Both the position numbers and the translations under genes were made by a program. Of a DNA stretch of 64,000 nt, positions 1 to 64,000 are shown piece after piece. Location of the stretch: positions 237,566 through 301,565 of the forward strand of contig JAHDCC010000001.1 of NCBI GenBank assembly GCA_020630065.1, read 5' to 3'. Every line of letters begins with the position of its first letter. Positions within the stretch are counted from its first letter, which is position 1. The stretch comes from Acidimicrobiales bacterium (GTDB lineage: Bacteria; Actinomycetota; Acidimicrobiia; Acidimicrobiales; SZUA-35). The notes beneath the pieces are model-generated. The model did no database searches. It was not told the origin of the DNA and saw only the letters and a program-made list of their open reading frames with translations.

Positions 1-83
1 CGACCAGTAATTGGCAACTAGTAGCTAATCTTCCAGTTCAGTTTCGTGGACTCACTGGTCGGTCAAGGTTGGGTGGCACCCGG

Positions 84-89
84 TAACCT
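84..89 (+). promoter_or_regulatory. Leaderless -10 element before aroH
   Basis: TAACCT lies 7 nt before the ATG at 97, with no Shine-Dalgarno sequence. This is the TAnnnT-N6-8-start arrangement that recurs through the window. It supports ATG 97 over the upstream in-frame GTG at 46. Confidence 0.6.
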
Positions 90-96
90 GTTTCCC

Positions 97-477
97 ATGT
101 CTGTATTCGCACTTCGTGGTGCCATTACCGTAGATTCTGATACTCCGGAAGAGATTCGGGAACGAACGATTCAGTTACTCGAGCAAATGTTCGAGCGCAA
201 CAATATAAGTCGAGCCGATATTATCAGCGTGTTTTTTACGAGCACCGTCGACCTTCTCAGCCTTCCACCAGCGGCAGCCGCCAGGGCATTTGGGTTGACC
301 GATGTCGCGTTATTGTGTGCTCAAGAAGCACAAGTCCAGGGTGGTTTAGAAAAATGTGTCCGCGTGATGCTTCACCTCAACACGACTAAAGAACCATCTG
401 AGTTTCGGCACGTATTCCTACGACGGGCCACCGAAGTTCGTCCCGATTTGGCCGAACCCGGAGACGAGAATTTTTAA
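97..477 (+). CDS. aroH: Chorismate mutase, AroH type
   Basis: Converts chorismate to prephenate, the branch point to tyrosine and phenylalanine. The 126-residue product is the size of the small trimeric AroH family and shows its hallmarks: an N-terminal ALRGAITV strand, an Arg-rich helix, the VFFTSTVDL strand and an ALLCAQEAQV segment followed by the CVRVMLHLNT strand. The frame is open to a GTG at 46, but the family begins a few residues before the RGAITV motif and a -10 element sits 7 nt before ATG 97, so 97 is chosen. The stop overlaps the start of tyrA by one base, so the two genes are probably translationally coupled and feed chorismate to prephenate to hydroxyphenylpyruvate or arogenate products. 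Confidence 0.9.
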   Translation: MSVFALRGAITVDSDTPEEIRERTIQLLEQMFERNNISRADIISVFFTSTVDLLSLPPAAAARAFGLTDVALLCAQEAQVQGGLEKCVRVMLHLNTTKEPSEFRHVFLRRATEVRPDLAEPGDENF

Positions 478-1538
478 TGAAACAAAGGCGGGCTAACATC
501 GTCGGCGCCGGACTGATCGGAGGGTCGATCAGCCTTGGACTGAAGAAAGCTGGTTGGAAAACCTACATTTCCGACATCGACGCCGCATCGTGTGCTCAAG
601 CAATCGAACAGAACATCGCCGACGAAATAGGGGTGGAACCTAAAGCTGACGTGACCGTCGTTGCCACACCTGTAGGACAGGTGGTGGATGTCGTCCGAGA
701 ACTCCTCCCACACGTCACCGGTGCTATCACCGACGTAGGTTCTACAAAAGCCGATATATGTTCAGCGATCGCCGATCCGAGATTCGTCGGAGGCCACCCA
801 ATGGCCGGGTCTGAACAAGACGGACTAGACGGCGCTCGTCTTGACATGTTCGCCGGCGCAACGTGGGTCTTGACCCCATCGGAGGTAACAGACGAAGCGG
901 CGGTGATGGCTGTCCGCTCCATGGTCACCGTGCTCGATGCCGACATGATGATGTTGCCGCCATTAATTCACGACCGGCTGGTCGCCAAAGTGAGCCACGT
1001 TCCCCATCTAGCTTCGGCCGCGTTGATGAACCTGGCCGATAACTCGTCGGTCGATCACCACGTTCTTCTCCAGCTCGCAGCCGGAGGCTTCCGAGATATG
1101 ACTCGAATCGCAGCCGGTCGGCCCACCATTTGGCCCGATATTTGCTTTTCGAACCGTACCGCTATCGTAGCCAGCCTTAACCAGCTCATCGAATCACTGA
1201 CCGACGTGCGAGAAAGCGTTCAACAAGGAGACCGAGATGGTCTCATGACTCTGCTGGAACAGGCTCGAAAGGCTCGCCTTAACCTGCCTATAGGCTTCGA
1301 TACAGCCAACTCGCTGGTCGAAATTTCGATTCTCATCTCTGACAAGCCAGGTCAGATTGCCATCGTTTCAAACCTGGCCGCAGAAAACAACATCAACATC
1401 TACGACCTAGAAATTTCGCATTCCTCAGAAGGTCAACGGGGCGTCATGGTCCTTCTTGTTGACGACGCCGACGGCGCACAGTTCGAAGAGCTGCTAGCAG
1501 CTGATGGGTATTCTTGCCGAATCCGCTCCTTGGACTAG
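477..1538 (+). CDS. tyrA: Prephenate dehydrogenase with C-terminal ACT domain
   Basis: NAD(P)-dependent oxidative decarboxylation of prephenate (or arogenate) in tyrosine synthesis. The N-terminus has the dinucleotide fold GAGLIGGS at about residues 11-18, then the GGHPMAGSE substrate motif near residue 105 and the helical dimerisation domain. Residues ~280-353 form an ACT domain (EISILISDKPGQIAIVSNLA), which in this family senses tyrosine, so feedback inhibition is likely. It follows aroH with a one-base overlap. Cofactor preference and prephenate versus arogenate use cannot be decided by eye. Confidence 0.92.
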   Translation: MKQRRANIVGAGLIGGSISLGLKKAGWKTYISDIDAASCAQAIEQNIADEIGVEPKADVTVVATPVGQVVDVVRELLPHVTGAITDVGSTKADICSAIADPRFVGGHPMAGSEQDGLDGARLDMFAGATWVLTPSEVTDEAAVMAVRSMVTVLDADMMMLPPLIHDRLVAKVSHVPHLASAALMNLADNSSVDHHVLLQLAAGGFRDMTRIAAGRPTIWPDICFSNRTAIVASLNQLIESLTDVRESVQQGDRDGLMTLLEQARKARLNLPIGFDTANSLVEISILISDKPGQIAIVSNLAAENNINIYDLEISHSSEGQRGVMVLLVDDADGAQFEELLAADGYSCRIRSLD

Positions 1539-1557
1539 GTTTCACGTACTCTATAGT
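1530..1557 (+). promoter_or_regulatory. Promoter for cmk inside the end of tyrA
   Basis: TTGGAC (1530-1535) and TATAGT (1552-1557) are separated by 16 bp and resemble -35 and -10 boxes. Transcription would begin near 1564, just ahead of the TAGGAG ribosome binding site of cmk. This would let cmk be expressed apart from aroH-tyrA. Confidence 0.5.
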
Positions 1558-1583
1558 ACGAGGTTTAGTCCGCTAGGAGCAAA

Positions 1584-2318
1584 ATGAACTCATCTTCAGA
1601 CCGTTCGTCGAGAGACGATAGTGTACGGCATCGAGTAGTAGCCATCGACGGACCTGCCGGTTCTGGAAAATCTACGGTGGCCAAACGACTGGCAAACGTG
1701 GCCGGTCTCGAATATTTAGATACTGGCGCAATGTATCGAGCCGTCACCTTCGCAGTCATCCTCCGAAACGTTGACCCAGAAGACTCTGTAGCGGTAACTC
1801 AAGTAGCCGAGGACTGCACGATTGTTCAACACGAAGATGGAACCGTAACCGTCGATGGGGTAGACGCCACAGTTGAGATCCGCGGTTCGCTGGTTTCGTC
1901 TGTAGTTTCGCTTGTCTCATCACATGAGGGTGTCAGACGAGAATTAGTAAGCCGACAACGGCAATGGGTTCGCACCCGAGGGGGAGGAGTGCTCGACGGT
2001 CGCGACATAGCCACCGCAGTGTTCCCTGACGCTCTTCTGAAGGTATATCTCACTGCGTCACCTGAGGTTCGCGCCACACGGCGTACCAGTCAAGGCTCTT
2101 CTGAGGCCCAAACGGGAAACAGTGACACAAACGACGACTACGAGCGGGTTTTGCTCGATATTCAGCGTCGTGACAAGCTGGATTCCGAACGCGAACACGA
2201 CCCGCTACGTCAAGACGCCGATGCGTATCTTGTTGATACCTCAGATATGACAATCGATGAAGTAGTTGCGCTCCTATCAAACCTATTTGACGAAGCTCTT
2301 CGTTCGATCTCTGACTAA
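1584..2318 (+). CDS. cmk: Cytidylate kinase
   Basis: Phosphorylates CMP and dCMP with ATP in pyrimidine nucleotide recycling. The 244-residue protein has the P-loop AIDGPAGSGKST at about residues 21-32, the LDTGAMYRAVT nucleotide-binding segment, a DGRDIAT motif and a LID-type Arg-rich region near residues 165-200, all typical of Cmk. A Shine-Dalgarno TAGGAG precedes the ATG. The tyrA-cmk order is common in Gram-positive bacteria. The first ~16 residues are a polar extension. Confidence 0.93.
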   Translation: MNSSSDRSSRDDSVRHRVVAIDGPAGSGKSTVAKRLANVAGLEYLDTGAMYRAVTFAVILRNVDPEDSVAVTQVAEDCTIVQHEDGTVTVDGVDATVEIRGSLVSSVVSLVSSHEGVRRELVSRQRQWVRTRGGGVLDGRDIATAVFPDALLKVYLTASPEVRATRRTSQGSSEAQTGNSDTNDDYERVLLDIQRRDKLDSEREHDPLRQDADAYLVDTSDMTIDEVVALLSNLFDEALRSISD

Positions 2319-2327
2319 ACCCGACGT

Positions 2328-3413
2328 TTACAAGGTCGTTAACACGTCGGACGCCCCGACCTTGCGGTCCTGCAACGGCACACGGGCGCTGACAGGTCCT
2401 CCAAGTCCGAGTGTTGCGACCACGTCAACCGCAGTTAAAAGTTCTCGAAGACTGCGGGGAGGTGGGAAGTATTCGTCTTCTTCGGTGATAGTAACTTCTT
2501 CAACCCCTAGGGTTGGAGAAAGAAACGAGATGACGTTCTGAACGACGTCTTCAGGGGCGGATGCTCCTGCTGTCACCCCGACGACACCAGACAGATCTTT
2601 AGGTAACTCATCGGGCCCGTTGACCCGGTAAACCTGAGGGCACCCAGCTTCATTGGCGAGTTGAGCTAACGCGTTTGTGTTGGAGCTATTTGCAGATCCT
2701 ATAACCACAAAAGCATCGCATCGCTCTGCTACCCCCATCAAGGCTGACTGCCGGTTCGTCGTAGCGAAGCAAAGGTCGGATCTGCTTGGGGTGAACAAGT
2801 CGGGATACCGTTCCCGAGCCGCTTCCGCGACCGAGTCCCATTCTCTATGGCTGAGGGTAGTTTGGGCTAGCAGAGCCGTTGGTTGATCAAAGTCGGGGAG
2901 TGCATTGACCTCTTCAACTGACTGCACACGGTGGATCGACTCAGGCGCAACCGCCATCGTTCCCACCGCTTCCTCATGGCCGTCGTGTCCGATGTAGACG
3001 ATCTGGTAGCCTTTACCGGCTCGTACCTTAACTTCATGGTGAACCTTGGTGACCAGGGGGCAGACTGCGTCTACCACGTAGCTCCCTCGTTCTTTGGCGG
3101 CGGCAACTACCTCAGGGGCCGAACCGTGGGCTGACAGCATCACAGGGCTGCCTTGCGGGACGTCAGAAATGTCGTCAACGAAGATAACGCCTCGATCGAT
3201 GAATCGGTCGACGACAAGCTTGTTATGGACGATCTCGTGGTAGCAGTAGACGGGTGGCTCAAAAGCTCTCACCATCCACGCCAACGCCTTGATCGCCATT
3301 TCTACACCGGCACAAAAGCCTCGGGGCGAGCACAGAACTACTTTTTCTACATCAGATTCTTGAAGTGAAGCCACAGGCTCCACGGTAACGCGTTTATGTC
3401 GCGGCCGAACCAT
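2328..3413 (-). CDS. ispH: 4-Hydroxy-3-methylbut-2-enyl diphosphate reductase
   Basis: Last enzyme of the MEP isoprenoid pathway, reducing HMBPP to IPP and DMAPP with a [4Fe-4S] cluster. The three cluster cysteines are visible in family context: Cys34 in PRGFCAGV, Cys118 in DAVCPLVTKVH and Cys215 in SDLCFATTNRQ. The HEIVHNKLVV and SAHGS motifs are also present. Its 361 residues are slightly long because of ~25 extra N-terminal residues. It starts 10 nt after the fatty-acid methyltransferase on the same strand, so it is probably the last gene of that run, and it converges on cmk with a 9-nt gap. Confidence 0.95.
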   Translation of the reverse strand: MVRPRHKRVTVEPVASLQESDVEKVVLCSPRGFCAGVEMAIKALAWMVRAFEPPVYCYHEIVHNKLVVDRFIDRGVIFVDDISDVPQGSPVMLSAHGSAPEVVAAAKERGSYVVDAVCPLVTKVHHEVKVRAGKGYQIVYIGHDGHEEAVGTMAVAPESIHRVQSVEEVNALPDFDQPTALLAQTTLSHREWDSVAEAARERYPDLFTPSRSDLCFATTNRQSALMGVAERCDAFVVIGSANSSNTNALAQLANEAGCPQVYRVNGPDELPKDLSGVVGVTAGASAPEDVVQNVISFLSPTLGVEEVTITEEDEYFPPPRSLRELLTAVDVVATLGLGGPVSARVPLQDRKVGASDVLTTL

Positions 3414-3423
3414 CGAGGCCGGT

Positions 3424-4746
3424 CTATGTCGGCCGGAGCGCTAGGTTGTCGGGCTGCCATTTAGGTCCGGCTAAGACGAGTTGAGCAACCGTGATGTAGC
3501 GCTCATTAAATCCGGCTTCACAATAGGCCAAATAGAAACGCCAGAGTCGGCAGAACCGGTCGTCTAGTCCGAGTTGTTTGATTTGTTCAAGATTATCGTC
3601 GAAGGTCAGCCGCCACCGTTTGAGCGTTTCGGCGTAATGAGCTGAGATGTCTTCAAGGTCAATGATTTGTAAATCGGAATCTGCCGCCGCGTTGCTTATT
3701 GAACCCACGGAAGGAAGCATGCCTCCAGGAAAAACGAAATGACGGATGAAGTCCTTAGTGTTTTTCATGCGATCCCAGCGTCGGTCCGATACACATATCG
3801 CTTGTATTCCCGCTAGTCCGCCCGGCTTGAGACAGTTACGAATCGTAGCGAAATAGTCGCTGTAGTCTCGCCACTCGACCGCTTCGATCATCTCGATCGA
3901 ACAGACTTGGTCAAACTGGCCGCCAAGATCACGCCAATCGGACTCCAGCACTTGAATCTTGTTTCCGAGTCCAGCTTCGGCTATGCGCTTGCTCGCTTCT
4001 TTGTATTGTTCAGCAGAAACCGTTGTCGTGGTTACTTCGCTGCCGAACTCGTTCGCAGCCCGCATCGCAAACCCGCCCCACCCAGTCCCGATTTCTAAGA
4101 TTGTACTTCCGGAAGCTGCGCCTACTTTTTTCAGGAGCCTGTCGTATTTGAACGTTGAAGCGTCCGCGAGTGTGGCGTCAGGTGAAGGAAAAATGGCTGA
4201 GGAGTATGTCAGCGTTTCGTCCAAGAACGATTTGAAGAAGTCATTGCCTAAGTCGTAGTGGGCGGCTATGTCTTCTTTGTTTTTTGCCCGAGATATTCGG
4301 GGTAGCACCTTTCGTCCTGCGGTGGTAATTCGTCCACCCGTGTTGCCCCATATCTTGCGGTACCGGTCGAGACGAGGCATATTGCGGGCGAGAAGTTGCA
4401 CAACGGCTGTCGGGTCGTCGCTGTCCCACCAGTTCTCGATGTACCCTCGTCCGAGTCCAACAGCTCCTTCGGTGCCGATAGCAGACCACGCCCGTTCGTC
4501 GTTGACGACGACATGGGCATCCAATCGCTTATCGGAGATGTGAGCTGAGCCGTATTTGGTTGTTGAACCATCGGTGTCCGTGATAGTTAAATATCCATCT
4601 TCTAACGCTCGCAGTAAGGAAAGACACATCTTTCGGCTAGTTGAGCTGCGAATATTTTGTCCAAGACTGGGCTGGGAGGTTCGTTTCAGTAGCCGATCGG
4701 GCCTGACTTGTGATGGTGTTCCATCTGTTGGGGAAGGGCCGTTCAC
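3424..4746 (-). CDS. Cyclopropane-fatty-acyl-phospholipid synthase family methyltransferase
   Basis: SAM-dependent methyl transfer to the double bond of membrane phospholipid acyl chains is the family reaction. The 440-residue protein has the N-terminal Cfa lipid-binding region, the HYDLGNDFF motif (residues 163-171), the SAM motif ILEIGTGWGGF (216-226) and the late Cfa segment GGMLPSVGSIS. Its start overlaps the stop of the DUF1365 gene by 4 nt. The FAD oxidoreductase-DUF1365-methyltransferase trio matches Rv0449c-Rv0448c-Rv0447c (ufaA1) in order, so the product may be a methyl-branched, cyclopropane or furan fatty acid rather than a plain cyclopropane. Confidence 0.88.
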   Translation of the reverse strand: MNGPSPTDGTPSQVRPDRLLKRTSQPSLGQNIRSSTSRKMCLSLLRALEDGYLTITDTDGSTTKYGSAHISDKRLDAHVVVNDERAWSAIGTEGAVGLGRGYIENWWDSDDPTAVVQLLARNMPRLDRYRKIWGNTGGRITTAGRKVLPRISRAKNKEDIAAHYDLGNDFFKSFLDETLTYSSAIFPSPDATLADASTFKYDRLLKKVGAASGSTILEIGTGWGGFAMRAANEFGSEVTTTTVSAEQYKEASKRIAEAGLGNKIQVLESDWRDLGGQFDQVCSIEMIEAVEWRDYSDYFATIRNCLKPGGLAGIQAICVSDRRWDRMKNTKDFIRHFVFPGGMLPSVGSISNAAADSDLQIIDLEDISAHYAETLKRWRLTFDDNLEQIKQLGLDDRFCRLWRFYLAYCEAGFNERYITVAQLVLAGPKWQPDNLALRPT

Positions 4747-5537
4747 GGTGCACTCGTTGTTTGGTCTGGTTTGCGATCTGGATGGGAAACGAAGGGGACT
4801 TTCTTAGCTAGCAGGCGGGCCGCTTGGGTGTGAATGCCTTTACTAACCCGGTGTGTGGCCAACGGATTATTTTTGAGAACAGAAGTTAAGTTTGACCTAG
4901 TGGCTGTTTGTTTTTCGACAGCTAACGAAGTTTTCAACACAGCATCTCCTTCAAGAGACAGAACATCGATCTGTATCTTCAACTTCGTAGCCGACGGGTT
5001 AGTCAGACGCAGTTGGTAAACATATTCAGACCCCAAGAAGGGGGAGACATGTAGTTTTTTGTTGAACTGCGCTTCGAAGGCGGTCCCGTGGTCAGATTCT
5101 TGCGGAGCGAGGAGCACAGGGTAGTGATGGCGTTCCTTCCACGGCGTGTTGCTGACTTCGGCAACAGCGGCGACCGGAGATCCTTGCGGGTTGTCCCAAA
5201 GAAAATATAGTGTGATCGGGTTAAACAACCAGCCCCACATTCGGGGTTGACTCAACATCCGGATCGGGCCAGTCGGGCGATACCCAGTCGAATCTTCAAC
5301 CAACTGCTGAAGCACGTTCCTCATCTTCCCGGTACCTCCGTCAAGATAATCTCGACGACGGATTTGTACCGGAGCCGGCCAGGTACAAGACCACAGAGGA
5401 TGTTGTCTGCTGATTTCTTGTGGCCGATCAGGGTCAATCCAAAAGTGACTTGTCGGATACGTGAAATGATGTTCGGCAGGAGTCAAACGGCGGTGCATGA
5501 CCACTCCGGGGCATATCGCTGCGGGACCGGGTTTCAC
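4743..5537 (-). CDS. DUF1365 family protein
   Basis: 264-residue protein with the DUF1365 hallmarks: an N-terminal VMHRRLTPAEHHFTYP segment, the LSQPRMWGWLFNPITLYFLW core and a PWKERHHYPVLL segment. No enzymatic activity is firmly established for the family. It overlaps both neighbours by 4 nt, which indicates tight co-translation with the FAD oxidoreductase and the methyltransferase. A role in fatty-acid tail modification is inferred from context only. Confidence 0.85.
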   Translation of the reverse strand: MKPGPAAICPGVVMHRRLTPAEHHFTYPTSHFWIDPDRPQEISRQHPLWSCTWPAPVQIRRRDYLDGGTGKMRNVLQQLVEDSTGYRPTGPIRMLSQPRMWGWLFNPITLYFLWDNPQGSPVAAVAEVSNTPWKERHHYPVLLAPQESDHGTAFEAQFNKKLHVSPFLGSEYVYQLRLTNPSATKLKIQIDVLSLEGDAVLKTSLAVEKQTATRSNLTSVLKNNPLATHRVSKGIHTQAARLLAKKVPFVSHPDRKPDQTTSAP

Positions 5538-6799
5538 CAGGTCACTCCCATCGATTCACATACTCGGACTGCCGATGCCATCCCATCTTCGTGGAACCCG
5601 TAACCCTGCCAGGCGCCAGCAAAGAAGATACGATCTACCCCGTTGATGTCGTGTAAACGCCGCTGAGCGTTGATCGCTTCAGTCGTAAAAACCGGATGGG
5701 CATAGTTGTATCGTCCGATAATGCTGGAAGGATCGATACGTTCCGACGAGTTGAGACTCACCAGATAGCGACGTTGCCCGGAGAGTCGCTGCAATGTAGT
5801 CATATCGTAAGTCACGGTTGACCCGAGATCTGATGCTGACTGTTTAGCTGGTCGATAATAGTTCCAGGCAGCCCACGCTCGCTGTTCGGGTGCAAGTAAA
5901 GAAATATCGGTATGAAGGACCGCCTCGTTGGGCTGGTACGTGATGTTTGATAAGACGCTGGTTTCAGCTGGTGTCGGGTTTGCCAAAATCTGCATCGATT
6001 GATCACTATGGCACGCCAACACGACGCGGTCATAGGTTGAAGACGAATTGGCAGTTCGAACTGTCACCCCGTCCGGTTGCCGCTCGATCGCGTTGACAGG
6101 TCGACCCTTATGGATCGTCCCTGTGAACTGGCGCTCAATGGCGTCGACATAACTTTTGGATCCGTTAACCACGGTGCGCCATTCGGGTCGATCGCCCCAA
6201 CCAAGCAGCCCGTGGTTATCGAGGAAGCGAAGCAGACTTTCCGCCGGAAACTTCCGGAACTGGTCAGGGTTCGCTGACCAAACAGCCGAACCCATCGGAA
6301 CGAGGTGAAGTTCCACGAACTCATCCGAATATCCTCCGTCACGAAGCATGTCACCTATGGTGTAACCAGCGTCGCTGGTCGGTTCAGCCAGGTATTGTTG
6401 ACCTTTTCGATAGAAACGGGCTATGTCGACCAGTAGCCGCCAAAGCGTCGGCTTTAGCAGGTTCTTACGCTGGGCAAACAGAGAGCTGATACTCGTCGCG
6501 CTATACGTTAGTCCCGATTGCTCATCGACGACGCCGAAGGTCATTTCACTGGGCTGGGTTTCAATACCTAGTTCAGCGAATAGTTTCAGAAGTTGCGGGT
6601 AGTTCCGACGATTGTGGACAATAAATCCAGTATCGATGTTAAGTTGGCCAGCAGACGGGTCGTCTACGGTCACAGTATTGCTATGGCCGCCCAGACGGTC
6701 ATCGGCTTCGTACACCGTCACTTGATGATCGCTGTGATGATCAAGAATGTGTGCGGTGCCCAGGCCCGCGATACCAGAACCAATTATTGCTATCTGCAC
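5534..6799 (-). CDS. FAD-dependent amine-oxidase-like oxidoreductase
   Basis: First gene of a four-gene minus-strand run. The 421-residue protein starts with an FAD-binding Rossmann motif (IIGSGIAGLGTAHIL, residues 5-19), an acidic strand end (VYEADDRLGGHS) and the C-terminal FFAGAWQGYGFHEDGMASA motif that contacts FAD in this subgroup. It belongs to the NAD/FAD-binding proteins that accompany DUF1365 and Cfa-like genes, thought to act on unsaturated or methylated acyl chains. The start is GTG with AAGGGTGA upstream. The substrate is not known. Confidence 0.85.
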   Translation of the reverse strand: MQIAIIGSGIAGLGTAHILDHHSDHQVTVYEADDRLGGHSNTVTVDDPSAGQLNIDTGFIVHNRRNYPQLLKLFAELGIETQPSEMTFGVVDEQSGLTYSATSISSLFAQRKNLLKPTLWRLLVDIARFYRKGQQYLAEPTSDAGYTIGDMLRDGGYSDEFVELHLVPMGSAVWSANPDQFRKFPAESLLRFLDNHGLLGWGDRPEWRTVVNGSKSYVDAIERQFTGTIHKGRPVNAIERQPDGVTVRTANSSSTYDRVVLACHSDQSMQILANPTPAETSVLSNITYQPNEAVLHTDISLLAPEQRAWAAWNYYRPAKQSASDLGSTVTYDMTTLQRLSGQRRYLVSLNSSERIDPSSIIGRYNYAHPVFTTEAINAQRRLHDINGVDRIFFAGAWQGYGFHEDGMASAVRVCESMGVTW

Positions 6800-6892
6800 G
6801 AAGTCACCCTTGCCGTTCGAGCCATTCTACACCTCTGCTATTACACCATCGCACCTATTTGCTCGTTGTGGTCAACCGGGCGCTGAACGTCG

Positions 6893-6898
6893 TAGAAT
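6893..6898 (+). promoter_or_regulatory. Leaderless -10 element before the DUF512 gene
   Basis: TAGAAT lies 7 nt before ATG 6906. It supports that start over longer upstream options in the same open frame. Confidence 0.5.
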
Positions 6899-6905
6899 TG
6901 AACGA

Positions 6906-8369
6906 ATGTCCCTTCCCCAGGTTATTGCTGTACAACCTGATTCTCCTGCCGCCCAGGCTGGTGTCGTAGTTGGTGACACGTTAGTGGCGATCAACGGTGA
7001 ACAGCCGAGAGATGTCATCCAGTACCAGCTGTTGGTAGATGAGCCCGCGGTCTCGCTCGAAGTTGACCGGGGCGGCCTGGACAGAACAATAAGCATCAGC
7101 AAACAAGATGGTGAACCACTCGGAATCGAAGTGCATTCCGCTCTGTTCGATCAGGTCCGCACCTGCGACAACCACTGTTCGTTCTGCTTTATCTATCAGC
7201 TACCAAAAGGCATGAGAAAAAGCCTTTACCTAAAAGACGATGACTTTCGTCTCTCGTTTCTCTACGGCAACTTCACGACGCTGACTCGGTTCACCGAAGC
7301 CGATCTCGAACGAGTTATCACCGAGCGCCTGTCACCGTTGTATGTCAGTCTGCACGCAACCGACCGCCAGATACGAACCGACATGCTCCGTAATCGTCGA
7401 GGCGCAACCTCTCTACGGTGGCTTCGGGCACTACTCGATCATGGGGTCGGTGTGCACGGCCAAGTTGTTGTCTGCCCGGGAGTAAACGACGCCGACGTCC
7501 TCGAAGACACCTTGTCGACAGTTCTCGACGAATACAGCGAGTTAGAGTCCTTGGCTATTGTGCCGCTTGGTGTTAGTGACCATTCGAATGAACCCGATAT
7601 GCGACCTCACACGGTGGCCGAGGCAAAAGCCGTGGTCGACATGGTCGAACGGTGGCAGGCGACCTTTTTGCGAGTGTTAGGTCATCGTCTCGTCTTTGCC
7701 GCTGACGAATATTATCTCCTAGCCGGGGTGAGTTTCCCGCCAGCAGAGACCTACGAAGGTTTCGAGATGCACGAAGACGGTATCGGCATGGCCCGCACAT
7801 TCGAACTCGAATTTAGCGGCGAGACCGACAACAAAACGACACCGAAGGCTGGGTTTTTTGCTTGGGTTGATGGTGCTCCAGCCGAGGGTTACCGAGCTCA
7901 GCGAAGTTCTCAAACCAGCGGATGTGGATCGATGTCATTCGAACAGTCCGCCCCGCAAGTCGCCGAACCGGTAACGACCGGTGGCCAAACGAGTGCTCCG
8001 ATACAGCTTCGCCCCTCGAGACGCGCCCCGGTAGGAGTACTGACCGGCTCTTACGGCGCTCAAGTCCTTCAACCACTGTTGGACTCGCTTGAGCGCGACG
8101 ATGTTCGCCTCGTCGTAGTGCCCAACAAGTTCTTTGGCGGCAATATTGGGGTTACCGGTCTGATGGTCGGCGAAGATATAGCAGCGGTGTTGCGATCTGA
8201 ACCGTCAGGGCACCGTTATCTACTTCCCGACGTATGTTTGTCTGGCGATACGTTTCTCGATGGAACGACCATCGACGATTTACCAAAACCGGTTGAGGTG
8301 GTTAGTACCGATGGCGCAGCTCTTCGTTCGGCGCTTCAACATCTCAGCCCGTCAAACCCACAAACCTAG
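6906..8369 (+). CDS. Radical SAM protein with PDZ-like and DUF512 domains
   Basis: 487 residues: an N-terminal PDZ-like domain (1-75), then a radical SAM cysteine motif CDNHCSFC (Cys87, Cys91, Cys94) that would bind a [4Fe-4S] cluster, and a C-terminal DUF512 region ending in a KFFGGNIGVTGLMVGEDI segment. The family is conserved in Firmicutes and Actinobacteria and often precedes der, as here with an 18-nt gap, but its substrate is unknown. The frame is open back to 6747; ATG 6906 is chosen because the PDZ domain begins there and a -10 element lies 7 nt upstream. Confidence 0.88.
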   Translation: MSLPQVIAVQPDSPAAQAGVVVGDTLVAINGEQPRDVIQYQLLVDEPAVSLEVDRGGLDRTISISKQDGEPLGIEVHSALFDQVRTCDNHCSFCFIYQLPKGMRKSLYLKDDDFRLSFLYGNFTTLTRFTEADLERVITERLSPLYVSLHATDRQIRTDMLRNRRGATSLRWLRALLDHGVGVHGQVVVCPGVNDADVLEDTLSTVLDEYSELESLAIVPLGVSDHSNEPDMRPHTVAEAKAVVDMVERWQATFLRVLGHRLVFAADEYYLLAGVSFPPAETYEGFEMHEDGIGMARTFELEFSGETDNKTTPKAGFFAWVDGAPAEGYRAQRSSQTSGCGSMSFEQSAPQVAEPVTTGGQTSAPIQLRPSRRAPVGVLTGSYGAQVLQPLLDSLERDDVRLVVVPNKFFGGNIGVTGLMVGEDIAAVLRSEPSGHRYLLPDVCLSGDTFLDGTTIDDLPKPVEVVSTDGAALRSALQHLSPSNPQT

Positions 8370-8375
8370 CAAAGG

Positions 8376-8381
8376 TACCGT
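8376..8381 (+). promoter_or_regulatory. Leaderless -10 element before der
   Basis: TACCGT lies 6 nt before the GTG start of der and just downstream of the preceding stop codon, so der may have its own leaderless transcript. Confidence 0.45.
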
Positions 8382-8387
8382 AGCGAC

Positions 8388-9686
8388 GTGAGTGAACTTC
8401 CAACAGTAGTTATCGTCGGACGACCCAACGTCGGCAAATCGACCTTGCTAAACCGTATCTATGGAAAACGTGAAGCCATCGTTGAGGAACGACCAGGCGT
8501 CACCAGAGATCGTAAACAAGTAGATGCTGAGTGGCAAGGCATCAAGTTTAGGCTCGTCGACACCGGCGGGTGGCTGGCCGGAGGCTCAGCGCTCGACAAA
8601 AAAGTGTCAAAGCAGTCCGAAAAAGCAATGACCGAAGCCGATGTCATTCTCTTCGTTGTTGACGCCACGGTTGGCGTAACCGATGAAGATTCTCAGATGG
8701 TTCGAAAGATTCGGTCAGCGGAAGCTCCCGTAATTCTGGTCGCCAACAAGGTGGACGCCGAAGCTCACGAAAACTCGATTTGGGACTTATACAGTCTTGG
8801 TCTTGGTGACCCATACCCGTCGAGCGCGATGCACGGTCGAGGAGTCGGTGACCTTCTAGATGAGATAACGTCGCATTTCCCTAACCAGGCATTCGAAGAA
8901 GAATCTGAAGAGGAACGTATCTTTTCGATCGCAATCGCCGGGAGGCCAAACGTCGGTAAGTCAACTCTGTTCAATCAGTTGATCGGTGAGGAACGGTCGG
9001 TGGTTCATGACATGGCGGGAACGACACGAGACACGGTCGATACGATCGTGACGACAAGAATCGGTGATGTGAAGTTCCTCGATACCGCAGGAATGCGGCG
9101 GACGAGTCGAATCGATGAGGACACCGAATACTATTCGATGCTTCGGGCGCTCAAAAGCATCGACGGTGCGGACGTAGCCCTTCTGGTTATCGACTCGACC
9201 GAAGGGGTAACAAACCAGGACCAGCGTCTAGCCGAACGAATCGACGCGGCAGGCTGTCCGATCGTTGTAGTACTTAACAAGATGGACTTGCTGAGTACCG
9301 AAGAGAAGGAAATACTTAACCACCAGGTGGAACGAAAGTTGAACTTTCTGCCTGACGTGCCGGTTCACCGAACATCGGCTGTCAGCGGTAAGGGAGTAGA
9401 CAAACTACTGCCGTCACTTTCTTTTGCCCTTGACGCCTACACCACACGGATACCGACCCGGAAGGTCACCGACATCATCCGACGTGCCCAACAGGCGCAA
9501 CCGGCACCCGCCGGAGCGCGGGTGATGTACGCCACCCAGGGCGCAACAGACCCGCCGACGTTTACGTTGTTCTCGAATCGGTCGATTCCCGACCACTATC
9601 TGAGGTATCTCGAGCGAGAACTGCGCGAAAAATGCGATTTGGGCTCTACCCCAGTTAAGTTACGGGTTCGACGCCGTAACGAGTAG
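8388..9686 (+). CDS. der: Ribosome biogenesis GTPase Der (EngA)
   Basis: Essential GTPase of 50S subunit assembly with two tandem G domains. Both P-loops read GRPNVGKST (residues ~10-18 and ~186-194); each domain has a switch G3 motif (DTGGW, DTAGM) and a G4 motif (NKVD, NKMD). A KH-like C-terminal domain follows from about residue 345. The 432-residue length is typical. It starts with GTG and no Shine-Dalgarno sequence. Confidence 0.96.
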   Translation: MSELPTVVIVGRPNVGKSTLLNRIYGKREAIVEERPGVTRDRKQVDAEWQGIKFRLVDTGGWLAGGSALDKKVSKQSEKAMTEADVILFVVDATVGVTDEDSQMVRKIRSAEAPVILVANKVDAEAHENSIWDLYSLGLGDPYPSSAMHGRGVGDLLDEITSHFPNQAFEEESEEERIFSIAIAGRPNVGKSTLFNQLIGEERSVVHDMAGTTRDTVDTIVTTRIGDVKFLDTAGMRRTSRIDEDTEYYSMLRALKSIDGADVALLVIDSTEGVTNQDQRLAERIDAAGCPIVVVLNKMDLLSTEEKEILNHQVERKLNFLPDVPVHRTSAVSGKGVDKLLPSLSFALDAYTTRIPTRKVTDIIRRAQQAQPAPAGARVMYATQGATDPPTFTLFSNRSIPDHYLRYLERELREKCDLGSTPVKLRVRRRNE

Positions 9687-9772
9687 AGACCTAACAGTCA
9701 TAGCTAACGCCGAACGTGGGTGTGTTATCAATCTCTTCTGGTGTGGAGCAGAGACTGTTGCTTAATAGCGGC

Positions 9773-9778
9773 TAACCT
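9773..9778 (+). promoter_or_regulatory. Leaderless -10 element before the PP2C phosphatase gene
   Basis: TAACCT lies 6 nt before ATG 9785, in the recurring GCTAACCT context also seen before tatA. No convincing -35 box is visible. Confidence 0.55.
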
Positions 9779-9784
9779 AGATCC

Positions 9785-10867
9785 ATGTCTCGCATTCTGC
9801 CCTTTCTTGCAGCCCAGATCTGCATAGGCGCTTCAGTGTTTTGGGTGCGTGCGGCGATAGGGCGTCGCCGGGTGTCAAACCGGCTAGTCGCCCAAAAGAC
9901 AGACCCTGATCTTTGGCGATTGGCTCGGCACGACCAGCGGCGAGATACACAAACAGCCGCACTTTTTGTTTTGGTTTCTGTCGCCTTGATCGTAATTGCC
10001 ATCGTTGACATTGGATTGATCCCGGCTCTTGTGGTTTCGTTGTTGGCGGTGCCTGCCGCTGTCAGCTTGTCCAACAGAGGTTCTGAGATCGAGGCGGCTA
10101 GGATCGCCGCCGATCGTGCCGGAGTTGAAAAACGTGCCCGTGAAGTATTAACTCAAGGCGAACTTGCCCCGCTTCAGTGGGCTGCTCGGTTAGCGCCGAC
10201 CGACCTTCCCGAGTTTCCCGGACTGGAAATAGGGCAGGCGTACCAGGCCGGTAGTGGTGCAATGTCCGGGGACTTTTACGACGTGTTCAAGGTGGGGGAC
10301 GATCGTATCGCAGCCGTTATCGGCGACGTAACCGGGCACGGTATTGAACCTTCGATTACGGCGCTACAAGCTAAATATCTCCTGCGAGCGTTCCTTCTAC
10401 AATATCGAGATCCGGGGCAGGCACTAGAGCAACTCAACGCCCAAATGTCGGTCCTGGAACGAGGCGAAGAGTTCATTTCTCTATGTGTTTTGGTATTCGA
10501 CAAGGAAGCGGAAACGTTACGTTACGCTTCTGCCGGGCATCCGGCGGCCTTTGTGTGGCACGCTCGAGAAGTACGCCCATTAGGGGCCACGGGGCCCCTT
10601 CTTATGCTCGATCCGCATGGGGACTACCACGCCCGTGAACTCAACTGGGATCTCGACGATGTGGCCGTGCTCTATACCGACGGTCTAGCTGAAGCCCGTA
10701 GCGGGGGAGCCTTATTTGGCGAGGATGGGGTCGCCAGCATGATTCGCCGTGACCCGACAGCCTCCGCAGACGTGTTGACAAAAGCTTTGGTAGAGGCTGC
10801 TCGTGATTTTGCTGGTGGTGCGATCGCCGACGACGTCGCCGTTCTCGTGCTGCGTCGCCGGGCCTAA
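9785..10867 (+). CDS. Membrane-anchored SpoIIE/RsbU-type PP2C phosphatase
   Basis: Serine/threonine phosphatase of the kind that dephosphorylates anti-anti-sigma factors. Of 360 residues, the first ~100 hold hydrophobic segments (one at the N-terminus and a pair near 57-90). The catalytic domain spans ~140-360 with the metal-binding GDFYDVF and IGDVTGHG motifs, YASAGHPAAF, and the late ADDVAVLVLR strand. No sensor domain or partner-switching genes lie next to it. It converges on the EamA gene with a 4-nt overlap. Confidence 0.88.
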   Translation: MSRILPFLAAQICIGASVFWVRAAIGRRRVSNRLVAQKTDPDLWRLARHDQRRDTQTAALFVLVSVALIVIAIVDIGLIPALVVSLLAVPAAVSLSNRGSEIEAARIAADRAGVEKRAREVLTQGELAPLQWAARLAPTDLPEFPGLEIGQAYQAGSGAMSGDFYDVFKVGDDRIAAVIGDVTGHGIEPSITALQAKYLLRAFLLQYRDPGQALEQLNAQMSVLERGEEFISLCVLVFDKEAETLRYASAGHPAAFVWHAREVRPLGATGPLLMLDPHGDYHARELNWDLDDVAVLYTDGLAEARSGGALFGEDGVASMIRRDPTASADVLTKALVEAARDFAGGAIADDVAVLVLRRRA

Positions 10868-11823
10868 ACTTCTTTGGTCGCCTGGTGGATCTTCGACGGT
10901 TCATCTTTGGACGTAGGGTTCGAGAAATTCGCGATCGCGATTCCGGCAGCGATCAATAGAAATGACACCACGTGATACCACTGGGGAAGTTCTTGAAGAA
11001 GAACCGAGGAAAGCAGCGCGGTGAAGACAGGTATTAGGTTCGTGAAAAAGGCGGCAAGCGCTGGGCCAGCCCGTACAACGGCAACTCCCCACGACCAGTA
11101 CGCCACCAGAGCTGGCCCAATTGCGATATAGACGATGGCGGCTGCCACCCACCAGTTCCAAATTATTCGTTGATCGGTAAACGCGAACTCTGCTCCGGCA
11201 CTTACCGAAACCCAGAACAGCCCGAATAGAATCTGTAGCAGCAGATAGTCTGCCCAGTTCCAATCTGGGCGAATGTCAGGGCGCATCGAACGAGGCGGTC
11301 GCGCTAACGTCCAGCTATAGATACACCAGGTCGCTATAGCCACCAGAATAAACAGGTCGCCGATGACAAAGTCGATTTGAGTCAACGTTGAAAGATCGCC
11401 ACGGGACAACGTAGCGAGCACCCCGGCAATAGAAAGCGCCGCTCCGATGGCTTGACTAACAGAAACCGGTTCACGGTAGAGCAGGGCGCCGAAACCAAGC
11501 ATCCAAATAGGTGCGCTTGAGGCTATCAATGTGACATTGATAGCTGAACTGGTTACTAACGCAAGGTATTGGAGGGCGTTATATGCCCCGACGGCCAATA
11601 ACCCCGTCCACAGCAAGTGAACCCATCGAAGGTCAGCAAAGATGAGCCGCCACCGGCGTAGCGCATTCCACGCGAACGGGGCGAGAAGCACAAAAGCCAC
11701 CCACCACCTGAGCGCGTTAAGGGCCATTGGAGGTACACGGCCAACGAGCAGGCTTCCGAGGATGGCGTTTGAGGACCAAAACAGCGGCGGCAACATCAGG
11801 TACGGAAGAACTCGTAACTCCAT
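10864..11823 (-). CDS. EamA/DMT-family transporter
   Basis: Drug/metabolite transporter superfamily permease. The 319-residue protein has about ten hydrophobic helices in two EamA repeats (roughly 5-140 and 150-300), including the typical RWWVAFVLLAPFAW and late LLQELPQWYHVVSFLLIAAGI segments. The substrate cannot be predicted. The frame is open to an ATG at 11844, but a -10-like element lies 8 nt before ATG 11823. The 3' end overlaps the convergent phosphatase gene. Confidence 0.85.
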   Translation of the reverse strand: MELRVLPYLMLPPLFWSSNAILGSLLVGRVPPMALNALRWWVAFVLLAPFAWNALRRWRLIFADLRWVHLLWTGLLAVGAYNALQYLALVTSSAINVTLIASSAPIWMLGFGALLYREPVSVSQAIGAALSIAGVLATLSRGDLSTLTQIDFVIGDLFILVAIATWCIYSWTLARPPRSMRPDIRPDWNWADYLLLQILFGLFWVSVSAGAEFAFTDQRIIWNWWVAAAIVYIAIGPALVAYWSWGVAVVRAGPALAAFFTNLIPVFTALLSSVLLQELPQWYHVVSFLLIAAGIAIANFSNPTSKDEPSKIHQATKEV

Positions 11824-11831
11824 CAGGCACC

Positions 11832-11837
11832 AGCCTA
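11832..11837 (-). promoter_or_regulatory. Possible leaderless -10 element before the EamA gene
   Basis: TAGGCT on the minus strand lies 8 nt before the ATG at 11823. The spacing is at the long end of the pattern. Confidence 0.35.
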
Positions 11838-11915
11838 ACCTCATTAGAGATTGGCGGGCTGGTAATAACGCCCGTGGGCGACTTTGTTGGAGCTTTAGGC
11901 ATGCAACTTCACTGG

Positions 11916-11921
11916 TAAGCT
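11916..11921 (+). promoter_or_regulatory. Leaderless -10 element before the small zinc-ribbon gene
   Basis: TAAGCT lies 6 nt before the GTG at 11928, and no Shine-Dalgarno sequence is present. Confidence 0.5.
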
Positions 11922-11927
11922 GACGGG

Positions 11928-12149
11928 GTGCCTTGGTGTGATAGCTGTGATGTGTTCGTTGCGGAAGAAAAAATGGTGGCAGATAGCAACTGCCCAGAAT
12001 GTGACGCTGCTCTCGACACAGCAGATCTAAAAGAACGACCTCCCGTCAAAGCCCCTTGGCACTTCTGGCTGATGGTCATCGCCGCAGTTGGGTATTTGGC
12101 ATGGCGGCTAGTTGAGGCATTGATCTGGGCTATCGCTAACTGGCTTTAA
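11928..12149 (+). CDS. Small zinc-ribbon membrane protein
   Basis: 73 residues with CDSC at positions 4-7 and CPEC at ~22-25, a four-cysteine zinc ribbon, then one hydrophobic helix (~47-70) ending close to the C-terminus. The family is not recognised and the function is unknown. The order suggests a cytoplasmic zinc ribbon tethered to the membrane. Coding status is supported by the -10 element and by the paired cysteines. Confidence 0.7.
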   Translation: MPWCDSCDVFVAEEKMVADSNCPECDAALDTADLKERPPVKAPWHFWLMVIAAVGYLAWRLVEALIWAIANWL

Positions 12150-12157
12150 CCTAGATT

Positions 12158-13210
12158 TTAGGGAGCTGGATTAGGGCTGATCCGGTGGATTGCGTTCACC
12201 CCACTCTCTATTTCTTCGGTCCAGTCCAATGCGAATGCATCTATACACGTCTTGAGTTGTGTCATAGTGGTTGCCCCAATAATTGTTGAGGTTGTGAATG
12301 GCCTGGTATCGCAGAACCGAATCGCCATTTGAGTTGCCTCTACACCCACGGAATTTGCAAATTCGAGGTATGAATCGGTGGCCGCCAGCGATTGCGGAGA
12401 TTCATATCGTTCAAGTCGGTCAAAAAGTTGTTTGCGCGAGCCAACAGGCAGGGCACCGTTTTGGTACTTTCCTGTGAGGTAACCCTGAGCGAGAGGGGAG
12501 TAGGCGAGTAACCCGACTTGTTCACGAAGTGCGACTTCATCGAGCCCCTCTTCAAAGGACCGATTTAGGAGGTTGTACGCGTTCTGAATCGAAACGACTC
12601 GAGGAAGTGAATGGGTGTCGCTCTCGGCAAGGAATCGCATGACACCGTACGGAGACTCATTCGATAGTCCGATATGGCGTATGCGTCCTGCTTGTACATG
12701 AGCGTCTAACGCCTCTAGCGTGGTCTGGAAACTTTCGTATTCGATCTCGTAGTCTTCGATCGATATACGTCCGCCAAACATGGAAACGGGGCGGTCAGGC
12801 CAATGAAGCTGATAGAGGTCTATGTAGTCAGTTTGTAGCCGGGTCAAGCTTTGTTCTACCGCGAAGTCGATCTGCTCTTTGGTGAGCCGGCAAAGCTCGA
12901 CGGGCCCAAAGTCTCGACGATGCCAGGTCATCGGGCTTCGACCGACAACTTTGCTAGCTAACACGATCTTGTCCCGGTTTTTTCTGCTGCTGAACCAAGT
13001 CCCAATTATGGTTTCGGTCGTGCCTTGCGTTTCTGGGTCTGGGGGAATGGCATACAGCTCAGCGGTGTCGAAGAAGTTGATTCCTCGTTCGACGGCATAG
13101 TCCATTTGTTCATGGCCTTCGGCTTCTGTGTTCTGCTGTCCCCAAGTCATTGTTCCTAGACAACAAGACGAAACGTCGATGTCAGTTCGACCTAGTGTGC
13201 GCATTTCCAT
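12158..13210 (-). CDS. Aldo/keto reductase, Tas-like
   Basis: NAD(P)H-dependent oxidoreductase with a TIM-barrel fold. It resembles E. coli Tas along its length: GTMTWGQQNTEAE near the start, FFDTAELYAIPPDPETQG with the catalytic Asp and Tyr, the LASKV lysine, the DLYQLHWPDRPVS strand, SIQNAYNLLNRSFE and IIGATTMTQLKT near the end. The length (350) fits. The physiological substrate is unknown. A GGAG lies 7 nt before the ATG. Confidence 0.88.
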   Translation of the reverse strand: MEMRTLGRTDIDVSSCCLGTMTWGQQNTEAEGHEQMDYAVERGINFFDTAELYAIPPDPETQGTTETIIGTWFSSRKNRDKIVLASKVVGRSPMTWHRRDFGPVELCRLTKEQIDFAVEQSLTRLQTDYIDLYQLHWPDRPVSMFGGRISIEDYEIEYESFQTTLEALDAHVQAGRIRHIGLSNESPYGVMRFLAESDTHSLPRVVSIQNAYNLLNRSFEEGLDEVALREQVGLLAYSPLAQGYLTGKYQNGALPVGSRKQLFDRLERYESPQSLAATDSYLEFANSVGVEATQMAIRFCDTRPFTTSTIIGATTMTQLKTCIDAFALDWTEEIESGVNAIHRISPNPAP

Positions 13211-13492
13211 AGCGGTCTCCGAAAATAGTTAGCTTGAGGGTGTCGGCTTTGGGTACAGCAACCACACTAGCTACTGGGGTGGCACTTGAGATCTGGCATT
13301 GACTATGTCACCAGTTTCGATACCCATTGGCTGTGGTTGTCACCATTTGCTTCTAAAACACCGTGCCGAAGTCAACAAGGTTCCTTCATAGGACACAGCC
13401 GTCGTCGCTGGACGCTAGTGTGTTTATGTGCAGCGCTGTTTGTTACCACATCAGTGTGGTCCAAAACCTTACGGCCCCGTGTCGCTATAGCT

Positions 13493-14986
13493 ATGACCGC
13501 AACAAGATCCCACACCGTTACTCCAGTTCGTCGCAGAATCGAACGAGCCGCAATCCGGACTCAGTCGCGACTCGAGGCTGGTATCGGCGATAGATGGATC
13601 CCACATTTGTCGAGCCTTTTGCTAGCTGGTGCGCTGATTTATTTGAGTTTGGCCCGAATAGAAGGTCTCCGAACCGGGTCAGACCTAGCGGCGTACACAC
13701 AATCGGTTTGGTTGATCCGAGAAGGTCAGGTTCCCGAACCGTCCTTGTTTGGTTCTAGTGTCCATGTGCTTGAACTGCATTGGTCATTTGTGGTGTATCC
13801 CCTCGCATTGCTTGGGTTGTTGTTTCCGGTTGCCAAGATGCTTGTGGTTGTGCAATCGCTGGCGTTGGGCCTCGGCATCGTGCCTCTGTGGCGGCTTGCA
13901 CGAAACGTCGCTAAGTTACGAATCGGTGCGGCGTCTGCGGTCATTCTTGCGTATGCGCTCCATCCAACCACTCACTATCTCGGATTGGAAGATTTCCACC
14001 CTGTCTCACTCGCCATTCCGGGACTTATCGGGATGGCATATTTCGGAGCGACCGAACGTCGGAGATGGTTTTGGTTTTGTGTCTTCTACGTCTTGGTTTG
14101 TCGAGCGGACTTGGGGTTGGCTGTTGCCGTGTGGGGTTTGATCGTGACCGCCCAGTCAGATCGACGCGTTGGGTTGTGGGCGGTCGGGGTAGGGCTCGTG
14201 TGGTCGCTTGGTTTCTTACTCGTCGCCCAACCAATCATGGGCCAACCGGGTGCTAAGGGCGCCTATGCCGGTCAATCGTTGGGCGAAGTGCTCTTGGTGA
14301 CGTTACGAGAACCTGCAGGCGTGTTCTCGAATTTGATTGCTCAGCAAAACGTTGCGCTGTTGATTGGTTTACTAGCCCCGCTCATTTTCTTGCCCCTGCT
14401 ATCGCTTCGGCATCTCAGTGCAGGTGTGCTGGTTTCAATGTTGTCGCTGGTTTCCGATGTGCCGGAGCAGATATCGATCTCAGAACGAAGCGCAGTGCTC
14501 CTCGCTTTCTCGTTTATAGCGTCAACGTATGCGTTGCGTCGTCTGGGCAACATGGGCGTAGACCGTGTGTTTATCGACGCCAGGCTGTTGACTGCCCTTG
14601 CTGCAGCAGCCGTTTTGCTGTATTCGAGTACATCACCGGCGTCTCCATATGAGAGGCCCTGGACTTGGAATGAGACGAACGAACAAGAAGCGGCCGTAGT
14701 TGCGGCCGTTGACCGTGTGTTGCCTTCAGAGTCGGTTCGTGCATCTCCTTCGGCTCTCACTTTGTTGGCGGAACGAACTTGGATATTCGAGTTAGAAACC
14801 TCTACCGAACTGTCAGTTACTCAGACCGCGTTCCCCGACTTTCTTGACGCAGTGCTGTTAGTTGATTCGGACCTTCCAGAACAAACAGATGAGCAGCGTC
14901 AGTCTTTTGAGGAGGGAATGCAGTCGCTTGGATTTGTTCTGCGAGTAGACGACGACCAGAACGGAGTACACCTCTATGTTCGCTAG
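13493..14986 (+). CDS. DUF2079 family membrane protein
   Basis: Polytopic membrane protein of ~497 residues. It has the DUF2079 pattern: a first helix followed by a GSDLAAYTQSVWLIREG segment, a LHWSFVVYPLALLGLL region and the HPTTHYLGLEDFHPVSLAIP motif. The family resembles GT-C glycosyltransferases but has no assigned activity. The frame is open back to 13286; the extra ~69 residues look non-coding and ATG 13493 is preferred, though no clear ribosome site or -10 element supports either start. Confidence 0.75.
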   Translation: MTATRSHTVTPVRRRIERAAIRTQSRLEAGIGDRWIPHLSSLLLAGALIYLSLARIEGLRTGSDLAAYTQSVWLIREGQVPEPSLFGSSVHVLELHWSFVVYPLALLGLLFPVAKMLVVVQSLALGLGIVPLWRLARNVAKLRIGAASAVILAYALHPTTHYLGLEDFHPVSLAIPGLIGMAYFGATERRRWFWFCVFYVLVCRADLGLAVAVWGLIVTAQSDRRVGLWAVGVGLVWSLGFLLVAQPIMGQPGAKGAYAGQSLGEVLLVTLREPAGVFSNLIAQQNVALLIGLLAPLIFLPLLSLRHLSAGVLVSMLSLVSDVPEQISISERSAVLLAFSFIASTYALRRLGNMGVDRVFIDARLLTALAAAAVLLYSSTSPASPYERPWTWNETNEQEAAVVAAVDRVLPSESVRASPSALTLLAERTWIFELETSTELSVTQTAFPDFLDAVLLVDSDLPEQTDEQRQSFEEGMQSLGFVLRVDDDQNGVHLYVR

Positions 14987-15024
14987 GTGGATGGTTAGGT
15001 TTCGGTTAGTTCACACAGCGATCG

Positions 15025-15615
15025 GTGTGCCCGGTGGAGGTTAGATCTCTTCTACGTCGTGACCAGGTCTTGACGTGGCCCAACCTGTTCACTTTGTTGC
15101 GGTTATTCTGCATCCCGCTATTTGTGTGGTTGTTGTTTAGTAAACAAGATCGCGTCGGAGCAGCCAGTTTGCTGGCCGTGTTGGGTTCGACAGACTGGGT
15201 AGACGGCTGGATAGCTCGACGATATAACCAGACATCGGAGTTTGGTGCTATCTTCGACCCGACCGTCGACCGTCTTCTTTTTTTCGTTGCAGTGCCAAGT
15301 CTGGTGGTTGACGGGTCGCTGTTGTTTGCGCTGGCTGTGCTTGTGTTTGCGCGAGAAGCGATTGTGGCCGGTCTGGCGATCGTATACACGAAACAGACAG
15401 GTGACCGTTTCGAGGTGACCTTTGAGGGTAAAACCGGCACGTTTCTGTTAATGTTTGCGTTCCCTCTTTTTTTGGCTGCGGCCAGTAGTTTGTCGGTTGC
15501 GGCCGCGATGGAATGGCTGGCTTGGTTTTGTATCACACCCGGTCTGGCCTACAGTTGGTATTCTGCTTTGGGACAGTATGGCAGAGATGTCTACCGCGTA
15601 AGCAATATGACTTGA
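15025..15615 (+). CDS. CDP-alcohol phosphatidyltransferase (PgsA-like)
   Basis: Integral membrane phospholipid synthase. The full family signature D-x2-DG-x2-AR-x8-G-x3-D-x3-D is met by the segment that begins DWVDGWIARR at about residue 58. Length (196), the NLFTLLRLFCIP first helix and several later helices fit phosphatidylglycerophosphate synthase-like enzymes. It sits upstream of gcvH and garA, as pgsA2 (Rv1822) does in Mycobacterium. The substrate alcohol is not certain. The GTG start is tentative; another in-frame GTG lies 9 nt downstream. Confidence 0.82.
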   Translation: MCPVEVRSLLRRDQVLTWPNLFTLLRLFCIPLFVWLLFSKQDRVGAASLLAVLGSTDWVDGWIARRYNQTSEFGAIFDPTVDRLLFFVAVPSLVVDGSLLFALAVLVFAREAIVAGLAIVYTKQTGDRFEVTFEGKTGTFLLMFAFPLFLAAASSLSVAAAMEWLAWFCITPGLAYSWYSALGQYGRDVYRVSNMT

Positions 15616-15685
15616 ACCACCGCCGATGCGTTAATAGTCTGAAGTATCGACAGGTTCTAAGAACGAAAGTGGATACGGTAACGAG

Positions 15686-16069
15686 ATGAATATTCCAGAA
15701 GACTGTCGGTATTCATCAGATCATGAATGGATACGAAGCGATGGCGATGGCCGGTTTCGGATTGGGATCACAGACTATGCCCAAGACGCGCTAGGCGATG
15801 TTGTGTTTGTTGAACTCCCAGAAATTGGTTTGAAAGCGAAAGCTAACGAATCGATTTGTGAAGTGGAGTCAACCAAGTCCGTTTCGGATATTTATGCACC
15901 AATGTCAGGCACAGTTGTTGAAGTCAATTCAGATTTGGCAGATGCGCCTGATCGTCTCAACTCGGACCCGTACGGTGAAGGTTGGATTTGTATGATTGAG
16001 GCCGACTCAGCATCTGATGTCGACTCCTTGCTTGATGCGGCTGCGTATCAGGAACTAACTGAGGGGTAG
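15686..16069 (+). CDS. gcvH: Glycine cleavage system H protein
   Basis: Lipoyl carrier of the glycine cleavage system. The 127-residue protein has the biotinyl/lipoyl fold with the modified lysine at position 64 in EVESTKSVSDIYAP, the HEWIR start and the NSDPYGEGWICMIE end segment. No gcvP or gcvT lies in the window. The next gene starts 5 nt downstream, so it is probably co-transcribed with the FHA gene, as in mycobacteria. Confidence 0.95.
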   Translation: MNIPEDCRYSSDHEWIRSDGDGRFRIGITDYAQDALGDVVFVELPEIGLKAKANESICEVESTKSVSDIYAPMSGTVVEVNSDLADAPDRLNSDPYGEGWICMIEADSASDVDSLLDAAAYQELTEG

Positions 16070-16074
16070 CGGTA

Positions 16075-16560
16075 ATGGCTATTTGTAACGAGTGTGGATT
16101 CGAAAACCCTGAGGGCGCTAGGTTTTGTAGCTCTTGTGGGGTCCCGATAGGGATGACCTCGTCCGCTGATGACCCTACTGCGTTGCACACCTCGATCATC
16201 GTGCCAGATGGTAGTTTCGACTTGCCATCGGTTGAAGACCTGCCACCTAATGCGTTAGCGACATTGGTCATACGGCAAGGCCCTAAAAAAGGTAGCCGCA
16301 TAGCGTTAGAGGGCGGTGGTCAGGACGTAACCATTGGCCGTCATCCAGAAAGCAGTATCTTCCTTGACGACGTTACTGTTTCTCGACGTCACGCCGTAGT
16401 TCAGCCAGTTGACGGCGGATTTTTGGTTCGCGACGTCGGCAGTCTGAACGGTACCTATGTTAACCAAGAACGTGTAGAGGAGCAGATCCTCAACAATGGT
16501 GACGAACTGCAGGTGGGGAAGTTTAAGCTCGTGTTTGTCGCCGTAGGTTCTTTGAATTGA
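16075..16560 (+). CDS. garA: GarA/OdhI-like FHA protein with N-terminal zinc ribbon
   Basis: 161-residue phospho-regulator candidate. Residues 4-21 hold a zinc ribbon (Cys4, Cys7, Cys18, Cys21). The FHA domain covers ~67-155 with GRHPESSIFLDD, TVSRRH and GSLNGTYVN, nearly as in GarA. Between them, TALHTSIIV (T39) sits where GarA has its phosphorylated ETTSVF motif. GarA and OdhI inhibit 2-oxoglutarate dehydrogenase and control glutamate metabolism when unphosphorylated. The zinc ribbon is absent from the mycobacterial and corynebacterial proteins. The position after gcvH matches Rv1826-Rv1827. Confidence 0.87.
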   Translation: MAICNECGFENPEGARFCSSCGVPIGMTSSADDPTALHTSIIVPDGSFDLPSVEDLPPNALATLVIRQGPKKGSRIALEGGGQDVTIGRHPESSIFLDDVTVSRRHAVVQPVDGGFLVRDVGSLNGTYVNQERVEEQILNNGDELQVGKFKLVFVAVGSLN

Positions 16561-16586
16561 ACGTGAAAGTTACGCCCTAGACCGGC

Positions 16587-16592
16587 TAACGT
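16587..16592 (+). promoter_or_regulatory. Leaderless -10 element before the bifunctional nuclease gene
   Basis: TAACGT lies 7 nt before ATG 16600 with no Shine-Dalgarno sequence. Confidence 0.55.
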
Positions 16593-16599
16593 ATCTAGT

Positions 16600-17097
16600 A
16601 TGACTGTAGAAATGGAACTTGTTGGCGTGCGCGTTCAGATGCCGACTAACACGCCGATTGTTCTTCTCCGCGAAACCGCAGGGGAGCGGAGAGTAGTTCC
16701 GATCTATATTGGCGGCCCGGAAGCCCACGCTATTGACCTGGCGTTGTCGGGCACCCCGACGGCCCGTCCGATGACTCACGATCTGTTCGCCAGCGTAATT
16801 GAAGGTTTGGGTTCGGCTCTCGACCGAATAGTCGTGACCGAACTCAAAGAAGGCACGTTCTTCGCCGAAATTCGTCTACGTGATGTTTCTGGCGGAACCC
16901 AAACACTTTCGGCTCGACCTTCGGATGCAATAGCGTTGGCTGTTCGCACCGGTAGCCCAATCTTCGCTGAGGAAGACTTAGTGGCCGAGGCAGGAATTCT
17001 TGAAGCTGACCCTGAGGGTGACGAAGAGGAGATGGTCGAAGCGTTGAGAGAGTTCCTCGATCAGGTGAACCCTGAAGATTTTCTTCCTAACGACTAG
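16600..17097 (+). CDS. Bifunctional nuclease family (BFN/DUF151) protein
   Basis: 165 residues with the BFN domain from 1 to ~135: MELVGVRVQ, the VVPIYIGGPEAHAIDLAL motif, TVT-type strands and the ARPSDAIALAVRTGSPIF motif. A short acidic C-terminal tail follows. Plant members have DNase and RNase activity; the role in actinobacteria (Rv1829 family) is not established. It follows the garA homologue as in mycobacteria, but from its own leaderless promoter. Confidence 0.9.
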   Translation: MTVEMELVGVRVQMPTNTPIVLLRETAGERRVVPIYIGGPEAHAIDLALSGTPTARPMTHDLFASVIEGLGSALDRIVVTELKEGTFFAEIRLRDVSGGTQTLSARPSDAIALAVRTGSPIFAEEDLVAEAGILEADPEGDEEEMVEALREFLDQVNPEDFLPND

Positions 17098-17258
17098 CCA
17101 TCTGTAGCCCCCATTAGCAAAAATACTTCGGCTCGGATCTTGTCTATTGACGTTATACGGGCGCGCACGTTGTGGATGCTTCAAATAGTTCTAATAGCCC
17201 ATTTATAGGCGATCTCCAGACGACGTTATAGGCAGCGTCATCTAAACGTAGGAGAATC

Positions 17259-19352
17259 GTGGTTAAAATCGTCGGGATTGTATCGTCGTTGATGCTGCTC
17301 ATAACCCTGTCGACGGCAGTGCCAGCCAATGGTGAACTAATCGGCCAACAAAACGCTTCCTGGGGTCTGTCTGACTTTGGCAACTCGAATACGGTGGCGA
17401 ACTTTTCTGCGCTGGGTTGGGCTGTTGAAGAATCGGACAGCCGAATGTTTGTTGGCGGAAACTTTCTAAACGTAACCAACGGAAACACCACTGAGCCGCA
17501 ACCGTATCTAGCGGCGTTCCACGTCCGTACCGGAGTCTGGGACGAGAGCTTTACTCCCGACGTTGAACGGCCAGTCTTGACGATGGAAGCCACTCCAGAT
17601 GGAGGTCTGATTCTGGGTGGGGAAATCCGGAACTACAACGGGCAAGATGTTAGCTCCTTGGTTAAGATCGACCCGGCAACGGGAGATATCTGGCCCGGCT
17701 GGAATACTCGCATTTGGGGTGGAACTAATGTGGTTCGCGAAGTAAGTCTTGAACCCGATGGTTGGTTGTATGCCGCCGGAAGCTTCACGAATGCCTCTGA
17801 CGGCGGAGCTGGCCAAGTGGTTTCGAACCTCATTCGCATGAACCCTTCTACCGGCGCAATTGACTGGAGTTGGACCCCAAGCATAACCGGGGGAGCCGTT
17901 TGGGGAGTTAGCGCAAGCCGAACGAATTCGACGGTTTACGTCGTTGGCTGGTTCACCGACGCCGCTGGTGCTGCGAGCCCGGCCGTCGGCATCGACTCGA
18001 ACGACCCGACTTCGGTGACTTGGGATGGGTTCGAAATGAATTACCCTTGCTGCGGCAATATGTATGACGTGGAAGCGACCGAATTCGGAACCGTCTTTGT
18101 AGTTGGCGAGCAGCACGCGTCCTACGTCTACGACGAAAACCAGAATATGGCCACCATCACGAGTCACGTCACATCGCACAACACTAATTATCAAGATTCG
18201 AACACTCGACGCGGCGGCGACTTTCAGGAAATCGAACGTGTCGGGAACCGGATATACACAACCTGTCACTGTTGGGGTTCACATTCGTCCTACGTTGGAA
18301 ACCACCAGCTAACCCAATGGGACCTGGCCGCAGGAACTGGAGTACATACCGGCCGAGTAAGCTCCATCATCGCCTATGACATCCAGACCGGAGCCCGCGA
18401 CCAATCCTTTAACCCGTATATGGCTGGTGACGTCGGAGGATTCGGAGTTAAAGGCGCCTCAGACGGCTGCCTTTGGGTAACCGGCGGTATTAACGCAGTT
18501 GGTGAACCCGGAAACCAGGCCCCCGCCCGGGATCTGGTGAGACTTTGTGATGAAAATGCGACACCTACCTCTATCGAAGGCCCGGTGAGTTGCACGGCTA
18601 CACCTTCTGGTGGGACGATCAACGTCGAATGGGAAACCGTGGTCGGGGCAGTCGACTACGTCATTTACCGCACAGTTGACGGTGGAAATCAATCTTGGAG
18701 GGCGAAGGTTGCAGGCGCGAGTTATGCCGATACAACCAGAGCTGGTGAACTTGTCTACTTCGTCGCTGCGAAGGGCGCCGATGACACTCGTAGCGAGCCA
18801 ACACAGTGCACTAGTGAGCCTGAAATCGCTCCAGATATTTCCGCCCCCGCAGATTGTTCGGTAACCATTGACGGTCCGTCGGTCGAGGTCGAATGGGCTT
18901 CGGTCGAAGAGGCAGAAAACTATATTGTTTACCGATCGTTTAATGGCGGTCAGAACTGGTGGAGGGGTAAGGTTTCTGAAACCTTGTTTAGCGACACAAA
19001 TCGTGACGGAGAGTTGGCGTATTCGGTTCTTTCCGAAGCGGCCGATGGTACAAGAAGTGTTCTCACATCCTGTGTTGCCGGTGATCCCGCTGCTCCCGAC
19101 GAACCTACTCCTGTCGCTAGTTGTAATACCGAAGTCAATGTAGACGACCCAGCACAGGTTGAAGTCAGCTGGAGCGCTGCGGCAAACGTCGATCAATACG
19201 TGATCTATCGAACGGTTGACGGTGGCAGTCAGTTCTGGAGAGGTCGAACAACCGAAACCACTTTTGTGGACACATTACGTGGCGGCGACACCGTGTACTT
19301 TGTCTCCACCAAATTAGGCAGTCAATTCTCGGAGCGTGTTACATGCGGATAA
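17259..19352 (+). CDS. Secreted beta-propeller protein with three Fn3-like repeats
   Basis: 697 residues with a signal peptide (hydrophobic 3-20, cleavage near residue 25). Residues ~40-430 form delta-60-like propeller repeats (for example GGLILGGEIRNYNG and GWLYAAGSFTNA). Three domains of ~85 residues begin near 438, 529 and 616, each carrying YVIYRTVDGG, a W-R-(G/A)-K segment and a (D/S)-T-x-R-x-G-E/D turn, with paired Cys. They look like Fn3-type adhesion modules. The GTG start follows TAGGAG. The 3' end overlaps the lipoprotein gene by 10 nt, so the two are probably made together. No function is recognised; a surface or matrix role is inferred. Confidence 0.8.
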   Translation: MVKIVGIVSSLMLLITLSTAVPANGELIGQQNASWGLSDFGNSNTVANFSALGWAVEESDSRMFVGGNFLNVTNGNTTEPQPYLAAFHVRTGVWDESFTPDVERPVLTMEATPDGGLILGGEIRNYNGQDVSSLVKIDPATGDIWPGWNTRIWGGTNVVREVSLEPDGWLYAAGSFTNASDGGAGQVVSNLIRMNPSTGAIDWSWTPSITGGAVWGVSASRTNSTVYVVGWFTDAAGAASPAVGIDSNDPTSVTWDGFEMNYPCCGNMYDVEATEFGTVFVVGEQHASYVYDENQNMATITSHVTSHNTNYQDSNTRRGGDFQEIERVGNRIYTTCHCWGSHSSYVGNHQLTQWDLAAGTGVHTGRVSSIIAYDIQTGARDQSFNPYMAGDVGGFGVKGASDGCLWVTGGINAVGEPGNQAPARDLVRLCDENATPTSIEGPVSCTATPSGGTINVEWETVVGAVDYVIYRTVDGGNQSWRAKVAGASYADTTRAGELVYFVAAKGADDTRSEPTQCTSEPEIAPDISAPADCSVTIDGPSVEVEWASVEEAENYIVYRSFNGGQNWWRGKVSETLFSDTNRDGELAYSVLSEAADGTRSVLTSCVAGDPAAPDEPTPVASCNTEVNVDDPAQVEVSWSAAANVDQYVIYRTVDGGSQFWRGRTTETTFVDTLRGGDTVYFVSTKLGSQFSERVTCG

Positions 19353-20074
19353 CCAAAAATTCAGCTCACCTGATCGGCTTGGCCGTTTCGGCAGCATTGC
19401 TAGCTAGTTCATGTTCGCCGGGGTCTGATGAGGCTCAGCCTGATAAGGCCTCCACGACCGACGCCGAAAACAGCGAAGAACTGTCAAGTGATTCTTCTGA
19501 TGGTTCCAAGGGGCCAGACGTCGGTACTGCTGAAGACGGATTCTTAGAAACGGTTGAGGTCAGAACCGACCTTGAGGATACGACCCCTGTCGACGTGCTC
19601 GAAGTGACGAGCACCGACACCGAACTAGTTCTAACATTCGAGATGGGTTCTCAACAGTGTTACGGTGTTGATGCCTCAGTGGACGAGGGGGACTCAGAGG
19701 TGGTTCTCAATGTCCAGACTGGTCGATTGCCGGAGGCGAGCGAGGCGTGTGTTGAGGGCGTTTACCCGTACCAAGTATCGATTCCACTTGGAGAGGCGTT
19801 AGATGATCGTCCTATTCGCCAAGCGGAGCCGGAGGAACCCGCTGAAGAGCCAATGGAGGAACCGGTAGCTCAAGCATTGGCGTCAGGTAAACCTAGCGTC
19901 GACCACTTGATAGGTCTCCCCGTTGAAGAGGGTGTGCAGTGGGCGATTGAGAACGAACTTGAATGGCAGCTGTCTTCCTACGGCGGCGTTGCCCGTGAGG
20001 TCGGTTCCAAAGATGAGAACCGCCTGAGTTTCGAGGTTGAATCGGACAAGATCGTCGGTATCGAATGGGCGTAG
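19343..20074 (+). CDS. Lipoprotein with acidic linker and C-terminal inhibitor-like domain
   Basis: 243 residues. The N-terminus is a lipoprotein signal with lipobox LASSC (Cys ~25). An Asp/Glu/Ser-rich linker (~27-70) leads to a beta-rich domain with two Cys (70-155), then a Glu-Pro linker (EEPAEEPMEEP) and a C-terminal ~60-residue domain that resembles potato-I/I78-type peptidase inhibitors by eye (LIGLPVEEGVQWAI ... LSFEVESDKIVGIEW). That match is weak. It overlaps the propeller/Fn3 gene and may anchor or partner that protein at the cell surface. Confidence 0.75.
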   Translation: MRITKNSAHLIGLAVSAALLASSCSPGSDEAQPDKASTTDAENSEELSSDSSDGSKGPDVGTAEDGFLETVEVRTDLEDTTPVDVLEVTSTDTELVLTFEMGSQQCYGVDASVDEGDSEVVLNVQTGRLPEASEACVEGVYPYQVSIPLGEALDDRPIRQAEPEEPAEEPMEEPVAQALASGKPSVDHLIGLPVEEGVQWAIENELEWQLSSYGGVAREVGSKDENRLSFEVESDKIVGIEWA

Positions 20075-20149
20075 GCACCGTCAGGCCGGGTAACCCTGCG
20101 TGAGAGAGTTTCCACGTTACGCGCGAAAAGGTTGACTGTGCGCGCGAGC

Positions 20150-20178
20150 TTGGACTACGATGTTCGTGTAAATACTGT
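20150..20178 (+). promoter_or_regulatory. Promoter of the MerR gene
   Basis: TTGGAC (20150-20155) and TACTGT (20173-20178) are spaced by 17 bp. Transcription would start near 20185, inside the palindrome at 20181-20192. Unlike most genes here, this one also has a strong GGAGG ribosome site (20226-20230). Confidence 0.5.
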
Positions 20179-20180
20179 CG

Positions 20181-20192
20181 GCGTAATTACGC
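20181..20192. promoter_or_regulatory. 12-bp perfect palindrome, candidate operator
   Basis: GCGTAATTACGC is a perfect inverted repeat 2 bp after the -10 box and over the expected transcription start of the MerR gene. That placement fits a repressor or autoregulatory site. Confidence 0.4.
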
Positions 20193-20236
20193 GGCCGTGA
20201 TTTGCGTGGGGAATGTACGTTCATCGGAGGAAACAT

Positions 20237-20716
20237 ATGGCAGTTGAAGAGAGCTATAGCGGCAAGAGGGCGGCTGCCGTCGTTGGAATAACCTATCGTC
20301 AGCTTGACTATTGGGCGAGAACGGATCTAGTTCGACCATCTCTGTCTGATGCTCGAGGCTCTGGTAGCCGTCGGCGATATTCATACACCGATCTTGTTGA
20401 ACTCAAAGTGATTAAGACGTTACTAGACGCTGGCATCAGACTTGAGACCGTCCGTGACGTTTTTGCCTTCTTGAAGACCCAGCTTGGTGAAGACGTAGCG
20501 TCGGCCAACTTGGTGATCAACGGTTCCACATCGGTGGTAACCCGCTCGGGCGAAGAACTTGTCGATCTTGTTCGACAGGGGCAGGGTGTACTGAACGTGC
20601 TGCCACTCGCCGGTATCAAGAGCGAGGTAGACGCAAAGATCGTCGAGCTTCGGCCTGGGGCTTCTGGCAACACAAACCACGCGCCGAGCATCGAACCCTC
20701 TGTGGCTGCCCGGTAA
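20237..20716 (+). CDS. MerR-family regulator, Rv1830-like
   Basis: 159 residues with an N-terminal MerR helix-turn-helix (~10-80): AAAVVGITYRQLDYWARTDLV, then GSGSRRRYSYTDLVELKVIKTLLDAGI. The C-terminal half (VVTRSGEELVDLVRQGQGV) matches the Rv1830 type rather than Rv1828/FtsR, as remembered from the mycobacterial sequences. It lacks a metal-binding cysteine cluster. The start at 20237 is chosen for the GGAGG 6 nt upstream over an in-frame ATG at 20213. It is probably autoregulated through the palindrome at its promoter. Confidence 0.87.
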   Translation: MAVEESYSGKRAAAVVGITYRQLDYWARTDLVRPSLSDARGSGSRRRYSYTDLVELKVIKTLLDAGIRLETVRDVFAFLKTQLGEDVASANLVINGSTSVVTRSGEELVDLVRQGQGVLNVLPLAGIKSEVDAKIVELRPGASGNTNHAPSIEPSVAAR

Positions 20717-20720
20717 GTCT

Positions 20721-22196
20721 CTAATTGGCTCCCGGGTTTGCTGGCTCTAGTTCGAACCACATTTGGGATTGGTTTTTGCCGCTAGCTTTGGCGTGATAGA
20801 GAGCACGATCTGCTCGATCGAATGTGATCTCAATAGGTTGTTCGTTTCGATGGACGGCGACTCCTGCACTTATTGTGGTGCCGGCTTTACCGTCCCAATT
20901 TGACAAGATACGATCGGCAACGGCGAGAGGGTCGGCAAAAGCCCGACGAGCGACGACCAGGAATTCGTCTCCACCCAACCGAGCTGAGGTGTCAGAATCC
21001 CGTAGGCACCGGCCAAGATGAGCACTGACGTCTTGTAAAACTTGGTCTCCGGCAGCGTGGCCAAGAGTGTCGTTTACCTCTTTAAACCCGTCGAGATCGA
21101 GAAGGATAAGAGCGTCGCCTTCCTCTAGGGAAGCTAAGAGGGCGTCGGCGTGCTTGCGATTACCGAGCCCGGTTAATTCGTCGCGAGTTGTTTGTCGTTC
21201 AAGTTCGTCGATCACAAACAAATGTTCAATCGCGATACCGACTTGAGTTCCGAAAAGTCGGGCGAGCTTGAGGGTATATTCTGAATCGCTTCCTGAAACT
21301 GGATGAACGACGACGGCTCCGGCAGGAACGTCGGCGGCCGGAAGCGGCAATACCAGCATGTTGCCTGAAGTTAGGGTTTCAACGATACGAGGATCTTCAC
21401 CTCCGATTGTTTCGCTCACCAGTTTTGCTGTGTTGGCATCGGGGGCCTCATTGCTCGAGGGGCCAAGGGTCACCGGAATCAGTCCGCCGCTAGGCTTGCG
21501 AAGCACGACGGTTGCTCGGTCGACGCCGAAGATCTCTTGGGCCGCTATGGCTACTTCATTGGCTGCTTCTTCCAATGAGCGAGGTCGTCGGAAGCGTTTC
21601 AGGACCTCTTCTAACCGGCTTAGCCGGTTTGTTCGAGATGTCGAGCGAATAGAAGTCTGGAGGCTCCAATCGGTCAGCGCTGACACTATTTCGCCGAGAA
21701 TGGCGCCGACGGGAACCATCAAGGGTACGGCGAGAACCACTCGGAACTGGTTGTGTCGGTGGGCCAGGTAGAGCACCAAAACCACTATTGGGCTCGCCCA
21801 CATCACGTTGCCTGGGGGGAGAACAAATCCGATGTAGATCAATATAAGAACTGCCGAGAGCGCCAATCCGATTGCGGCGTGACTCGTGTCGGCAATGCCG
21901 GCTCCGTAGATTCCGACCAGTAACGCTAGCAGTCCTCCGACTGCGGGGAGGGCACGCCAGTACATTCCCAGTTCTTGCCATTTGACGAGGCTCGAGAAAA
22001 GTGCAGCGCCTAATAGGGCCACGGTAAGTATCAGAATCCAGATGGCTGAACCACTGGAATCGGACTCATTAAGGCCGCGAGCTATGAAGTCGGCCCCGGC
22101 CAGGGCCGCCAATCCTGCTAATAAGCCGCCGGAGGCGACCCGATATCGATTTTGCCAAATCAAGGCATTCCGATCCTTTGATTGTCGGTGAATCAC
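20721..22196 (-). CDS. Membrane diguanylate cyclase with GAF and GGDEF domains
   Basis: Makes cyclic di-GMP from GTP. 491 residues: about five to six hydrophobic helices (~15-170), a GAF-like domain (~200-330) and a GGDEF domain (~335-485) with DLDGFKEVNDTLGHAAGD and an intact GGDEF active site. RDSD, five residues before GGDEF, is a canonical RxxD inhibitory site, so product feedback is expected. No EAL or HD-GYP phosphodiesterase lies in the window. It converges on the MerR gene with a 4-nt gap. Confidence 0.9.
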   Translation of the reverse strand: MIHRQSKDRNALIWQNRYRVASGGLLAGLAALAGADFIARGLNESDSSGSAIWILILTVALLGAALFSSLVKWQELGMYWRALPAVGGLLALLVGIYGAGIADTSHAAIGLALSAVLILIYIGFVLPPGNVMWASPIVVLVLYLAHRHNQFRVVLAVPLMVPVGAILGEIVSALTDWSLQTSIRSTSRTNRLSRLEEVLKRFRRPRSLEEAANEVAIAAQEIFGVDRATVVLRKPSGGLIPVTLGPSSNEAPDANTAKLVSETIGGEDPRIVETLTSGNMLVLPLPAADVPAGAVVVHPVSGSDSEYTLKLARLFGTQVGIAIEHLFVIDELERQTTRDELTGLGNRKHADALLASLEEGDALILLDLDGFKEVNDTLGHAAGDQVLQDVSAHLGRCLRDSDTSARLGGDEFLVVARRAFADPLAVADRILSNWDGKAGTTISAGVAVHRNEQPIEITFDRADRALYHAKASGKNQSQMWFELEPANPGAN

Positions 22197-22344
22197 CGGA
22201 AACCACTAGCTGTGCACTAGAGAGTACTCTACGTGATCAAACTATGGAAGCCAATCCTTGTAATCAATGTTGTACAGGAGACCGAAGTCTGTGAATCTGG
22301 CAAGAATGAGTGATTCACATGATCTGGCAGTCAGTCTGGTTTGT

Positions 22345-22350
22345 TACCCT
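22345..22350 (+). promoter_or_regulatory. Leaderless -10 element before ptrB
   Basis: TACCCT lies 6 nt before ATG 22357. It decides the start over an in-frame ATG at 22267. Confidence 0.5.
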
Positions 22351-22356
22351 CGGTGG

Positions 22357-24453
22357 ATGCTTAGTTCCCCGATCGAACCTCCAAACGCCAAACGGATACC
22401 ACAAAGCTCAGAAATCTGGGGAGATACCCGTCAGGACGACTATGGCTGGATGACAGATAAATCATCCCCAGCCGTACTCGATCATCTTCGTAGTGAGAAC
22501 CGCTACACCGAAGCGGTGTTAGAACCGCTGTCCGAAACGATCGAGGACATTTACAGCGAAATCCGAGGCAGAATCAAAGAAACAGATTTATCCGTACCGA
22601 TCGAAGAAGACGGCTGGCTTTACTACAGCCGTTCGGTTGAAGGCTACAGCTATGGGATTCACTGCCGCCAACCCGTCATACCAGGACAGCCCGCTCTCAC
22701 CGAAACTGCTGAACCTAACGGTGGCCCGGAGCAAATCCTTTTGGACGAAAACATCGAAGCCGATGGCCATGATTTTTTCGAACTCGGTGTTTTTGATGTT
22801 TCTCCAGACAACAACCTGTTGTTGTGGGGCAAGGACACAACCGGTGACGAGAAATATTCGCTCCAAGTTCGGTCGATAGAAACCGGCGAAGTGCTCGATG
22901 AGTCATTGGCTGGGGTCTCGGCTGGGTCAACCTGGGCTCTCGATAACCAGTCGTTTTGTTATGTACGGCAGGACGAAACCAATCGCCCATACCAAGTCTG
23001 GCTTCATCGGGTAGGCGAGGACCCCTCTGAGGATGTGTTGCTCTTCGAAGAACCAGACCAACGGTTCTTTGTCGGGGTCGGCCGAGATAAGGATGACTCG
23101 TATATCTACATTGGTAGTTCTTCGCGTATCACTGACGAAGTTCGAGTCATCCCGGCAGCAGAACCGCTCACAGAGCCGCGCGTGCTGTTGGAACGAACCG
23201 AGGGGGTCGAATATTCGGTTTGTCACTACAAAAACGAATTTGTGTTGGTCACCAATCTCGACGCCCCATCGTTTCGGGTAGTCACAATGCCCGACTCATC
23301 TTCAGGTTTAGAAGAGTGGAAAACCATCGTCGCTCATGATCCAGATGTGACTATTCGCGATGCCGACGTCCTATCGGATTTTCTGGTCTTGTTCGAACGC
23401 GCCGAAGGTATCACACGGATACGTACTCGTCGTTGGACCGATGGTTCAATCTCTACCGTCAAACAGCCTGAACCGGTTTCGACGGTGTGGCCTGGAGCAA
23501 ACGTCGATCCTGATTCTTCGGTTCTTCGGTACGGATACACCTCGATGGTCACCCCTTCCTCAGTTCTTGAAGTTGATCTGAATTCTGGTGAACGACGACT
23601 ACTCAAGCAACAAGAAGTGGTTGGAGGCTACGATTCGTCGCAATATGAGACCCGTAGGCTTTGGGCGCAGGCGGAAGATGGAGTAGGAGTTCCCCTGAGC
23701 GTCGTATGGAAAAAAGATCGACCGACCCAAGGGCCAGGTGTCTTGTACGGTTATGGAGCGTACGAAGCCTCTATCGATCCTGGATTTTCTGTAGCACGGT
23801 TATCGCTGCTGGACCGGGGTTTCGTATTTGCTATCGCTCACGTTCGTGGGGGAGGAGAGCTAGGCCGTCAGTGGCATCTCGACGGAAAGTACGAAAAGAA
23901 GGTAACCACGTTTAGTGATGCTGTGGCGTGCGCCAAGAAGCTGATCGAAGATGAATGGACCACACCAGACAAGCTTGCGATTCGAGGCGGATCAGCTGGC
24001 GGGCTGCTCGTCGGAGCGGTCCTGAATCAGGCTCCAGAGCTATTTGGAGCAGCCGTGGCAGAGGTCCCCTTTGTCGATACGTTGTCAACGATGCTCGACG
24101 CGAGTTTGCCGCTCACGGTCACCGAATGGGAAGAATGGGGCAACCCGGCGGATTCTGAAGAGATCTATCGAGCTATGCGGGCGTACTCACCAGTCGACAA
24201 CGTTTCTGACCGCCCCTACCCGACGGTATACGCCACGGCAGGACTTAATGACACCCGAGTAAGCTACTGGGAACCGGCTAAATGGGTGCAACTCGTCCGC
24301 CGGACTTCCACAATCGCCAACCCTGTTCTATTGTGGACAGATATGGACGCTGGTCACCAAGGACCATCGGGTCGGTACGAAGTATGGAGGCAAGAAGCAA
24401 GGACATTGGGCTTTATCGTGGGGGCAGTTTCAGGCCCTAAAGAAAAATCTTAA
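22357..24453 (+). CDS. ptrB: Oligopeptidase B-type S9 serine peptidase
   Basis: Cytoplasmic prolyl-oligopeptidase family enzyme cutting short peptides, typically after basic residues. 698 residues from ATG 22357: an N-terminal beta-propeller (~70-400) and a C-terminal alpha/beta hydrolase with the nucleophile motif RGGSAGGLL, the HVRGGGELGRQWH segment and the catalytic His in DAGHQGPSGR. An open frame extends to ATG 22267, but homologues begin near the PPNAKRIP segment and a -10 element precedes 22357. A hairpin follows the stop. Confidence 0.92.
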   Translation: MLSSPIEPPNAKRIPQSSEIWGDTRQDDYGWMTDKSSPAVLDHLRSENRYTEAVLEPLSETIEDIYSEIRGRIKETDLSVPIEEDGWLYYSRSVEGYSYGIHCRQPVIPGQPALTETAEPNGGPEQILLDENIEADGHDFFELGVFDVSPDNNLLLWGKDTTGDEKYSLQVRSIETGEVLDESLAGVSAGSTWALDNQSFCYVRQDETNRPYQVWLHRVGEDPSEDVLLFEEPDQRFFVGVGRDKDDSYIYIGSSSRITDEVRVIPAAEPLTEPRVLLERTEGVEYSVCHYKNEFVLVTNLDAPSFRVVTMPDSSSGLEEWKTIVAHDPDVTIRDADVLSDFLVLFERAEGITRIRTRRWTDGSISTVKQPEPVSTVWPGANVDPDSSVLRYGYTSMVTPSSVLEVDLNSGERRLLKQQEVVGGYDSSQYETRRLWAQAEDGVGVPLSVVWKKDRPTQGPGVLYGYGAYEASIDPGFSVARLSLLDRGFVFAIAHVRGGGELGRQWHLDGKYEKKVTTFSDAVACAKKLIEDEWTTPDKLAIRGGSAGGLLVGAVLNQAPELFGAAVAEVPFVDTLSTMLDASLPLTVTEWEEWGNPADSEEIYRAMRAYSPVDNVSDRPYPTVYATAGLNDTRVSYWEPAKWVQLVRRTSTIANPVLLWTDMDAGHQGPSGRYEVWRQEARTLGFIVGAVSGPKEKS

Positions 24454-24462
24454 GAATCTTTG

Positions 24463-24491
24463 TTCTGTCTAGCTGGATCGGCCAGACAGAA
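24463..24491 (+). terminator. Hairpin after ptrB
   Basis: TTCTGTCT pairs perfectly with AGACAGAA across a 13-nt centre that adds two or three more pairs, starting 10 nt after the ptrB stop. There is no strong T-run, so it may be a weak terminator or an RNA end-stabiliser. Confidence 0.5.
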
Positions 24492-24628
24492 TGCCGACAA
24501 GAGGTGTACTGTCTAACTTACATCTGCTAGCCGAGTAGAGAGGCAATACCGTTACTGACGAAGACTATGAACGCCGATTAGCTGCATACGCGAGTGAAAG
24601 CGCTGAACTGCAGCTGCAAGCTAAGGCG

Positions 24629-26311
24629 ATGGAGGAGGAAATTGTCACTCTCCGTCGTCGTCTTCAAGACGGCCCGAAACGGGTCCGTCTGTTAGAAGAA
24701 CGTCTGGTCGAAGTAAAAGGCCAGCTTGCAAAAGCTGTTAGCCAGAACGAGAAGCTGAGCTACACCCTACGAGAAGCCCGCGAACACATAGCGACGCTTC
24801 GAGAAGAAGTCGACAAACTGCTCCAACCTCCTAGCGCATACGGCACCTTGATGAGAGTGAACGACGACGGAACCGCCGACGTTTTTGCAAACGGGCGTAA
24901 GGTGCGGGTTGAAACCCACCCAGGAATCGAGGCTCACGAACTCGTACGCGGTGTCGAGGTGGTCTTAAACGAGTCGCTTAACGTAGTCAAAGTTCGGCCA
25001 CCGGACCGTTCCGGCGAAGTTGTTGCGGTCAAAGAAGTACTCGATGATGGAGTACGAGCGCTGGTGACGGGGCGATCTGACGAAGAACGCGTTGTTGAAA
25101 TAGCCGAACATCTGATTGGCAGCAAAATACGTCCCGGCGATTCGATGTTGCTTGATGTCCGGTCGGCGCTTCTTCTAGAAAAACTTCCGAAGGTTGAAGT
25201 CGAAAACCTTGTTCTCGAAGAAGTTCCTGATGTTCAATACGCCGATATCGGTGGCCTTTCAGATCAGATCGAAACCATTGTTGACGCGGTTGAACTTCCA
25301 TTCCTCCACGCAGATCTGTTTTCCGAACACGAACTTCCAGCACCCAAAGGAATTTTGCTATACGGGCCTCCAGGTTGTGGTAAGACACTTATCGCCAAAG
25401 CCGTCGCTAATTCGCTTGCGAAGAAAGTGGCTGAAGTTTCAGGCGACGAAAAGGCCCAGAGCTTCTTCATTAACATCAAAGGCCCGGAACTGCTCAACAA
25501 ATATGTGGGAGAAACCGAACGACAGATTCGTCTGGTCTTTCAACGGGCGAGAGAGAAATCTGAAGAGGGTTGGCCAGTGATCATCTTCTTCGACGAAATG
25601 GAATCACTTTTCAGAACCCGCGGTACTGGCATCTCCTCTGACATGGAAAGCACGATTGTTCCACAGCTGTTAGCCGAGATCGACGGCGTTGAAACCTTAC
25701 GAAACGTCATTGTTATAGGCGCTTCGAACCGTGAAGATTTGATCGATCCGGCAATACTTCGACCTGGCCGCCTGGATGTAAAGATAAAAATCGAACGTCC
25801 AGATACCGACGCGGCAAAGTCGATCTTTGCAAATTATCTCACCCCAAGCCTGCCCATCCATGATTCAGAAGTGGAGAAACACGGAACGGTTGATGGTGCC
25901 ATAACTGCGATGATTGATGCCACCGCAGAATTCATGTATCGAACCGACGATCAAACCCGTTTCTTGGAAGTCACCTATCAAAACGGCGACAAAGAAATCC
26001 TGTACTTCAAGGACTTTTCGTCCGGAGCCATGATCGAGAATATTGTTCGGCGTGCTAAGAAAGAAGCTATCAAACGGTTTCTGGACGAAGGCAAAAAAGG
26101 TATCTGTATCGACGACCTTCTGGTCTCGGTCACCCAGGAATACAAAGAACACGAAGACTTGCCAAACACTACGAACCCCGACGACTGGGCCAAAATTTCA
26201 GGCAAGAAGGGCGAACGCATTGTGTTCGTACGCACTCTGATAGGCACAGACGAAGGTGACAAAGCCGGTGGACGAGTTATCGAACAAGTCGCCACAGGCC
26301 AATATCTATAG
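24629..26311 (+). CDS. mpa: Proteasomal ATPase Mpa/ARC
   Basis: Hexameric AAA+ unfoldase that recognises pupylated substrates and feeds them to the 20S proteasome. 560 residues: N-terminal coiled coil (1-65) for Pup binding, two OB folds (~70-190), an AAA domain with Walker A GPPGCGKT and Walker [10 protein letters not shown], and the C-terminal GQYL that docks into the proteasome. ATG 24629 is the first standard start, but the coding-like coiled-coil frame continues upstream to a GTT at 24551 placed 7 nt after AGAGG, so the true N-terminus may be 26 residues longer. It begins the proteasome gene block. Confidence 0.93.
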
Positions 26312-26339
26312 ACGCAGTACATGCGGAGAATGAGGACGA

Positions 26340-27839
26340 GTGGCAGTTCCTAAAGTCGTTGGCATCGAAACAGAATTTGGCATCATGCAGCGGGGGTCTG
26401 AAGAGTGGAACCCCGTATCAGCTTCGTCGCTGCTGATAAATTCCTATGTGCGAAGCATGAGCCGGCATGTCGTACACCAGAATTCGCCGGTGGCATGGGA
26501 CTTTGTCGACGAAAACCCGGGAGCAGATGCTCGAGATGAACTATCCGAAGACTCGTCTCCTCCAGCAGTAGAAACTCATCTGGTTAACGCTGTTCTCACA
26601 AACGGCGCTAGGTACTACGTCGACCATGCTCACCCTGAGCTTTCAACCCCAGAGTGTCGTGACGCCTTATCGGTTGTCTTGTACGACCGAGCCGCCGAGC
26701 TTATTCTTATCGACTCGATGGCGGCCGCTACCGCCAGCCTTCCACCTGGCGAAGAGCTAATAATTTACAAAGATAACAGCGACCGGAAAGGCAACGCCTA
26801 TGGTTGTCACGAAAACTATCTTCTCGATAGGGCTATCCCCTTTGGTCAGATAATCACAGCCGCTACCGCTCACTTCGTCACGCGCCAAATCTTTACCGGT
26901 TCAGGCAAGGTCGGCACCGAATGGCCAGATCATAGTGTTGACTACCAGATCACGCAGCGAGCTGAACACTTCGAAGAACCTGTCGGTCTCGAGACCACAC
27001 TCAAACGTCCGATCGTGAACACCCGAGACGAACCACACTCGGACAGCAAGAAGTATCGACGGCTCCACGTAATCACTGGCGACGCCAACATGAGTCAGGT
27101 GGCGACATTCTTAAAGGTCGGTACGTCGGCGATAATTTTTGCCATGCTCGAAGACGAAATGTTTGACCGCAGTATCGAGTTTCGGAAACCGGTCGAGGCA
27201 ATGCACAAGGTCAGTCACGATCTTTCATTGTCGGTTCCTTTAGAGCTGGCCGATGGGCGGAAGATGACTGCACTCGAGTTGCAGTGGGATCTGTTTGAAC
27301 AGGCAACGAGATGGAAACAGGAACGGGGCCTTGAAGCCGTTGGTGAAGAATGCGGTGACAAGGTATTGACTAGATGGCAACAAATTTTGCATGGGCTTGA
27401 GACCGATCCGTCATCTCTGTCAAACCAGATCGACTGGATCGCCAAACGTCGTATTCTAGAAGGGTTTATCGACCGTCATAGCTGTGATTGGTCAGACCAA
27501 CGACTCAAAGCCTTAGACCTGCAATATCACGACTTACGCCCTTCCAAATCGCTCGCTGCAAGAGCTGGGTTGGAGAGAATCGTTGATGATGTAGATGCCA
27601 AGTTAGCCATGACCGAACCCCCAAGAGATACCCGGGCATACTTTCGAGGAAAATGTCTACAGAATTTTTCCGAAGACGTTGTAGCCGCCAATTGGGACTC
27701 AATCGTGTTCGACGTCGGAGATGAACCACTTCGCCGGGTTCCCATGTTGGAGCCCTTACGGGGCACAGCAGACCACGTTGAGGGGATTCTAGATCAGTGC
27801 ACGAGCGCAGCGGAATTGTTAGAACGCCTTGCGGGTTAG
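26340..27839 (+). CDS. dop: Pup deamidase/depupylase Dop
   Basis: Glutamine-synthetase-fold enzyme that removes Pup from substrates and deamidates Pup-Gln where needed. The 499-residue protein starts with VVGIETEFGI, which carries the ATP/Mg-binding Glu, contains the loop near residues 40-75 that distinguishes Dop from PafA, and keeps KDNSDRKGNAYGCHENY and NTRDEPH. GTG start with GAGGA just upstream, 28 nt after mpa. Because Pup here already ends in Glu, the essential job should be depupylation. Confidence 0.94.
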   Translation: MAVPKVVGIETEFGIMQRGSEEWNPVSASSLLINSYVRSMSRHVVHQNSPVAWDFVDENPGADARDELSEDSSPPAVETHLVNAVLTNGARYYVDHAHPELSTPECRDALSVVLYDRAAELILIDSMAAATASLPPGEELIIYKDNSDRKGNAYGCHENYLLDRAIPFGQIITAATAHFVTRQIFTGSGKVGTEWPDHSVDYQITQRAEHFEEPVGLETTLKRPIVNTRDEPHSDSKKYRRLHVITGDANMSQVATFLKVGTSAIIFAMLEDEMFDRSIEFRKPVEAMHKVSHDLSLSVPLELADGRKMTALELQWDLFEQATRWKQERGLEAVGEECGDKVLTRWQQILHGLETDPSSLSNQIDWIAKRRILEGFIDRHSCDWSDQRLKALDLQYHDLRPSKSLAARAGLERIVDDVDAKLAMTEPPRDTRAYFRGKCLQNFSEDVVAANWDSIVFDVGDEPLRRVPMLEPLRGTADHVEGILDQCTSAAELLERLAG

Positions 27840-27950
27840 CTACAAAATATATTCGACGATTTATCTCGCTGCGGCTAATTTGATTTCATAAGTGTCCGAC
27901 TCTGATGAGATAATGGGACCCAGAAACGCACGAGCGTGAGGTGGCAAACT

Positions 27951-28148
27951 ATGGCTGATCAAGAATTTAAGAAGAAAAGTTCTCGCCGAGAACCAGAGCA
28001 GGTAGAAGAAGAAACCACAGTCGCTACGAATGAGTCTGGCGAGGCACTGAAGGCTGAGCTTGACGACCTGTTAGACGAAATTGATGATGTCTTAGAAACA
28101 AATGCAGAGGATTTCGTAAAAAGCTACATCCAAAAGGGTGGTGAGTAG
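27951..28148 (+). CDS. pup: Prokaryotic ubiquitin-like protein Pup
   Basis: 65-residue, acidic, mostly disordered modifier attached to lysines by PafA. It has a Lys/Arg-rich N-terminus for Mpa engagement, a central helical LDDLLDEIDDVLE segment and the end FVKSYIQKGGE. The encoded C-terminal Glu means no deamidation is required before ligation. An in-frame GTG lies 15 nt upstream, but GAGGTGG sits ahead of ATG 27951. It lies between dop and prcB, the standard order. Confidence 0.95.
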   Translation: MADQEFKKKSSRREPEQVEEETTVATNESGEALKAELDDLLDEIDDVLETNAEDFVKSYIQKGGE

Positions 28149-28186
28149 GCCCCGGCTGCCAGCTGGAACGCTAAGCTCTGAAACGT

Positions 28187-28987
28187 ATGACGCTTCCTAC
28201 CTTTAACCCTTCTGACGATCCAGGCCCAAGTTTCTCTGGTCTGCTGGACCGCCTCGGGCACAACCGAATGTTCGAAAACGCCGAAAACGAGAACTCGCTG
28301 GAAATAACTCACGGCACAACCGTGGTCGCAGCGAAATTTGCTGACGGTGTCATCATCGCCGGTGATCGGCGCGCGACATCGGGCAACCTTATTAGCCACC
28401 GGAACATGCAGAAAGTCTTCGAGGCTGACAAATGGTCTGGTGTCGCTATTGCCGGAGCCGCTGGCCCCGCAATCGAGATGGTCAAACTATTCCAGCTCCA
28501 GCTTCAACACTATGAGAAAGTCGAAGGTCACGCTCTCTCACTGGAGGGTAAAGCGAATCAACTCTCACAGATGCTTCGTAATCATCTTCCAGCCGCCATG
28601 GCAGGAATGGTCGTCGTGCCCCTTTTCGCTGGGTTTGATCGGCGACGCGGCTTCGGTCGACTGTTTGCATACGACGTAACCGGCGGCCGCTACGAAGAAG
28701 AAGACTTCGTGGCATCTGGCTCGGGTTCGCTGTTTGCCCGAACCGTCATCAAGATGGGCTACAAGGCTACCAATGACCACGACACCGCAGTCGATCTGAT
28801 GATCAAAGCTCTGTTCACTGCCGCCGACGACGATTCGGCGACCGGGGGACCAGATAGTATGCGAGGCATTTACCCGATCGTTGCTTCGATAACCAGTGAC
28901 GGATACACAGAACTCGACGAGTCTGACATAGCCAATCGGTTCGAACGGGTCCTGGCAGAATTTGCTGAAGGAGGGAGCCAGTCATGA
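28187..28987 (+). CDS. prcB: Proteasome beta subunit PrcB
   Basis: Catalytic subunit of the 20S proteasome. 266 residues with a ~43-residue propeptide; autocleavage after ...EITHG would expose Thr44 (TTVVAAKFADG) as nucleophile. Supporting catalytic residues are in IIAGDRRAT (Asp) and NMQKVF (Lys). The stop overlaps the prcA start by 4 nt. TAAGCT occurs 9 nt before the ATG, slightly beyond the leaderless spacing seen elsewhere. Confidence 0.96.
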   Translation: MTLPTFNPSDDPGPSFSGLLDRLGHNRMFENAENENSLEITHGTTVVAAKFADGVIIAGDRRATSGNLISHRNMQKVFEADKWSGVAIAGAAGPAIEMVKLFQLQLQHYEKVEGHALSLEGKANQLSQMLRNHLPAAMAGMVVVPLFAGFDRRRGFGRLFAYDVTGGRYEEEDFVASGSGSLFARTVIKMGYKATNDHDTAVDLMIKALFTAADDDSATGGPDSMRGIYPIVASITSDGYTELDESDIANRFERVLAEFAEGGSQS

Positions 28988-29661
28988 ATATGCCGTTCTA
29001 CGTAGCACCAGAACAGTTAATGAAAGATCGGGCTGACTTCGCCCAAAAAGGCATTGCCCGGGGCCGCAGCTTAGTCGCCGTCGAATACGACGCAGGAGTG
29101 TTGCTCTGCGCAGAAAACCCTTCACGTAACTTGCGTAAAGTCTCCGAGATATACGACCGTATGGCTTTCGCCGGAGTCGGCCGTTACAACGAATACGATC
29201 AGCTTCGCATAGCGGGAATTCGCCACGCCGATATGAAAGGCTTCACCTACAGTCGCGACGACGTAGACGCTCAGGCTTTGGCAAACCAATACGCTCAAAT
29301 GTTAGGCCAGATTTTCACGCACGAAACCAAACCGCTTGAGGTTGAAATTTTGGTTGTGGCGGTTGGCTTTGACACCGATGGTGATCGTATGTTCCACATT
29401 CGCTACGACGGTTCCGTAACCGACGAGAACGGTTTTGCCGCTCTCGGTGGAAGTGCCGAGGCGATTCGAGATCGGCTCGAAACGACTCACACCGCTGACG
29501 CAGATATGGCTGCCTCGCTTAACGTCGCGGTCAAAGCGCTCAGTGGTGATGATCGGGTTCTCACCCCAAACGAAATCGAAGTCGCTGTACTTGAGCGTCT
29601 TGATGGGGGACGTTGTTTCCGACGGTTCGAGAACGGCGAAATAGCAGATCTTCTGGCGTAG
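28984..29661 (+). CDS. prcA: Proteasome alpha subunit PrcA
   Basis: Structural outer-ring subunit of the 20S proteasome, docking site for the ATPase tail. The 225-residue protein begins MNMPFYVAPEQLMKDRADFA, the gating N-terminus typical of PrcA, followed by KGIARGRSLVAVEYDAGVLL and NPSRNLRKVSEIYDR. The ATGA overlap with prcB points to coupled translation of the two subunits. Confidence 0.95.
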   Translation: MNMPFYVAPEQLMKDRADFAQKGIARGRSLVAVEYDAGVLLCAENPSRNLRKVSEIYDRMAFAGVGRYNEYDQLRIAGIRHADMKGFTYSRDDVDAQALANQYAQMLGQIFTHETKPLEVEILVVAVGFDTDGDRMFHIRYDGSVTDENGFAALGGSAEAIRDRLETTHTADADMAASLNVAVKALSGDDRVLTPNEIEVAVLERLDGGRCFRRFENGEIADLLA

Positions 29662-29758
29662 CCCTTCACAGAGCACAGAATACGGCCGCAAATCGTTGGC
29701 TTAGTGCACTTGTGAGTATTCGGTGACCGTGAACCCTACTCGACTTGACGGCATGCGC

Positions 29759-29764
29759 TAAGTT
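29759..29764 (+). promoter_or_regulatory. Leaderless -10 element before pafA
   Basis: TAAGTT lies 6 nt before the GTG of pafA in the 109-nt gap after prcA. It suggests that the ligase is transcribed separately from the proteasome subunits. Confidence 0.55.
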
Positions 29765-29770
29765 AGTCGT

Positions 29771-31132
29771 GTGTTCTCTCGACGAATCTTTGGCATAGAA
29801 ACTGAATACGGCGTTACCTGTACTTCTAACGGTCAGCGTCGTTTAAGCCCCGATGAGGTAGCACGCTACCTCTTCCGGCGCGTCGTCTCGTGGGGTCGAT
29901 CTTCGAACGTCTTTTTGGTGAACGGGGCCCGACTATATCTTGATGTTGGGTCACATCCCGAGTACGCGACCGCCGAATGTGATTCGGTTGGCCAAGTCGT
30001 AGTTCACGACAAAGCTGGCGAACGCATACTGGAAGAGTTGCTTGGGTCGGCTGAACGACGACTTCAGGAAGAGGGAATTCAAGGTCGAATCCATTTGTTC
30101 AAGAACAATACGGATTCGGCCGGCAATTCCTACGGCTGCCACGAAAACTATTTAACAACCAGAGTGGACGATCTCAGCTACTACAACGAAGTCCTAATCC
30201 CGTTTCTGGTTACCCGACAGATCTATGCCGGTGCTGGCAAGGTGCTCCAGACAGCCCGTGGTTCTACCTTTGTTTTAAGCCAACGAGCAGAACATATTTG
30301 GGAAGGTGTTTCCTCGGCTACGACACGCTCCAGGCCGATAATCAACACTAGGGACGAGCCACACGCCGACGCTGAACATTTCCGTCGCCTCCATGTCATC
30401 GTCGGTGACTCAAATATGAGTGAATACACCACCTATCTCAAGGTCGGCGCCATGGCCGTCATTCTTCGGATGGTTGAAGATGACTCGTGTACCATGCCAG
30501 ACTTCACGTTAGAGAACCCAATTCGCGCTATCCGCGAGATCAGTCATGACCTTGAGATCCAACGCAAAGTACGATTAGCGAGTGGTCGCGAGATGACGGC
30601 GCTCGAAATTCAGAGCGACCTTTTGGCCCGGGCACTTCGGTACGCAGAGACCAGGGGACTGCCCGACGACGAGCTGCGAGCCCTCGAAATGTGGGAAGAA
30701 ACTATGGCCCAGATGGAGGTCGATCCGTTCGCGATGGGTCGCCAACTAGATTGGGTGATTAAGTACAATCTGATCGAGCAGTACCGGAAAAAACACGGCA
30801 TCGAGCTTGGTCATCCAAGAGTGGCGCTTCTCGATCTGCAATATCACGATATCCGTACCGACAGTGGTGTGTTCTATCGTCTGCAGGACCGGAATTTGGT
30901 AGAGCGAACTATGGATGACCAAGAAGCGTTAGACGCCATAGACGAACCTCCCCAAACCACTAGGGCGAAGCTTCGAGGCGATTTCGTACGACAAGCCAAA
31001 GAAAAAAAGCGGGACTACACAGTGGATTGGGTTCACCTTAAGCTCAACGACCAGAACCAGCGGACCGTGTTGTGTAAGAATCCATTTACCCATGAAGATG
31101 AACGTGTCGCTAAACTCATCGAAGGACTCTAG
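29771..31132 (+). CDS. pafA: Pup-protein ligase PafA
   Basis: Couples the C-terminal Glu of Pup to substrate lysines using ATP. The 453-residue protein has the GIETEYGV N-terminal motif, the [17 protein letters not shown] segment, [19 protein letters not shown] and the C-terminal domain. It lacks the Dop-specific insertion, which separates it from the paralogue at 26340. GTG start with a -10 element and no ribosome site. Confidence 0.95.
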
Positions 31133-31149
31133 AACACAGAGGGTACGGA

Positions 31150-32079
31150 GTGAGTAAACTTGAACGGCTGCTGAACTTGACGGCGGTCTTGTTAGACACA
31201 GCTCGACCGTTGTCGGCTGAACAGATTCGGGCTAAAGTCCACGGTTACCCACCAGCTGGGTCTGCTTTTCATCGGGCGTTTGAACGAGACAAAGACGATC
31301 TTCGGGTGTTAGGAATTCCCCTCCTGGTCGAACGAGTCCCAGCTACCGATCCGCCACAAGACGGTTACAGAATTAACGCCGACGAATACTACCTGCCGGA
31401 CCCTGCACTCGAACCAGATGAGTTAGCATCACTACACCTCGCTTCGATAGCGGTACGGGTCGATGGTTTAGCCGATGAAGAAGCCTTGTGGAAGCTAGGC
31501 GGACAAGACGACGTTGTCAACGGTGAACCGCTGGTGGCGAGTCTTCCCTCAAACCCGATTCTTGTGCCTATCTTTCAGGCCATCACAAATAAACGCCAAC
31601 TATCGTTTGTGTACGGCGATCAGAAAAGACAAGTTGATCCTTGGCGTCTGGACTTTCGCCGAGGACGCTGGTATCTGAGCGGATTTGATCACTCCAGGCA
31701 AGCAGAACGAAGTTTTCGTCTCGATCGAGTCGATGGCGATGTCGAGATGACGGGTTCGGTAGAAAATGAACCGACACCAAGTCCTGGGAAGGCGTCCGAT
31801 CGAAAAGGATGGGAGCTCGGAGAGTCTGAAACCATCGACGTCCAACTTCGTGTAGATAAAGACCTGGTAGAAACGGTCAGCCATCAACTGGGTGAGAACA
31901 AGCAGCGAAGTGAACAACCAAACCCAGATGGCTCTGTCACCTTTACCGTGCCAGTGAGCAATCGGGAAGCATTTAGAAGTTTTGCGTTGGGGTTTCTTGA
32001 ACACGTCGAGGTAGTTGAACCACCAGAGATGCGTAACGACATGATCGATTGGCTCACACGGTTTAAGGAAAACAAATGA
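31150..32079 (+). CDS. pafB: WYL-domain regulator PafB
   Basis: 309-residue transcriptional regulator: N-terminal winged helix (1-70, SKLERLLNLTAVLLDTARPLSAEQI), a linker, then a WYL-type domain (~140-220, with RQVDPWRLDFRRGRWYLSGFD) and a C-terminal extension. With PafC it activates the LexA-independent DNA damage response in mycobacteria. It begins 17 nt after pafA with GTG and GAGGG upstream, and overlaps pafC by 4 nt. Confidence 0.92.
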   Translation: MSKLERLLNLTAVLLDTARPLSAEQIRAKVHGYPPAGSAFHRAFERDKDDLRVLGIPLLVERVPATDPPQDGYRINADEYYLPDPALEPDELASLHLASIAVRVDGLADEEALWKLGGQDDVVNGEPLVASLPSNPILVPIFQAITNKRQLSFVYGDQKRQVDPWRLDFRRGRWYLSGFDHSRQAERSFRLDRVDGDVEMTGSVENEPTPSPGKASDRKGWELGESETIDVQLRVDKDLVETVSHQLGENKQRSEQPNPDGSVTFTVPVSNREAFRSFALGFLEHVEVVEPPEMRNDMIDWLTRFKENK

Positions 32080-33044
32080 GTCGGATTACTGCCCCAGACC
32101 GTCTTCGGCGGGTACTCGCGATTGTGCCGTGGATTGTTGCTAATCCCGGTCATAGCGTCGTTGATGTCGCCGCCAGGTTTGGGCTAACAGAAAAGGCGCT
32201 ATTGGATGACCTGGCTGTTGTGTATATGGTCGGTCTACCTCCATACTCGCCTGATGCGTTAGTAGAAGTCGTAATCGACGAAGATGGCTGTGTCTCTATC
32301 GACTTGGCCGAGTTCTTCTCCCGCCCGTTGAAGCTCACGCCTGGCCAAGGCCTCGCCTTGTTGGCAGCGTCAGATGCGTTTCTTTCGGTCCCCGGAGTGG
32401 AAGAAGACGGTTCACTAGCGAGGGCTTTAACGAAATTGGGAGCCACGCTTGGTGTTGTGAACAGCGAGAATCGTTCGACGCTGGACGTCCAGCTTGGCGA
32501 TGTTGAGGAACGTGTGTTGGTTGTTTTGAAAGAGGCGACTGCTGACTGCACCGATGTCGTACTCGACTATTATTCGTTCGGCCGAGATTCAATGTCGACA
32601 CGAAGGGTGAGTCCGTGGCGGGTCTTTTCAGACTCTGGAGCCTGGTATGTTCACGGCTGGTGTAACAAAGCTCAGGGGGAGCGGGTATTCAGGTTAGATC
32701 GGATCGCATCAATCGAGCCCACTAGCGATCGGAGTGAACATCAACCAAGCGATGAGGGAACGTCTACCAGTATTTTTCATCCCCGCCCGGACGATCCCAG
32801 AATCCGACTACGGCTCTCTTCATCTGTGGCATGGGTGGTCGAAGCATATCCCTGTGAGACTGTTGAGCATCTCGAAAATGGAGACGTCGAAGTTTCGATG
32901 GTTATCACCGCAGAAGCATGGCTGTTCCGTCTACTTCTTCGTCTTGGACCGGATTGCGAAATTCTCGATGCGTCGTCGCTGGGTGACGTTTCTACCGGAG
33001 TCGCCGCAGCGGCTTCAAAGATTCTTGATCGTTACTCTGTCTGA
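32076..33044 (+). CDS. pafC: WYL-domain regulator PafC
   Basis: 322-residue partner of PafB, starting inside its last codons. It has a winged-helix N-terminus (DRLRRVLAIVPWIVANPGHSV), a WYL core with VSPWRVFSDSGAWYVHGWC and a C-terminal WCX-like extension. Paired PafB and PafC genes form a functional heterodimer in mycobacteria. Confidence 0.9.
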   Translation: MSRITAPDRLRRVLAIVPWIVANPGHSVVDVAARFGLTEKALLDDLAVVYMVGLPPYSPDALVEVVIDEDGCVSIDLAEFFSRPLKLTPGQGLALLAASDAFLSVPGVEEDGSLARALTKLGATLGVVNSENRSTLDVQLGDVEERVLVVLKEATADCTDVVLDYYSFGRDSMSTRRVSPWRVFSDSGAWYVHGWCNKAQGERVFRLDRIASIEPTSDRSEHQPSDEGTSTSIFHPRPDDPRIRLRLSSSVAWVVEAYPCETVEHLENGDVEVSMVITAEAWLFRLLLRLGPDCEILDASSLGDVSTGVAAAASKILDRYSV

Positions 33045-33068
33045 TCGACTAATGCGAGCTTTATAAGC

Positions 33069-33074
33069 TACGCT
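33069..33074 (+). promoter_or_regulatory. Leaderless -10 element before lepB
   Basis: TACGCT lies 6 nt before the GTG at 33081. Confidence 0.45.
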
Positions 33075-33080
33075 AACGGC

Positions 33081-33671
33081 GTGGTACTTAATCCCGAGCC
33101 TGACGTGACAGATATTGAGCTAGACGACGATAGTGACGGTGAATACTCTACTCGCAGCAGCGTTTTTGAGTGGGCCGTAGTTATCGTGTCGGCCGTTGTC
33201 TTCGCCCTTTTGCTCAGGACCTTTGTGGTGGCAGCGTTTTGGATCCCGTCTGGGTCGATGGAACCGACGTTGGAGATAAACGACCGGGTATTGGTCAATA
33301 AACTTAGCTACACAACTGGCGAGATCAGCCGAGGCGACATTGTTGTCATACGCCGGGAAGAAGTGTTACCGGGACAAACCAAGGACCTTATCAAACGGGT
33401 AATTGCCTTTTCTGGTGAGAGCATTGAGGTGCGGGAAGACACCGTTTTCATCGACGGTGAAGCGATCGACGAGTCCGACTATCTCGCTGACAACGTTCCC
33501 GAAGACGATTTTGGCCCATTTGAAGTACCAGAAGGAACGATTTTTGTTCTCGGAGACAACCGATCAAACTCAGATGATTCAGCCAAAGGGCTAGGCCCGG
33601 TCAACGAAGAACAAGTTGTTGGTCGCGCTTTTGTAAGATTCTGGCCCCTTAACCGTGCTGGTGGTCTGTAA
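33081..33671 (+). CDS. lepB: Signal peptidase I
   Basis: Membrane-bound Ser/Lys protease that removes signal peptides from exported proteins. The 196-residue protein has an acidic ~28-residue cytoplasmic N-terminus, one transmembrane helix (~31-52), the nucleophile Ser59 in IPSGSMEPT, the general base Lys105 in DLIKRVIAF and the late GDNRSNSDDSAKGLGPV box. A second, larger signal peptidase follows 67 nt downstream. Confidence 0.93.
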   Translation: MVLNPEPDVTDIELDDDSDGEYSTRSSVFEWAVVIVSAVVFALLLRTFVVAAFWIPSGSMEPTLEINDRVLVNKLSYTTGEISRGDIVVIRREEVLPGQTKDLIKRVIAFSGESIEVREDTVFIDGEAIDESDYLADNVPEDDFGPFEVPEGTIFVLGDNRSNSDDSAKGLGPVNEEQVVGRAFVRFWPLNRAGGL

Positions 33672-33724
33672 GAGAAGCCGTCCCGGCAACCAAACCAGCC
33701 GTATGTTTAGATCAGGTTACCAGA

Positions 33725-33730
33725 TACCCT
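33725..33730 (+). promoter_or_regulatory. Possible leaderless -10 element before the second signal peptidase
   Basis: TACCCT lies 8 nt before the GTG at 33739. Confidence 0.4.
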
Positions 33731-33738
33731 TGAAGTAA

Positions 33739-35268
33739 GTGGCTCGTGATCGTCCTCCCCCCAACTGGTCAGGTTCCTCCAATCCAGATCGTGATTTTGA
33801 AGGTCGTGAGCGGGATGGTTGGTCTACTGACGACAGTGCACATGACGGCCATGTGCCCAACGTCGCCGACTTTGGTCCCGAAACTAACGCTTTTCTTTGG
33901 GCCCTCGAGGGTGAACCTGACCCGTTCGCAGACAGCCCTGCCCCACAATTTACTGGTTCAGTCGAACAAGTAAATACCGGAGTCGTCCAATCTCGGGCCG
34001 ACTTCTACGATGAAGACGATTTTGTCGATGACGGTCAGCCAGTCGAACAAGGCCAATATTTCGCTGAAGATTTAGGAAATCGCGAGCCGCCAGAGCCCTA
34101 CTATCAATCTGAGAATGGCTTCGTTGACCGCCCTCGAGGCGACAACGTCAACCAGCTTCAAAGGCCCGACCAGCGATCGAATCTGGACGAAAACGATGGG
34201 GTGGATCCTCGGTACCAGACCGGCCAGACTCAATTCTATGACGAGCCATACCCTTCACATGAGGTGCCGTCATCGCGTGGAGGGTTCGATGACGACGTCA
34301 CGGAAGAACCGGTCGAACATGTCGAGATGTTCGACCCCGCTACGTCGGGACAGTTTTCTAACGAAGACTACGATTTCAGCCACGAATACTCTGAGGAGCA
34401 GCTCCGTCTCCCGGCCTTCGAAAATATCGACCCACCCCACCACCGTCAAAACGACGAGTGGTTTGATCAGAACAACATTCGAGAACCAGAAATCTCCCAG
34501 TTTCGGAGCGATAACAGCGAAGACCTAGGTGACTATCGTGCCGGGATCCAACGCGACGTTGTTTCAGAGAACACGAACAGTGTTCAGTATCCGGCCGCTG
34601 ACGAGCTACGACACGACAACGATTATTACGACGACTACGAAGAAGAACTATACGAACCAGATCGGCGTCAGCGCCCGTCCCGACCCAGACGTCGTCCAAG
34701 ACAACCGAAGGACGGCTACGTTGTTGAAAGTAAATCCAAAAGCAATAAGATTCGAGACCAACTAATCGAGATTCTGTTTTTGGTAGTTCCAACGATCATT
34801 TTGGTGCTGCTAGTAAGAAGCTTTGTTGTCTCACCGTTTCTGGTGCCAACTCCGTCGATGGAACCGACGCTTGAAATAGGCGATCGTGTTCTCGTGAACA
34901 AATTAAGCTACCGGGTTGGTGACGTCAGCCGAGGGGACATTGTTGTTGTGCAGCTTGATACTGAAGAAGGTGAAAAGGTCATTATCAAACGAGCTATTGG
35001 CTTGCCGGGTGAAACTGTCGAGATACGCAACAACCAGGTAATCATCAACGGCAAACTAGCTCTCGAAGAGTCGGACTATTTAGAAGATGATGCGGTCAAC
35101 GCAGACTTTGGGCCGGTAAGGATACCTCCCGATGAACTGTTCCTTCTCGGCGACAACCGTGAAGTATCCGATGATTCGTCAAAGGAGCTGGGCCCAGTGC
35201 CCGTGGACCGGGTTGTAGGACGGGCCTTTGTCAGGTTCTGGCCGATGGGCCGGTTCGGCTCGTTGTAG
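33739..35268 (+). CDS. Signal peptidase I with a long acidic N-terminal extension
   Basis: 509 residues. The last ~165 form a complete signal peptidase: transmembrane helix (~342-363), Ser373 in PTPSMEPT, Lys417 in IIKRAIGLPGE and the GDNREVSDDSSKELGPV box. The first ~340 are polar, rich in Asp, Glu, Gln, Tyr and Pro, with no recognisable domain, ending in a basic RRQRPSRPRRRPRQP stretch before the helix. The extension should face the cytoplasm. It is a tandem paralogue of the gene upstream, with substitutions around the nucleophile (PTPS for PSGS). Confidence 0.9.
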   Translation: MARDRPPPNWSGSSNPDRDFEGRERDGWSTDDSAHDGHVPNVADFGPETNAFLWALEGEPDPFADSPAPQFTGSVEQVNTGVVQSRADFYDEDDFVDDGQPVEQGQYFAEDLGNREPPEPYYQSENGFVDRPRGDNVNQLQRPDQRSNLDENDGVDPRYQTGQTQFYDEPYPSHEVPSSRGGFDDDVTEEPVEHVEMFDPATSGQFSNEDYDFSHEYSEEQLRLPAFENIDPPHHRQNDEWFDQNNIREPEISQFRSDNSEDLGDYRAGIQRDVVSENTNSVQYPAADELRHDNDYYDDYEEELYEPDRRQRPSRPRRRPRQPKDGYVVESKSKSNKIRDQLIEILFLVVPTIILVLLVRSFVVSPFLVPTPSMEPTLEIGDRVLVNKLSYRVGDVSRGDIVVVQLDTEEGEKVIIKRAIGLPGETVEIRNNQVIINGKLALEESDYLEDDAVNADFGPVRIPPDELFLLGDNREVSDDSSKELGPVPVDRVVGRAFVRFWPMGRFGSL

Positions 35269-35272
35269 CGAC

Positions 35273-35707
35273 CTAGCTAACTATTTCAGAGAACGATGCA
35301 TAATGATCGGCGGTGTAAAACCGTTCGCCATCGTCACCAGCGACGATTCTTCTGGCCCCACGATCAGGCGACCCGGGAGTGTCGACCGTGAACTCTCGAT
35401 AGTGCCCGATTTCCTGATCGGGGAGCAGACCTTCTCGGTTCTGAAAGGTACTGCCGTCTTTGCGGTACGGGTATGGGCCGTTGGATTCGATACGATCAAG
35501 AGTTTCGCGTGCCTCTGCAGGCAAACTATCGACTTGTACGGAGGGCAAATCCGAAAAACGTTCGGCACTTGAGGCAGCGCCGGGGTCTGCCGGGTCGACT
35601 GAGCTTTCGGAGGAATCAAGAAGTTGTTGGCCGCCCAAAATGGCTAGAGCCAGAGCCATCACTACTGCTACTAATTTGGCGCGCATATCAGCTCGCAACA
35701 CTGTCAA
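35273..35707 (-). CDS. Secreted guanyl-specific ribonuclease, barnase/N1-T1 family
   Basis: 144 residues with an N-terminal hydrophobic signal (~8-26), a linker, then a ribonuclease domain: LPAEARETLDRIESNGPYPY, the FQNREGLLP segment, YREFTVDTPGSPDRGARRIV with catalytic Glu and Arg, and a terminal YTADHYASF with catalytic His. Such enzymes cut single-stranded RNA after G outside the cell. No barstar-like inhibitor gene is adjacent. The first possible start is a TTG overlapping the stop of the GDPD-like gene; an ATG at 35686 is an alternative start. Confidence 0.85.
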   Translation of the reverse strand: MTVLRADMRAKLVAVVMALALAILGGQQLLDSSESSVDPADPGAASSAERFSDLPSVQVDSLPAEARETLDRIESNGPYPYRKDGSTFQNREGLLPDQEIGHYREFTVDTPGSPDRGARRIVAGDDGERFYTADHYASFSEIVS

Positions 35708-36429
35708 GCCTTTCCTAACGTGAACTGAGATGCCGTTTCGACCAACCTCAGTATTTTGGTGGTTCGAAGCACATCGATTCCCGAATCGATTAAGTTCGCC
35801 ATCTCACGAGGCTGTTCTGCTCCGGTTGCTATACCAAGAAGCCCGAAACGGTGAACCATCGTGATCAAACCCCCGTTCCAATCGGTATGGAACATTTCAA
35901 GACCGTCTAGAGACCGGTCCTTTAAGTCGGCGGCGAAACGTTCCGGGCCTTGTTTTAGGTCCCTGATCCGAACCGAATGTACTAGCTTGGATGAGGTACG
36001 CGTGCGCCATCTAGTCAACAGCGCCAAATCATCTGATACAAGCCACAGTTGTTCTTCGGCATTAGCATTTCGGGCTAGATTGACCGCAGCGTCCACTGAG
36101 TCCTCATCTCCGACTAGCAGATGAATCGAGCCGAGGCCGACAGCCCTCAGAAGGGCATCGAACTCGCTACTGGAGGAATCTAGTTCGGCGAACTTCATGC
36201 GAGAAACTGCCACTTTTCGAAATTTCTTTCGCTGCTGCCCAGTTCTATTCGCAACCACAACTCCGTCCGCCGTGGTCCAAACACTGGTCTCGATTCCGGT
36301 AGCGCCGTTAGCGATTGTTTGATCAACCGCCATAGCTGTCTCGGAAGGCTCAGAGATCGCGATCAGATGGAGGGAATTGTTTAGTTGGCTGATACGAGGT
36401 CGCACGGTTTCAGACTGTCTCGAAGTCAC
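35704..36429 (-). CDS. Degenerate glycerophosphodiester phosphodiesterase-like protein
   Basis: 241 residues with the outline of a GDPD TIM barrel: the second strand segment GIETSVWTTADGVVVANRTG, a middle GSIHLLVGDED strand, and the closing LLGIATGAEQPREMANLIDSGIDVLRTT, which mirrors the family C-terminal signature. The catalytic His-Arg of the first strand (HRG) is replaced by AISEPSE, and the HD after the second strand is replaced by ANRTG. The enzyme is probably inactive. GTG start; the stop overlaps the RNase start, so the two are coupled. No signal peptide is visible. Confidence 0.65.
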   Translation of the reverse strand: MTSRQSETVRPRISQLNNSLHLIAISEPSETAMAVDQTIANGATGIETSVWTTADGVVVANRTGQQRKKFRKVAVSRMKFAELDSSSSEFDALLRAVGLGSIHLLVGDEDSVDAAVNLARNANAEEQLWLVSDDLALLTRWRTRTSSKLVHSVRIRDLKQGPERFAADLKDRSLDGLEMFHTDWNGGLITMVHRFGLLGIATGAEQPREMANLIDSGIDVLRTTKILRLVETASQFTLGKA

Positions 36430-36594
36430 CTATTTATAGGCCTTTCGCGGCGTGTATAGGATCGATTTGGATGATTCCTTGGAAGGGTATCGGCCAAATG
36501 ACGGCCTACGTCTTAAGACCTAGGAGGTGCCTGCCGATCTTATTGAGAGGGCAGCGGTTATTGACTGCCCAGACCGTAAAGAGGAAGATCGATA

Positions 36595-36927
36595 ATGGCA
36601 ACGATTAGGGCGCGCTGCGCCGATTGTGGAGATGTGGAACTAACTACAGCTGACGTCCAGGTCAGGATATGTAGTGATACCAACGCTGGAACATACGGAT
36701 TTATGTGTCCCACCTGTCAGGGTATGGTCGTCAAATCGGCTGAACCTCGCACCCTAGATCTTCTGGTCGCTTCTGGTGTTGCTTGCTCAATGTGGTCTCT
36801 GCCCGCTGAGCTGGGCGAACGCCACGAAGGTGAACCTATCTGCCATGATGATTTGCTTGATTTTCACGATCTTTTGAATGATGAATACAAACTTTCGATG
36901 GCGTTAGCTGATTTAGCCGACCGCTGA
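36595..36927 (+). CDS. Conserved zinc-ribbon protein
   Basis: 110 residues with CADC at 8-11 and CPTC at ~39-42, a four-cysteine zinc ribbon, plus a helical C-terminal half containing HDDLLDFHDLLNDEY. Similar short proteins occur in other actinobacteria without an assigned role, as I recall. AGAGGAAGA precedes the ATG. It could be a small regulator or RNA-associated protein; nothing here decides between them. Confidence 0.75.
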   Translation: MATIRARCADCGDVELTTADVQVRICSDTNAGTYGFMCPTCQGMVVKSAEPRTLDLLVASGVACSMWSLPAELGERHEGEPICHDDLLDFHDLLNDEYKLSMALADLADR

Positions 36928-37014
36928 TCGCAGCATTCAGCTGGTTCTTTGGCCTGCCAATGCATTTTAGTTGCAGCTTGCCGATTTCTAGCCGGTGTCG
37001 AACCTCCGATCCGC

Positions 37015-37020
37015 TAACCT
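37015..37020 (+). promoter_or_regulatory. Leaderless -10 element before tatA
   Basis: TAACCT lies 7 nt before ATG 37028 in the same GCTAACCT context as the element at 9773. It places the start at 37028, not at an earlier in-frame codon at 36995. Confidence 0.6.
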
Positions 37021-37027
37021 GGTTTCC

Positions 37028-37354
37028 ATGCTAAATATCGGGGCCGGGGAACTATTAGTCATCGGATTGGTGGCGTTAATCGTGGTTGGTCCCGAACAGC
37101 TCCCGACGTTGATTCGACGTGTCGGGCAGGTCGTCGGCCAAGTTCGGTCAGTCACTGACAATCTTAAAAAAGACTTCATGGACACAATCGACGAGTCCGG
37201 TGAGTTGAAAAAGTCGATCGATCCCAAGTCGTGGACGGCGGGTACGGGAACCAAAGATGATCCGGTCGTTCCTCGTGGCTTAGCTGATGCGGCGAAAGAC
37301 GACGATAAGACAGCGACTAGCTCTATAGATTCTGACGGGGAGGATCAATCATGA
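37028..37354 (+). CDS. tatA: Twin-arginine translocase TatA/TatB subunit
   Basis: 108-residue subunit of the Tat pathway, which exports folded proteins. It has one N-terminal transmembrane helix (~5-22), the hinge motif GPEQLP, an amphipathic helix and a charged C-terminal tail. The GPEQLPTLIRRVGQV hinge is closer to TatB than TatA; since only one such gene lies here, either subunit role is possible. It overlaps tatC by 4 nt, as in the mycobacterial tatA-tatC-helY order. Confidence 0.88.
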   Translation: MLNIGAGELLVIGLVALIVVGPEQLPTLIRRVGQVVGQVRSVTDNLKKDFMDTIDESGELKKSIDPKSWTAGTGTKDDPVVPRGLADAAKDDDKTATSSIDSDGEDQS

Positions 37355-38130
37355 GCGAGGCTACTAAACAGGTTAGTAACGAAGCCGAGATGTCGATCAT
37401 GTCGCATCTGGGCGAACTGCGAACTCGTCTGATCAGGTCAGTCATCGCAATAATCGTTTGTGTTGTGCTCGTCTGGTTTCTGTTTGACCGGATTTTCGGA
37501 TTTCTCAAAGCCCCTTACTGCGATTACAAGACTGCACAGGGCGATGAATGCGATTTCTTGCTGACTTCGATCACTGAAGCGTTTTCTACGCAGCTATCTC
37601 TCTCAGGCTGGGGTGGTCTAGTGCTGGCGACACCAGTCATTCTGTACCAGCTCGCCCGATTCATCATGCCTGGGCTGTACCCAGGTGAACGCCGTGCTCT
37701 GCTTGCGTTCATCCCGGTTTCGGTCTTCTTGATGTTTGCTGGCATGTCGACCGCTTACTTCTTGATGCCAAAGGCAATCGAAGTTCTTCTCGGATTTGGT
37801 GACGCCGAATCATTCCAGCCTCTGTTATCACCGAAGGGCTATGTCGGTTTCTTCGTCAAGATGCTGTTTGCATTTGGTGTATCATTTCAGCTTCCGGTCG
37901 TGTTGGTCTTCTTGCAGAAGGTAGGCCTCGTCAAGCCCGAAACGCTCAGAAACAATCGAAGATACGCCGCCGTTTTGGTGGTAGCCGCCGGAGCCGTCAT
38001 CACACCTACCGGTGATCCATTTACGCTTGCCGTCATATCGATCCCGATGTACCTTTTCTACGAATTCTCTATCTTGATCGGAACCCGCATCAAGACCCGT
38101 AGCATCACTATCGGCGACCCAGCTAGTTAG
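37351..38130 (+). CDS. tatC: Twin-arginine translocase TatC subunit
   Basis: 259-residue multi-spanning receptor of twin-arginine signal peptides. It has the cytoplasmic start MSHLGELRTRLIRS, six hydrophobic helices, the LATPVILYQLARFIMPGLYPGERR loop and the late TPTGDPFT motif. Its start overlaps tatA, and helY begins 7 nt after its stop. Confidence 0.95.
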   Translation: MSEATKQVSNEAEMSIMSHLGELRTRLIRSVIAIIVCVVLVWFLFDRIFGFLKAPYCDYKTAQGDECDFLLTSITEAFSTQLSLSGWGGLVLATPVILYQLARFIMPGLYPGERRALLAFIPVSVFLMFAGMSTAYFLMPKAIEVLLGFGDAESFQPLLSPKGYVGFFVKMLFAFGVSFQLPVVLVFLQKVGLVKPETLRNNRRYAAVLVVAAGAVITPTGDPFTLAVISIPMYLFYEFSILIGTRIKTRSITIGDPAS

Positions 38131-38137
38131 GTTCACG

Positions 38138-40789
38138 TTGGCGTCTCCATTAGGGGCGTTCAGCCGCTCAACGTTTATCGACGGACTCGGCTTCACCCCC
38201 GACCGATTTCAGTTAGACGCCTTTGACGTTGTCGATGAAGGAAGCAGTGTTGTTGTCGCCGCCCCGACAGGTTCGGGTAAAACGTTGGTGGCGACCTACG
38301 CTATCGACAAAGCAATCGCAGAAGAAAACAGGGTCTTCTACACAACCCCGATAAAGGCGCTTTCGAACCAGAAGTATCACGAGATGGTCGAACGTCTCGG
38401 CGCCGGCAACGTCGGCCTTTTAACGGGTGACAACGCAGTCAACCCCAGCGCACCCGTCGTGATCATGACGACGGAAGTTTTGAGAAACATGCTCTATGCG
38501 GGGGCAGACTTTACCGGACTCAAACAAGTGATTCTTGATGAAGTGCACTATCTACAGGATCCATATCGCGGATCGGTATGGGAAGAAGTCATAATTCATC
38601 TGCCGCGCCCGATTGGACTGGTCTGTTTATCGGCAACGGTTTCTAACGCCGATGAACTAACCGAATGGATCGACACCATACGCGGCAACACCGAACTGGT
38701 CGTCGAGCTGCAACGTCCGGTTGAACTCGAAAGTTCGTACATTGTGGGTGAGCGGTCTAGCTCTCATCTCCACATGGTCAAAACGTTAAACCGAGGCAAA
38801 CCTAACCTCAAGGCTGTCCGCTTCGATAACGAGATTTCTCGAGGAAAAGCCAAACGGTCTGGGCCTGCCCGTCGTCGTAAATGGAAAACACCGTCCCCAT
38901 TAGACGTGACGTTACTGTTAAACGAAAAGCGAATGCTTCCGGCAATTCACTTCATCTTTAGCCGAGCGGGGTGTGAAGAAGCTGCCGCCGTGGTCACAAG
39001 ATCGGGTTTCTCAGCGACAACTGAGGAGGAAAGACACCAGATCCGATTGATTATCGAATCAAAAACGGCGGGTCTAAGTCCTCAAGATCATGAAGTTCTT
39101 AATGTCGAGCAGTTCCAGCGGGGGTTGGAGGCCGGCGTCGCTTCGCACCACGCAGGTATGATCCCTCCGCTGAAGGAAGCCGTCGAACAGTGTTTTGCGG
39201 CGGGTCTAACAAAAATAGTTTTTGCCACAGAGACGCTGGCCCTGGGAATCAATATGCCAGCCAGAACCGTTGTGTTGGACAAACTGACGAAGTTCACTGG
39301 AGAGCACCACGAGTTTCTCACCCCCGCCCAATACACCCAGCTCATAGGGCGTGCCGGTAGGCGGGGAATAGATAACGTTGGCCATTCTGTTGTGTTGTGG
39401 TCTCCGTTTGTTCAGTTTGAACAAATATCAAATTTGGCGATGAGCCGAGATTTCGAGCTGATCTCATCGTTCCGGCCGACATACAACATGGCGGCAAATC
39501 TTGTGCGAAGGTTCGAGCCAGACCAAGCTAGGGACCTCCTGAACCAGTCGTTTGCCCAGTTCCGGTCTGACTCAACCGTCGTCCGAACCGAAGACCGGAG
39601 AAAAAGACTTCTAGAACGAGAGAAACAGATCCGAGGCAGGATAGAAGCCGAATTTGGGCCGCTCGATTCGATCCGTGCTGCCTTAACCGTCAAAAAGTCG
39701 CACAGTGCAGATCTTCAAGCGATTTCGTTTGCGTTGACCCAACTCGTTCCGGGAGAAGTCATCCGGCTGAGCGGAGACGATCTTCCTACCATGGCGGTAG
39801 TGGTAGCAGTAGCGTTCAGAAAAGGTGGCCGAATTAAAGCCACCGTTGTCGACAGCGAAGCCGATGCCTTTATGCTCCGACCAGCCGATCTTGATCAGGT
39901 ACCCGATGTGGTTGGGCGAGTCGCTCTACCTGAACCATATGTCCCTAACAGTGTTTCGTTTCAATTTGAGGCGGCCCAACAACTGTCGCGGCTGCGAATC
40001 ACCGGAAAAAAGAAGGGGCGTTCGAAAGGAAAACAACAATCAAAGAATAGTCCTAAACCGCTTTATAACACGGCGTCCGAAGTTCCTCAGAAAGCCCGTC
40101 GGTCAATACAACGGCTTGAGCGAATAGAGAAAGATATCGCGAAGCTGTCATCGGTGAACGGCAGCGGACACACTCTGTCGGCACAGTTCGAATCGGTCTT
40201 GGGGTTACTTGCGACTCGAAGTTATGTAGATGGTTGGGAATTGACGAGTGGAGGTCAACGACTCGCCCGGCTGTATCACGAATGTGATTTACTGATTGTG
40301 GACTGTTTGGAAGCGAAGCTGTTCGATGGGCTCGGACCGTCCGAATTGGCCGGACTGTTATCTGTATTTGTATTCTCGGATCGCCGACGGGATCATCGCG
40401 GCGAAGTGTGGTTTCCAACCGGCGACCTGAAGAGAAGATACAACGATATTGCCGGACTTGGGATGAGACTAGCTATCGATGAGAACGAGGCCGGTCTTCC
40501 AGGAACTCGACAAACCGACCCTGGTTTTGTCGGTGTCGCCCACGCTTGGGCTTCTGGGGGAGATATCGACGACGTGTTGCTTGACGAAGAAATACCGGCC
40601 GGTGACTTCATCAAGACCATCAAACAGCTTATTGACTTGCTAAATCAGATTGCTTCATTAGCTTCTGACGAAGCTACGGTCAGTTCCGCCAGGCAGGCAT
40701 CTGAGCTTCTCTTTCGTGACCTCGTATCGGTTTCTTCGACTCTCGACGTCGCTAGTGAGCCAGACGAAGAATCTAAAGGGCATGAGTGA
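38138..40789 (+). CDS. helY: Ski2/Mtr4-like DEVH-box helicase HelY
   Basis: 883-residue superfamily 2 helicase of the Ski2/Mtr4 type, probably acting in RNA processing or decay. Motifs in order: APTGSGKT (Walker A), TTPIKALSNQK, DEVHYLQD (box II), SATVSN (box III), then the second RecA domain with ASHHAGMIPPLKE, FATETLALGINMPARTVV and QLIGRAGRRG, and a DSHCT-like C-terminal region. It starts with TTG right after tatC, and its stop overlaps the next gene by 4 nt. The tatA-tatC-helY order matches Mycobacterium. Confidence 0.93.
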   Translation: MASPLGAFSRSTFIDGLGFTPDRFQLDAFDVVDEGSSVVVAAPTGSGKTLVATYAIDKAIAEENRVFYTTPIKALSNQKYHEMVERLGAGNVGLLTGDNAVNPSAPVVIMTTEVLRNMLYAGADFTGLKQVILDEVHYLQDPYRGSVWEEVIIHLPRPIGLVCLSATVSNADELTEWIDTIRGNTELVVELQRPVELESSYIVGERSSSHLHMVKTLNRGKPNLKAVRFDNEISRGKAKRSGPARRRKWKTPSPLDVTLLLNEKRMLPAIHFIFSRAGCEEAAAVVTRSGFSATTEEERHQIRLIIESKTAGLSPQDHEVLNVEQFQRGLEAGVASHHAGMIPPLKEAVEQCFAAGLTKIVFATETLALGINMPARTVVLDKLTKFTGEHHEFLTPAQYTQLIGRAGRRGIDNVGHSVVLWSPFVQFEQISNLAMSRDFELISSFRPTYNMAANLVRRFEPDQARDLLNQSFAQFRSDSTVVRTEDRRKRLLEREKQIRGRIEAEFGPLDSIRAALTVKKSHSADLQAISFALTQLVPGEVIRLSGDDLPTMAVVVAVAFRKGGRIKATVVDSEADAFMLRPADLDQVPDVVGRVALPEPYVPNSVSFQFEAAQQLSRLRITGKKKGRSKGKQQSKNSPKPLYNTASEVPQKARRSIQRLERIEKDIAKLSSVNGSGHTLSAQFESVLGLLATRSYVDGWELTSGGQRLARLYHECDLLIVDCLEAKLFDGLGPSELAGLLSVFVFSDRRRDHRGEVWFPTGDLKRRYNDIAGLGMRLAIDENEAGLPGTRQTDPGFVGVAHAWASGGDIDDVLLDEEIPAGDFIKTIKQLIDLLNQIASLASDEATVSSARQASELLFRDLVSVSSTLDVASEPDEESKGHE

Positions 40790-41397
40790 CGATTCGAAAA
40801 GGTGACGAGTGGGGGACACCTCGCAGCGCTGAGGTCAACGAACGTCGAGTTTCTAACGATTCCGAGTTAGCTCATATCGGATACAAAGCACATCGAGAAC
40901 ACACGGCCACAGAGATGACTCCGTTCAGCCTCGAGTCGGGCGACGTCCTTCGGACGTTAGGGATCAGCGTGCAGCGTCAGCCAAAAGATCAGATAGTCTT
41001 TCCATTCGATTTAGGGCTTGTTCGGCTCGACGGGGGAGAGCAACAGCCCTTCGCCGCCCACGTGCTAGTCAGATCTCGTTTCTGGTCTGACAAATTCGCC
41101 ACCATCATGAACGTAGGTTGGCAGGGAGAGAACTATTTCGGGCCTCGAGCCCACCCGAACGACGGCCTTATCGATATCACCGAAGGCTCGTTAAGCGTCC
41201 AACAACGGCTTCTCGCCCGAGGACGGCTAAGAACCGGCACACATCTGCCGCATCCCGACCTTAAGACCATCCGTCGATCTGCACATACTCTCAATTTTTC
41301 GCGTCCCACTCCAACTTTTGTGGATGGGGTAGCGGTTGGTCGTTATTCGACGGTCGAGGTTGACATCATTGCCGACGCTTTCTATGTCGTTGCATAG
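40786..41397 (+). CDS. Stand-alone diacylglycerol-kinase C-terminal-like protein
   Basis: 203 residues. The second half resembles the C-terminal beta-sandwich of DAGK/YegS lipid kinases: MNVGWQGENYFGPRAHPNDGLIDI and the final PTFVDGVAVGRYSTVEVDIIADAFYVV. The catalytic N-terminal kinase domain with its Gly-rich GGDGT loop is missing, so kinase activity is not expected. GTG start overlapping the helY stop (GTGA), so the two are translationally coupled. Function unknown; lipid or nucleotide binding is a guess from the fold. Confidence 0.65.
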   Translation: MTIRKGDEWGTPRSAEVNERRVSNDSELAHIGYKAHREHTATEMTPFSLESGDVLRTLGISVQRQPKDQIVFPFDLGLVRLDGGEQQPFAAHVLVRSRFWSDKFATIMNVGWQGENYFGPRAHPNDGLIDITEGSLSVQQRLLARGRLRTGTHLPHPDLKTIRRSAHTLNFSRPTPTFVDGVAVGRYSTVEVDIIADAFYVVA

Positions 41398-41450
41398 GGA
41401 CCTAGACCAACGACGTTTGTTGTCGTATAGCTAACAATGATCAAGGATCT

Positions 41451-43112
41451 TTGGTGGGTCCGCCAAACTGGCCGGTAATCGGCCTAGTCTGTGGACCAGT
41501 GAGTGTTTACGTGACAGAAGAATTTTCAGAGTCAGAGCAAGACATACTTCGGCGCTATTTCACCAACCTGGATTCGCCGGTGTTTGCGTTAGTTAACTTG
41601 CCTCAAGTTGTTAAAGGCGCGTTATTTGCCCGTTACTCGCGTTCGGCTAAGAGCCTCCGCAGGCTTTTTCTCGATGAGTTCGTCGGTGAGCTGGATATCA
41701 GCGGCGATGCTTCTGTCGATGCAACGGTTGGTTTGCGTCGTGCCGAAGAGCTATACGACAAAGTCTTTTTCGAATACGGCGATGATTCGGTAGCTCAACT
41801 CGGTGGAGTCCATCTGGCCTGTGAGCAAGCGTCGAATCTTTTGACCAAGGTCCTCGAATGGGGACGTTTGGCGGCGTATCTCGAGCAGTCGACTCGATAT
41901 ATCGAATACAACTCAAGAGTCGAAGGTCGCTACCGCTACTATCGAGATCCTGCGGTGCTTTCCTCTCCGTTGGGCACCCGGTACGTCGGCGATCTAGACC
42001 GACTGTTTGACACCTACTCCGACCTGTTTGGTCAGGCCCGTGAGTTCATCAAGACAGAGACTCCCAAGTCAGCTGGAGATAGCGATTTTGTCTATCGAAC
42101 AGCGATCAAAGCAAAGTCGCTCGACGCTGTTCGCGGTATCTTGCCAGCAGCGGCGCAATCCAACGTCGGCATCTACGGTACGGGGCAAGCATACGAGCAG
42201 CTTCTCCTTCGTATGCAGGCCGATCCGCTTCCCGAGTCACGCGAATACGCAAAATTGATGCTGCACGAGCTACGCAAGGTGATTCCTTCGTTTGTGAAAC
42301 GAGTGGATCTGGCCGATCGAGGCCAGGTGACAAGCCAGTATTTTGAGACAAATCGTGAAGCGATGAGTTCGGTCGCGGCCGAACTCATCGAACAGCCCGA
42401 ACAGTCAGATGTTGGCGCCAACGTTGAGTTAGTGGATTTTGATCCAGATGGCGAAACCAAGATGATCGCCTCAATGCTGTATCCGCATTCGTCGCTGAGC
42501 GAACGCAAGCTCGAGGATCAAGTATCCGCGATGACGGTCGAGGAGCGGCTGAGAGTAGTTCGAGCCTACGTTGGAGAACGAAAGAACCGCAGGCATCGAC
42601 CAGGTCGAGCATTGGAGCGTCCTTTTTACCGGTTTGACGTTTTATCTGATTATGGCGCCTTTAGGGATCTGCAACGCCATCGAATGCTCACCATAGAGTG
42701 GCAGACCCTCAAGCCTGATCATGGCTATACCAGGCCTGAGCTCGTCGATAGGGCAAACCTGACCGAACCGTTCGACGAAGCTATGGACCGATCAGCGGAG
42801 CTATACGACGCACTGAGAAGTGAATTTCCGGCACAAGCTTCCTACGCAGTTTCGTTGGCATATCGAATTCGGTTTAATATGAACCTAAACGCTCGATCCG
42901 CAATGCATATGCTTGAACTCAGATCCACCCCACAGGGCCACCCGGCCTACCGGGTAGTGGCCCAGCAAATGCATACTCAAATCGCGGAAGTTGCCGGCCA
43001 CAATGCTATTGCCGAGATGATGACATTCGTGGATCATTCAAGCGAAACCGACCTCGAACGTCTAGAGGCTGAGAAAAGGGCGGAAGGAAAACGCTCAAAT
43101 CGTCTTGGATAA
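41451..43112 (+). CDS. Double-domain ThyX-like protein
   Basis: 553 residues with two ThyX-like halves. The first (~30-290) has EWGRLAAYLEQSTRYIEY, matching the NEQSxRY end of the ThyX signature but without its RHR; the second (~300-540) has LQRHRMLTIEWQTL, matching the RHR start but without the SxRY end. Canonical ThyX makes dTMP with FAD and methylenetetrahydrofolate and is about half this length. Whether this one makes dTMP is open. No ordinary thymidylate synthase lies in the window. The exact start is uncertain; in-frame GTG codons occur at about 41500 and 41512. Confidence 0.8.
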   Translation: MVGPPNWPVIGLVCGPVSVYVTEEFSESEQDILRRYFTNLDSPVFALVNLPQVVKGALFARYSRSAKSLRRLFLDEFVGELDISGDASVDATVGLRRAEELYDKVFFEYGDDSVAQLGGVHLACEQASNLLTKVLEWGRLAAYLEQSTRYIEYNSRVEGRYRYYRDPAVLSSPLGTRYVGDLDRLFDTYSDLFGQAREFIKTETPKSAGDSDFVYRTAIKAKSLDAVRGILPAAAQSNVGIYGTGQAYEQLLLRMQADPLPESREYAKLMLHELRKVIPSFVKRVDLADRGQVTSQYFETNREAMSSVAAELIEQPEQSDVGANVELVDFDPDGETKMIASMLYPHSSLSERKLEDQVSAMTVEERLRVVRAYVGERKNRRHRPGRALERPFYRFDVLSDYGAFRDLQRHRMLTIEWQTLKPDHGYTRPELVDRANLTEPFDEAMDRSAELYDALRSEFPAQASYAVSLAYRIRFNMNLNARSAMHMLELRSTPQGHPAYRVVAQQMHTQIAEVAGHNAIAEMMTFVDHSSETDLERLEAEKRAEGKRSNRLG

Positions 43113-43158
43113 TGCCGATCCTCAGATTTGTTCACTCGATACCTGACATCTGCAAAAA

Positions 43159-43181
43159 AGTTGGGGAGATAAATCCCAACT
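43159..43181 (+). terminator. Hairpin after the ThyX-like gene
   Basis: AGTTGGG pairs with CCCAACT across a 9-nt loop, 46 nt after the stop, followed by a T-rich stretch. It is a plausible terminator in the 217-nt gap; the rest of the gap shows nothing else clear. Confidence 0.45.
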
Positions 43182-43329
43182 AGTGAGTTGTTTCTGGTGG
43201 AGCGGGCTATACAAATAATGAATGAATCACGCGTCCGGCTGGGTGCGGCGTATGTAGTTCTCAACACGCGAAATGTAGTTACCGTTTGGATCTAGAAAAT
43301 GATCCAATTGTTCTGTCAAGGAAATAGAT

Positions 43330-43827
43330 ATGGCGAGCCCAAAAAGCAAACAGAAAAGTCAAGAGGACTTACAAGAGTCAGTTGAGGCTGATCTAGGGGA
43401 CGACGAGCTAGAGGGTAACGATCTAGAGGACGCCGAGCTAGAGGACGCCGAGCTAGACGAAGACGAACTAGCAGACGCCGATTTAGATGAAGTCATCGGC
43501 GACGACCCTTTGACCGACGACGATGAAGACTTCGACGATGACGACGAAACTACTCCTCGAGCGAAGTCCGTTAAGGGCGATGATGATGAAGACGAAGACC
43601 TAGAACCGGAAGATTTAGAAGCCGATCTTGACGCTATCCTCCGGGACCGAATGGCAGCTTCCGACGATGAAGAAGACGAAGCTGAAGTCGTAGGCTCAAC
43701 ATCATCGAAGGGTCCAGCGCCGGAAGATATCATCACTTGTCCGAGCTGCTTTCTAGGTGTCAATCGAAGCCAACTAGACAATCAGGAATACTGCCCACAC
43801 TGCGGCGATCTACTAGATGGCGTCTAG
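43330..43827 (+). CDS. Acidic repeat protein with C-terminal zinc ribbon (DUF4193-like)
   Basis: 165 residues. Residues ~15-125 are extremely acidic, with a five-residue periodicity of the form A-(E/D)-L-x-D (for example DLEDAELEDAELDEDELADA). The C-terminus has a zinc ribbon: CPSC at ~137-140 and CPHC at ~155-158, in the sequence TCPSCFLGVNRSQL. That segment resembles the end of DUF4193, an actinobacterial family often found near cell-division or translation genes. Function unknown; the acidic part could bind basic proteins or metal ions. Confidence 0.7.
   Translation: MASPKSKQKSQEDLQESVEADLGDDELEGNDLEDAELEDAELDEDELADADLDEVIGDDPLTDDDEDFDDDDETTPRAKSVKGDDDEDEDLEPEDLEADLDAILRDRMAASDDEEDEAEVVGSTSSKGPAPEDIITCPSCFLGVNRSQLDNQEYCPHCGDLLDGV
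43402..43491. repeat. 15-bp tandem repeat coding for the acidic pentapeptides
   Basis: A 15-bp unit (GACGCCGAGCTAGAG) occurs twice exactly with diverged copies on both sides, encoding the repeated acidic pentapeptides of the gene at 43330. Confidence 0.6.
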
Positions 43828-43864
43828 TTGTTGTAGTCTGGCGATAAGTCGCTAGGAGAAGGCA

Positions 43865-44446
43865 ATGGAAAAGAAAAACGACGTTCACGATCGGCTCGAA
43901 AACCTACGAGAGGCAGTGATGTACGCCCCTCTGGGACTGCTGTACGAGTACGAAGACGTGATGCCTCGGCTGGTCCGTCGAGGGAAAAGTCAAGTCCAAA
44001 TAGCCAAACTAGTAGGCAAAGCGGCCACTGGACGTCCCGGTTTGGAAAAAAATGCTTCCGAGGTAGCAAACCAGGTCAGCGATTTTTTAGCAAAAGCACT
44101 ACTTGAGGCAGGCGAGCTGTTAGGACTGACCCCTGACACCAAACCCGAAACGACCGATGCTGCGAGTAAACCAACTACGGCCAAAGCAGAGCCAGAGCCT
44201 TCTTCACAAGCTCAGCAAGATTCGAACGTCAAAAAGGTAGCTAAACCGGCTTCCAAGAACCCGGCGAAGGACACCAAAAAGCCTGCTGCGCTTCCGATCG
44301 CCGGCTACGACAAACTCACAGCGAAAGAGATCATTCAACTCGTTGGAGATTTATCTGCTACACAACGAGCCACTATCCGAAAACATGAGCGTGCAAATCG
44401 AGCTCGCAAAACTGTCTTGGCCAAACTCGATCGGTTGGATACATAA
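43865..44446 (+). CDS. Actinobacterial protein with SAP/Rho-N-like C-terminus
   Basis: 193 residues: an N-terminal helical region (~1-85, with YAPLGLLYEYEDVMPRLVRRGKSQVQIAKLVGKAA), a Lys/Pro/Ala/Thr-rich linker (~95-143) and a C-terminal domain IAGYDKLTAKEIIQLVGDLS ... RARKTVLAKLDRL. That last motif recurs in actinobacterial proteins of unknown function and recalls SAP or Rho-N nucleic-acid-binding domains. AGGAGAAGG precedes the ATG. The GNAT gene begins 2 nt downstream. Confidence 0.7.
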   Translation: MEKKNDVHDRLENLREAVMYAPLGLLYEYEDVMPRLVRRGKSQVQIAKLVGKAATGRPGLEKNASEVANQVSDFLAKALLEAGELLGLTPDTKPETTDAASKPTTAKAEPEPSSQAQQDSNVKKVAKPASKNPAKDTKKPAALPIAGYDKLTAKEIIQLVGDLSATQRATIRKHERANRARKTVLAKLDRLDT

Positions 44447-44448
44447 CA

Positions 44449-44931
44449 TTGTCACTATCTGGCGACAGCGGTGAATCAGCCCGGAACGCGACTAAGGCTG
44501 ACGTAGCCGAGATCATCAGAATTCGTTCAAACCACCTCGCAGCCATCGAAGGACAGCGTGGGGCCGCACTGTTGGTCGACTACGAGCTCCCAACGGTTGA
44601 CGACCCGGTCACAGAAATGGTTGACAACGACCTCAAGCTTGTCATCGTGGGAACATATGACCAAGTTGTGTTCGGCTATTGTTTGGTCTCGATAGTCGGT
44701 CTGGATAATGGCACACAACTCGGCCGATTAACCGAGTTCGTAGTTGAAGAAGAGATCCGTAAGTCGGGTATCGGCGAAGCGATGATGAACCTCGTAGTCG
44801 AACAATTGAAATCCCGGGGATGTGTAGGCGTCGATTCACAAGCGTTACCTGGTGATCGCAACACCAAGAACTTCTTCGAATCGTTTGGTCTCAAAGCCAG
44901 GTTGCTTACGGTGCACCACTCGTTCGAGTAG
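44449..44931 (+). CDS. GNAT-family N-acetyltransferase
   Basis: 160 residues with the GNAT core: FGYCLVSIVG strand, LTEFVVEEEIRKSGIGEAMMNLVVEQL carrying the acetyl-CoA pyrophosphate-binding RKSGIG segment, and the NTKNFFESFGLKAR end. TTG start directly after the preceding stop. The acceptor (small molecule, tRNA or protein) is unknown. Confidence 0.85.
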   Translation: MSLSGDSGESARNATKADVAEIIRIRSNHLAAIEGQRGAALLVDYELPTVDDPVTEMVDNDLKLVIVGTYDQVVFGYCLVSIVGLDNGTQLGRLTEFVVEEEIRKSGIGEAMMNLVVEQLKSRGCVGVDSQALPGDRNTKNFFESFGLKARLLTVHHSFE

Positions 44932-45034
44932 ATCCAAAAATATTCTCGATTTCTATGTCACAGTCGGGGTGTGTGTTGTCTCTAAACCCTATGTAGACCA
45001 AGACACGCTTGGTCAGTCGTAGAAAGAAACACGC

Positions 45035-45646
45035 ATGAACCAACAATATGTAGAAGTCGCAGTCTTTGGAATCACCAAGCCAGAGGATTTCGCCTCTACA
45101 CAACGTCGGCTCCACTCCAAATTGCGAGAAGTGGACGGATGTGAGCATTCTCTAGCGTTGCAGGGTTTGTCTGACCAGACACTCTTCGCCGACATAGTTT
45201 TATGGCGAGATGAAGCGTCGGCTGCAGTGGCCGCTCAAAACCTTCAACCAGGAGGGGAGTGGGAATGGTATAGCGCTCCAGCGTCTGATCTTCGACTGTT
45301 CGCCCACTTTCCGGCGTCAACAACAGAGTTATTGTCGGCCCTGTCGTCGTTAGAAAAGGCTCCCGTAATTGAGGTTGTGGCCCTAAAACCAAACGACCCT
45401 GCAGGATTCAAAGAAGCACACACGAAACTTCATGGACAATACCTCGAAGAGATGGATTCAATCGTGACCCATATTCGGTTAGAGGAGAACGCTGAGGGGC
45501 TCACTGGAGACATTAACGGCTGGACGTCGTTCGAGGCGACAGAAACTGCATTTCAGACACTGTCAACCAATAAAGAACTAGCTCAAGTATTCTCTGAACA
45601 AAACGACACTAGTTTGTTCGCCAACTTCACAAGTAACCGGGGATAA
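45035..45646 (+). CDS. Duplicated dimeric alpha/beta-barrel (ABM-like) protein
   Basis: 203 residues made of two similar ~95-residue halves. The first runs VEVAVFGITKPEDFASTQRRLHSKL to RLFAHF, and the second VIEVVALKPNDPAGFKEAHTKLHGQY to SLFANF. This is the pattern of two fused antibiotic-biosynthesis-monooxygenase-like ferredoxin folds. No catalytic residues are evident. It is separated from the ECF sigma gene by only 3 nt, so it may be a sensor, target or binding protein for that regulator. Confidence 0.7.
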   Translation: MNQQYVEVAVFGITKPEDFASTQRRLHSKLREVDGCEHSLALQGLSDQTLFADIVLWRDEASAAVAAQNLQPGGEWEWYSAPASDLRLFAHFPASTTELLSALSSLEKAPVIEVVALKPNDPAGFKEAHTKLHGQYLEEMDSIVTHIRLEENAEGLTGDINGWTSFEATETAFQTLSTNKELAQVFSEQNDTSLFANFTSNRG

Positions 45647-45649
45647 GCC

Positions 45650-46507
45650 ATGTTGGACGTCTCCGACCCAAATCTCGATTCGTTAACCCAAACTGCTCTG
45701 CAGGCACAGGAGGGCGACAGGGACGCTTTAGAGCGTCTGTGTCGGGAAATTAGCGACCCGATGTATGGGCTAGCGTTGCGATACTCGGGAAACCCGACAG
45801 ATGCCGAAGATGCTACTCATGAAGTGATGATCAAAATCATTACCGGACTGAGTACGTTTCGAGCAGAATCACGGTTCACGACGTGGGCGTATACAGTCGC
45901 GGTCCGCCAGCTCCTACGGACACGTCAACGTCCAACCGAGCAGTCGATTGCCGGGTCGGAGCCGTTCGCAGAATTTATCGACCGGTTTGCCGACAACAAA
46001 CCTTTCGAAGGCGAAAGCGAAGTTGAATATCAAGAACTGACGGCCGATATTCGGTTGGCTTGTACCTACGGGATGCTTCTCTGCCTATCTCGGCCCGTTA
46101 GAGTGTCCTATTTATTAGGGGACCTTCTTGGTTTCTCCGATACTGAATGTGCCGACATTCTAGAAATCAGTCGACCGGCTCATCGAAAACGCCTATCCCG
46201 AGCGCGTCAGATCATGCGGTCGCTTTTAAAGGACAGATGTGGGCTCGTTGCGGGTTCTAACCCGTGTCATTGCTCTAAGTTGGTGCAACCAAGTATCGAC
46301 TTCGGATATGTCGAAAAGACTAATCCGGTTTTTGCTCGGCATCGTGGGGTCAAGTTGCCGATCTCGGTAGATGTACTGGAACGAGCGTCCAACGAACTCG
46401 ACACGGCAGTGGCTGCAGCGGAGATATATCGAGACAACCCCGATTTGGCGTCACCGGTATCACTATGGGAATCGCTTCAAGAAGCTATGCCAGAGTTGTT
46501 GAAGTAA
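45650..46507 (+). CDS. ECF sigma factor with Cys-containing C-terminal extension
   Basis: 285 residues: sigma region 2 (~20-95, DAEDATHEVMIKIITGLSTFRAESRFTTWAYTVAVR), a spacer, sigma region 4 (~135-195, YLLGDLLGFSDTECADILEISRPAHRKRLSRAR), then ~90 extra residues starting with RCGLVAGSNPCHCSKLV (Cys197, Cys206, Cys208). ECF groups with C-terminal extensions can control themselves without a separate anti-sigma factor, and none is adjacent here. GGGGAT precedes the ATG. The cysteines suggest metal or redox sensing, an inference. Confidence 0.85.
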   Translation: MLDVSDPNLDSLTQTALQAQEGDRDALERLCREISDPMYGLALRYSGNPTDAEDATHEVMIKIITGLSTFRAESRFTTWAYTVAVRQLLRTRQRPTEQSIAGSEPFAEFIDRFADNKPFEGESEVEYQELTADIRLACTYGMLLCLSRPVRVSYLLGDLLGFSDTECADILEISRPAHRKRLSRARQIMRSLLKDRCGLVAGSNPCHCSKLVQPSIDFGYVEKTNPVFARHRGVKLPISVDVLERASNELDTAVAAAEIYRDNPDLASPVSLWESLQEAMPELLK

Positions 46508-46669
46508 ACGCCAGACTTGGCCGCTTGCCGGTGATTGATGAGGTAGTTTCGTTGAGGTTCCTACTAGTGGTGAAGGTGCCTTCTTGCAGAGAAATATGAT
46601 TCGAATTAGGTTGAACTAGGCAGCAGAGCGCGAACGTGTTTTGCTACGCCTGCCGTAACTGAAGTTAGG

Positions 46670-47653
46670 ATGATCTCGATCGAGCACACAGAAACCTCCA
46701 CCTTTGTTTCGATTAATCGTGGATACGATTCGCTGTTTCACCCAAACCAGTTAACGGTTGGGTTGGTCGCCCCGATCGAGCGGTACTCTACAGGCCCTGT
46801 CCCTGGACTGGTCAACCATATAGAACGGGTTCAGCTAGCAGAAAGCCTAGGTTTTTCGGCTGTCTGGTTGCGCGATATTCCGTTTAACGTACCAGCGTTT
46901 GGTGACGCCGGACAGCTATTCGATCCGTTTGTTTATCTGGGAACACTTGCTGGCTCCACGTCCTCTATAGCGTTGGGGGTAGCGAGCTTAATACTCCCGC
47001 TTCGACACCCGGCTCATGTAGCAAAAGCGGCGGCGAGCGTCGATGTACTATCAAATGGCCGACTTGTGCTTGGAATAGCGTCTGGCGACCGACCAGACGA
47101 ATACCCGGCGATGAACATCGCCTTTGCTGATCGAGGTGAAGCATTCCGGGAGAGTGTTGACTACATTCGCCAAATGGAGGGTTCGTCAACGATATTTGCT
47201 AATCGATACGGATCGTTGCCGGGCACGATTGACCTGCTTCCAAAGCCGGTTTCACGTCGGCTTCCGTTGCTGATAACCGGCCGCAGCCAGCAGGATCTCG
47301 ACTGGATCGTCCTAAACGGCGACGGCTGGATGCTTTACCCTCGGACGGCTTTTGAACAGAAACAAATCGTACGTGATTGGCAGCGAAGGGTAGAAGAAGC
47401 TGACCTTCCGCCAAAGCCAGTTATGCAGCCGCTGCACATTGACCTGGCCGACGACCCCGACACCACGGCTTCTCCAATTCATTTAGGATACCGTCTGGGG
47501 GCGAACGTCTTAGTCGACCATCTCCACGCGTTAGCGGATGCCGGTGTAAACCATGTGGCACTAAATCTTCGATTTAACCAGGCTGACACTGAACCTACGC
47601 TCGAACGGTTAGCACAAGATGTGCTTCCCCACTTCATTTATAAAGGCACGTAA
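46670..47653 (+). CDS. LLM-class flavin-dependent oxidoreductase
   Basis: Luciferase-like monooxygenase, FMN- or F420-dependent. 327 residues: LTVGLVAPIERYSTGPVPGL near the start, ESLGFSAVWLRDIPF, IALGVASLILPLRHPAHVAKAAASVDVLSNGRLVLGIASGD and a C-terminal GVNHVALNLRF strand. The first ~25 residues vary in the family, so the start may lie downstream. It is followed 2 nt later by the frameshifted SDR. Confidence 0.87.
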   Translation: MISIEHTETSTFVSINRGYDSLFHPNQLTVGLVAPIERYSTGPVPGLVNHIERVQLAESLGFSAVWLRDIPFNVPAFGDAGQLFDPFVYLGTLAGSTSSIALGVASLILPLRHPAHVAKAAASVDVLSNGRLVLGIASGDRPDEYPAMNIAFADRGEAFRESVDYIRQMEGSSTIFANRYGSLPGTIDLLPKPVSRRLPLLITGRSQQDLDWIVLNGDGWMLYPRTAFEQKQIVRDWQRRVEEADLPPKPVMQPLHIDLADDPDTTASPIHLGYRLGANVLVDHLHALADAGVNHVALNLRFNQADTEPTLERLAQDVLPHFIYKGT

Positions 47654-47655
47654 GA

Positions 47656-48461
47656 ATGCAAAAAACTATCTTGTTGACCGGGTCGACTGACGGAATTGGC
47701 CTAGAAACCGCAAAGCTTCTAGTGGCCAAAGGCCACCGTATTCTTCTGCATGGACGAAATAAAGCCAAACTTGAAGATACGCAACGCCTGCTCCGTGAAC
47801 TAAACCCGGACGCACAACTTTTGGCGTATATCGCCGACCTAGCAGACCTTGACGCCGTGTCCCGATTCGCCAAGAGCGTACTCGAAGAAACTAACGAGCT
47901 TGATGTTGTCATCAATAACGCCGGGGTGTTCAAGACCCAAAACCCTCTGACCACCTCAGGGCTAGATATCAGATTTGTGGTCAACACACTAGCCCCGTAT
48001 CTGCTCACAAAAATTTTGCTTCCCGGCCTCGACGGGGCAGGGTCATAAACCTATCGTCGGCAGCACAAGCTCCGGTAAACATCGAAGCGTTGCTTGGAAA
48101 CGTCCGTCTAGACGACGCTCAGGCTTACGCTCAAAGCAAGTTAGCGTTAACTATGTGGTCTCGCCAACTTGGGTTATCTACCAGATCCGCTGGCCCTTCG
48201 GTAGTGGCCGTTAATCCAGGTTCGCTGTTGGCCACCAATATGGTCAAGACCGGGTATGGCATCGACGGTCACGATGTCAGTATCGGCGCAAACATTCTGG
48301 TCGAAGCGGCGCTCGCTGACAGTTTCGTTACCGCTAGCGGCCTCTATTACGACAACGATTCGAAACGGTTCGCGTCACCTCATCCGGATGCGATGGATGA
48401 CGTCAAGAGCGACCAGGTTGTTGAAGTGATCGAGAACGTAGTTGCTACGTGGCTTTCCTAG
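47656..48461 (+). pseudogene. Short-chain dehydrogenase interrupted by a single-base frameshift
   Basis: A classical SDR in two frames. The first part (47656-48048) has the TGSTDGIG cofactor motif and the NNAG motif, then stops after LLPGLDGAGS. Shifting by one base at the GGG run (48040-48042) restores VINLSSAAQAPVNIEALLGN and joins the second part, which carries the catalytic YAQSK and runs to 48461. One base appears missing, giving ~267 residues if repaired. It is either a genuine mutation or a sequencing or assembly error in a homopolymer. Confidence 0.8.
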
Positions 48462-48497
48462 CAGAACATTCTGTTCTTACCGAACCACCGTTTAGAC

Positions 48498-49295
48498 CTA
48501 CAACGGCAGTTGTGTCTCGAAAACCGTGACCGCCTGTCCAGTAAGGATCACTCGATCATCGTGACAGCCAACCCACAGATGGCCGCCTCGGGCCGATACC
48601 TGATGGGCTAACATCGTCGTTTTCCCAAGCGGACCAGACCACCAAGGCCCGAGCAAACAATGAGCCGATCCAGTCACCGGATCTTCAGGAACACCAATTC
48701 TTGGCCCGAAAACCCTCGAAACGAAGTCGGCTTCTCCATCGTCAACATCGCCGGAGGCGGTAACGATCACTGCGCTGATATCTATCTCACGTAGAGCACC
48801 CAGGTCGGGGGAGAGGTTGGCGACCGCATCAACACTGTCAACCTCTACTAGAGCAAAAGTTTCGCCAATTCCGTACTTGTGTGCCTGGATGCCGAGAGCG
48901 TCCTCAAGTCCCGGAGCCGGTTCGCAAACCTTTACCGGTGCCGTAGGGAAATCCATAGTTATCCCCGAATCGGTTGAAGTGCAATGCAGTTCTCCGCTGC
49001 GAGTATGAAAGGTTATCGTGTCGCCGTCGGCTATCCCGTCTTCGAACATGACATGGGCTGTCGCCAGGGTTGCATGCCCACAAAGATCGACTTCAACGGT
49101 TGGAGTGAACCATCGAAGATCCCAGGTTCCGTCTGGGCGTGCTGTCGGAAACGCGGTTTCAGAAAGGTTAAGTTCGGCCGCGATGGAGAGTCGAACGTCG
49201 TCAGCAAGATCTGGACTGGCGAACGCTACACCGGCCGGGTTGCCTGCGAACATCTGGGAGGTGAAGGAGTCAACATGGAAAAGTCGGGTGGGCAT
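48498..49295 (-). CDS. PhzF-family isomerase-like protein
   Basis: 265 residues with the PhzF double-barrel fold: FHVDSFTSQMFAGNPAGVAF, the catalytic Glu46 in NLSETAF, CGHATLATAHV, and the second-half RVFGPRIGVPEDPVTGSAHC. PhzF of phenazine synthesis isomerises a cyclohexadiene; most relatives like this one have unknown substrates. No phenazine genes are nearby. It converges on the SDR remnant. Confidence 0.88.
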   Translation of the reverse strand: MPTRLFHVDSFTSQMFAGNPAGVAFASPDLADDVRLSIAAELNLSETAFPTARPDGTWDLRWFTPTVEVDLCGHATLATAHVMFEDGIADGDTITFHTRSGELHCTSTDSGITMDFPTAPVKVCEPAPGLEDALGIQAHKYGIGETFALVEVDSVDAVANLSPDLGALREIDISAVIVTASGDVDDGEADFVSRVFGPRIGVPEDPVTGSAHCLLGPWWSGPLGKTTMLAHQVSARGGHLWVGCHDDRVILTGQAVTVFETQLPL

Positions 49296-49343
49296 GGTTC
49301 AAGTATGGCACATGTTCGCAAATGAAGTTTCGGTCCAAAACCA

Positions 49344-49378
49344 CAATGTGGCCCCGCATCATTAGCGGGGCCACATTG
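49344..49378 (-). terminator. Strong hairpin terminator
   Basis: A 14-bp perfect stem (CAATGTGGCCCCGC with its complement) closes a 7-nt loop, located 29 nt after the stop of the minus-strand gene at 49407. On the minus strand it is followed by a short T-containing stretch. It ends that transcript ahead of the phzF promoter region. Confidence 0.7.
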
Positions 49379-49406
49379 GTAAAGACTGGTATATGCGTGA
49401 GCCTGT

Positions 49407-50972
49407 TTACTCGTCGGTGTCTACCGAAGCTACTTCACTTGGCACTGCAGATTCAGCCTCTGGTGGTTGCAAGGGCTGGCCCGCATCACTAGCAGGTTCT
49501 GGAGTTGGTTCCGGTTCTTCGGTCGCTGGTTCGACGACTGGTTCTGGAGTTGGTTCCGGTTCTTCGGTCGCTGGTTCGACGACTGGTTCTGCTGGAACTG
49601 GTTCAGGAGTTGGTCCAGGCTTTTCGGCTGCTGGTTCTGGAGTTGGTGCTGGCTTTTCGGCCGGTTTTTGGTCATCAACCGGAGCGGTAGGAACCTTATC
49701 GACCTTGGCAGAAGCGTCAGTAGCAGGCTTCGGAGCCTCGCTCTTTGCTTCAGCCTTCTTGCCTTGCTCAGAACTGCCGGTCTTCTTGCCAGCGTCCTTC
49801 TTCTGCCCAGGCTTACGTCGTCGCGGACGACGTCGCTTAGCGCTCTTAGGCACATCTGCCGGATCGATACCGAAAAGTTTAGCGATTGAAGGTACTCGAT
49901 CACTGAGCCTACGAACATCGGTTAAGAGTTCTTCCTTAGGCTCGGCTGGAATACCAGCGGGCGTTACAGCAGACCGAACGGGAGAGAACGCTAAAGCGTC
50001 TAAGACAGTAGCCCAACGGTCCTGGGTAACTTCGGAAGAGAGCGCAGCTGAAGCCTGAGTCGAGAGTTTAGTAGCCATCTCAGCAGGCAACGGTGCCCCC
50101 GCCTTGACTGGTCTTGAACTCAAACGAAGCGCACGAACAACACGTTCCTGTTTAACTGCATTCTCGAGATCGGTCAGCCAAGCCTGATGGTCAGCGTCAA
50201 CACGGCGATCCAGAGCGGCTTTAAGCTGGTCAGATAATTCACGATTCTCATCGTCTCGCGCTATGTCGGCACCGCTAACAACCACCGAACGCAGATCTCT
50301 CAGATCCAGTTCGTCGGCGTCAGCTAAAGCGGCATCGGCCTTGTCGCGCCATTCGGCGACCCGGGCTTTAGAAATGTTGTTCTCTGCGATCGCCAGAATT
50401 GGGGTCGCATCAACTTCAGGTTTACCGGCTTCTTTCGCCTCGGCGTTCTGTTTTTCGATCGCCTTGCGAACACCAGGCATACCATCACGAAGAAGCTGTT
50501 CAATAATTGGCCGATGCTCCACGCCGATCTCGGTAAGAAGCGCCTCACGATGCACTCGCTTAGGGCGCAGTCGTTTCGGCTTCGGACGTTGTGGTTGCTC
50601 GTCACGTCGCTGAGGACGAGAAGAGCCTCGATTGTCTCGAGAGCGTCCCTGACCGCCACGACCTTTACGGCCACCGCGATCGTTCTTCTTAACACGCTGA
50701 GTCGTTACGAGCTCATCATCTCGAAGCTGGCGAGGCTTCATCTCCAAAATATCTGTGCGTTGTTTCTTCGAAGTGGGAGGCATCACTTCAGTGATTTCGA
50801 TGCCGTCAACGTGATATTCAGCATCAGCCTTTACCACGTCACCTACTTGGGCGCCCTCATACAGGACAGACCCATCAAGGGAACCTTTAGGTTTCTTTGC
50901 ACCCGCAGCTCGCCAAGTCCACGAACCATCCTCGCGGCTACTTGTTAGTTCGACCTCTATTCTCCGGCCCAT
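49407..50972 (-). CDS. Putative RNA-binding protein with OB-fold, RGG-rich and Pro-Glu-rich regions
   Basis: 521 residues of unrecognised family. Order: a small beta-rich N-terminal domain (~1-65, resembling an OB/TRAM fold: VLYEGAQVGDVVKADAEYHVDG), an Arg/Gly-rich basic region (~90-135, with RGGRKGRGGQGRS), a helical core (~140-370), a Lys/Arg patch (KRRRPRRRKPGQKK) and a Pro/Glu/Ala tail (~405-521) with a 15-residue duplication. The layout suggests RNA or ribosome binding, an inference. GGTAGGAC precedes the ATG by 7 nt. It may be lineage-specific. Confidence 0.7.
   Translation of the reverse strand: MGRRIEVELTSSREDGSWTWRAAGAKKPKGSLDGSVLYEGAQVGDVVKADAEYHVDGIEITEVMPPTSKKQRTDILEMKPRQLRDDELVTTQRVKKNDRGGRKGRGGQGRSRDNRGSSRPQRRDEQPQRPKPKRLRPKRVHREALLTEIGVEHRPIIEQLLRDGMPGVRKAIEKQNAEAKEAGKPEVDATPILAIAENNISKARVAEWRDKADAALADADELDLRDLRSVVVSGADIARDDENRELSDQLKAALDRRVDADHQAWLTDLENAVKQERVVRALRLSSRPVKAGAPLPAEMATKLSTQASAALSSEVTQDRWATVLDALAFSPVRSAVTPAGIPAEPKEELLTDVRRLSDRVPSIAKLFGIDPADVPKSAKRRRPRRRKPGQKKDAGKKTGSSEQGKKAEAKSEAPKPATDASAKVDKVPTAPVDDQKPAEKPAPTPEPAAEKPGPTPEPVPAEPVVEPATEEPEPTPEPVVEPATEEPEPTPEPASDAGQPLQPPEAESAVPSEVASVDTDE
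49495..49584. repeat. 45-bp perfect tandem duplication
   Basis: Two identical 45-bp copies (49495-49539 and 49540-49584) with a partial third, in the sequence for the Pro-Glu tail of the gene at 49407. Each copy encodes a 15-residue block related to EPVVEPATEEPEPTP. The exact identity suggests recent duplication and possible length variation. Confidence 0.8.
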
Positions 50973-51088
50973 GACACGTCCTACCTTAATTAAAACAGCG
51001 CTACGAATCGTGCCCCGTTGAATTCAAAATCGAAACCTCTAACGCATGAAGATCTGGTGCAACTTCGAAACATCCAGACCAACTTTTG

Positions 51089-52084
51089 TTATGGAGACTC
51101 CTCGAAGCCTTCCACTTTATTGTGTGTAACAGCTTCGAGGGCATTATAGGCGTCATTAGACCGTGCGGCGGCACGAACTTCTCGCGCCGATGCGTCAACG
51201 TAACGTTGGGTGGTTGCCAACGATTCATGCCCAAGCAATTTTTGAAGCTCGGTTCCAGTCGCACCGTTACGGGCCAGACTGGTAGCGAAGGTGTGACGTA
51301 AGGCGTGAACCAACGCTCCTGCTGGCACCCGAGTCCTAATCCCTGCTTCGCGATAGAGACCATCGATCAGATATTGAAGTCCGCCTCGTTGTAACCGTTC
51401 TCCACTCGTGTCTACAAATAGTGGGTCTTCAGGGCGGACGGTTTTAGAGAATCTGTTCTGCCTGCTCTCGATGTAGTCGGCCAGAATGGCCTCCACCTCA
51501 GGCTCTAGCGGAACGGTTCGTTCTTTGTTTCCTTTTCCCCGAACCCCAATGACTCGGTCACCGGCAGGCCCATCAACCGACTTGAGCTGCAGACCGAGCA
51601 GCTCTGAAAGCCTGAGACCACAGGTGAGAAGCGTAACAACTACCGCAAAGTCACGTTCGGGCCACGGGTTTCTGGCGTTCGTTCTGCCCCGAGCAGCAGT
51701 CGCTAATAAACGCTGAACACTGTCGTCGCCGGTGATAGCCTTCGGGCGGCTCTTGGACACCCGAGGTTTTTCGATCGCCGCCATTGGATTGCCAGCAACA
51801 TGGCCTTCAGCTACCAAAAAGGTAAAAAGCTGATTCCACGTTGACCAGGTTCGAGCGATCGTGGCTGCCGACTGCCCAGAAATCTGGGCAAAAGCGTGGC
51901 GAAGGTTCTTGATAGTCAAATCGTCTATCGAAAGAGCGGCGTTTTCCGATCCAGTAACGTCGGCCAGTGCAGTACTAATCGTTGCGAGATCACGACGGTA
52001 CGCATCTAACGTGTGAGCCGAATGTTTCTTAGGCATACGGGCCACAAAAAACTCTTCTATGGTCTCGTGCAGTAACACCACCAT
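51089..52084 (-). CDS. Tyrosine recombinase (XerC/XerD-like)
   Basis: 331 residues with a SAM-like core-binding N-terminal domain (~5-105) and a catalytic domain. Active-site residues are in place: Arg158 in GLRLSE, Lys184 in RGKGNKER, His260 and Arg263 in HALRHTFAT, His286 in GHESLA and the nucleophile Tyr295 in TTQRYV. Xer enzymes resolve chromosome dimers at dif. An open frame reaches a TTG at 52114, but a -10 element lies 7 nt before ATG 52084. No att or dif site is identified nearby. Confidence 0.87.
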   Translation of the reverse strand: MVVLLHETIEEFFVARMPKKHSAHTLDAYRRDLATISTALADVTGSENAALSIDDLTIKNLRHAFAQISGQSAATIARTWSTWNQLFTFLVAEGHVAGNPMAAIEKPRVSKSRPKAITGDDSVQRLLATAARGRTNARNPWPERDFAVVVTLLTCGLRLSELLGLQLKSVDGPAGDRVIGVRGKGNKERTVPLEPEVEAILADYIESRQNRFSKTVRPEDPLFVDTSGERLQRGGLQYLIDGLYREAGIRTRVPAGALVHALRHTFATSLARNGATGTELQKLLGHESLATTQRYVDASAREVRAAARSNDAYNALEAVTHNKVEGFEESP

Positions 52085-52091
52085 CGATGAA

Positions 52092-52097
52092 ATCCTA
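52092..52097 (-). promoter_or_regulatory. Leaderless -10 element before the tyrosine recombinase
   Basis: TAGGAT on the minus strand lies 7 nt before ATG 52084. With the element at 52139 it makes a divergent pair of leaderless promoters between the recombinase and selO. Confidence 0.5.
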
Positions 52098-52138
52098 GTG
52101 AGCTTTGGTCCCAATGGCGACGTTGCGCTACCTCCTAA

Positions 52139-52144
52139 TAGACT
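52139..52144 (+). promoter_or_regulatory. Leaderless -10 element before selO
   Basis: TAGACT lies 6 nt before ATG 52151, with no Shine-Dalgarno sequence. Confidence 0.5.
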
Positions 52145-52150
52145 TCAAAG

Positions 52151-53773
52151 ATGCCCCAGAACGCCCCGATCCAAGATCCAACACCGGCTAACCCGGTGCC
52201 GATCAAGCTCACAACTAGTTTCACGTCCGAGTTATCAGCCGACAAGTCACAGTCCACGATGCCTCGACAAGTGGCCGGTGCGGCTTTTTCGCGGACAAAC
52301 CCCGCCACATTTAGCCAGCCGACATTAGTCAGCTGGAATGCAGATCTCGCGTCTCAACTAGGACTAGAAGAACTTACCAACGAACCAGCGTACGCGGCTA
52401 ACGTATTTTCGGGCCAACGGCTTCTCGAAGGTTCTGACCCATATGCGATGGCATATGGGGGACACCAGTTTGGGAACTGGGCTGGCCAGCTAGGCGACGG
52501 TCGGGCTATTGCTTTGGGTGATGTGACACAGGCAGACGGTACCTTGCGAACACTTCAACTAAAAGGTGCAGGCCCAACACCGTACTCTCGGAGAGCCGAT
52601 GGATTGGCTGTGTTGCGATCGAGTATCCGCGAATATCTCGCCAGCGAAGCAATGTTCCACCTTGGGGTACCAACCACACGGGCGCTCAGCCTCGTACTCA
52701 CCGGAGACCAAGTACTTCGCGACATGCTCTACGATGGCAACCCGGCTTTGGAACCTGGTGCGATCGTTTGTCGAACCGCGGAGTCGTTTATCCGGTTCGG
52801 AAACTTCGAACTACCTACGTCGCGAGGTGACATCGACCAGTTACGCGAACTAGCCGACTACACAATCCGGCACCACTTCGGGCACCTTTCCGATGCTCAA
52901 AACCCCACTGCCGAAACATATGTCGAATGGTTCGAGGAGATATGTCAGTCCACTGCCAAGCTGATGGTCGACTGGCTACGAGTCGGATTCGTCCATGGCG
53001 TTATGAACACAGACAACATGTCGATCCACGGAATCACTATCGACTACGGACCATATGGCTGGGTGGACGACTTTGACCCCGCATGGACGCCTAACACCAC
53101 CGACTCGACACATCGTAGATACCGTTTCGGCAATCAGGGAGCAGTCGGTCAATGGAACGTTCTACAACTAGCAAACGCCCTCGTGCCTCTGGTCGAAGAA
53201 ACAACAGCTCTAGAAAAAGCTGTTAACGACTACGTTCCGACGTTCAAATCGCTTCACCAAGCCATGATGGCCGACAAAATTGGTCTACAGTACAGCCCAG
53301 CCAGCGAAGACACCGACATCGTCGAAGAGCTACTTCAAATTCTGGCGTCAACGGAAACCGACATGACTATTTTCTATCGACGGCTGGCGACCATCGACGC
53401 CGACACGAAAGACCCGCTGAACGCTATAAGTGACGCATACTACGACCAAACAACGCTGGTGGGCGAGACACGAGAGCGAATCAATAATTGGATGCAAAGC
53501 TACCAGAAGCTGTTGCCAACCGTAGGATCCGATGCAGCCGCCCAGCGAACGACCCTGATGAACTCGGTGAACCCTTGTTACGTTCTACGAAACTATTTGG
53601 CTCAAGAGACGATCGACGCCGCTACCGAAGGCGACTTTTCCCGAATGGACCAACTGGCCAAGGTACTAGAGAATCCTTACGAACAACAGGCCGGAGCGGA
53701 AAAGTTTGCCGAAAAAAGACCTGATTGGGCGCGAAATCGGGCTGGGTGTTCGATGCTTTCTTGCAGCTCGTAG
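52151..53773 (+). CDS. selO: SelO/YdiU-family protein AMPylase
   Basis: Pseudokinase-fold enzyme that transfers AMP to protein hydroxyl groups, linked to redox stress. 540 residues with AYGGHQFGNWAGQLGDGRA, the Lys in LQLKGAGPTPYSR, the Glu-containing REYLASEAM, MNTDNMSIHG and IDYGPYGWVDDFDP, and the end RPDWARNRAGCSMLSCSS. The C-terminal cysteines match the redox-active end seen in bacterial SelO. About 30 extra N-terminal residues precede the family core. Confidence 0.92.
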   Translation: MPQNAPIQDPTPANPVPIKLTTSFTSELSADKSQSTMPRQVAGAAFSRTNPATFSQPTLVSWNADLASQLGLEELTNEPAYAANVFSGQRLLEGSDPYAMAYGGHQFGNWAGQLGDGRAIALGDVTQADGTLRTLQLKGAGPTPYSRRADGLAVLRSSIREYLASEAMFHLGVPTTRALSLVLTGDQVLRDMLYDGNPALEPGAIVCRTAESFIRFGNFELPTSRGDIDQLRELADYTIRHHFGHLSDAQNPTAETYVEWFEEICQSTAKLMVDWLRVGFVHGVMNTDNMSIHGITIDYGPYGWVDDFDPAWTPNTTDSTHRRYRFGNQGAVGQWNVLQLANALVPLVEETTALEKAVNDYVPTFKSLHQAMMADKIGLQYSPASEDTDIVEELLQILASTETDMTIFYRRLATIDADTKDPLNAISDAYYDQTTLVGETRERINNWMQSYQKLLPTVGSDAAAQRTTLMNSVNPCYVLRNYLAQETIDAATEGDFSRMDQLAKVLENPYEQQAGAEKFAEKRPDWARNRAGCSMLSCSS

Positions 53774-53888
53774 ACGACTATGTATCATCCGCGCCTCAGC
53801 GAGTCTTAATGTAGTACGATGTCGGGGCGTCTCTATGGACCTATAGTTGATAGGTGTCCGTTTCGGGTTTAGGTAGGAGTGACGGCGG

Positions 53889-56003
53889 ATGATTCGATCT
53901 GACTTTTCACTAAGTGGTTTCGTAAACTGCGTCGAGATAGACCGCGGCGGTTCGGCCATCATCTATAGAGCAGAACAACCAGAATTTGGTCGCACGGTTG
54001 CTATTAAGGTGTTATCTGCACTGCGCGACCCCGAAGCGATCGAACGGTTCAATACCGAGCGCATCACGATGGGCCAGCTTTCCCACGCACAAGGAATCGT
54101 CTCGGTCTATACCTCAGGGACGACTAACGAAGGCGACCCGTACCTGGTTTTGCCGTTCTATGAGGGAGGCTCGCTCCAGGATCAGCTAGACGGAAACGGC
54201 GCCCTGCGTTGGCGTCGGGCTACCCAACACATCATTCAAATATGTCGCTCAGTTGATTTCGCCCATTCCAAAGGGGTTTTTCACCGCGACATTAAGCCAG
54301 CCAACTTACTTGTCGCCGATGACGGTAACGTCCACATAGCAGACTTCGGAATTGCGTCGCTTGCGCTAAACGATCCTGGTCAACAGACGCTGTGTACACC
54401 TGCATACGCACCACCAGAAGTGCTTCGAGGTATCACTGAAGCTGACCCAATACCGATCGATATTTATGGGCTAGGCGCAACACTGTGGGCGCTGCTTAGC
54501 GGTGAGGCGCCGTTCATCACGCGTTTCACTAGTCAACAACCGAATCTTGAACGGTTCACCATGCGTTCATGGGCGACAACTCATCAGCTCGAAGGCTTCG
54601 CTGAACTGGTCGACAACGAAGTGGTTCCCGATTTACGAGAGTTCGTACCAGACCCAATATGCGCCACAGTCGAACAAGCCATGGAGAAAGACCCGGCACA
54701 ACGTTTTTCTTCCGCCCGAGCATTTGGAACCGCGCTACGACATGCCATTCGACTTTCCGCTGAACAGCTTGTCTTAAACCAGCCGACTGGGGCGACACTG
54801 CCGCTTCATAGAAACACGATGGAGCCAATCAATTCTCAGGCCAGTGGCCGTAGCCTCCCTCTTAATCTCACCGATGATGTAGCGACCGAAGTTTCAGAAC
54901 CCACCGAGCAGGTCCCGATCACATCGATCGGCTACGACAAAACACAGAAGTACAGTAAAACTCAGACAACATCGCGAGACGCTGAAGTCACCACCAGCGA
55001 GATTCGCCCAACACCACCTCCAGGAAGTCAACTTCCCGAAGATTCCAAACAACGTCGAATCGGATCATCGTTGCTTGGGTTAGCGGCGATAGTTGCGGTA
55101 GTCGTAATCGCAGGTGTTGCGTTGCTTTTTGCCGCGAACGCAGACGGGTCAGCTCCAGGCGGGATGGTTAACAACTATGTAGGCCTCCAGCTAAGTGAAG
55201 TTGAAATTGAGGCAACCCAAGCCGGTTGGCTCATCGAGACTTCCAGATCCCGGCAAGACGGAACCAAAGTTGATGAAGTACTTTCCCAAAGCGTTCCCGA
55301 AGGGACCGACCTCGATGGCAAACAAACATTGGGACTCGTGTTATCTGACGGCCCAGAATTGCGTACTGTTCCAAACGTCGTGGGCCTTGACCTAAACGAG
55401 GCACGCACCAAGATTCGCGACGCCAACCTCGAAGTGGGTGAAGTCAGTGAATCCATCGACGAGTCAGTACAGTTTGGCCGAGTCGCCATGCTGCTGTTCG
55501 AGGGGCAAGAAGTAGCGGCCGAATACGAGACAGGAACTAAGGTTGACATCGTGGTGAGCCTGGGGCCGGCGGAAGTAACTGTGCCGCTGCTTGAAACCGT
55601 CGAGTCAGCTGAACGAGTTTTTACCGATGATTTGGGCTTATCGTTCACCGTCGTTGAGGAGTTTTCCGACGATATCGAACTAGGTGGGGTTATTCGGACA
55701 GAACCCGCTGCTGGGGCCAAAGCGAAACCGGGGGATTCGGTCACCGTGTATATGTCAGCCGGCCCTAAAACACGTGAGATTCCTAACGTAATCGGACAGT
55801 CAGCTCAGGCAGCTCGAGAACTTCTTGAACAAGCCGGATTTGTCGTAGATAGTCAAGATAAAGGTCCGGGAAGATGCAGAATCAAACTTGCCGGGAACCC
55901 TAAGACCGAATGCGACAACTATGCAGCAAACCTCGTTTGGGCGTATGCGCCAACAGGCGAGGCCGATGTTGGAACTACCGTAGTGATTCTGGTCAAAGAA
56001 TAG
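53889..56003 (+). CDS. PASTA-domain serine/threonine kinase
   Basis: 704 residues: kinase domain (~10-280) with the Gly-rich loop, VAIK Lys40, HRDIKPAN with Asp134 and DFG Asp152; a Ser/Thr-rich linker; a transmembrane helix (~394-417); and four extracellular PASTA repeats (~425-704). PASTA kinases sense peptidoglycan precursors and control division. The last repeat holds an insertion with two Cys (GRCRIKLAGNPKTEC). AGGAG lies upstream. A natural substrate candidate is the FHA protein at 16075, as PknB-GarA in mycobacteria. Confidence 0.92.
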   Translation: MIRSDFSLSGFVNCVEIDRGGSAIIYRAEQPEFGRTVAIKVLSALRDPEAIERFNTERITMGQLSHAQGIVSVYTSGTTNEGDPYLVLPFYEGGSLQDQLDGNGALRWRRATQHIIQICRSVDFAHSKGVFHRDIKPANLLVADDGNVHIADFGIASLALNDPGQQTLCTPAYAPPEVLRGITEADPIPIDIYGLGATLWALLSGEAPFITRFTSQQPNLERFTMRSWATTHQLEGFAELVDNEVVPDLREFVPDPICATVEQAMEKDPAQRFSSARAFGTALRHAIRLSAEQLVLNQPTGATLPLHRNTMEPINSQASGRSLPLNLTDDVATEVSEPTEQVPITSIGYDKTQKYSKTQTTSRDAEVTTSEIRPTPPPGSQLPEDSKQRRIGSSLLGLAAIVAVVVIAGVALLFAANADGSAPGGMVNNYVGLQLSEVEIEATQAGWLIETSRSRQDGTKVDEVLSQSVPEGTDLDGKQTLGLVLSDGPELRTVPNVVGLDLNEARTKIRDANLEVGEVSESIDESVQFGRVAMLLFEGQEVAAEYETGTKVDIVVSLGPAEVTVPLLETVESAERVFTDDLGLSFTVVEEFSDDIELGGVIRTEPAAGAKAKPGDSVTVYMSAGPKTREIPNVIGQSAQAARELLEQAGFVVDSQDKGPGRCRIKLAGNPKTECDNYAANLVWAYAPTGEADVGTTVVILVKE

Positions 56004-56011
56004 CCTCAGCT

Positions 56012-56617
56012 CTAGCTGCGGAGAGTCTTGTTCGCCCACCAAATTCGTTGGATCGCAGTGATCCCAACCATTGCCGCGAATACCCACATCAGTTCCAACG
56101 CCCACGTTGGGAACAAACAAATCAACGCATAAACAATGATGGTTTCAGTGCCTTCGGCGATGCCTGGGGGAAAATCCAACGACCGCCCATCGGCGGTTGC
56201 CGCCGAATGACGTTGGCGAGCGACCAAGTCAGACCACGCAAGAAACGCAGCGCCCGAAACATAGTAGGTCATCAAAAGCACAACGGCCGCAAACCGAGTT
56301 TCCGGCAGGCGAAAGGCGACGGCGACAACAAAGCCGCTGTAGACCACAAAGTCGGCGATGATATCTGCGAAGCCGCCAAAACTGGTCGGCCCAATATTTC
56401 GGGCCGCCATTCCGTCTAAACCATCAAAGATCCTGTTCAAGCCCCAAAGACCTAATCCAAGCCACCAGCGGCCTAACGCAATCGACACGCAGGCTGACAC
56501 CCCAAACCCAAGACCGATTATGGTGAGAACCATCGGGCTAACTGAGCGCGTCCCCAACCAATCTGCGGCAGGTTCTAACGACTTAGCCGCAATTTTTCGG
56601 GAATAACTATCAAGCAT
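56012..56617 (-). CDS. CDP-alcohol phosphatidyltransferase family protein
   Basis: 201 residues with several hydrophobic helices and the DGLDGMAARNIGPTSFGG signature. The Asp and Gly residues match the family, but the spacer after AR is seven residues, not eight. The start at 56617 is chosen over 56686 because the upstream part is polar and overlaps the neighbour's coding end. It overlaps the VTT gene by 8 nt, so they are probably co-translated. The lipid headgroup is unknown. Confidence 0.78.
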   Translation of the reverse strand: MLDSYSRKIAAKSLEPAADWLGTRSVSPMVLTIIGLGFGVSACVSIALGRWWLGLGLWGLNRIFDGLDGMAARNIGPTSFGGFADIIADFVVYSGFVVAVAFRLPETRFAAVVLLMTYYVSGAAFLAWSDLVARQRHSAATADGRSLDFPPGIAEGTETIIVYALICLFPTWALELMWVFAAMVGITAIQRIWWANKTLRS

Positions 56618-57296
56618 CGCTAGAAGCGAGGCTTGACGAGCCTTGCTTTTTTTGCATTCGTTTTGCCCCGACGCTGCCGACAACAACCAGGGCGGCCAAG
56701 GCTACCAACGAGAGAACAAACCTAGGTCCGGTTGGTTCGCTGGCAGATGAGCCGATACTAACAAAAACGCCTACTCCGGGGATGATCCCGAGAAATGTGG
56801 CGATGGTGTAGCGCCGGCCGTCAACGGGGGTCAGTCCGGCTGCATAGTTGAGGATATTGAATGGAACGATAGGCAGAAGCCGTAATAGCAACACGGCGAC
56901 GAAACCGTTTTCCTCAATCCAGCCGTCTAAGGACTTGGTTTTGTTTCCAAGCAGAGCCTGCATCGAATCTTGGCCCACTCGACGAGACACGTAGAATGCG
57001 CCGACTGCGCCAAGAGTAGCTCCGAGTAATACCAGCCCGAATCCGGCGAAGAAGCCGAAAATGGCCCCGCCTGCAATCGAGCTGACAGCGCCGGGGGCCA
57101 TCAGCATCGTCAGTGCTGCGTACAAGAAAACGAAGGCGACCGCGCCCCAAAGGCTTCCCGAGATCGAATCGAACACTTCTCCGATCCTGTCAGGGCCGAC
57201 TAAAAGACCAACAACTAGTAGTCCTACGACGATCGATACCAAGATCGACAAACGAATAATTGCAACCTTGCGGCTCTGTCCATCAGATTCAGACAC
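56610..57296 (-). CDS. VTT-domain (TVP38/TMEM64-like) membrane protein
   Basis: 228 residues with about five hydrophobic segments and the VTT/DedA-like core: APGAVSSIAGGAIFGFFAGFG, YVSRRVGQDSM and LLRLLPIVPFNILNYAAGLT. Family members are candidate lipid scramblases or undecaprenyl-phosphate carriers. GTG start with AAGGAAA upstream. It is coupled to the phospholipid-synthase-like gene downstream, which suggests a shared membrane-lipid role. Confidence 0.85.
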   Translation of the reverse strand: MSESDGQSRKVAIIRLSILVSIVVGLLVVGLLVGPDRIGEVFDSISGSLWGAVAFVFLYAALTMLMAPGAVSSIAGGAIFGFFAGFGLVLLGATLGAVGAFYVSRRVGQDSMQALLGNKTKSLDGWIEENGFVAVLLLRLLPIVPFNILNYAAGLTPVDGRRYTIATFLGIIPGVGVFVSIGSSASEPTGPRFVLSLVALAALVVVGSVGAKRMQKKQGSSSLASSDA

Positions 57297-57389
57297 TGTA
57301 GTTTCCTTGTCATAGCGATTACCCAGTAACCAGCTATGACCCTACCTTGTTTCATTTGAGCCCAGAATCCAAAAATTTTCGGGGAGATA

Positions 57390-57408
57390 CCGCTGTTAGG
57401 TTCAGCGG
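57390..57408 (-). terminator. Hairpin directly after the AAA ATPase gene
   Basis: CCGCTG pairs with CAGCGG across a 7-nt loop immediately after the stop; on the minus strand a T-rich run follows at about 57370. It is a small stem but well placed as a terminator. Confidence 0.45.
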
Positions 57409-58791
57409 CTAGTTTGGCTTAAAGGCAGCAGAGTTGTCGACCTCGGCGTCATCGTCGGTCTCAATTTCGGCGGGCTGTTCAAAAGCGGGCTGTTCGAAAT
57501 CTGGTGCGTCAAAATAGATTGTGGAGTCTTCGCTTGTTGGTTCTGTGCCATCTCGTACGAAGTAGGTGGCGGCAACCCGATCTATGATCTCTGGCGTCAA
57601 AACCGGCTCTGACTGGTCATAGTCGAGAATACAACTCGCTATTTCGCAGAAATCGACCGCAATATAGGGGCGGAGCTCTCCGAGATACTTTCTGGAGATG
57701 GTCGCGATATAGGAAGCGGTTTCAGACGTAATTCTGATGCCAAGCCGATCGGCGGCTCGAGCCAGGCTCCAAGAGAATCCTTCTTCATCCATGGCTCCGA
57801 CAAAGATCTTGTTCTGCAGACGTCGTAAGAACGCGTCGTCGCCAAGGTCGGTAGGTTCTAGGTTAGTCGAAACAACCAATTTGAGTCTGAACGGTACCGT
57901 GAACTTTGTGCCACTTCGGCCTCGAAGATAGTCGACGCCTGTGCTGAGCGGAAGAATCCAACGGTTCAGTATCTGTTCTGGTTTGGCGGTTTGACGGCCA
58001 AAGTCGTCGACCACCAGCAGACCGTTGTTGGCCAGCATCTGCAACGGTGCAGTGTGTAGACCGCTTAGAGAATCGTGCTGTAGATCGAGCGAGTCCATTT
58101 GGAGTTCACCGCCAACGATGATGACCGGACGTTTACACACCACCCATCTTGGGTCAAGGCCTGGAGGTTGGACAGGATTTTCGTGGTGAAGCGCAGGGTC
58201 GAAAATCGAAATCAGTTGGCTGTCAACTTCGATAATGCGAGGAATAAGAATATCGTCATTGGCGAACCGGCCAAGTCGTTCCGCAAGAGATGTCTTGCCG
58301 GTTCCAGGTGGTCCATAGAGAAACATCGCGCCACGACTAAGAAACGCGGGGCCTAGCTGGTCGATCATCTCGTCGGAGACAACCAGGTCAGATAGGTGAG
58401 CTTTTATAGCTTCTCGGTCTAGGGAGACATCGACGGCTTGACTTTCTACCGCGAAACGGTAGTCCTCAAGAGGAACTGGAACTGGGACTACGTAACTGGC
58501 CGTTCGCATAGCCTCGTTTGTTCGACGTTCACCAGATTCAGTCAACGCAATTCTGTAGTCTCGTCCTTCGGCTCCCAGATACTCGAGCTGCTTCTTACCG
58601 CGCAGTGACTCGGCGATCTGTTGCCCAATGGTCTGTGAAACATGAATTCGTTTCGAAACCGCACCGATAGTGGATGTTTTCTCGACTGATAGACGGCGGG
58701 CGAATAGTTCTTCAACTAGCCCGCTAGGTACGCCAAGATCTTCGATCTTGACTGGGGTGTTGAAGTTGGGTCGTGTTTCTTCCGGCCTCAT
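57409..58791 (-). CDS. AAA ATPase with N-terminal winged-helix region
   Basis: 460 residues: an N-terminal winged-helix-like region (~15-90), then an AAA module with Walker A GPPGTGKTS, Walker B LLVVDDFGRQ, sensor STNLEPTDLGDDAFLRRL and a C-terminal helical lid, ending in an acidic tail. It resembles uncharacterised actinobacterial and Chloroflexi AAA proteins. The target is unknown. It is followed by PrsW on the same strand upstream at 38-nt spacing. Confidence 0.8.
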   Translation of the reverse strand: MRPEETRPNFNTPVKIEDLGVPSGLVEELFARRLSVEKTSTIGAVSKRIHVSQTIGQQIAESLRGKKQLEYLGAEGRDYRIALTESGERRTNEAMRTASYVVPVPVPLEDYRFAVESQAVDVSLDREAIKAHLSDLVVSDEMIDQLGPAFLSRGAMFLYGPPGTGKTSLAERLGRFANDDILIPRIIEVDSQLISIFDPALHHENPVQPPGLDPRWVVCKRPVIIVGGELQMDSLDLQHDSLSGLHTAPLQMLANNGLLVVDDFGRQTAKPEQILNRWILPLSTGVDYLRGRSGTKFTVPFRLKLVVSTNLEPTDLGDDAFLRRLQNKIFVGAMDEEGFSWSLARAADRLGIRITSETASYIATISRKYLGELRPYIAVDFCEIASCILDYDQSEPVLTPEIIDRVAATYFVRDGTEPTSEDSTIYFDAPDFEQPAFEQPAEIETDDDAEVDNSAAFKPN

Positions 58792-58829
58792 GATGAAGTT
58801 CTATCGGCGTCAAAAGATCGAAACTGAAC

Positions 58830-59990
58830 TCAAGCTCTATCTGGAATTTTTGCTGTGGTGAACGCACTCATACGTGCTGACTGGAGTTGGCTCGCCAGAA
58901 GCTCTTCTTGAGTTCGACTCACCTTACCTGGGCCGCCGTGAGCCAACGCCAACTTGCTAAGTGATGCGTGGAGCCGGTCAAAATTTCTCCGTTGCGGAGA
59001 TGAGAGTTGTCTGCGGGTAGCGAACCGTTTTCGCCAATCTCCAAATATTTCGACTTCTGGCTCTGATATTTGGTATCTGCTTGCCAAGATCGGTATTTGT
59101 TGGACAAATACCCGCTGTTGACGCCTTAAGATCAAAAACATGCCGCCCAGGACCGTCAGAAACAGCACTAGGTAAACAGGGTATGCGAACCAGACGAGAT
59201 TCTCCTCGCCGATCTCGATGGAATACGTTATGCCCCCATTCCATGACGCGTGGCCGACAACGGCTAACGGGTAACCCCAAAGAACATGGGCGAACGTCGA
59301 TTGCTGCCATCGCACCGACAAGCCAACGCCAAGTCCGATCCAGAACGTGAAAAGTGGATGAGCGAACGGGGAGAGTACCCCACGAAGGAAGAACGTGTAG
59401 AGGAGCGACCCGAAGTCGGGGGTGCTGGCAAAATATGTGATGTTTTCGACTACTGCGAAACCAAGCGCTACCAGTGTTGAGTAGGTGACGCCATCAACAA
59501 TTCCGTCGATCTCTTTCCGTCGTAGAGCCCAAATGACGGCTAGTCCTTTAGTTGCTTCCTCAACGATGGGTGCAGACGCTATTGTCGCAAGTTGTTCGCC
59601 CAGTATTATCGCAACAACGGTGTTGAAGAAACCAGAGATCAGAGTCGCTACCAGGGCTCCCCAAAGCAGGGCGTGTATCCGAGAAGACCAAGGTTGGGGG
59701 GCGACCAGATTCAAAACCCACAGCATGACAAAAAGTAGGACTAACGGCATAAGTGCCAAAAATCCTGCCACCGGGTTGAGGTAGATAAAGACCAAAATCA
59801 GTGGAATTGATAAAAACGCTGAAATCACAACCGGTAGACTCAACCAGTTTGGCAGTTTTGGTTCGCCGGTTTTGCGAAGGCTTACATTCGCGGTCCAAGC
59901 CGACCCATCCCACCAACGCCAGGCAAACGCCCCCCACGGATCCGAATACCATCCAGGGATCTGCTCAGTTTTAAAGTCTTGGGTGGTCAC
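58830..59990 (-). CDS. PrsW-family intramembrane protease with DUF2510 domain
   Basis: 386 residues. N-terminal DUF2510 segment (GWYSDPWGAFAWRWWDGSAWT, near residues 13-33), then about seven transmembrane helices with the PrsW motifs EEATKGLAV, FAHPLFTFWIGLGVG and VVGHASWNGG that bind zinc. A ~90-residue polar C-terminal tail follows. B. subtilis PrsW cuts an anti-sigma factor; the target here is unknown. GTG start. Confidence 0.87.
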   Translation of the reverse strand: MTTQDFKTEQIPGWYSDPWGAFAWRWWDGSAWTANVSLRKTGEPKLPNWLSLPVVISAFLSIPLILVFIYLNPVAGFLALMPLVLLFVMLWVLNLVAPQPWSSRIHALLWGALVATLISGFFNTVVAIILGEQLATIASAPIVEEATKGLAVIWALRRKEIDGIVDGVTYSTLVALGFAVVENITYFASTPDFGSLLYTFFLRGVLSPFAHPLFTFWIGLGVGLSVRWQQSTFAHVLWGYPLAVVGHASWNGGITYSIEIGEENLVWFAYPVYLVLFLTVLGGMFLILRRQQRVFVQQIPILASRYQISEPEVEIFGDWRKRFATRRQLSSPQRRNFDRLHASLSKLALAHGGPGKVSRTQEELLASQLQSARMSAFTTAKIPDRA

Positions 59991-60064
59991 ATACGCCTTC
60001 GATGGTTAGAACTTCATCCTAGGTTAGTCGACTGTGGCGACTCCGACGAGGCACCCGTAGCGCC

Positions 60065-60772
60065 CTATTCGACGGTCAGCTGAATCGTGTAAGGAGCCGA
60101 CACCGTTCCTTGTGCACTGTCACGGCTATATGCGTGGGCGGTAAGCGTATAGTTGCCCGGTTGTTGTAACCAGCGAGTCTTGCCGTTGAGCTCGTATGGT
60201 GGTTGGTCTTCAAGCCGTCGGGGAGTCCCGTCAACTGAAAACACTACGCTTTCGGTGATCGAGGTCGCGTACGCTTCGACCGACAATGAAGCGGTTGGGA
60301 ACTCGCTGCGTCGTATCACCGAACCGTTAGTTAACGTCATGAGCGCTCGGCCTGTTCTGGCGTCGATGAGTACGAGCTGAGTGATGCCAAGAGAAGGTTG
60401 CGGTTCCGTTTGTGGAACAGGTGGGGGACTGGTGGTAGTTGTGCTGGTCGCAGGCTTGCTGTTAGAAGACTTGGCCCGGTCTTGTGATGTTGTTGATGTT
60501 GTTGTCGACGTGTCGGAGTTGTTTGATGATTGGGCAGGCCCGATGGACTTGATATCTTCCGCAGCCACTACTTCTGGCCGGGCTCCAGCCCCGGATGATG
60601 TTGTTGTCGATTCCGAAATAGTTGTCGTTGTTCTACTCAACGACGTGTCGATTCGGTCATCCGGCGAGAGATACCCGTAGACGATCGCGGCGCCTACTAA
60701 CGAAAAGACCACAACGAAGCTAACTATTCGACCTATGAACGGCGCTGAGGATCTGTGCCAACTCAGATTCAT
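60065..60772 (-). CDS. Membrane-anchored protein with Thr/Ser linker and C-terminal Ig-like domain
   Basis: 235 residues: an N-terminal transmembrane helix (~15-35), a long Ser/Thr-rich linker (~42-120), and a C-terminal ~105-residue domain (ITQLVLIDARTGRALMTLTNG ... NYTLTAHAYSRDSAQG ... TIQLTV) resembling Ig-like modules in secreted glycan-related proteins. It should be exposed outside the cell on a flexible stalk. Function unknown. A 25-bp tandem repeat lies upstream. Confidence 0.68.
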   Translation of the reverse strand: MNLSWHRSSAPFIGRIVSFVVVFSLVGAAIVYGYLSPDDRIDTSLSRTTTTISESTTTSSGAGARPEVVAAEDIKSIGPAQSSNNSDTSTTTSTTSQDRAKSSNSKPATSTTTTSPPPVPQTEPQPSLGITQLVLIDARTGRALMTLTNGSVIRRSEFPTASLSVEAYATSITESVVFSVDGTPRRLEDQPPYELNGKTRWLQQPGNYTLTAHAYSRDSAQGTVSAPYTIQLTVE

Positions 60773-60823
60773 ATATCACCCAAGCATAGTAGAGACACCA
60801 TGCGACGACATGCATGTGGCGAT

Positions 60824-60873
60824 ACTTGTGTTAGGTGAACGTTACTACACTTGTGTTAGGTGAACGTTACTAC
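60824..60873. repeat. 25-bp perfect tandem repeat
   Basis: Two identical 25-bp units (60824-60848 and 60849-60873), each with a central AACGTT palindrome, in the 140-nt gap upstream of the minus-strand gene at 60065. Paired sites like this often bind a regulator; a recent slippage duplication is the alternative. Confidence 0.6.
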
Positions 60874-60912
60874 GCTGAACGAATTCCGCCGATGGTAATT
60901 CGGGCCGACTAC

Positions 60913-61068
60913 CTAGCCAGCGAAGACTTGGAGTAACACGACACCTAGAACGATTAGCACTATTCCGAAAATGGCCATCTTGATCAGCTTCTTAACCAAC
61001 CCAGCAACGATCACGAATGCTCCGGCGGCAGCGAGAGCGATGGGCCAGTTATCTATAATCCAATCCAT
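60913..61068 (-). CDS. Small membrane protein with two hydrophobic helices
   Basis: 51 residues from ATG 61068, starting MDWIIDNWPIAL and containing hydrophobic stretches at ~9-24 and ~31-49 around a short KKLIK loop. No family is recognised. The start is set by TACCCT 7 nt upstream; longer in-frame starts exist. Possibly a helper or membrane-tension protein, but nothing shows a function. Confidence 0.55.
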   Translation of the reverse strand: MDWIIDNWPIALAAAGAFVIVAGLVKKLIKMAIFGIVLIVLGVVLLQVFAG

Positions 61069-61075
61069 GGCTCTT

Positions 61076-61081
61076 AGGGTA
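61076..61081 (-). promoter_or_regulatory. Leaderless -10 element before the small membrane protein
   Basis: TACCCT on the minus strand lies 7 nt before ATG 61068. Confidence 0.45.
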
Positions 61082-61131
61082 AGCTTGCTTACCAAAAATC
61101 CGCGCCCTAGCTGGGGATATCTACCAGTGTT

Positions 61132-61563
61132 CTATGAATTTGCGGTCAAAACACGTTTGTCCTGCTGAATGCCGGTGATTCGGCACGACTCAATTGGGGT
61201 CGTGGTATCTTCCGGCACAACAACAAGTGCGGCCTGCCGTGCACTCGTGACGTCTTCAGCACGCACCAGCACGGACTGGGTTGTAGCGTCCGTTGCTCGA
61301 AGTTCGACCCGGAACGTAAATGTCTTTGGTGTTGGTTCTTCGACCGAATAGAGAACAACGAACGGTCCATCAGTAGTACGTTCGCAGGTAGCAACGCCAT
61401 TGCCTAACGGGCCGAATGGCACCGTGGTGGCTTGAGCTGTCGCTCCTCGACTCTCAGTATCTTCATCACCAAGACTGAGAAGACTAACCCCGACTATCAG
61501 CAACACGAACAACACCGTCAAGCCGATGACGATGGTTCGTTGATGATCGGCAGCTGTAGTCAT
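61132..61563 (-). CDS. Membrane-anchored protein of unknown function
   Basis: 143 residues from ATG 61563, which has GAGGAGAT just upstream. One N-terminal transmembrane helix (~12-32) is followed by a ~105-residue extracellular region with two Cys (in GVATCERTTDG and IESCRITG) that could form a disulfide. The family is not recognised. Confidence 0.62.
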   Translation of the reverse strand: MTTAADHQRTIVIGLTVLFVLLIVGVSLLSLGDEDTESRGATAQATTVPFGPLGNGVATCERTTDGPFVVLYSVEEPTPKTFTFRVELRATDATTQSVLVRAEDVTSARQAALVVVPEDTTTPIESCRITGIQQDKRVLTANS

Positions 61564-61656
61564 ATCTCCTCGCCCACACAGAGTTCTGTATGCCAAAGCT
61601 AGCACCTAAATGTAAGATTTGACTTGACGTATGTACTGATTAGTTGGCTGATGGGC

Positions 61657-61662
61657 TAATCT
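61657..61662 (+). promoter_or_regulatory. Leaderless -10 element before the TIR-like gene
   Basis: TAATCT lies 6 nt before ATG 61669. Confidence 0.5.
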
Positions 61663-61668
61663 GGCTGG

Positions 61669-62772
61669 ATGCTTGACCAGGCAGCTCAAGAAGACTTCGA
61701 CTCAGAACCGTTCGCCTCGTCATCGGTTGTGGTCGGGCACGGCTCAAGTAAGGAAAACGGTCTGGAGCTTGCTCACTTTGTGACACAGCGCCGCTATTTC
61801 GTCGACACTTTTGATGCGTCAGCAGATGACGCCGACGAACGAATTCAAGACTGGGTTGACAACTCGCTCGACGAACCCAAGATGTTTTTTCTTGTAGTGT
61901 CCCAAAAAGACGTTGACGAGGGAAATAGGCCGTGGGTGCAATCCAAAGTTCTTGATCAGGCACGCAAGTTGCTTTCTGCCTTTGGTAAAGGCCGAGTAAT
62001 TCTTGTGGTTGAAGCCGGAATTATTGACTTCGACTACAACTCAGGGCTCGACGATATTCTTTTCCCTCCAGGGAAACTCTCTTCGACATATCGAAGCGTG
62101 GCCGCATTTTTGGTGCGTGAGTTTGGTTCTGAAGGTAACGCCGGACCTGGAAGCGGGAAACCAACAAGTAAGAAACGGTCCGAGCGCGAGCCGTTAGAAA
62201 CCGACGTCAAAATGGCTATTGCCTTGCTGGCGTTGGCTGCAATATTCGGCGGGATCTATATGATTCGGCTCTTCACCGGTAACTCGTCAGACGAAGCGAT
62301 CCCCGAAGTCGGCGGTGTCGAGTTAAGTTTGCCGTCGTCCCAACCTGAGTTGGCCGGACCAGAGCAGACACAGCCGCCAACAACCGTTCTCACCCCTCCT
62401 GCCCAAGTCACTGCGTTGCCAGCCACCTGCCGCATTAGTCTAGTGAGATCAACCACCCTTCCAGGAATCGTTTACTGCGATGACGGGGGAGCGCTGAGAG
62501 TTACCGGCTATAGCGGGCCTTGGCACAACTCTGTTGCCCGCATCGGACTTGAAACCCAAGTAACCGGATCGTTCGTGTACGAGCAGAACGGCAACACGGT
62601 TTCGGTTGGCCCAGGCGTCTCCAATTTGGATCCTAGTAGTTCACGATTCGGGGTTCAGGAAATGGTCTTCCGGTTCGAAGCCGACGGGAAACGTGTCCAA
62701 TTCGAGCAGTTCCCAGAAGATGGTCAACGCGTCGTGACATTCACCTTTGACGCTTCGCTACAGCGGCCATAG
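61669..62772 (+). CDS. Membrane protein with N-terminal TIR-like (PF10137-like) domain
   Basis: 367 residues. Residues ~19-155 resemble the TIR-like nucleotide-binding domain of CAP12/PCTIR proteins by eye: VVVGHGSSKENG, then MFFLVVSQKDVDEGNRPWVQSKVLDQARKLLSAFGKGRVILVV, and a late SGLDDILFPP segment. The family catalytic Glu (in NVxFELG) aligns with Gln97, so NAD hydrolysis is doubtful. A basic linker, a transmembrane helix (~181-200) and a ~165-residue extracellular domain with two Cys follow. The combination places the TIR-like part inside the cell. Function unknown; confidence in the TIR-like call is moderate. Confidence 0.6.
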   Translation: MLDQAAQEDFDSEPFASSSVVVGHGSSKENGLELAHFVTQRRYFVDTFDASADDADERIQDWVDNSLDEPKMFFLVVSQKDVDEGNRPWVQSKVLDQARKLLSAFGKGRVILVVEAGIIDFDYNSGLDDILFPPGKLSSTYRSVAAFLVREFGSEGNAGPGSGKPTSKKRSEREPLETDVKMAIALLALAAIFGGIYMIRLFTGNSSDEAIPEVGGVELSLPSSQPELAGPEQTQPPTTVLTPPAQVTALPATCRISLVRSTTLPGIVYCDDGGALRVTGYSGPWHNSVARIGLETQVTGSFVYEQNGNTVSVGPGVSNLDPSSSRFGVQEMVFRFEADGKRVQFEQFPEDGQRVVTFTFDASLQRP

Positions 62773-62794
62773 CCACTGGACACTGTTTGTGGGT

Positions 62795-63412
62795 TCAGAT
62801 CGAAGTCAACAGGTTTTTGAGCAGATCGTCGTATTTTTCAAACGCTAAAAATTGTGGAAACTCTGATTGAACGGTTTCAGGTGAACGAAATAAGAACCCG
62901 GCATCGGCTTGTTTGATCATTGAAATGTCGTTGTATGAATCGCCAGCGGCTACAACCCGGTAGTTCAGACTCTGAAAAGCGGATACAGCTTTGAGTTTAG
63001 GGTCTTCGATTCGTGCTCTGTAAGCCACGATCCGATCATCTTCAACCCGAAGACGGTGACAGAGAATCGTTGGATATCCGAGCTGAGCCATCAGAGGAGA
63101 CGCAAACTGTTCGAACGTATCGGACAATAAAATGACTTGAACGTGTTGGCGTAGCTCGTCCAGAAACTCTCGAGCGCCTTCCAACGGTGACAGGCCACCA
63201 ATAACGGTTTGGATATCGGTTAAGGTAATTCCGTTTTTCTCTAGCACAGCGAGCCGCTCTGCCATCAGTTTCGAGTAGTCAGGTTCGTCTTTTGTGGTCC
63301 GTCGCAGTTCGGCGATACCTGTCTTTTCGGCAACGGCGATCCAGATTTCGGGAGTCAAGACGCCCTCGACGTCAAGCGTAACGAGGCTTTGTTTCTGATC
63401 AAGAGAAGTCAC
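62795..63412 (-). CDS. thrH: HAD phosphatase of the ThrH type
   Basis: 205-residue HAD-superfamily enzyme close to ThrH, which is a phosphoserine phosphatase with homoserine phosphotransferase activity. Motif I is LDVEGVL (Asp14, Glu16), motif II lies in VILLSDTFEQFASPLM, and motif IV is AAGDSYNDISMI. The IWIAVAEKTGIAELRRTTKDEPDY segment is characteristic. GTG start with TAGATT 6 nt upstream. Confidence 0.88.
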   Translation of the reverse strand: MTSLDQKQSLVTLDVEGVLTPEIWIAVAEKTGIAELRRTTKDEPDYSKLMAERLAVLEKNGITLTDIQTVIGGLSPLEGAREFLDELRQHVQVILLSDTFEQFASPLMAQLGYPTILCHRLRVEDDRIVAYRARIEDPKLKAVSAFQSLNYRVVAAGDSYNDISMIKQADAGFLFRSPETVQSEFPQFLAFEKYDDLLKNLLTSI

Positions 63413-63418
63413 ACTTCA

Positions 63419-63424
63419 AATCTA
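63419..63424 (-). promoter_or_regulatory. Leaderless -10 element before thrH
   Basis: TAGATT on the minus strand lies 6 nt before the GTG start at 63412. Confidence 0.45.
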
Positions 63425-63511
63425 CCTCAAAGAAGTTCAGGTACTGGCGTTGATCTGTCACGCCGCAAGTGACCTTGCAGATTTTGGGCACATTGTCACG
63501 GAGAACAAAGC

Positions 63512-63517
63512 TAGGAT
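63512..63517 (+). promoter_or_regulatory. Leaderless -10 element before the 3'-end partial gene
   Basis: TAGGAT lies 7 nt before ATG 63525. It forms a divergent pair with the thrH element at 63419. Confidence 0.5.
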
Positions 63518-63524
63518 CATCTTT

Positions 63525-64000
63525 ATGAGCCGACCAAAAGAACATGGCGGAGGTGAAGCGGGTCCTCCGATTGCTGGAGATCCGAGTTCGTTTCCGTCCG
63601 ACGCTGAACTTGCCCGAACGCTGTTGGACCAAGCATCTCGTGCTTCTCTTGCAACATTAACCGAAGATGGTTACCCCTACGCAAGTGTAATTTCGTACGC
63701 CGCTGACGGGTCGGGTAACCCAGTGTTACTGGTTTCAGAGATGGCTGAACACACCGTCAATGCGAAGCTACATAGCAAATCAAGCCTGTTGGTTACCTTG
63801 GGTACTGGGCAGGATCAAGACCCGTTAAGCACATCAAGATTGACTGTTGTGGGCCAACTCGAGCAGCTGGATGAGCCAGGCGACTTGCGTGAAATCTATT
63901 TGGAAGCTCACCCATACGCCTCATATTACGCAGACTTTACCGACTTCGGATTCTGGAGACTGAACGTCGAACGGTGCCGATTCATTGGAGGTTTCGGACA
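63525..64000 (+). CDS. PNPOx-like/HugZ-type protein, truncated by the window end
   Basis: The first 158 codons run off the end of the window. The protein has the split-barrel flavin/heme-binding pattern: SRASLATLTEDGYPYASVISYAADGSGNPVLLVSEMAEHTVN, the SRLTVVGQLEQL strand and HPYASYYADFTDFGFWRLNVERCRFIGGFG, which matches the HugZ-type segment before the C-terminal DUF2470-like region. Members bind heme or flavin and some degrade heme. Assigned by translating the sequence; the C-terminus is not in view. Confidence 0.8.
   Translation, partial: MSRPKEHGGGEAGPPIAGDPSSFPSDAELARTLLDQASRASLATLTEDGYPYASVISYAADGSGNPVLLVSEMAEHTVNAKLHSKSSLLVTLGTGQDQDPLSTSRLTVVGQLEQLDEPGDLREIYLEAHPYASYYADFTDFGFWRLNVERCRFIGGFG

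Follow-up and report, generated by a model that had tools for sequence, protein, structure and literature searches.

Why would a bacterium keep a TIR domain in which the catalytic glutamate has been replaced, and tie it to the membrane? The nearest characterised bacterial TIR domains are NAD-consuming defence enzymes, and animal TIR domains are mostly scaffolds. The question is raised by a gene of an uncultured Acidimicrobiales bacterium, located at positions 61669-62772 of the plus strand in the window, the 64,000-nucleotide stretch of DNA that was analysed. The open reading frame is real and codes for a protein of 367 residues. With moderate confidence, and on the grounds of its sequence and predicted models, we propose that this protein spans the membrane and serves, without enzymatic activity, as a TIR adaptor or scaffold derived from an NAD-cleaving TIR of the CAP12/Pycsar type.

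The protein is built of five successive parts. The TIR-like domain of CAP12/PCTIR type occupies residues 1-155 (61669..62133), with a fold core at about 18-155, and is followed by a K/R-rich basic juxtamembrane segment (residues about 156-180; 62134..62208) and by a single transmembrane helix (residues about 181-203; 62209..62277), seen in the Kyte-Doolittle profile and matched by hydrophobic residues at the same site in the relatives. A Pro/Thr/Ser-rich linker, the length of which differs between relatives (residues about 204-249; 62278..62415), leads to an all-beta exterior domain with two invariant cysteines, Cys254 and Cys270, and a GPW(H) motif (residues about 250-367; 62416..62772). The hydropathy of the window protein peaks at 2.17 over residues 184-202, and its membrane helix is preceded by six K/R within 20 residues and followed by none. 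This single transmembrane segment and the charge asymmetry support a predicted N-in/C-out topology. The tethering of the first domain by a helix to a cysteine-containing exterior domain, as the original prediction had it, was thereby borne out. Around the gene, no RNA family was matched, no promoter rose above chance in a scan for the sigma-70 type, and neither did a terminator. A TANNNT-like hexamer, a pattern outside the scope of the sigma-70 scan, lies at most ~15 bases from the start codon in several members (window 61640-61669; L042, L043). In leaderless actinobacterial transcripts, a TANNNT-like hexamer is found similarly near the start codon.

The window protein gave no direct match in Pfam, NCBIfam or PADLOC and did not reach the PF10137 cut-off of 24.7 bits; no PF10137 match was obtained in the window genome either. 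Two relatives exceed this cut-off (L002, 26.3 bits; L003, 34.9 bits), so that the proposed membership of PF10137 held in direct HMM comparison for these relatives and not for the window protein itself. Profile comparison went further. With hhalign, the N-terminal domain of the family aligned to genuine PF10137 domains gathered from the order (reference set A5) with a probability of 98.7 and an E-value of 3.8e-16, and the window domain alone with a probability of 92.2 and an E-value of 5.8e-7. The family profile also recovered a genuine soluble CAP12-type TIR protein (L037, E 2.7e-19), and its best sequence match in the PDB was PycTIR (E 2e-4). The predicted model of the N-terminal domain (mean pLDDT 76) found TIR-STING as its top match both with Foldseek against the PDB (E 2.2e-5) and with VIA-align (Z 14.2, 139 residues superposed with an rmsd of 3.1). 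Many receiver domains and other flavodoxin-like folds reach Z 10-11 against this model, which means that the identity of the domain could not be settled from its fold alone; sequence profile and predicted structure are nonetheless in agreement on a TIR domain, and the assignment of the first ~155 residues to the PCTIR/CAP12 type is upheld on both counts. We class the protein in a degenerate branch that is anchored in the membrane and akin to PF10137, rather than among the effectors of CBASS or Pycsar systems.

Relatives were gathered by a whole-genome search and a family alignment, because single-protein scans of genome and viral collections returned none. The family numbers at least 15 proteins, which come from uncultured Acidimicrobiales; 13 of them, the window protein included, make up the alignment, L047 and L053 having been added later. 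Aligned relatives are 21-28% identical to the window protein and keep a constant layout of TIR domain, helix, linker and exterior domain; nine of them are carried by named contigs of uncultured Acidimicrobiales or Acidimicrobiia. Within the taxonomic family of the window genome, the TIR gene is present in 15 of 39 genomes and in 4 of 11 genera. Among 298 genomes spread over the order, full-length matches are restricted to this taxonomic family, as are matches to the exterior domain bar one weak hit, and 396 genomes spread over the phylum contained no further full-length member. In the open-access literature, we found no paper on PF10137 proteins of this architecture. Another association of the domain was seen in G426, where a 542-residue frame on the minus strand (L165) apparently fuses a PfkB-like carbohydrate kinase, recognised by eye, to a CAP12-type TIR in which the RQN...HE motif is intact; ~1.5 kb away lies another TIR-like match (L166).

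What remains of the active site can be read against SfSTING, for which PMC9402430 describes an NADase site made of S10, R78, N80 and the catalytic E84, together with D110 from the partner subunit, and reports that D110A abolishes activity. In the alignment, the window protein has Q91, K93, Q97 and Y123 at the places of R78, N80, E84 and D110, respectively. The glutamine at the catalytic position (codon 61957..61959) had been predicted, and alignments with genuine domains and with SfSTING place it there as well; the loss extends to all four residues rather than to Gln97 alone, which strengthens the earlier view that the sequence is not that of a suicide enzyme. Over the 15 members, R78 is never retained, N80 once, E84 four times and D110 twice, and none has all four. 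Where the glutamate is missing, Ala, Asp, Gln or Thr takes its place; for L009 and L010 it is a hydrophobic residue or Thr, as two alignments differ by one column. The genuine domains in the same alignment keep the glutamate in seven of seven cases and all four residues in five. The simplest reading of these sequences is a branch that lost NAD cleavage. Some activity may persist in the four relatives that keep this catalytic glutamate. The number of glutamate losses is not firmly countable, because the window protein sits on a long branch of the tree and its position there is uncertain.

The exterior domain is modelled with high confidence (pLDDT 92.7), and it has no confident fold match in the PDB; among viral models, too, no match was significant. 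Its identity as one of the known lectins or cupins was considered and found unsupported, the best PDB match, the FedF lectin, scoring Z 7.5, within the range of chance-best matches, with Foldseek E-values of 0.016 or more. That the domain binds something at the cell envelope is a guess, because of this lack of a confident fold match. A second copy of the exterior domain occurs in G027 (L056/L055), with a membrane helix and no TIR domain in the frame seen; it lies at two contig ends, the end of C16 and the start of C64, which may belong together.

The surroundings of the gene are also conserved. Upstream and divergent from it lie a small protein with a single membrane segment near its N-terminus and a cysteine-containing exterior part (61132..61605, minus strand), a 51-residue two-helix membrane microprotein starting with MDWIIDNWP and without Pfam match (60913..61068, minus strand) and a Thr-rich protein (60065-60772). 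Beyond these are two syntenic neighbours on the minus strand, a DUF2510-PrsW family intramembrane metalloprotease (58830..59990) and a MoxR-like AAA ATPase (57409..58791); other neighbours encode HAD and rhodanese proteins. MoxR, PrsW, the small exterior gene and the two-helix protein stand at corresponding places in all nine named relatives. The arrangement reaches genus g3 (L051) and also g5 (L050), there without PrsW, and in G062 both small proteins accompany the TIR gene with PrsW and MoxR ~30 kb away. On sequence evidence, the gene sits at a conserved chromosomal site rather than in a defence island. An exclusive MoxR-PrsW-TIR module was rejected, since MoxR and PrsW are not tied to the TIR gene: MoxR is found in most genomes of the taxonomic family irrespective of the TIR gene and in other surroundings, and PrsW homologues in 36 of 39, many of which lack the TIR gene and then have PrsW in another context. 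Near the locus but outside the conserved neighbourhood, the window carries a Ser/Thr kinase with several PASTA repeats (53889-56003, plus strand). Elsewhere in the window are two adjacent genes that resemble signal peptidases by eye (33081-33671 and 33739-35268, plus strand); the second is extended at its N-terminus by a long low-complexity stretch.

The two-helix microprotein accompanies the TIR gene almost without exception. It is present in 15 of the 39 genomes of the taxonomic family, 14 of which are among the 15 bearing the TIR gene (Fisher p 1.4e-8, uncorrected for kinship). In the one TIR-bearing genome where it is missing (G012), the TIR gene lies 282 bases from a contig end, and in the one genome with the microprotein and without the TIR gene (G035), the microprotein gene sits on a 3.5-kb contig that stops short of the expected TIR position. 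This co-occurrence follows phylogeny and may partly reflect shared ancestry.

Several other explanations share part of this evidence. The exterior beta domain might do all the work, for example by binding wall or glycan or by providing an assembly contact, and the TIR domain would then be a folded cytosolic anchor without signalling. This anchor-only reading is allowed because the exterior domain is conserved more strongly, with a mean column identity of 59% against 51% for the TIR domain and with each of the ten columns that are invariant across the family lying within its bounds, and a stretch of ~10 TIR residues is absent from several members. A mere anchor, however, need not be a folded domain of 150 residues, and every full-length member has its TIR domain with the core and E115 retained, so that we regard a purely structural role as doubtful. 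At the opposite end, the TIR domain might still bind or cleave NAD or another nucleotide by means of other residues. The HGSS motif after the first strand is kept in the window protein as in genuine members, and the four glutamate-bearing relatives could be viewed in this light, but the replacement of every one of the four aligned residues in the window protein, and of R78 throughout the family, makes such an altered chemistry very unlikely.

Two further roles can be weighed. In the SigW pathway of B. subtilis, PrsW cleaves the anti-sigma factor RsiW, a protein of N-in/C-out topology. By analogy, PrsW could cut the window protein near the membrane and free its cytosolic TIR domain: the predicted single-pass topology is compatible with that of RsiW, and a divergent PrsW gene stands a few kb away in the window, as it does in genus g3, in G009 and in each of the nine named relatives. 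Regulated proteolysis of this kind could take place, but the distribution of the genes is not in its favour, given the many PrsW homologues in genomes devoid of the TIR gene, the presence of the TIR gene in G014 where PrsW was not detected and the distance between both genes in G062; we judge it quite unlikely. An anti-phage role, as the membrane sensor in a system resembling CBASS or Pycsar, would agree with the mostly defensive nature of the domain family and with the matches of relatives to PADLOC TIR effector models. Yet neither a nucleotide cyclase nor another recognised defence gene was present among the neighbours tested, the synteny is chromosomal and conserved with no variable island, and the active site is lost, all of which renders a defence function highly improbable.

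The adaptor or scaffold reading can be set out as follows. The cytosolic domain would descend from a NAD-cleaving TIR of CAP12/Pycsar type, would have lost this cleavage and would retain only a role in self-association or partner binding. The exterior domain would have a binding target within or at the cell envelope. Such binding, or assembly on the outside, would then be relayed by the helix to the TIR domain; the latter, jointly with the two-helix membrane protein encoded nearby, would serve as adaptor or scaffold. Its basis, namely the predicted fold, the PF10137 ancestry, the loss of catalytic residues, the topology features, the layout, the synteny and the gene pairing, is supported by computation. 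The original prediction of an inactive sensor or ligand-binding transducer fits this architecture; to it are now added a decay of the active site that is family-wide, a conserved chromosomal locus and a co-travelling microprotein. The gene pairing offers a 51-residue membrane protein as a concrete candidate partner, and relatives at several stages, with the glutamate kept or lost, permit comparison.

Compared with the CAP12/Pycsar TIR proteins (PF10137; SfSTING, PDB 7un8; TIR-STING, 9lmq/9lmr; PycTIR, 8jsj), the window domain shares the TIR fold, sequence kinship and the order of strands, helices and motifs, but R78, N80, E84 and D110 of their active site are replaced. These effectors are soluble sensors of cyclic nucleotides, whereas the window protein is membrane-anchored, bears an exterior domain and has no cyclase that was found among its neighbours. 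A membrane tether also occurs in Dictyostelium TirC, where a CAP12/Pycsar-type TIR is likewise tied to a predicted membrane helix; according to PMC13142454, TirC retains the catalytic glutamate, in contrast to Gln97 of the window protein, and acts as a toxic NADase, and the excerpted text describes for it no counterpart of the exterior beta domain.

A branch of bacterial TIR proteins that gave up its enzyme activity, gained a membrane tether and settled in a conserved chromosomal place would be a natural case of the change from enzyme to scaffold. In animal Toll-like receptors, a single membrane helix links an exterior domain to a TIR domain in the cytosol, and signalling proceeds by assembly of this TIR domain, with no NAD cleavage. 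The window protein has the same three-part plan, signalling by assembly being only proposed for it. We consider it unlikely that the full Toll-like-receptor logic applies, that is, an exterior sensor, one helix and a non-enzymatic TIR signalling by assembly, here with a microprotein and from a suicide NADase. The window protein belongs to another TIR subfamily, carries its TIR domain at the N-terminus in reversed order and has an unrelated exterior domain; its resemblance to these receptors would be convergent.
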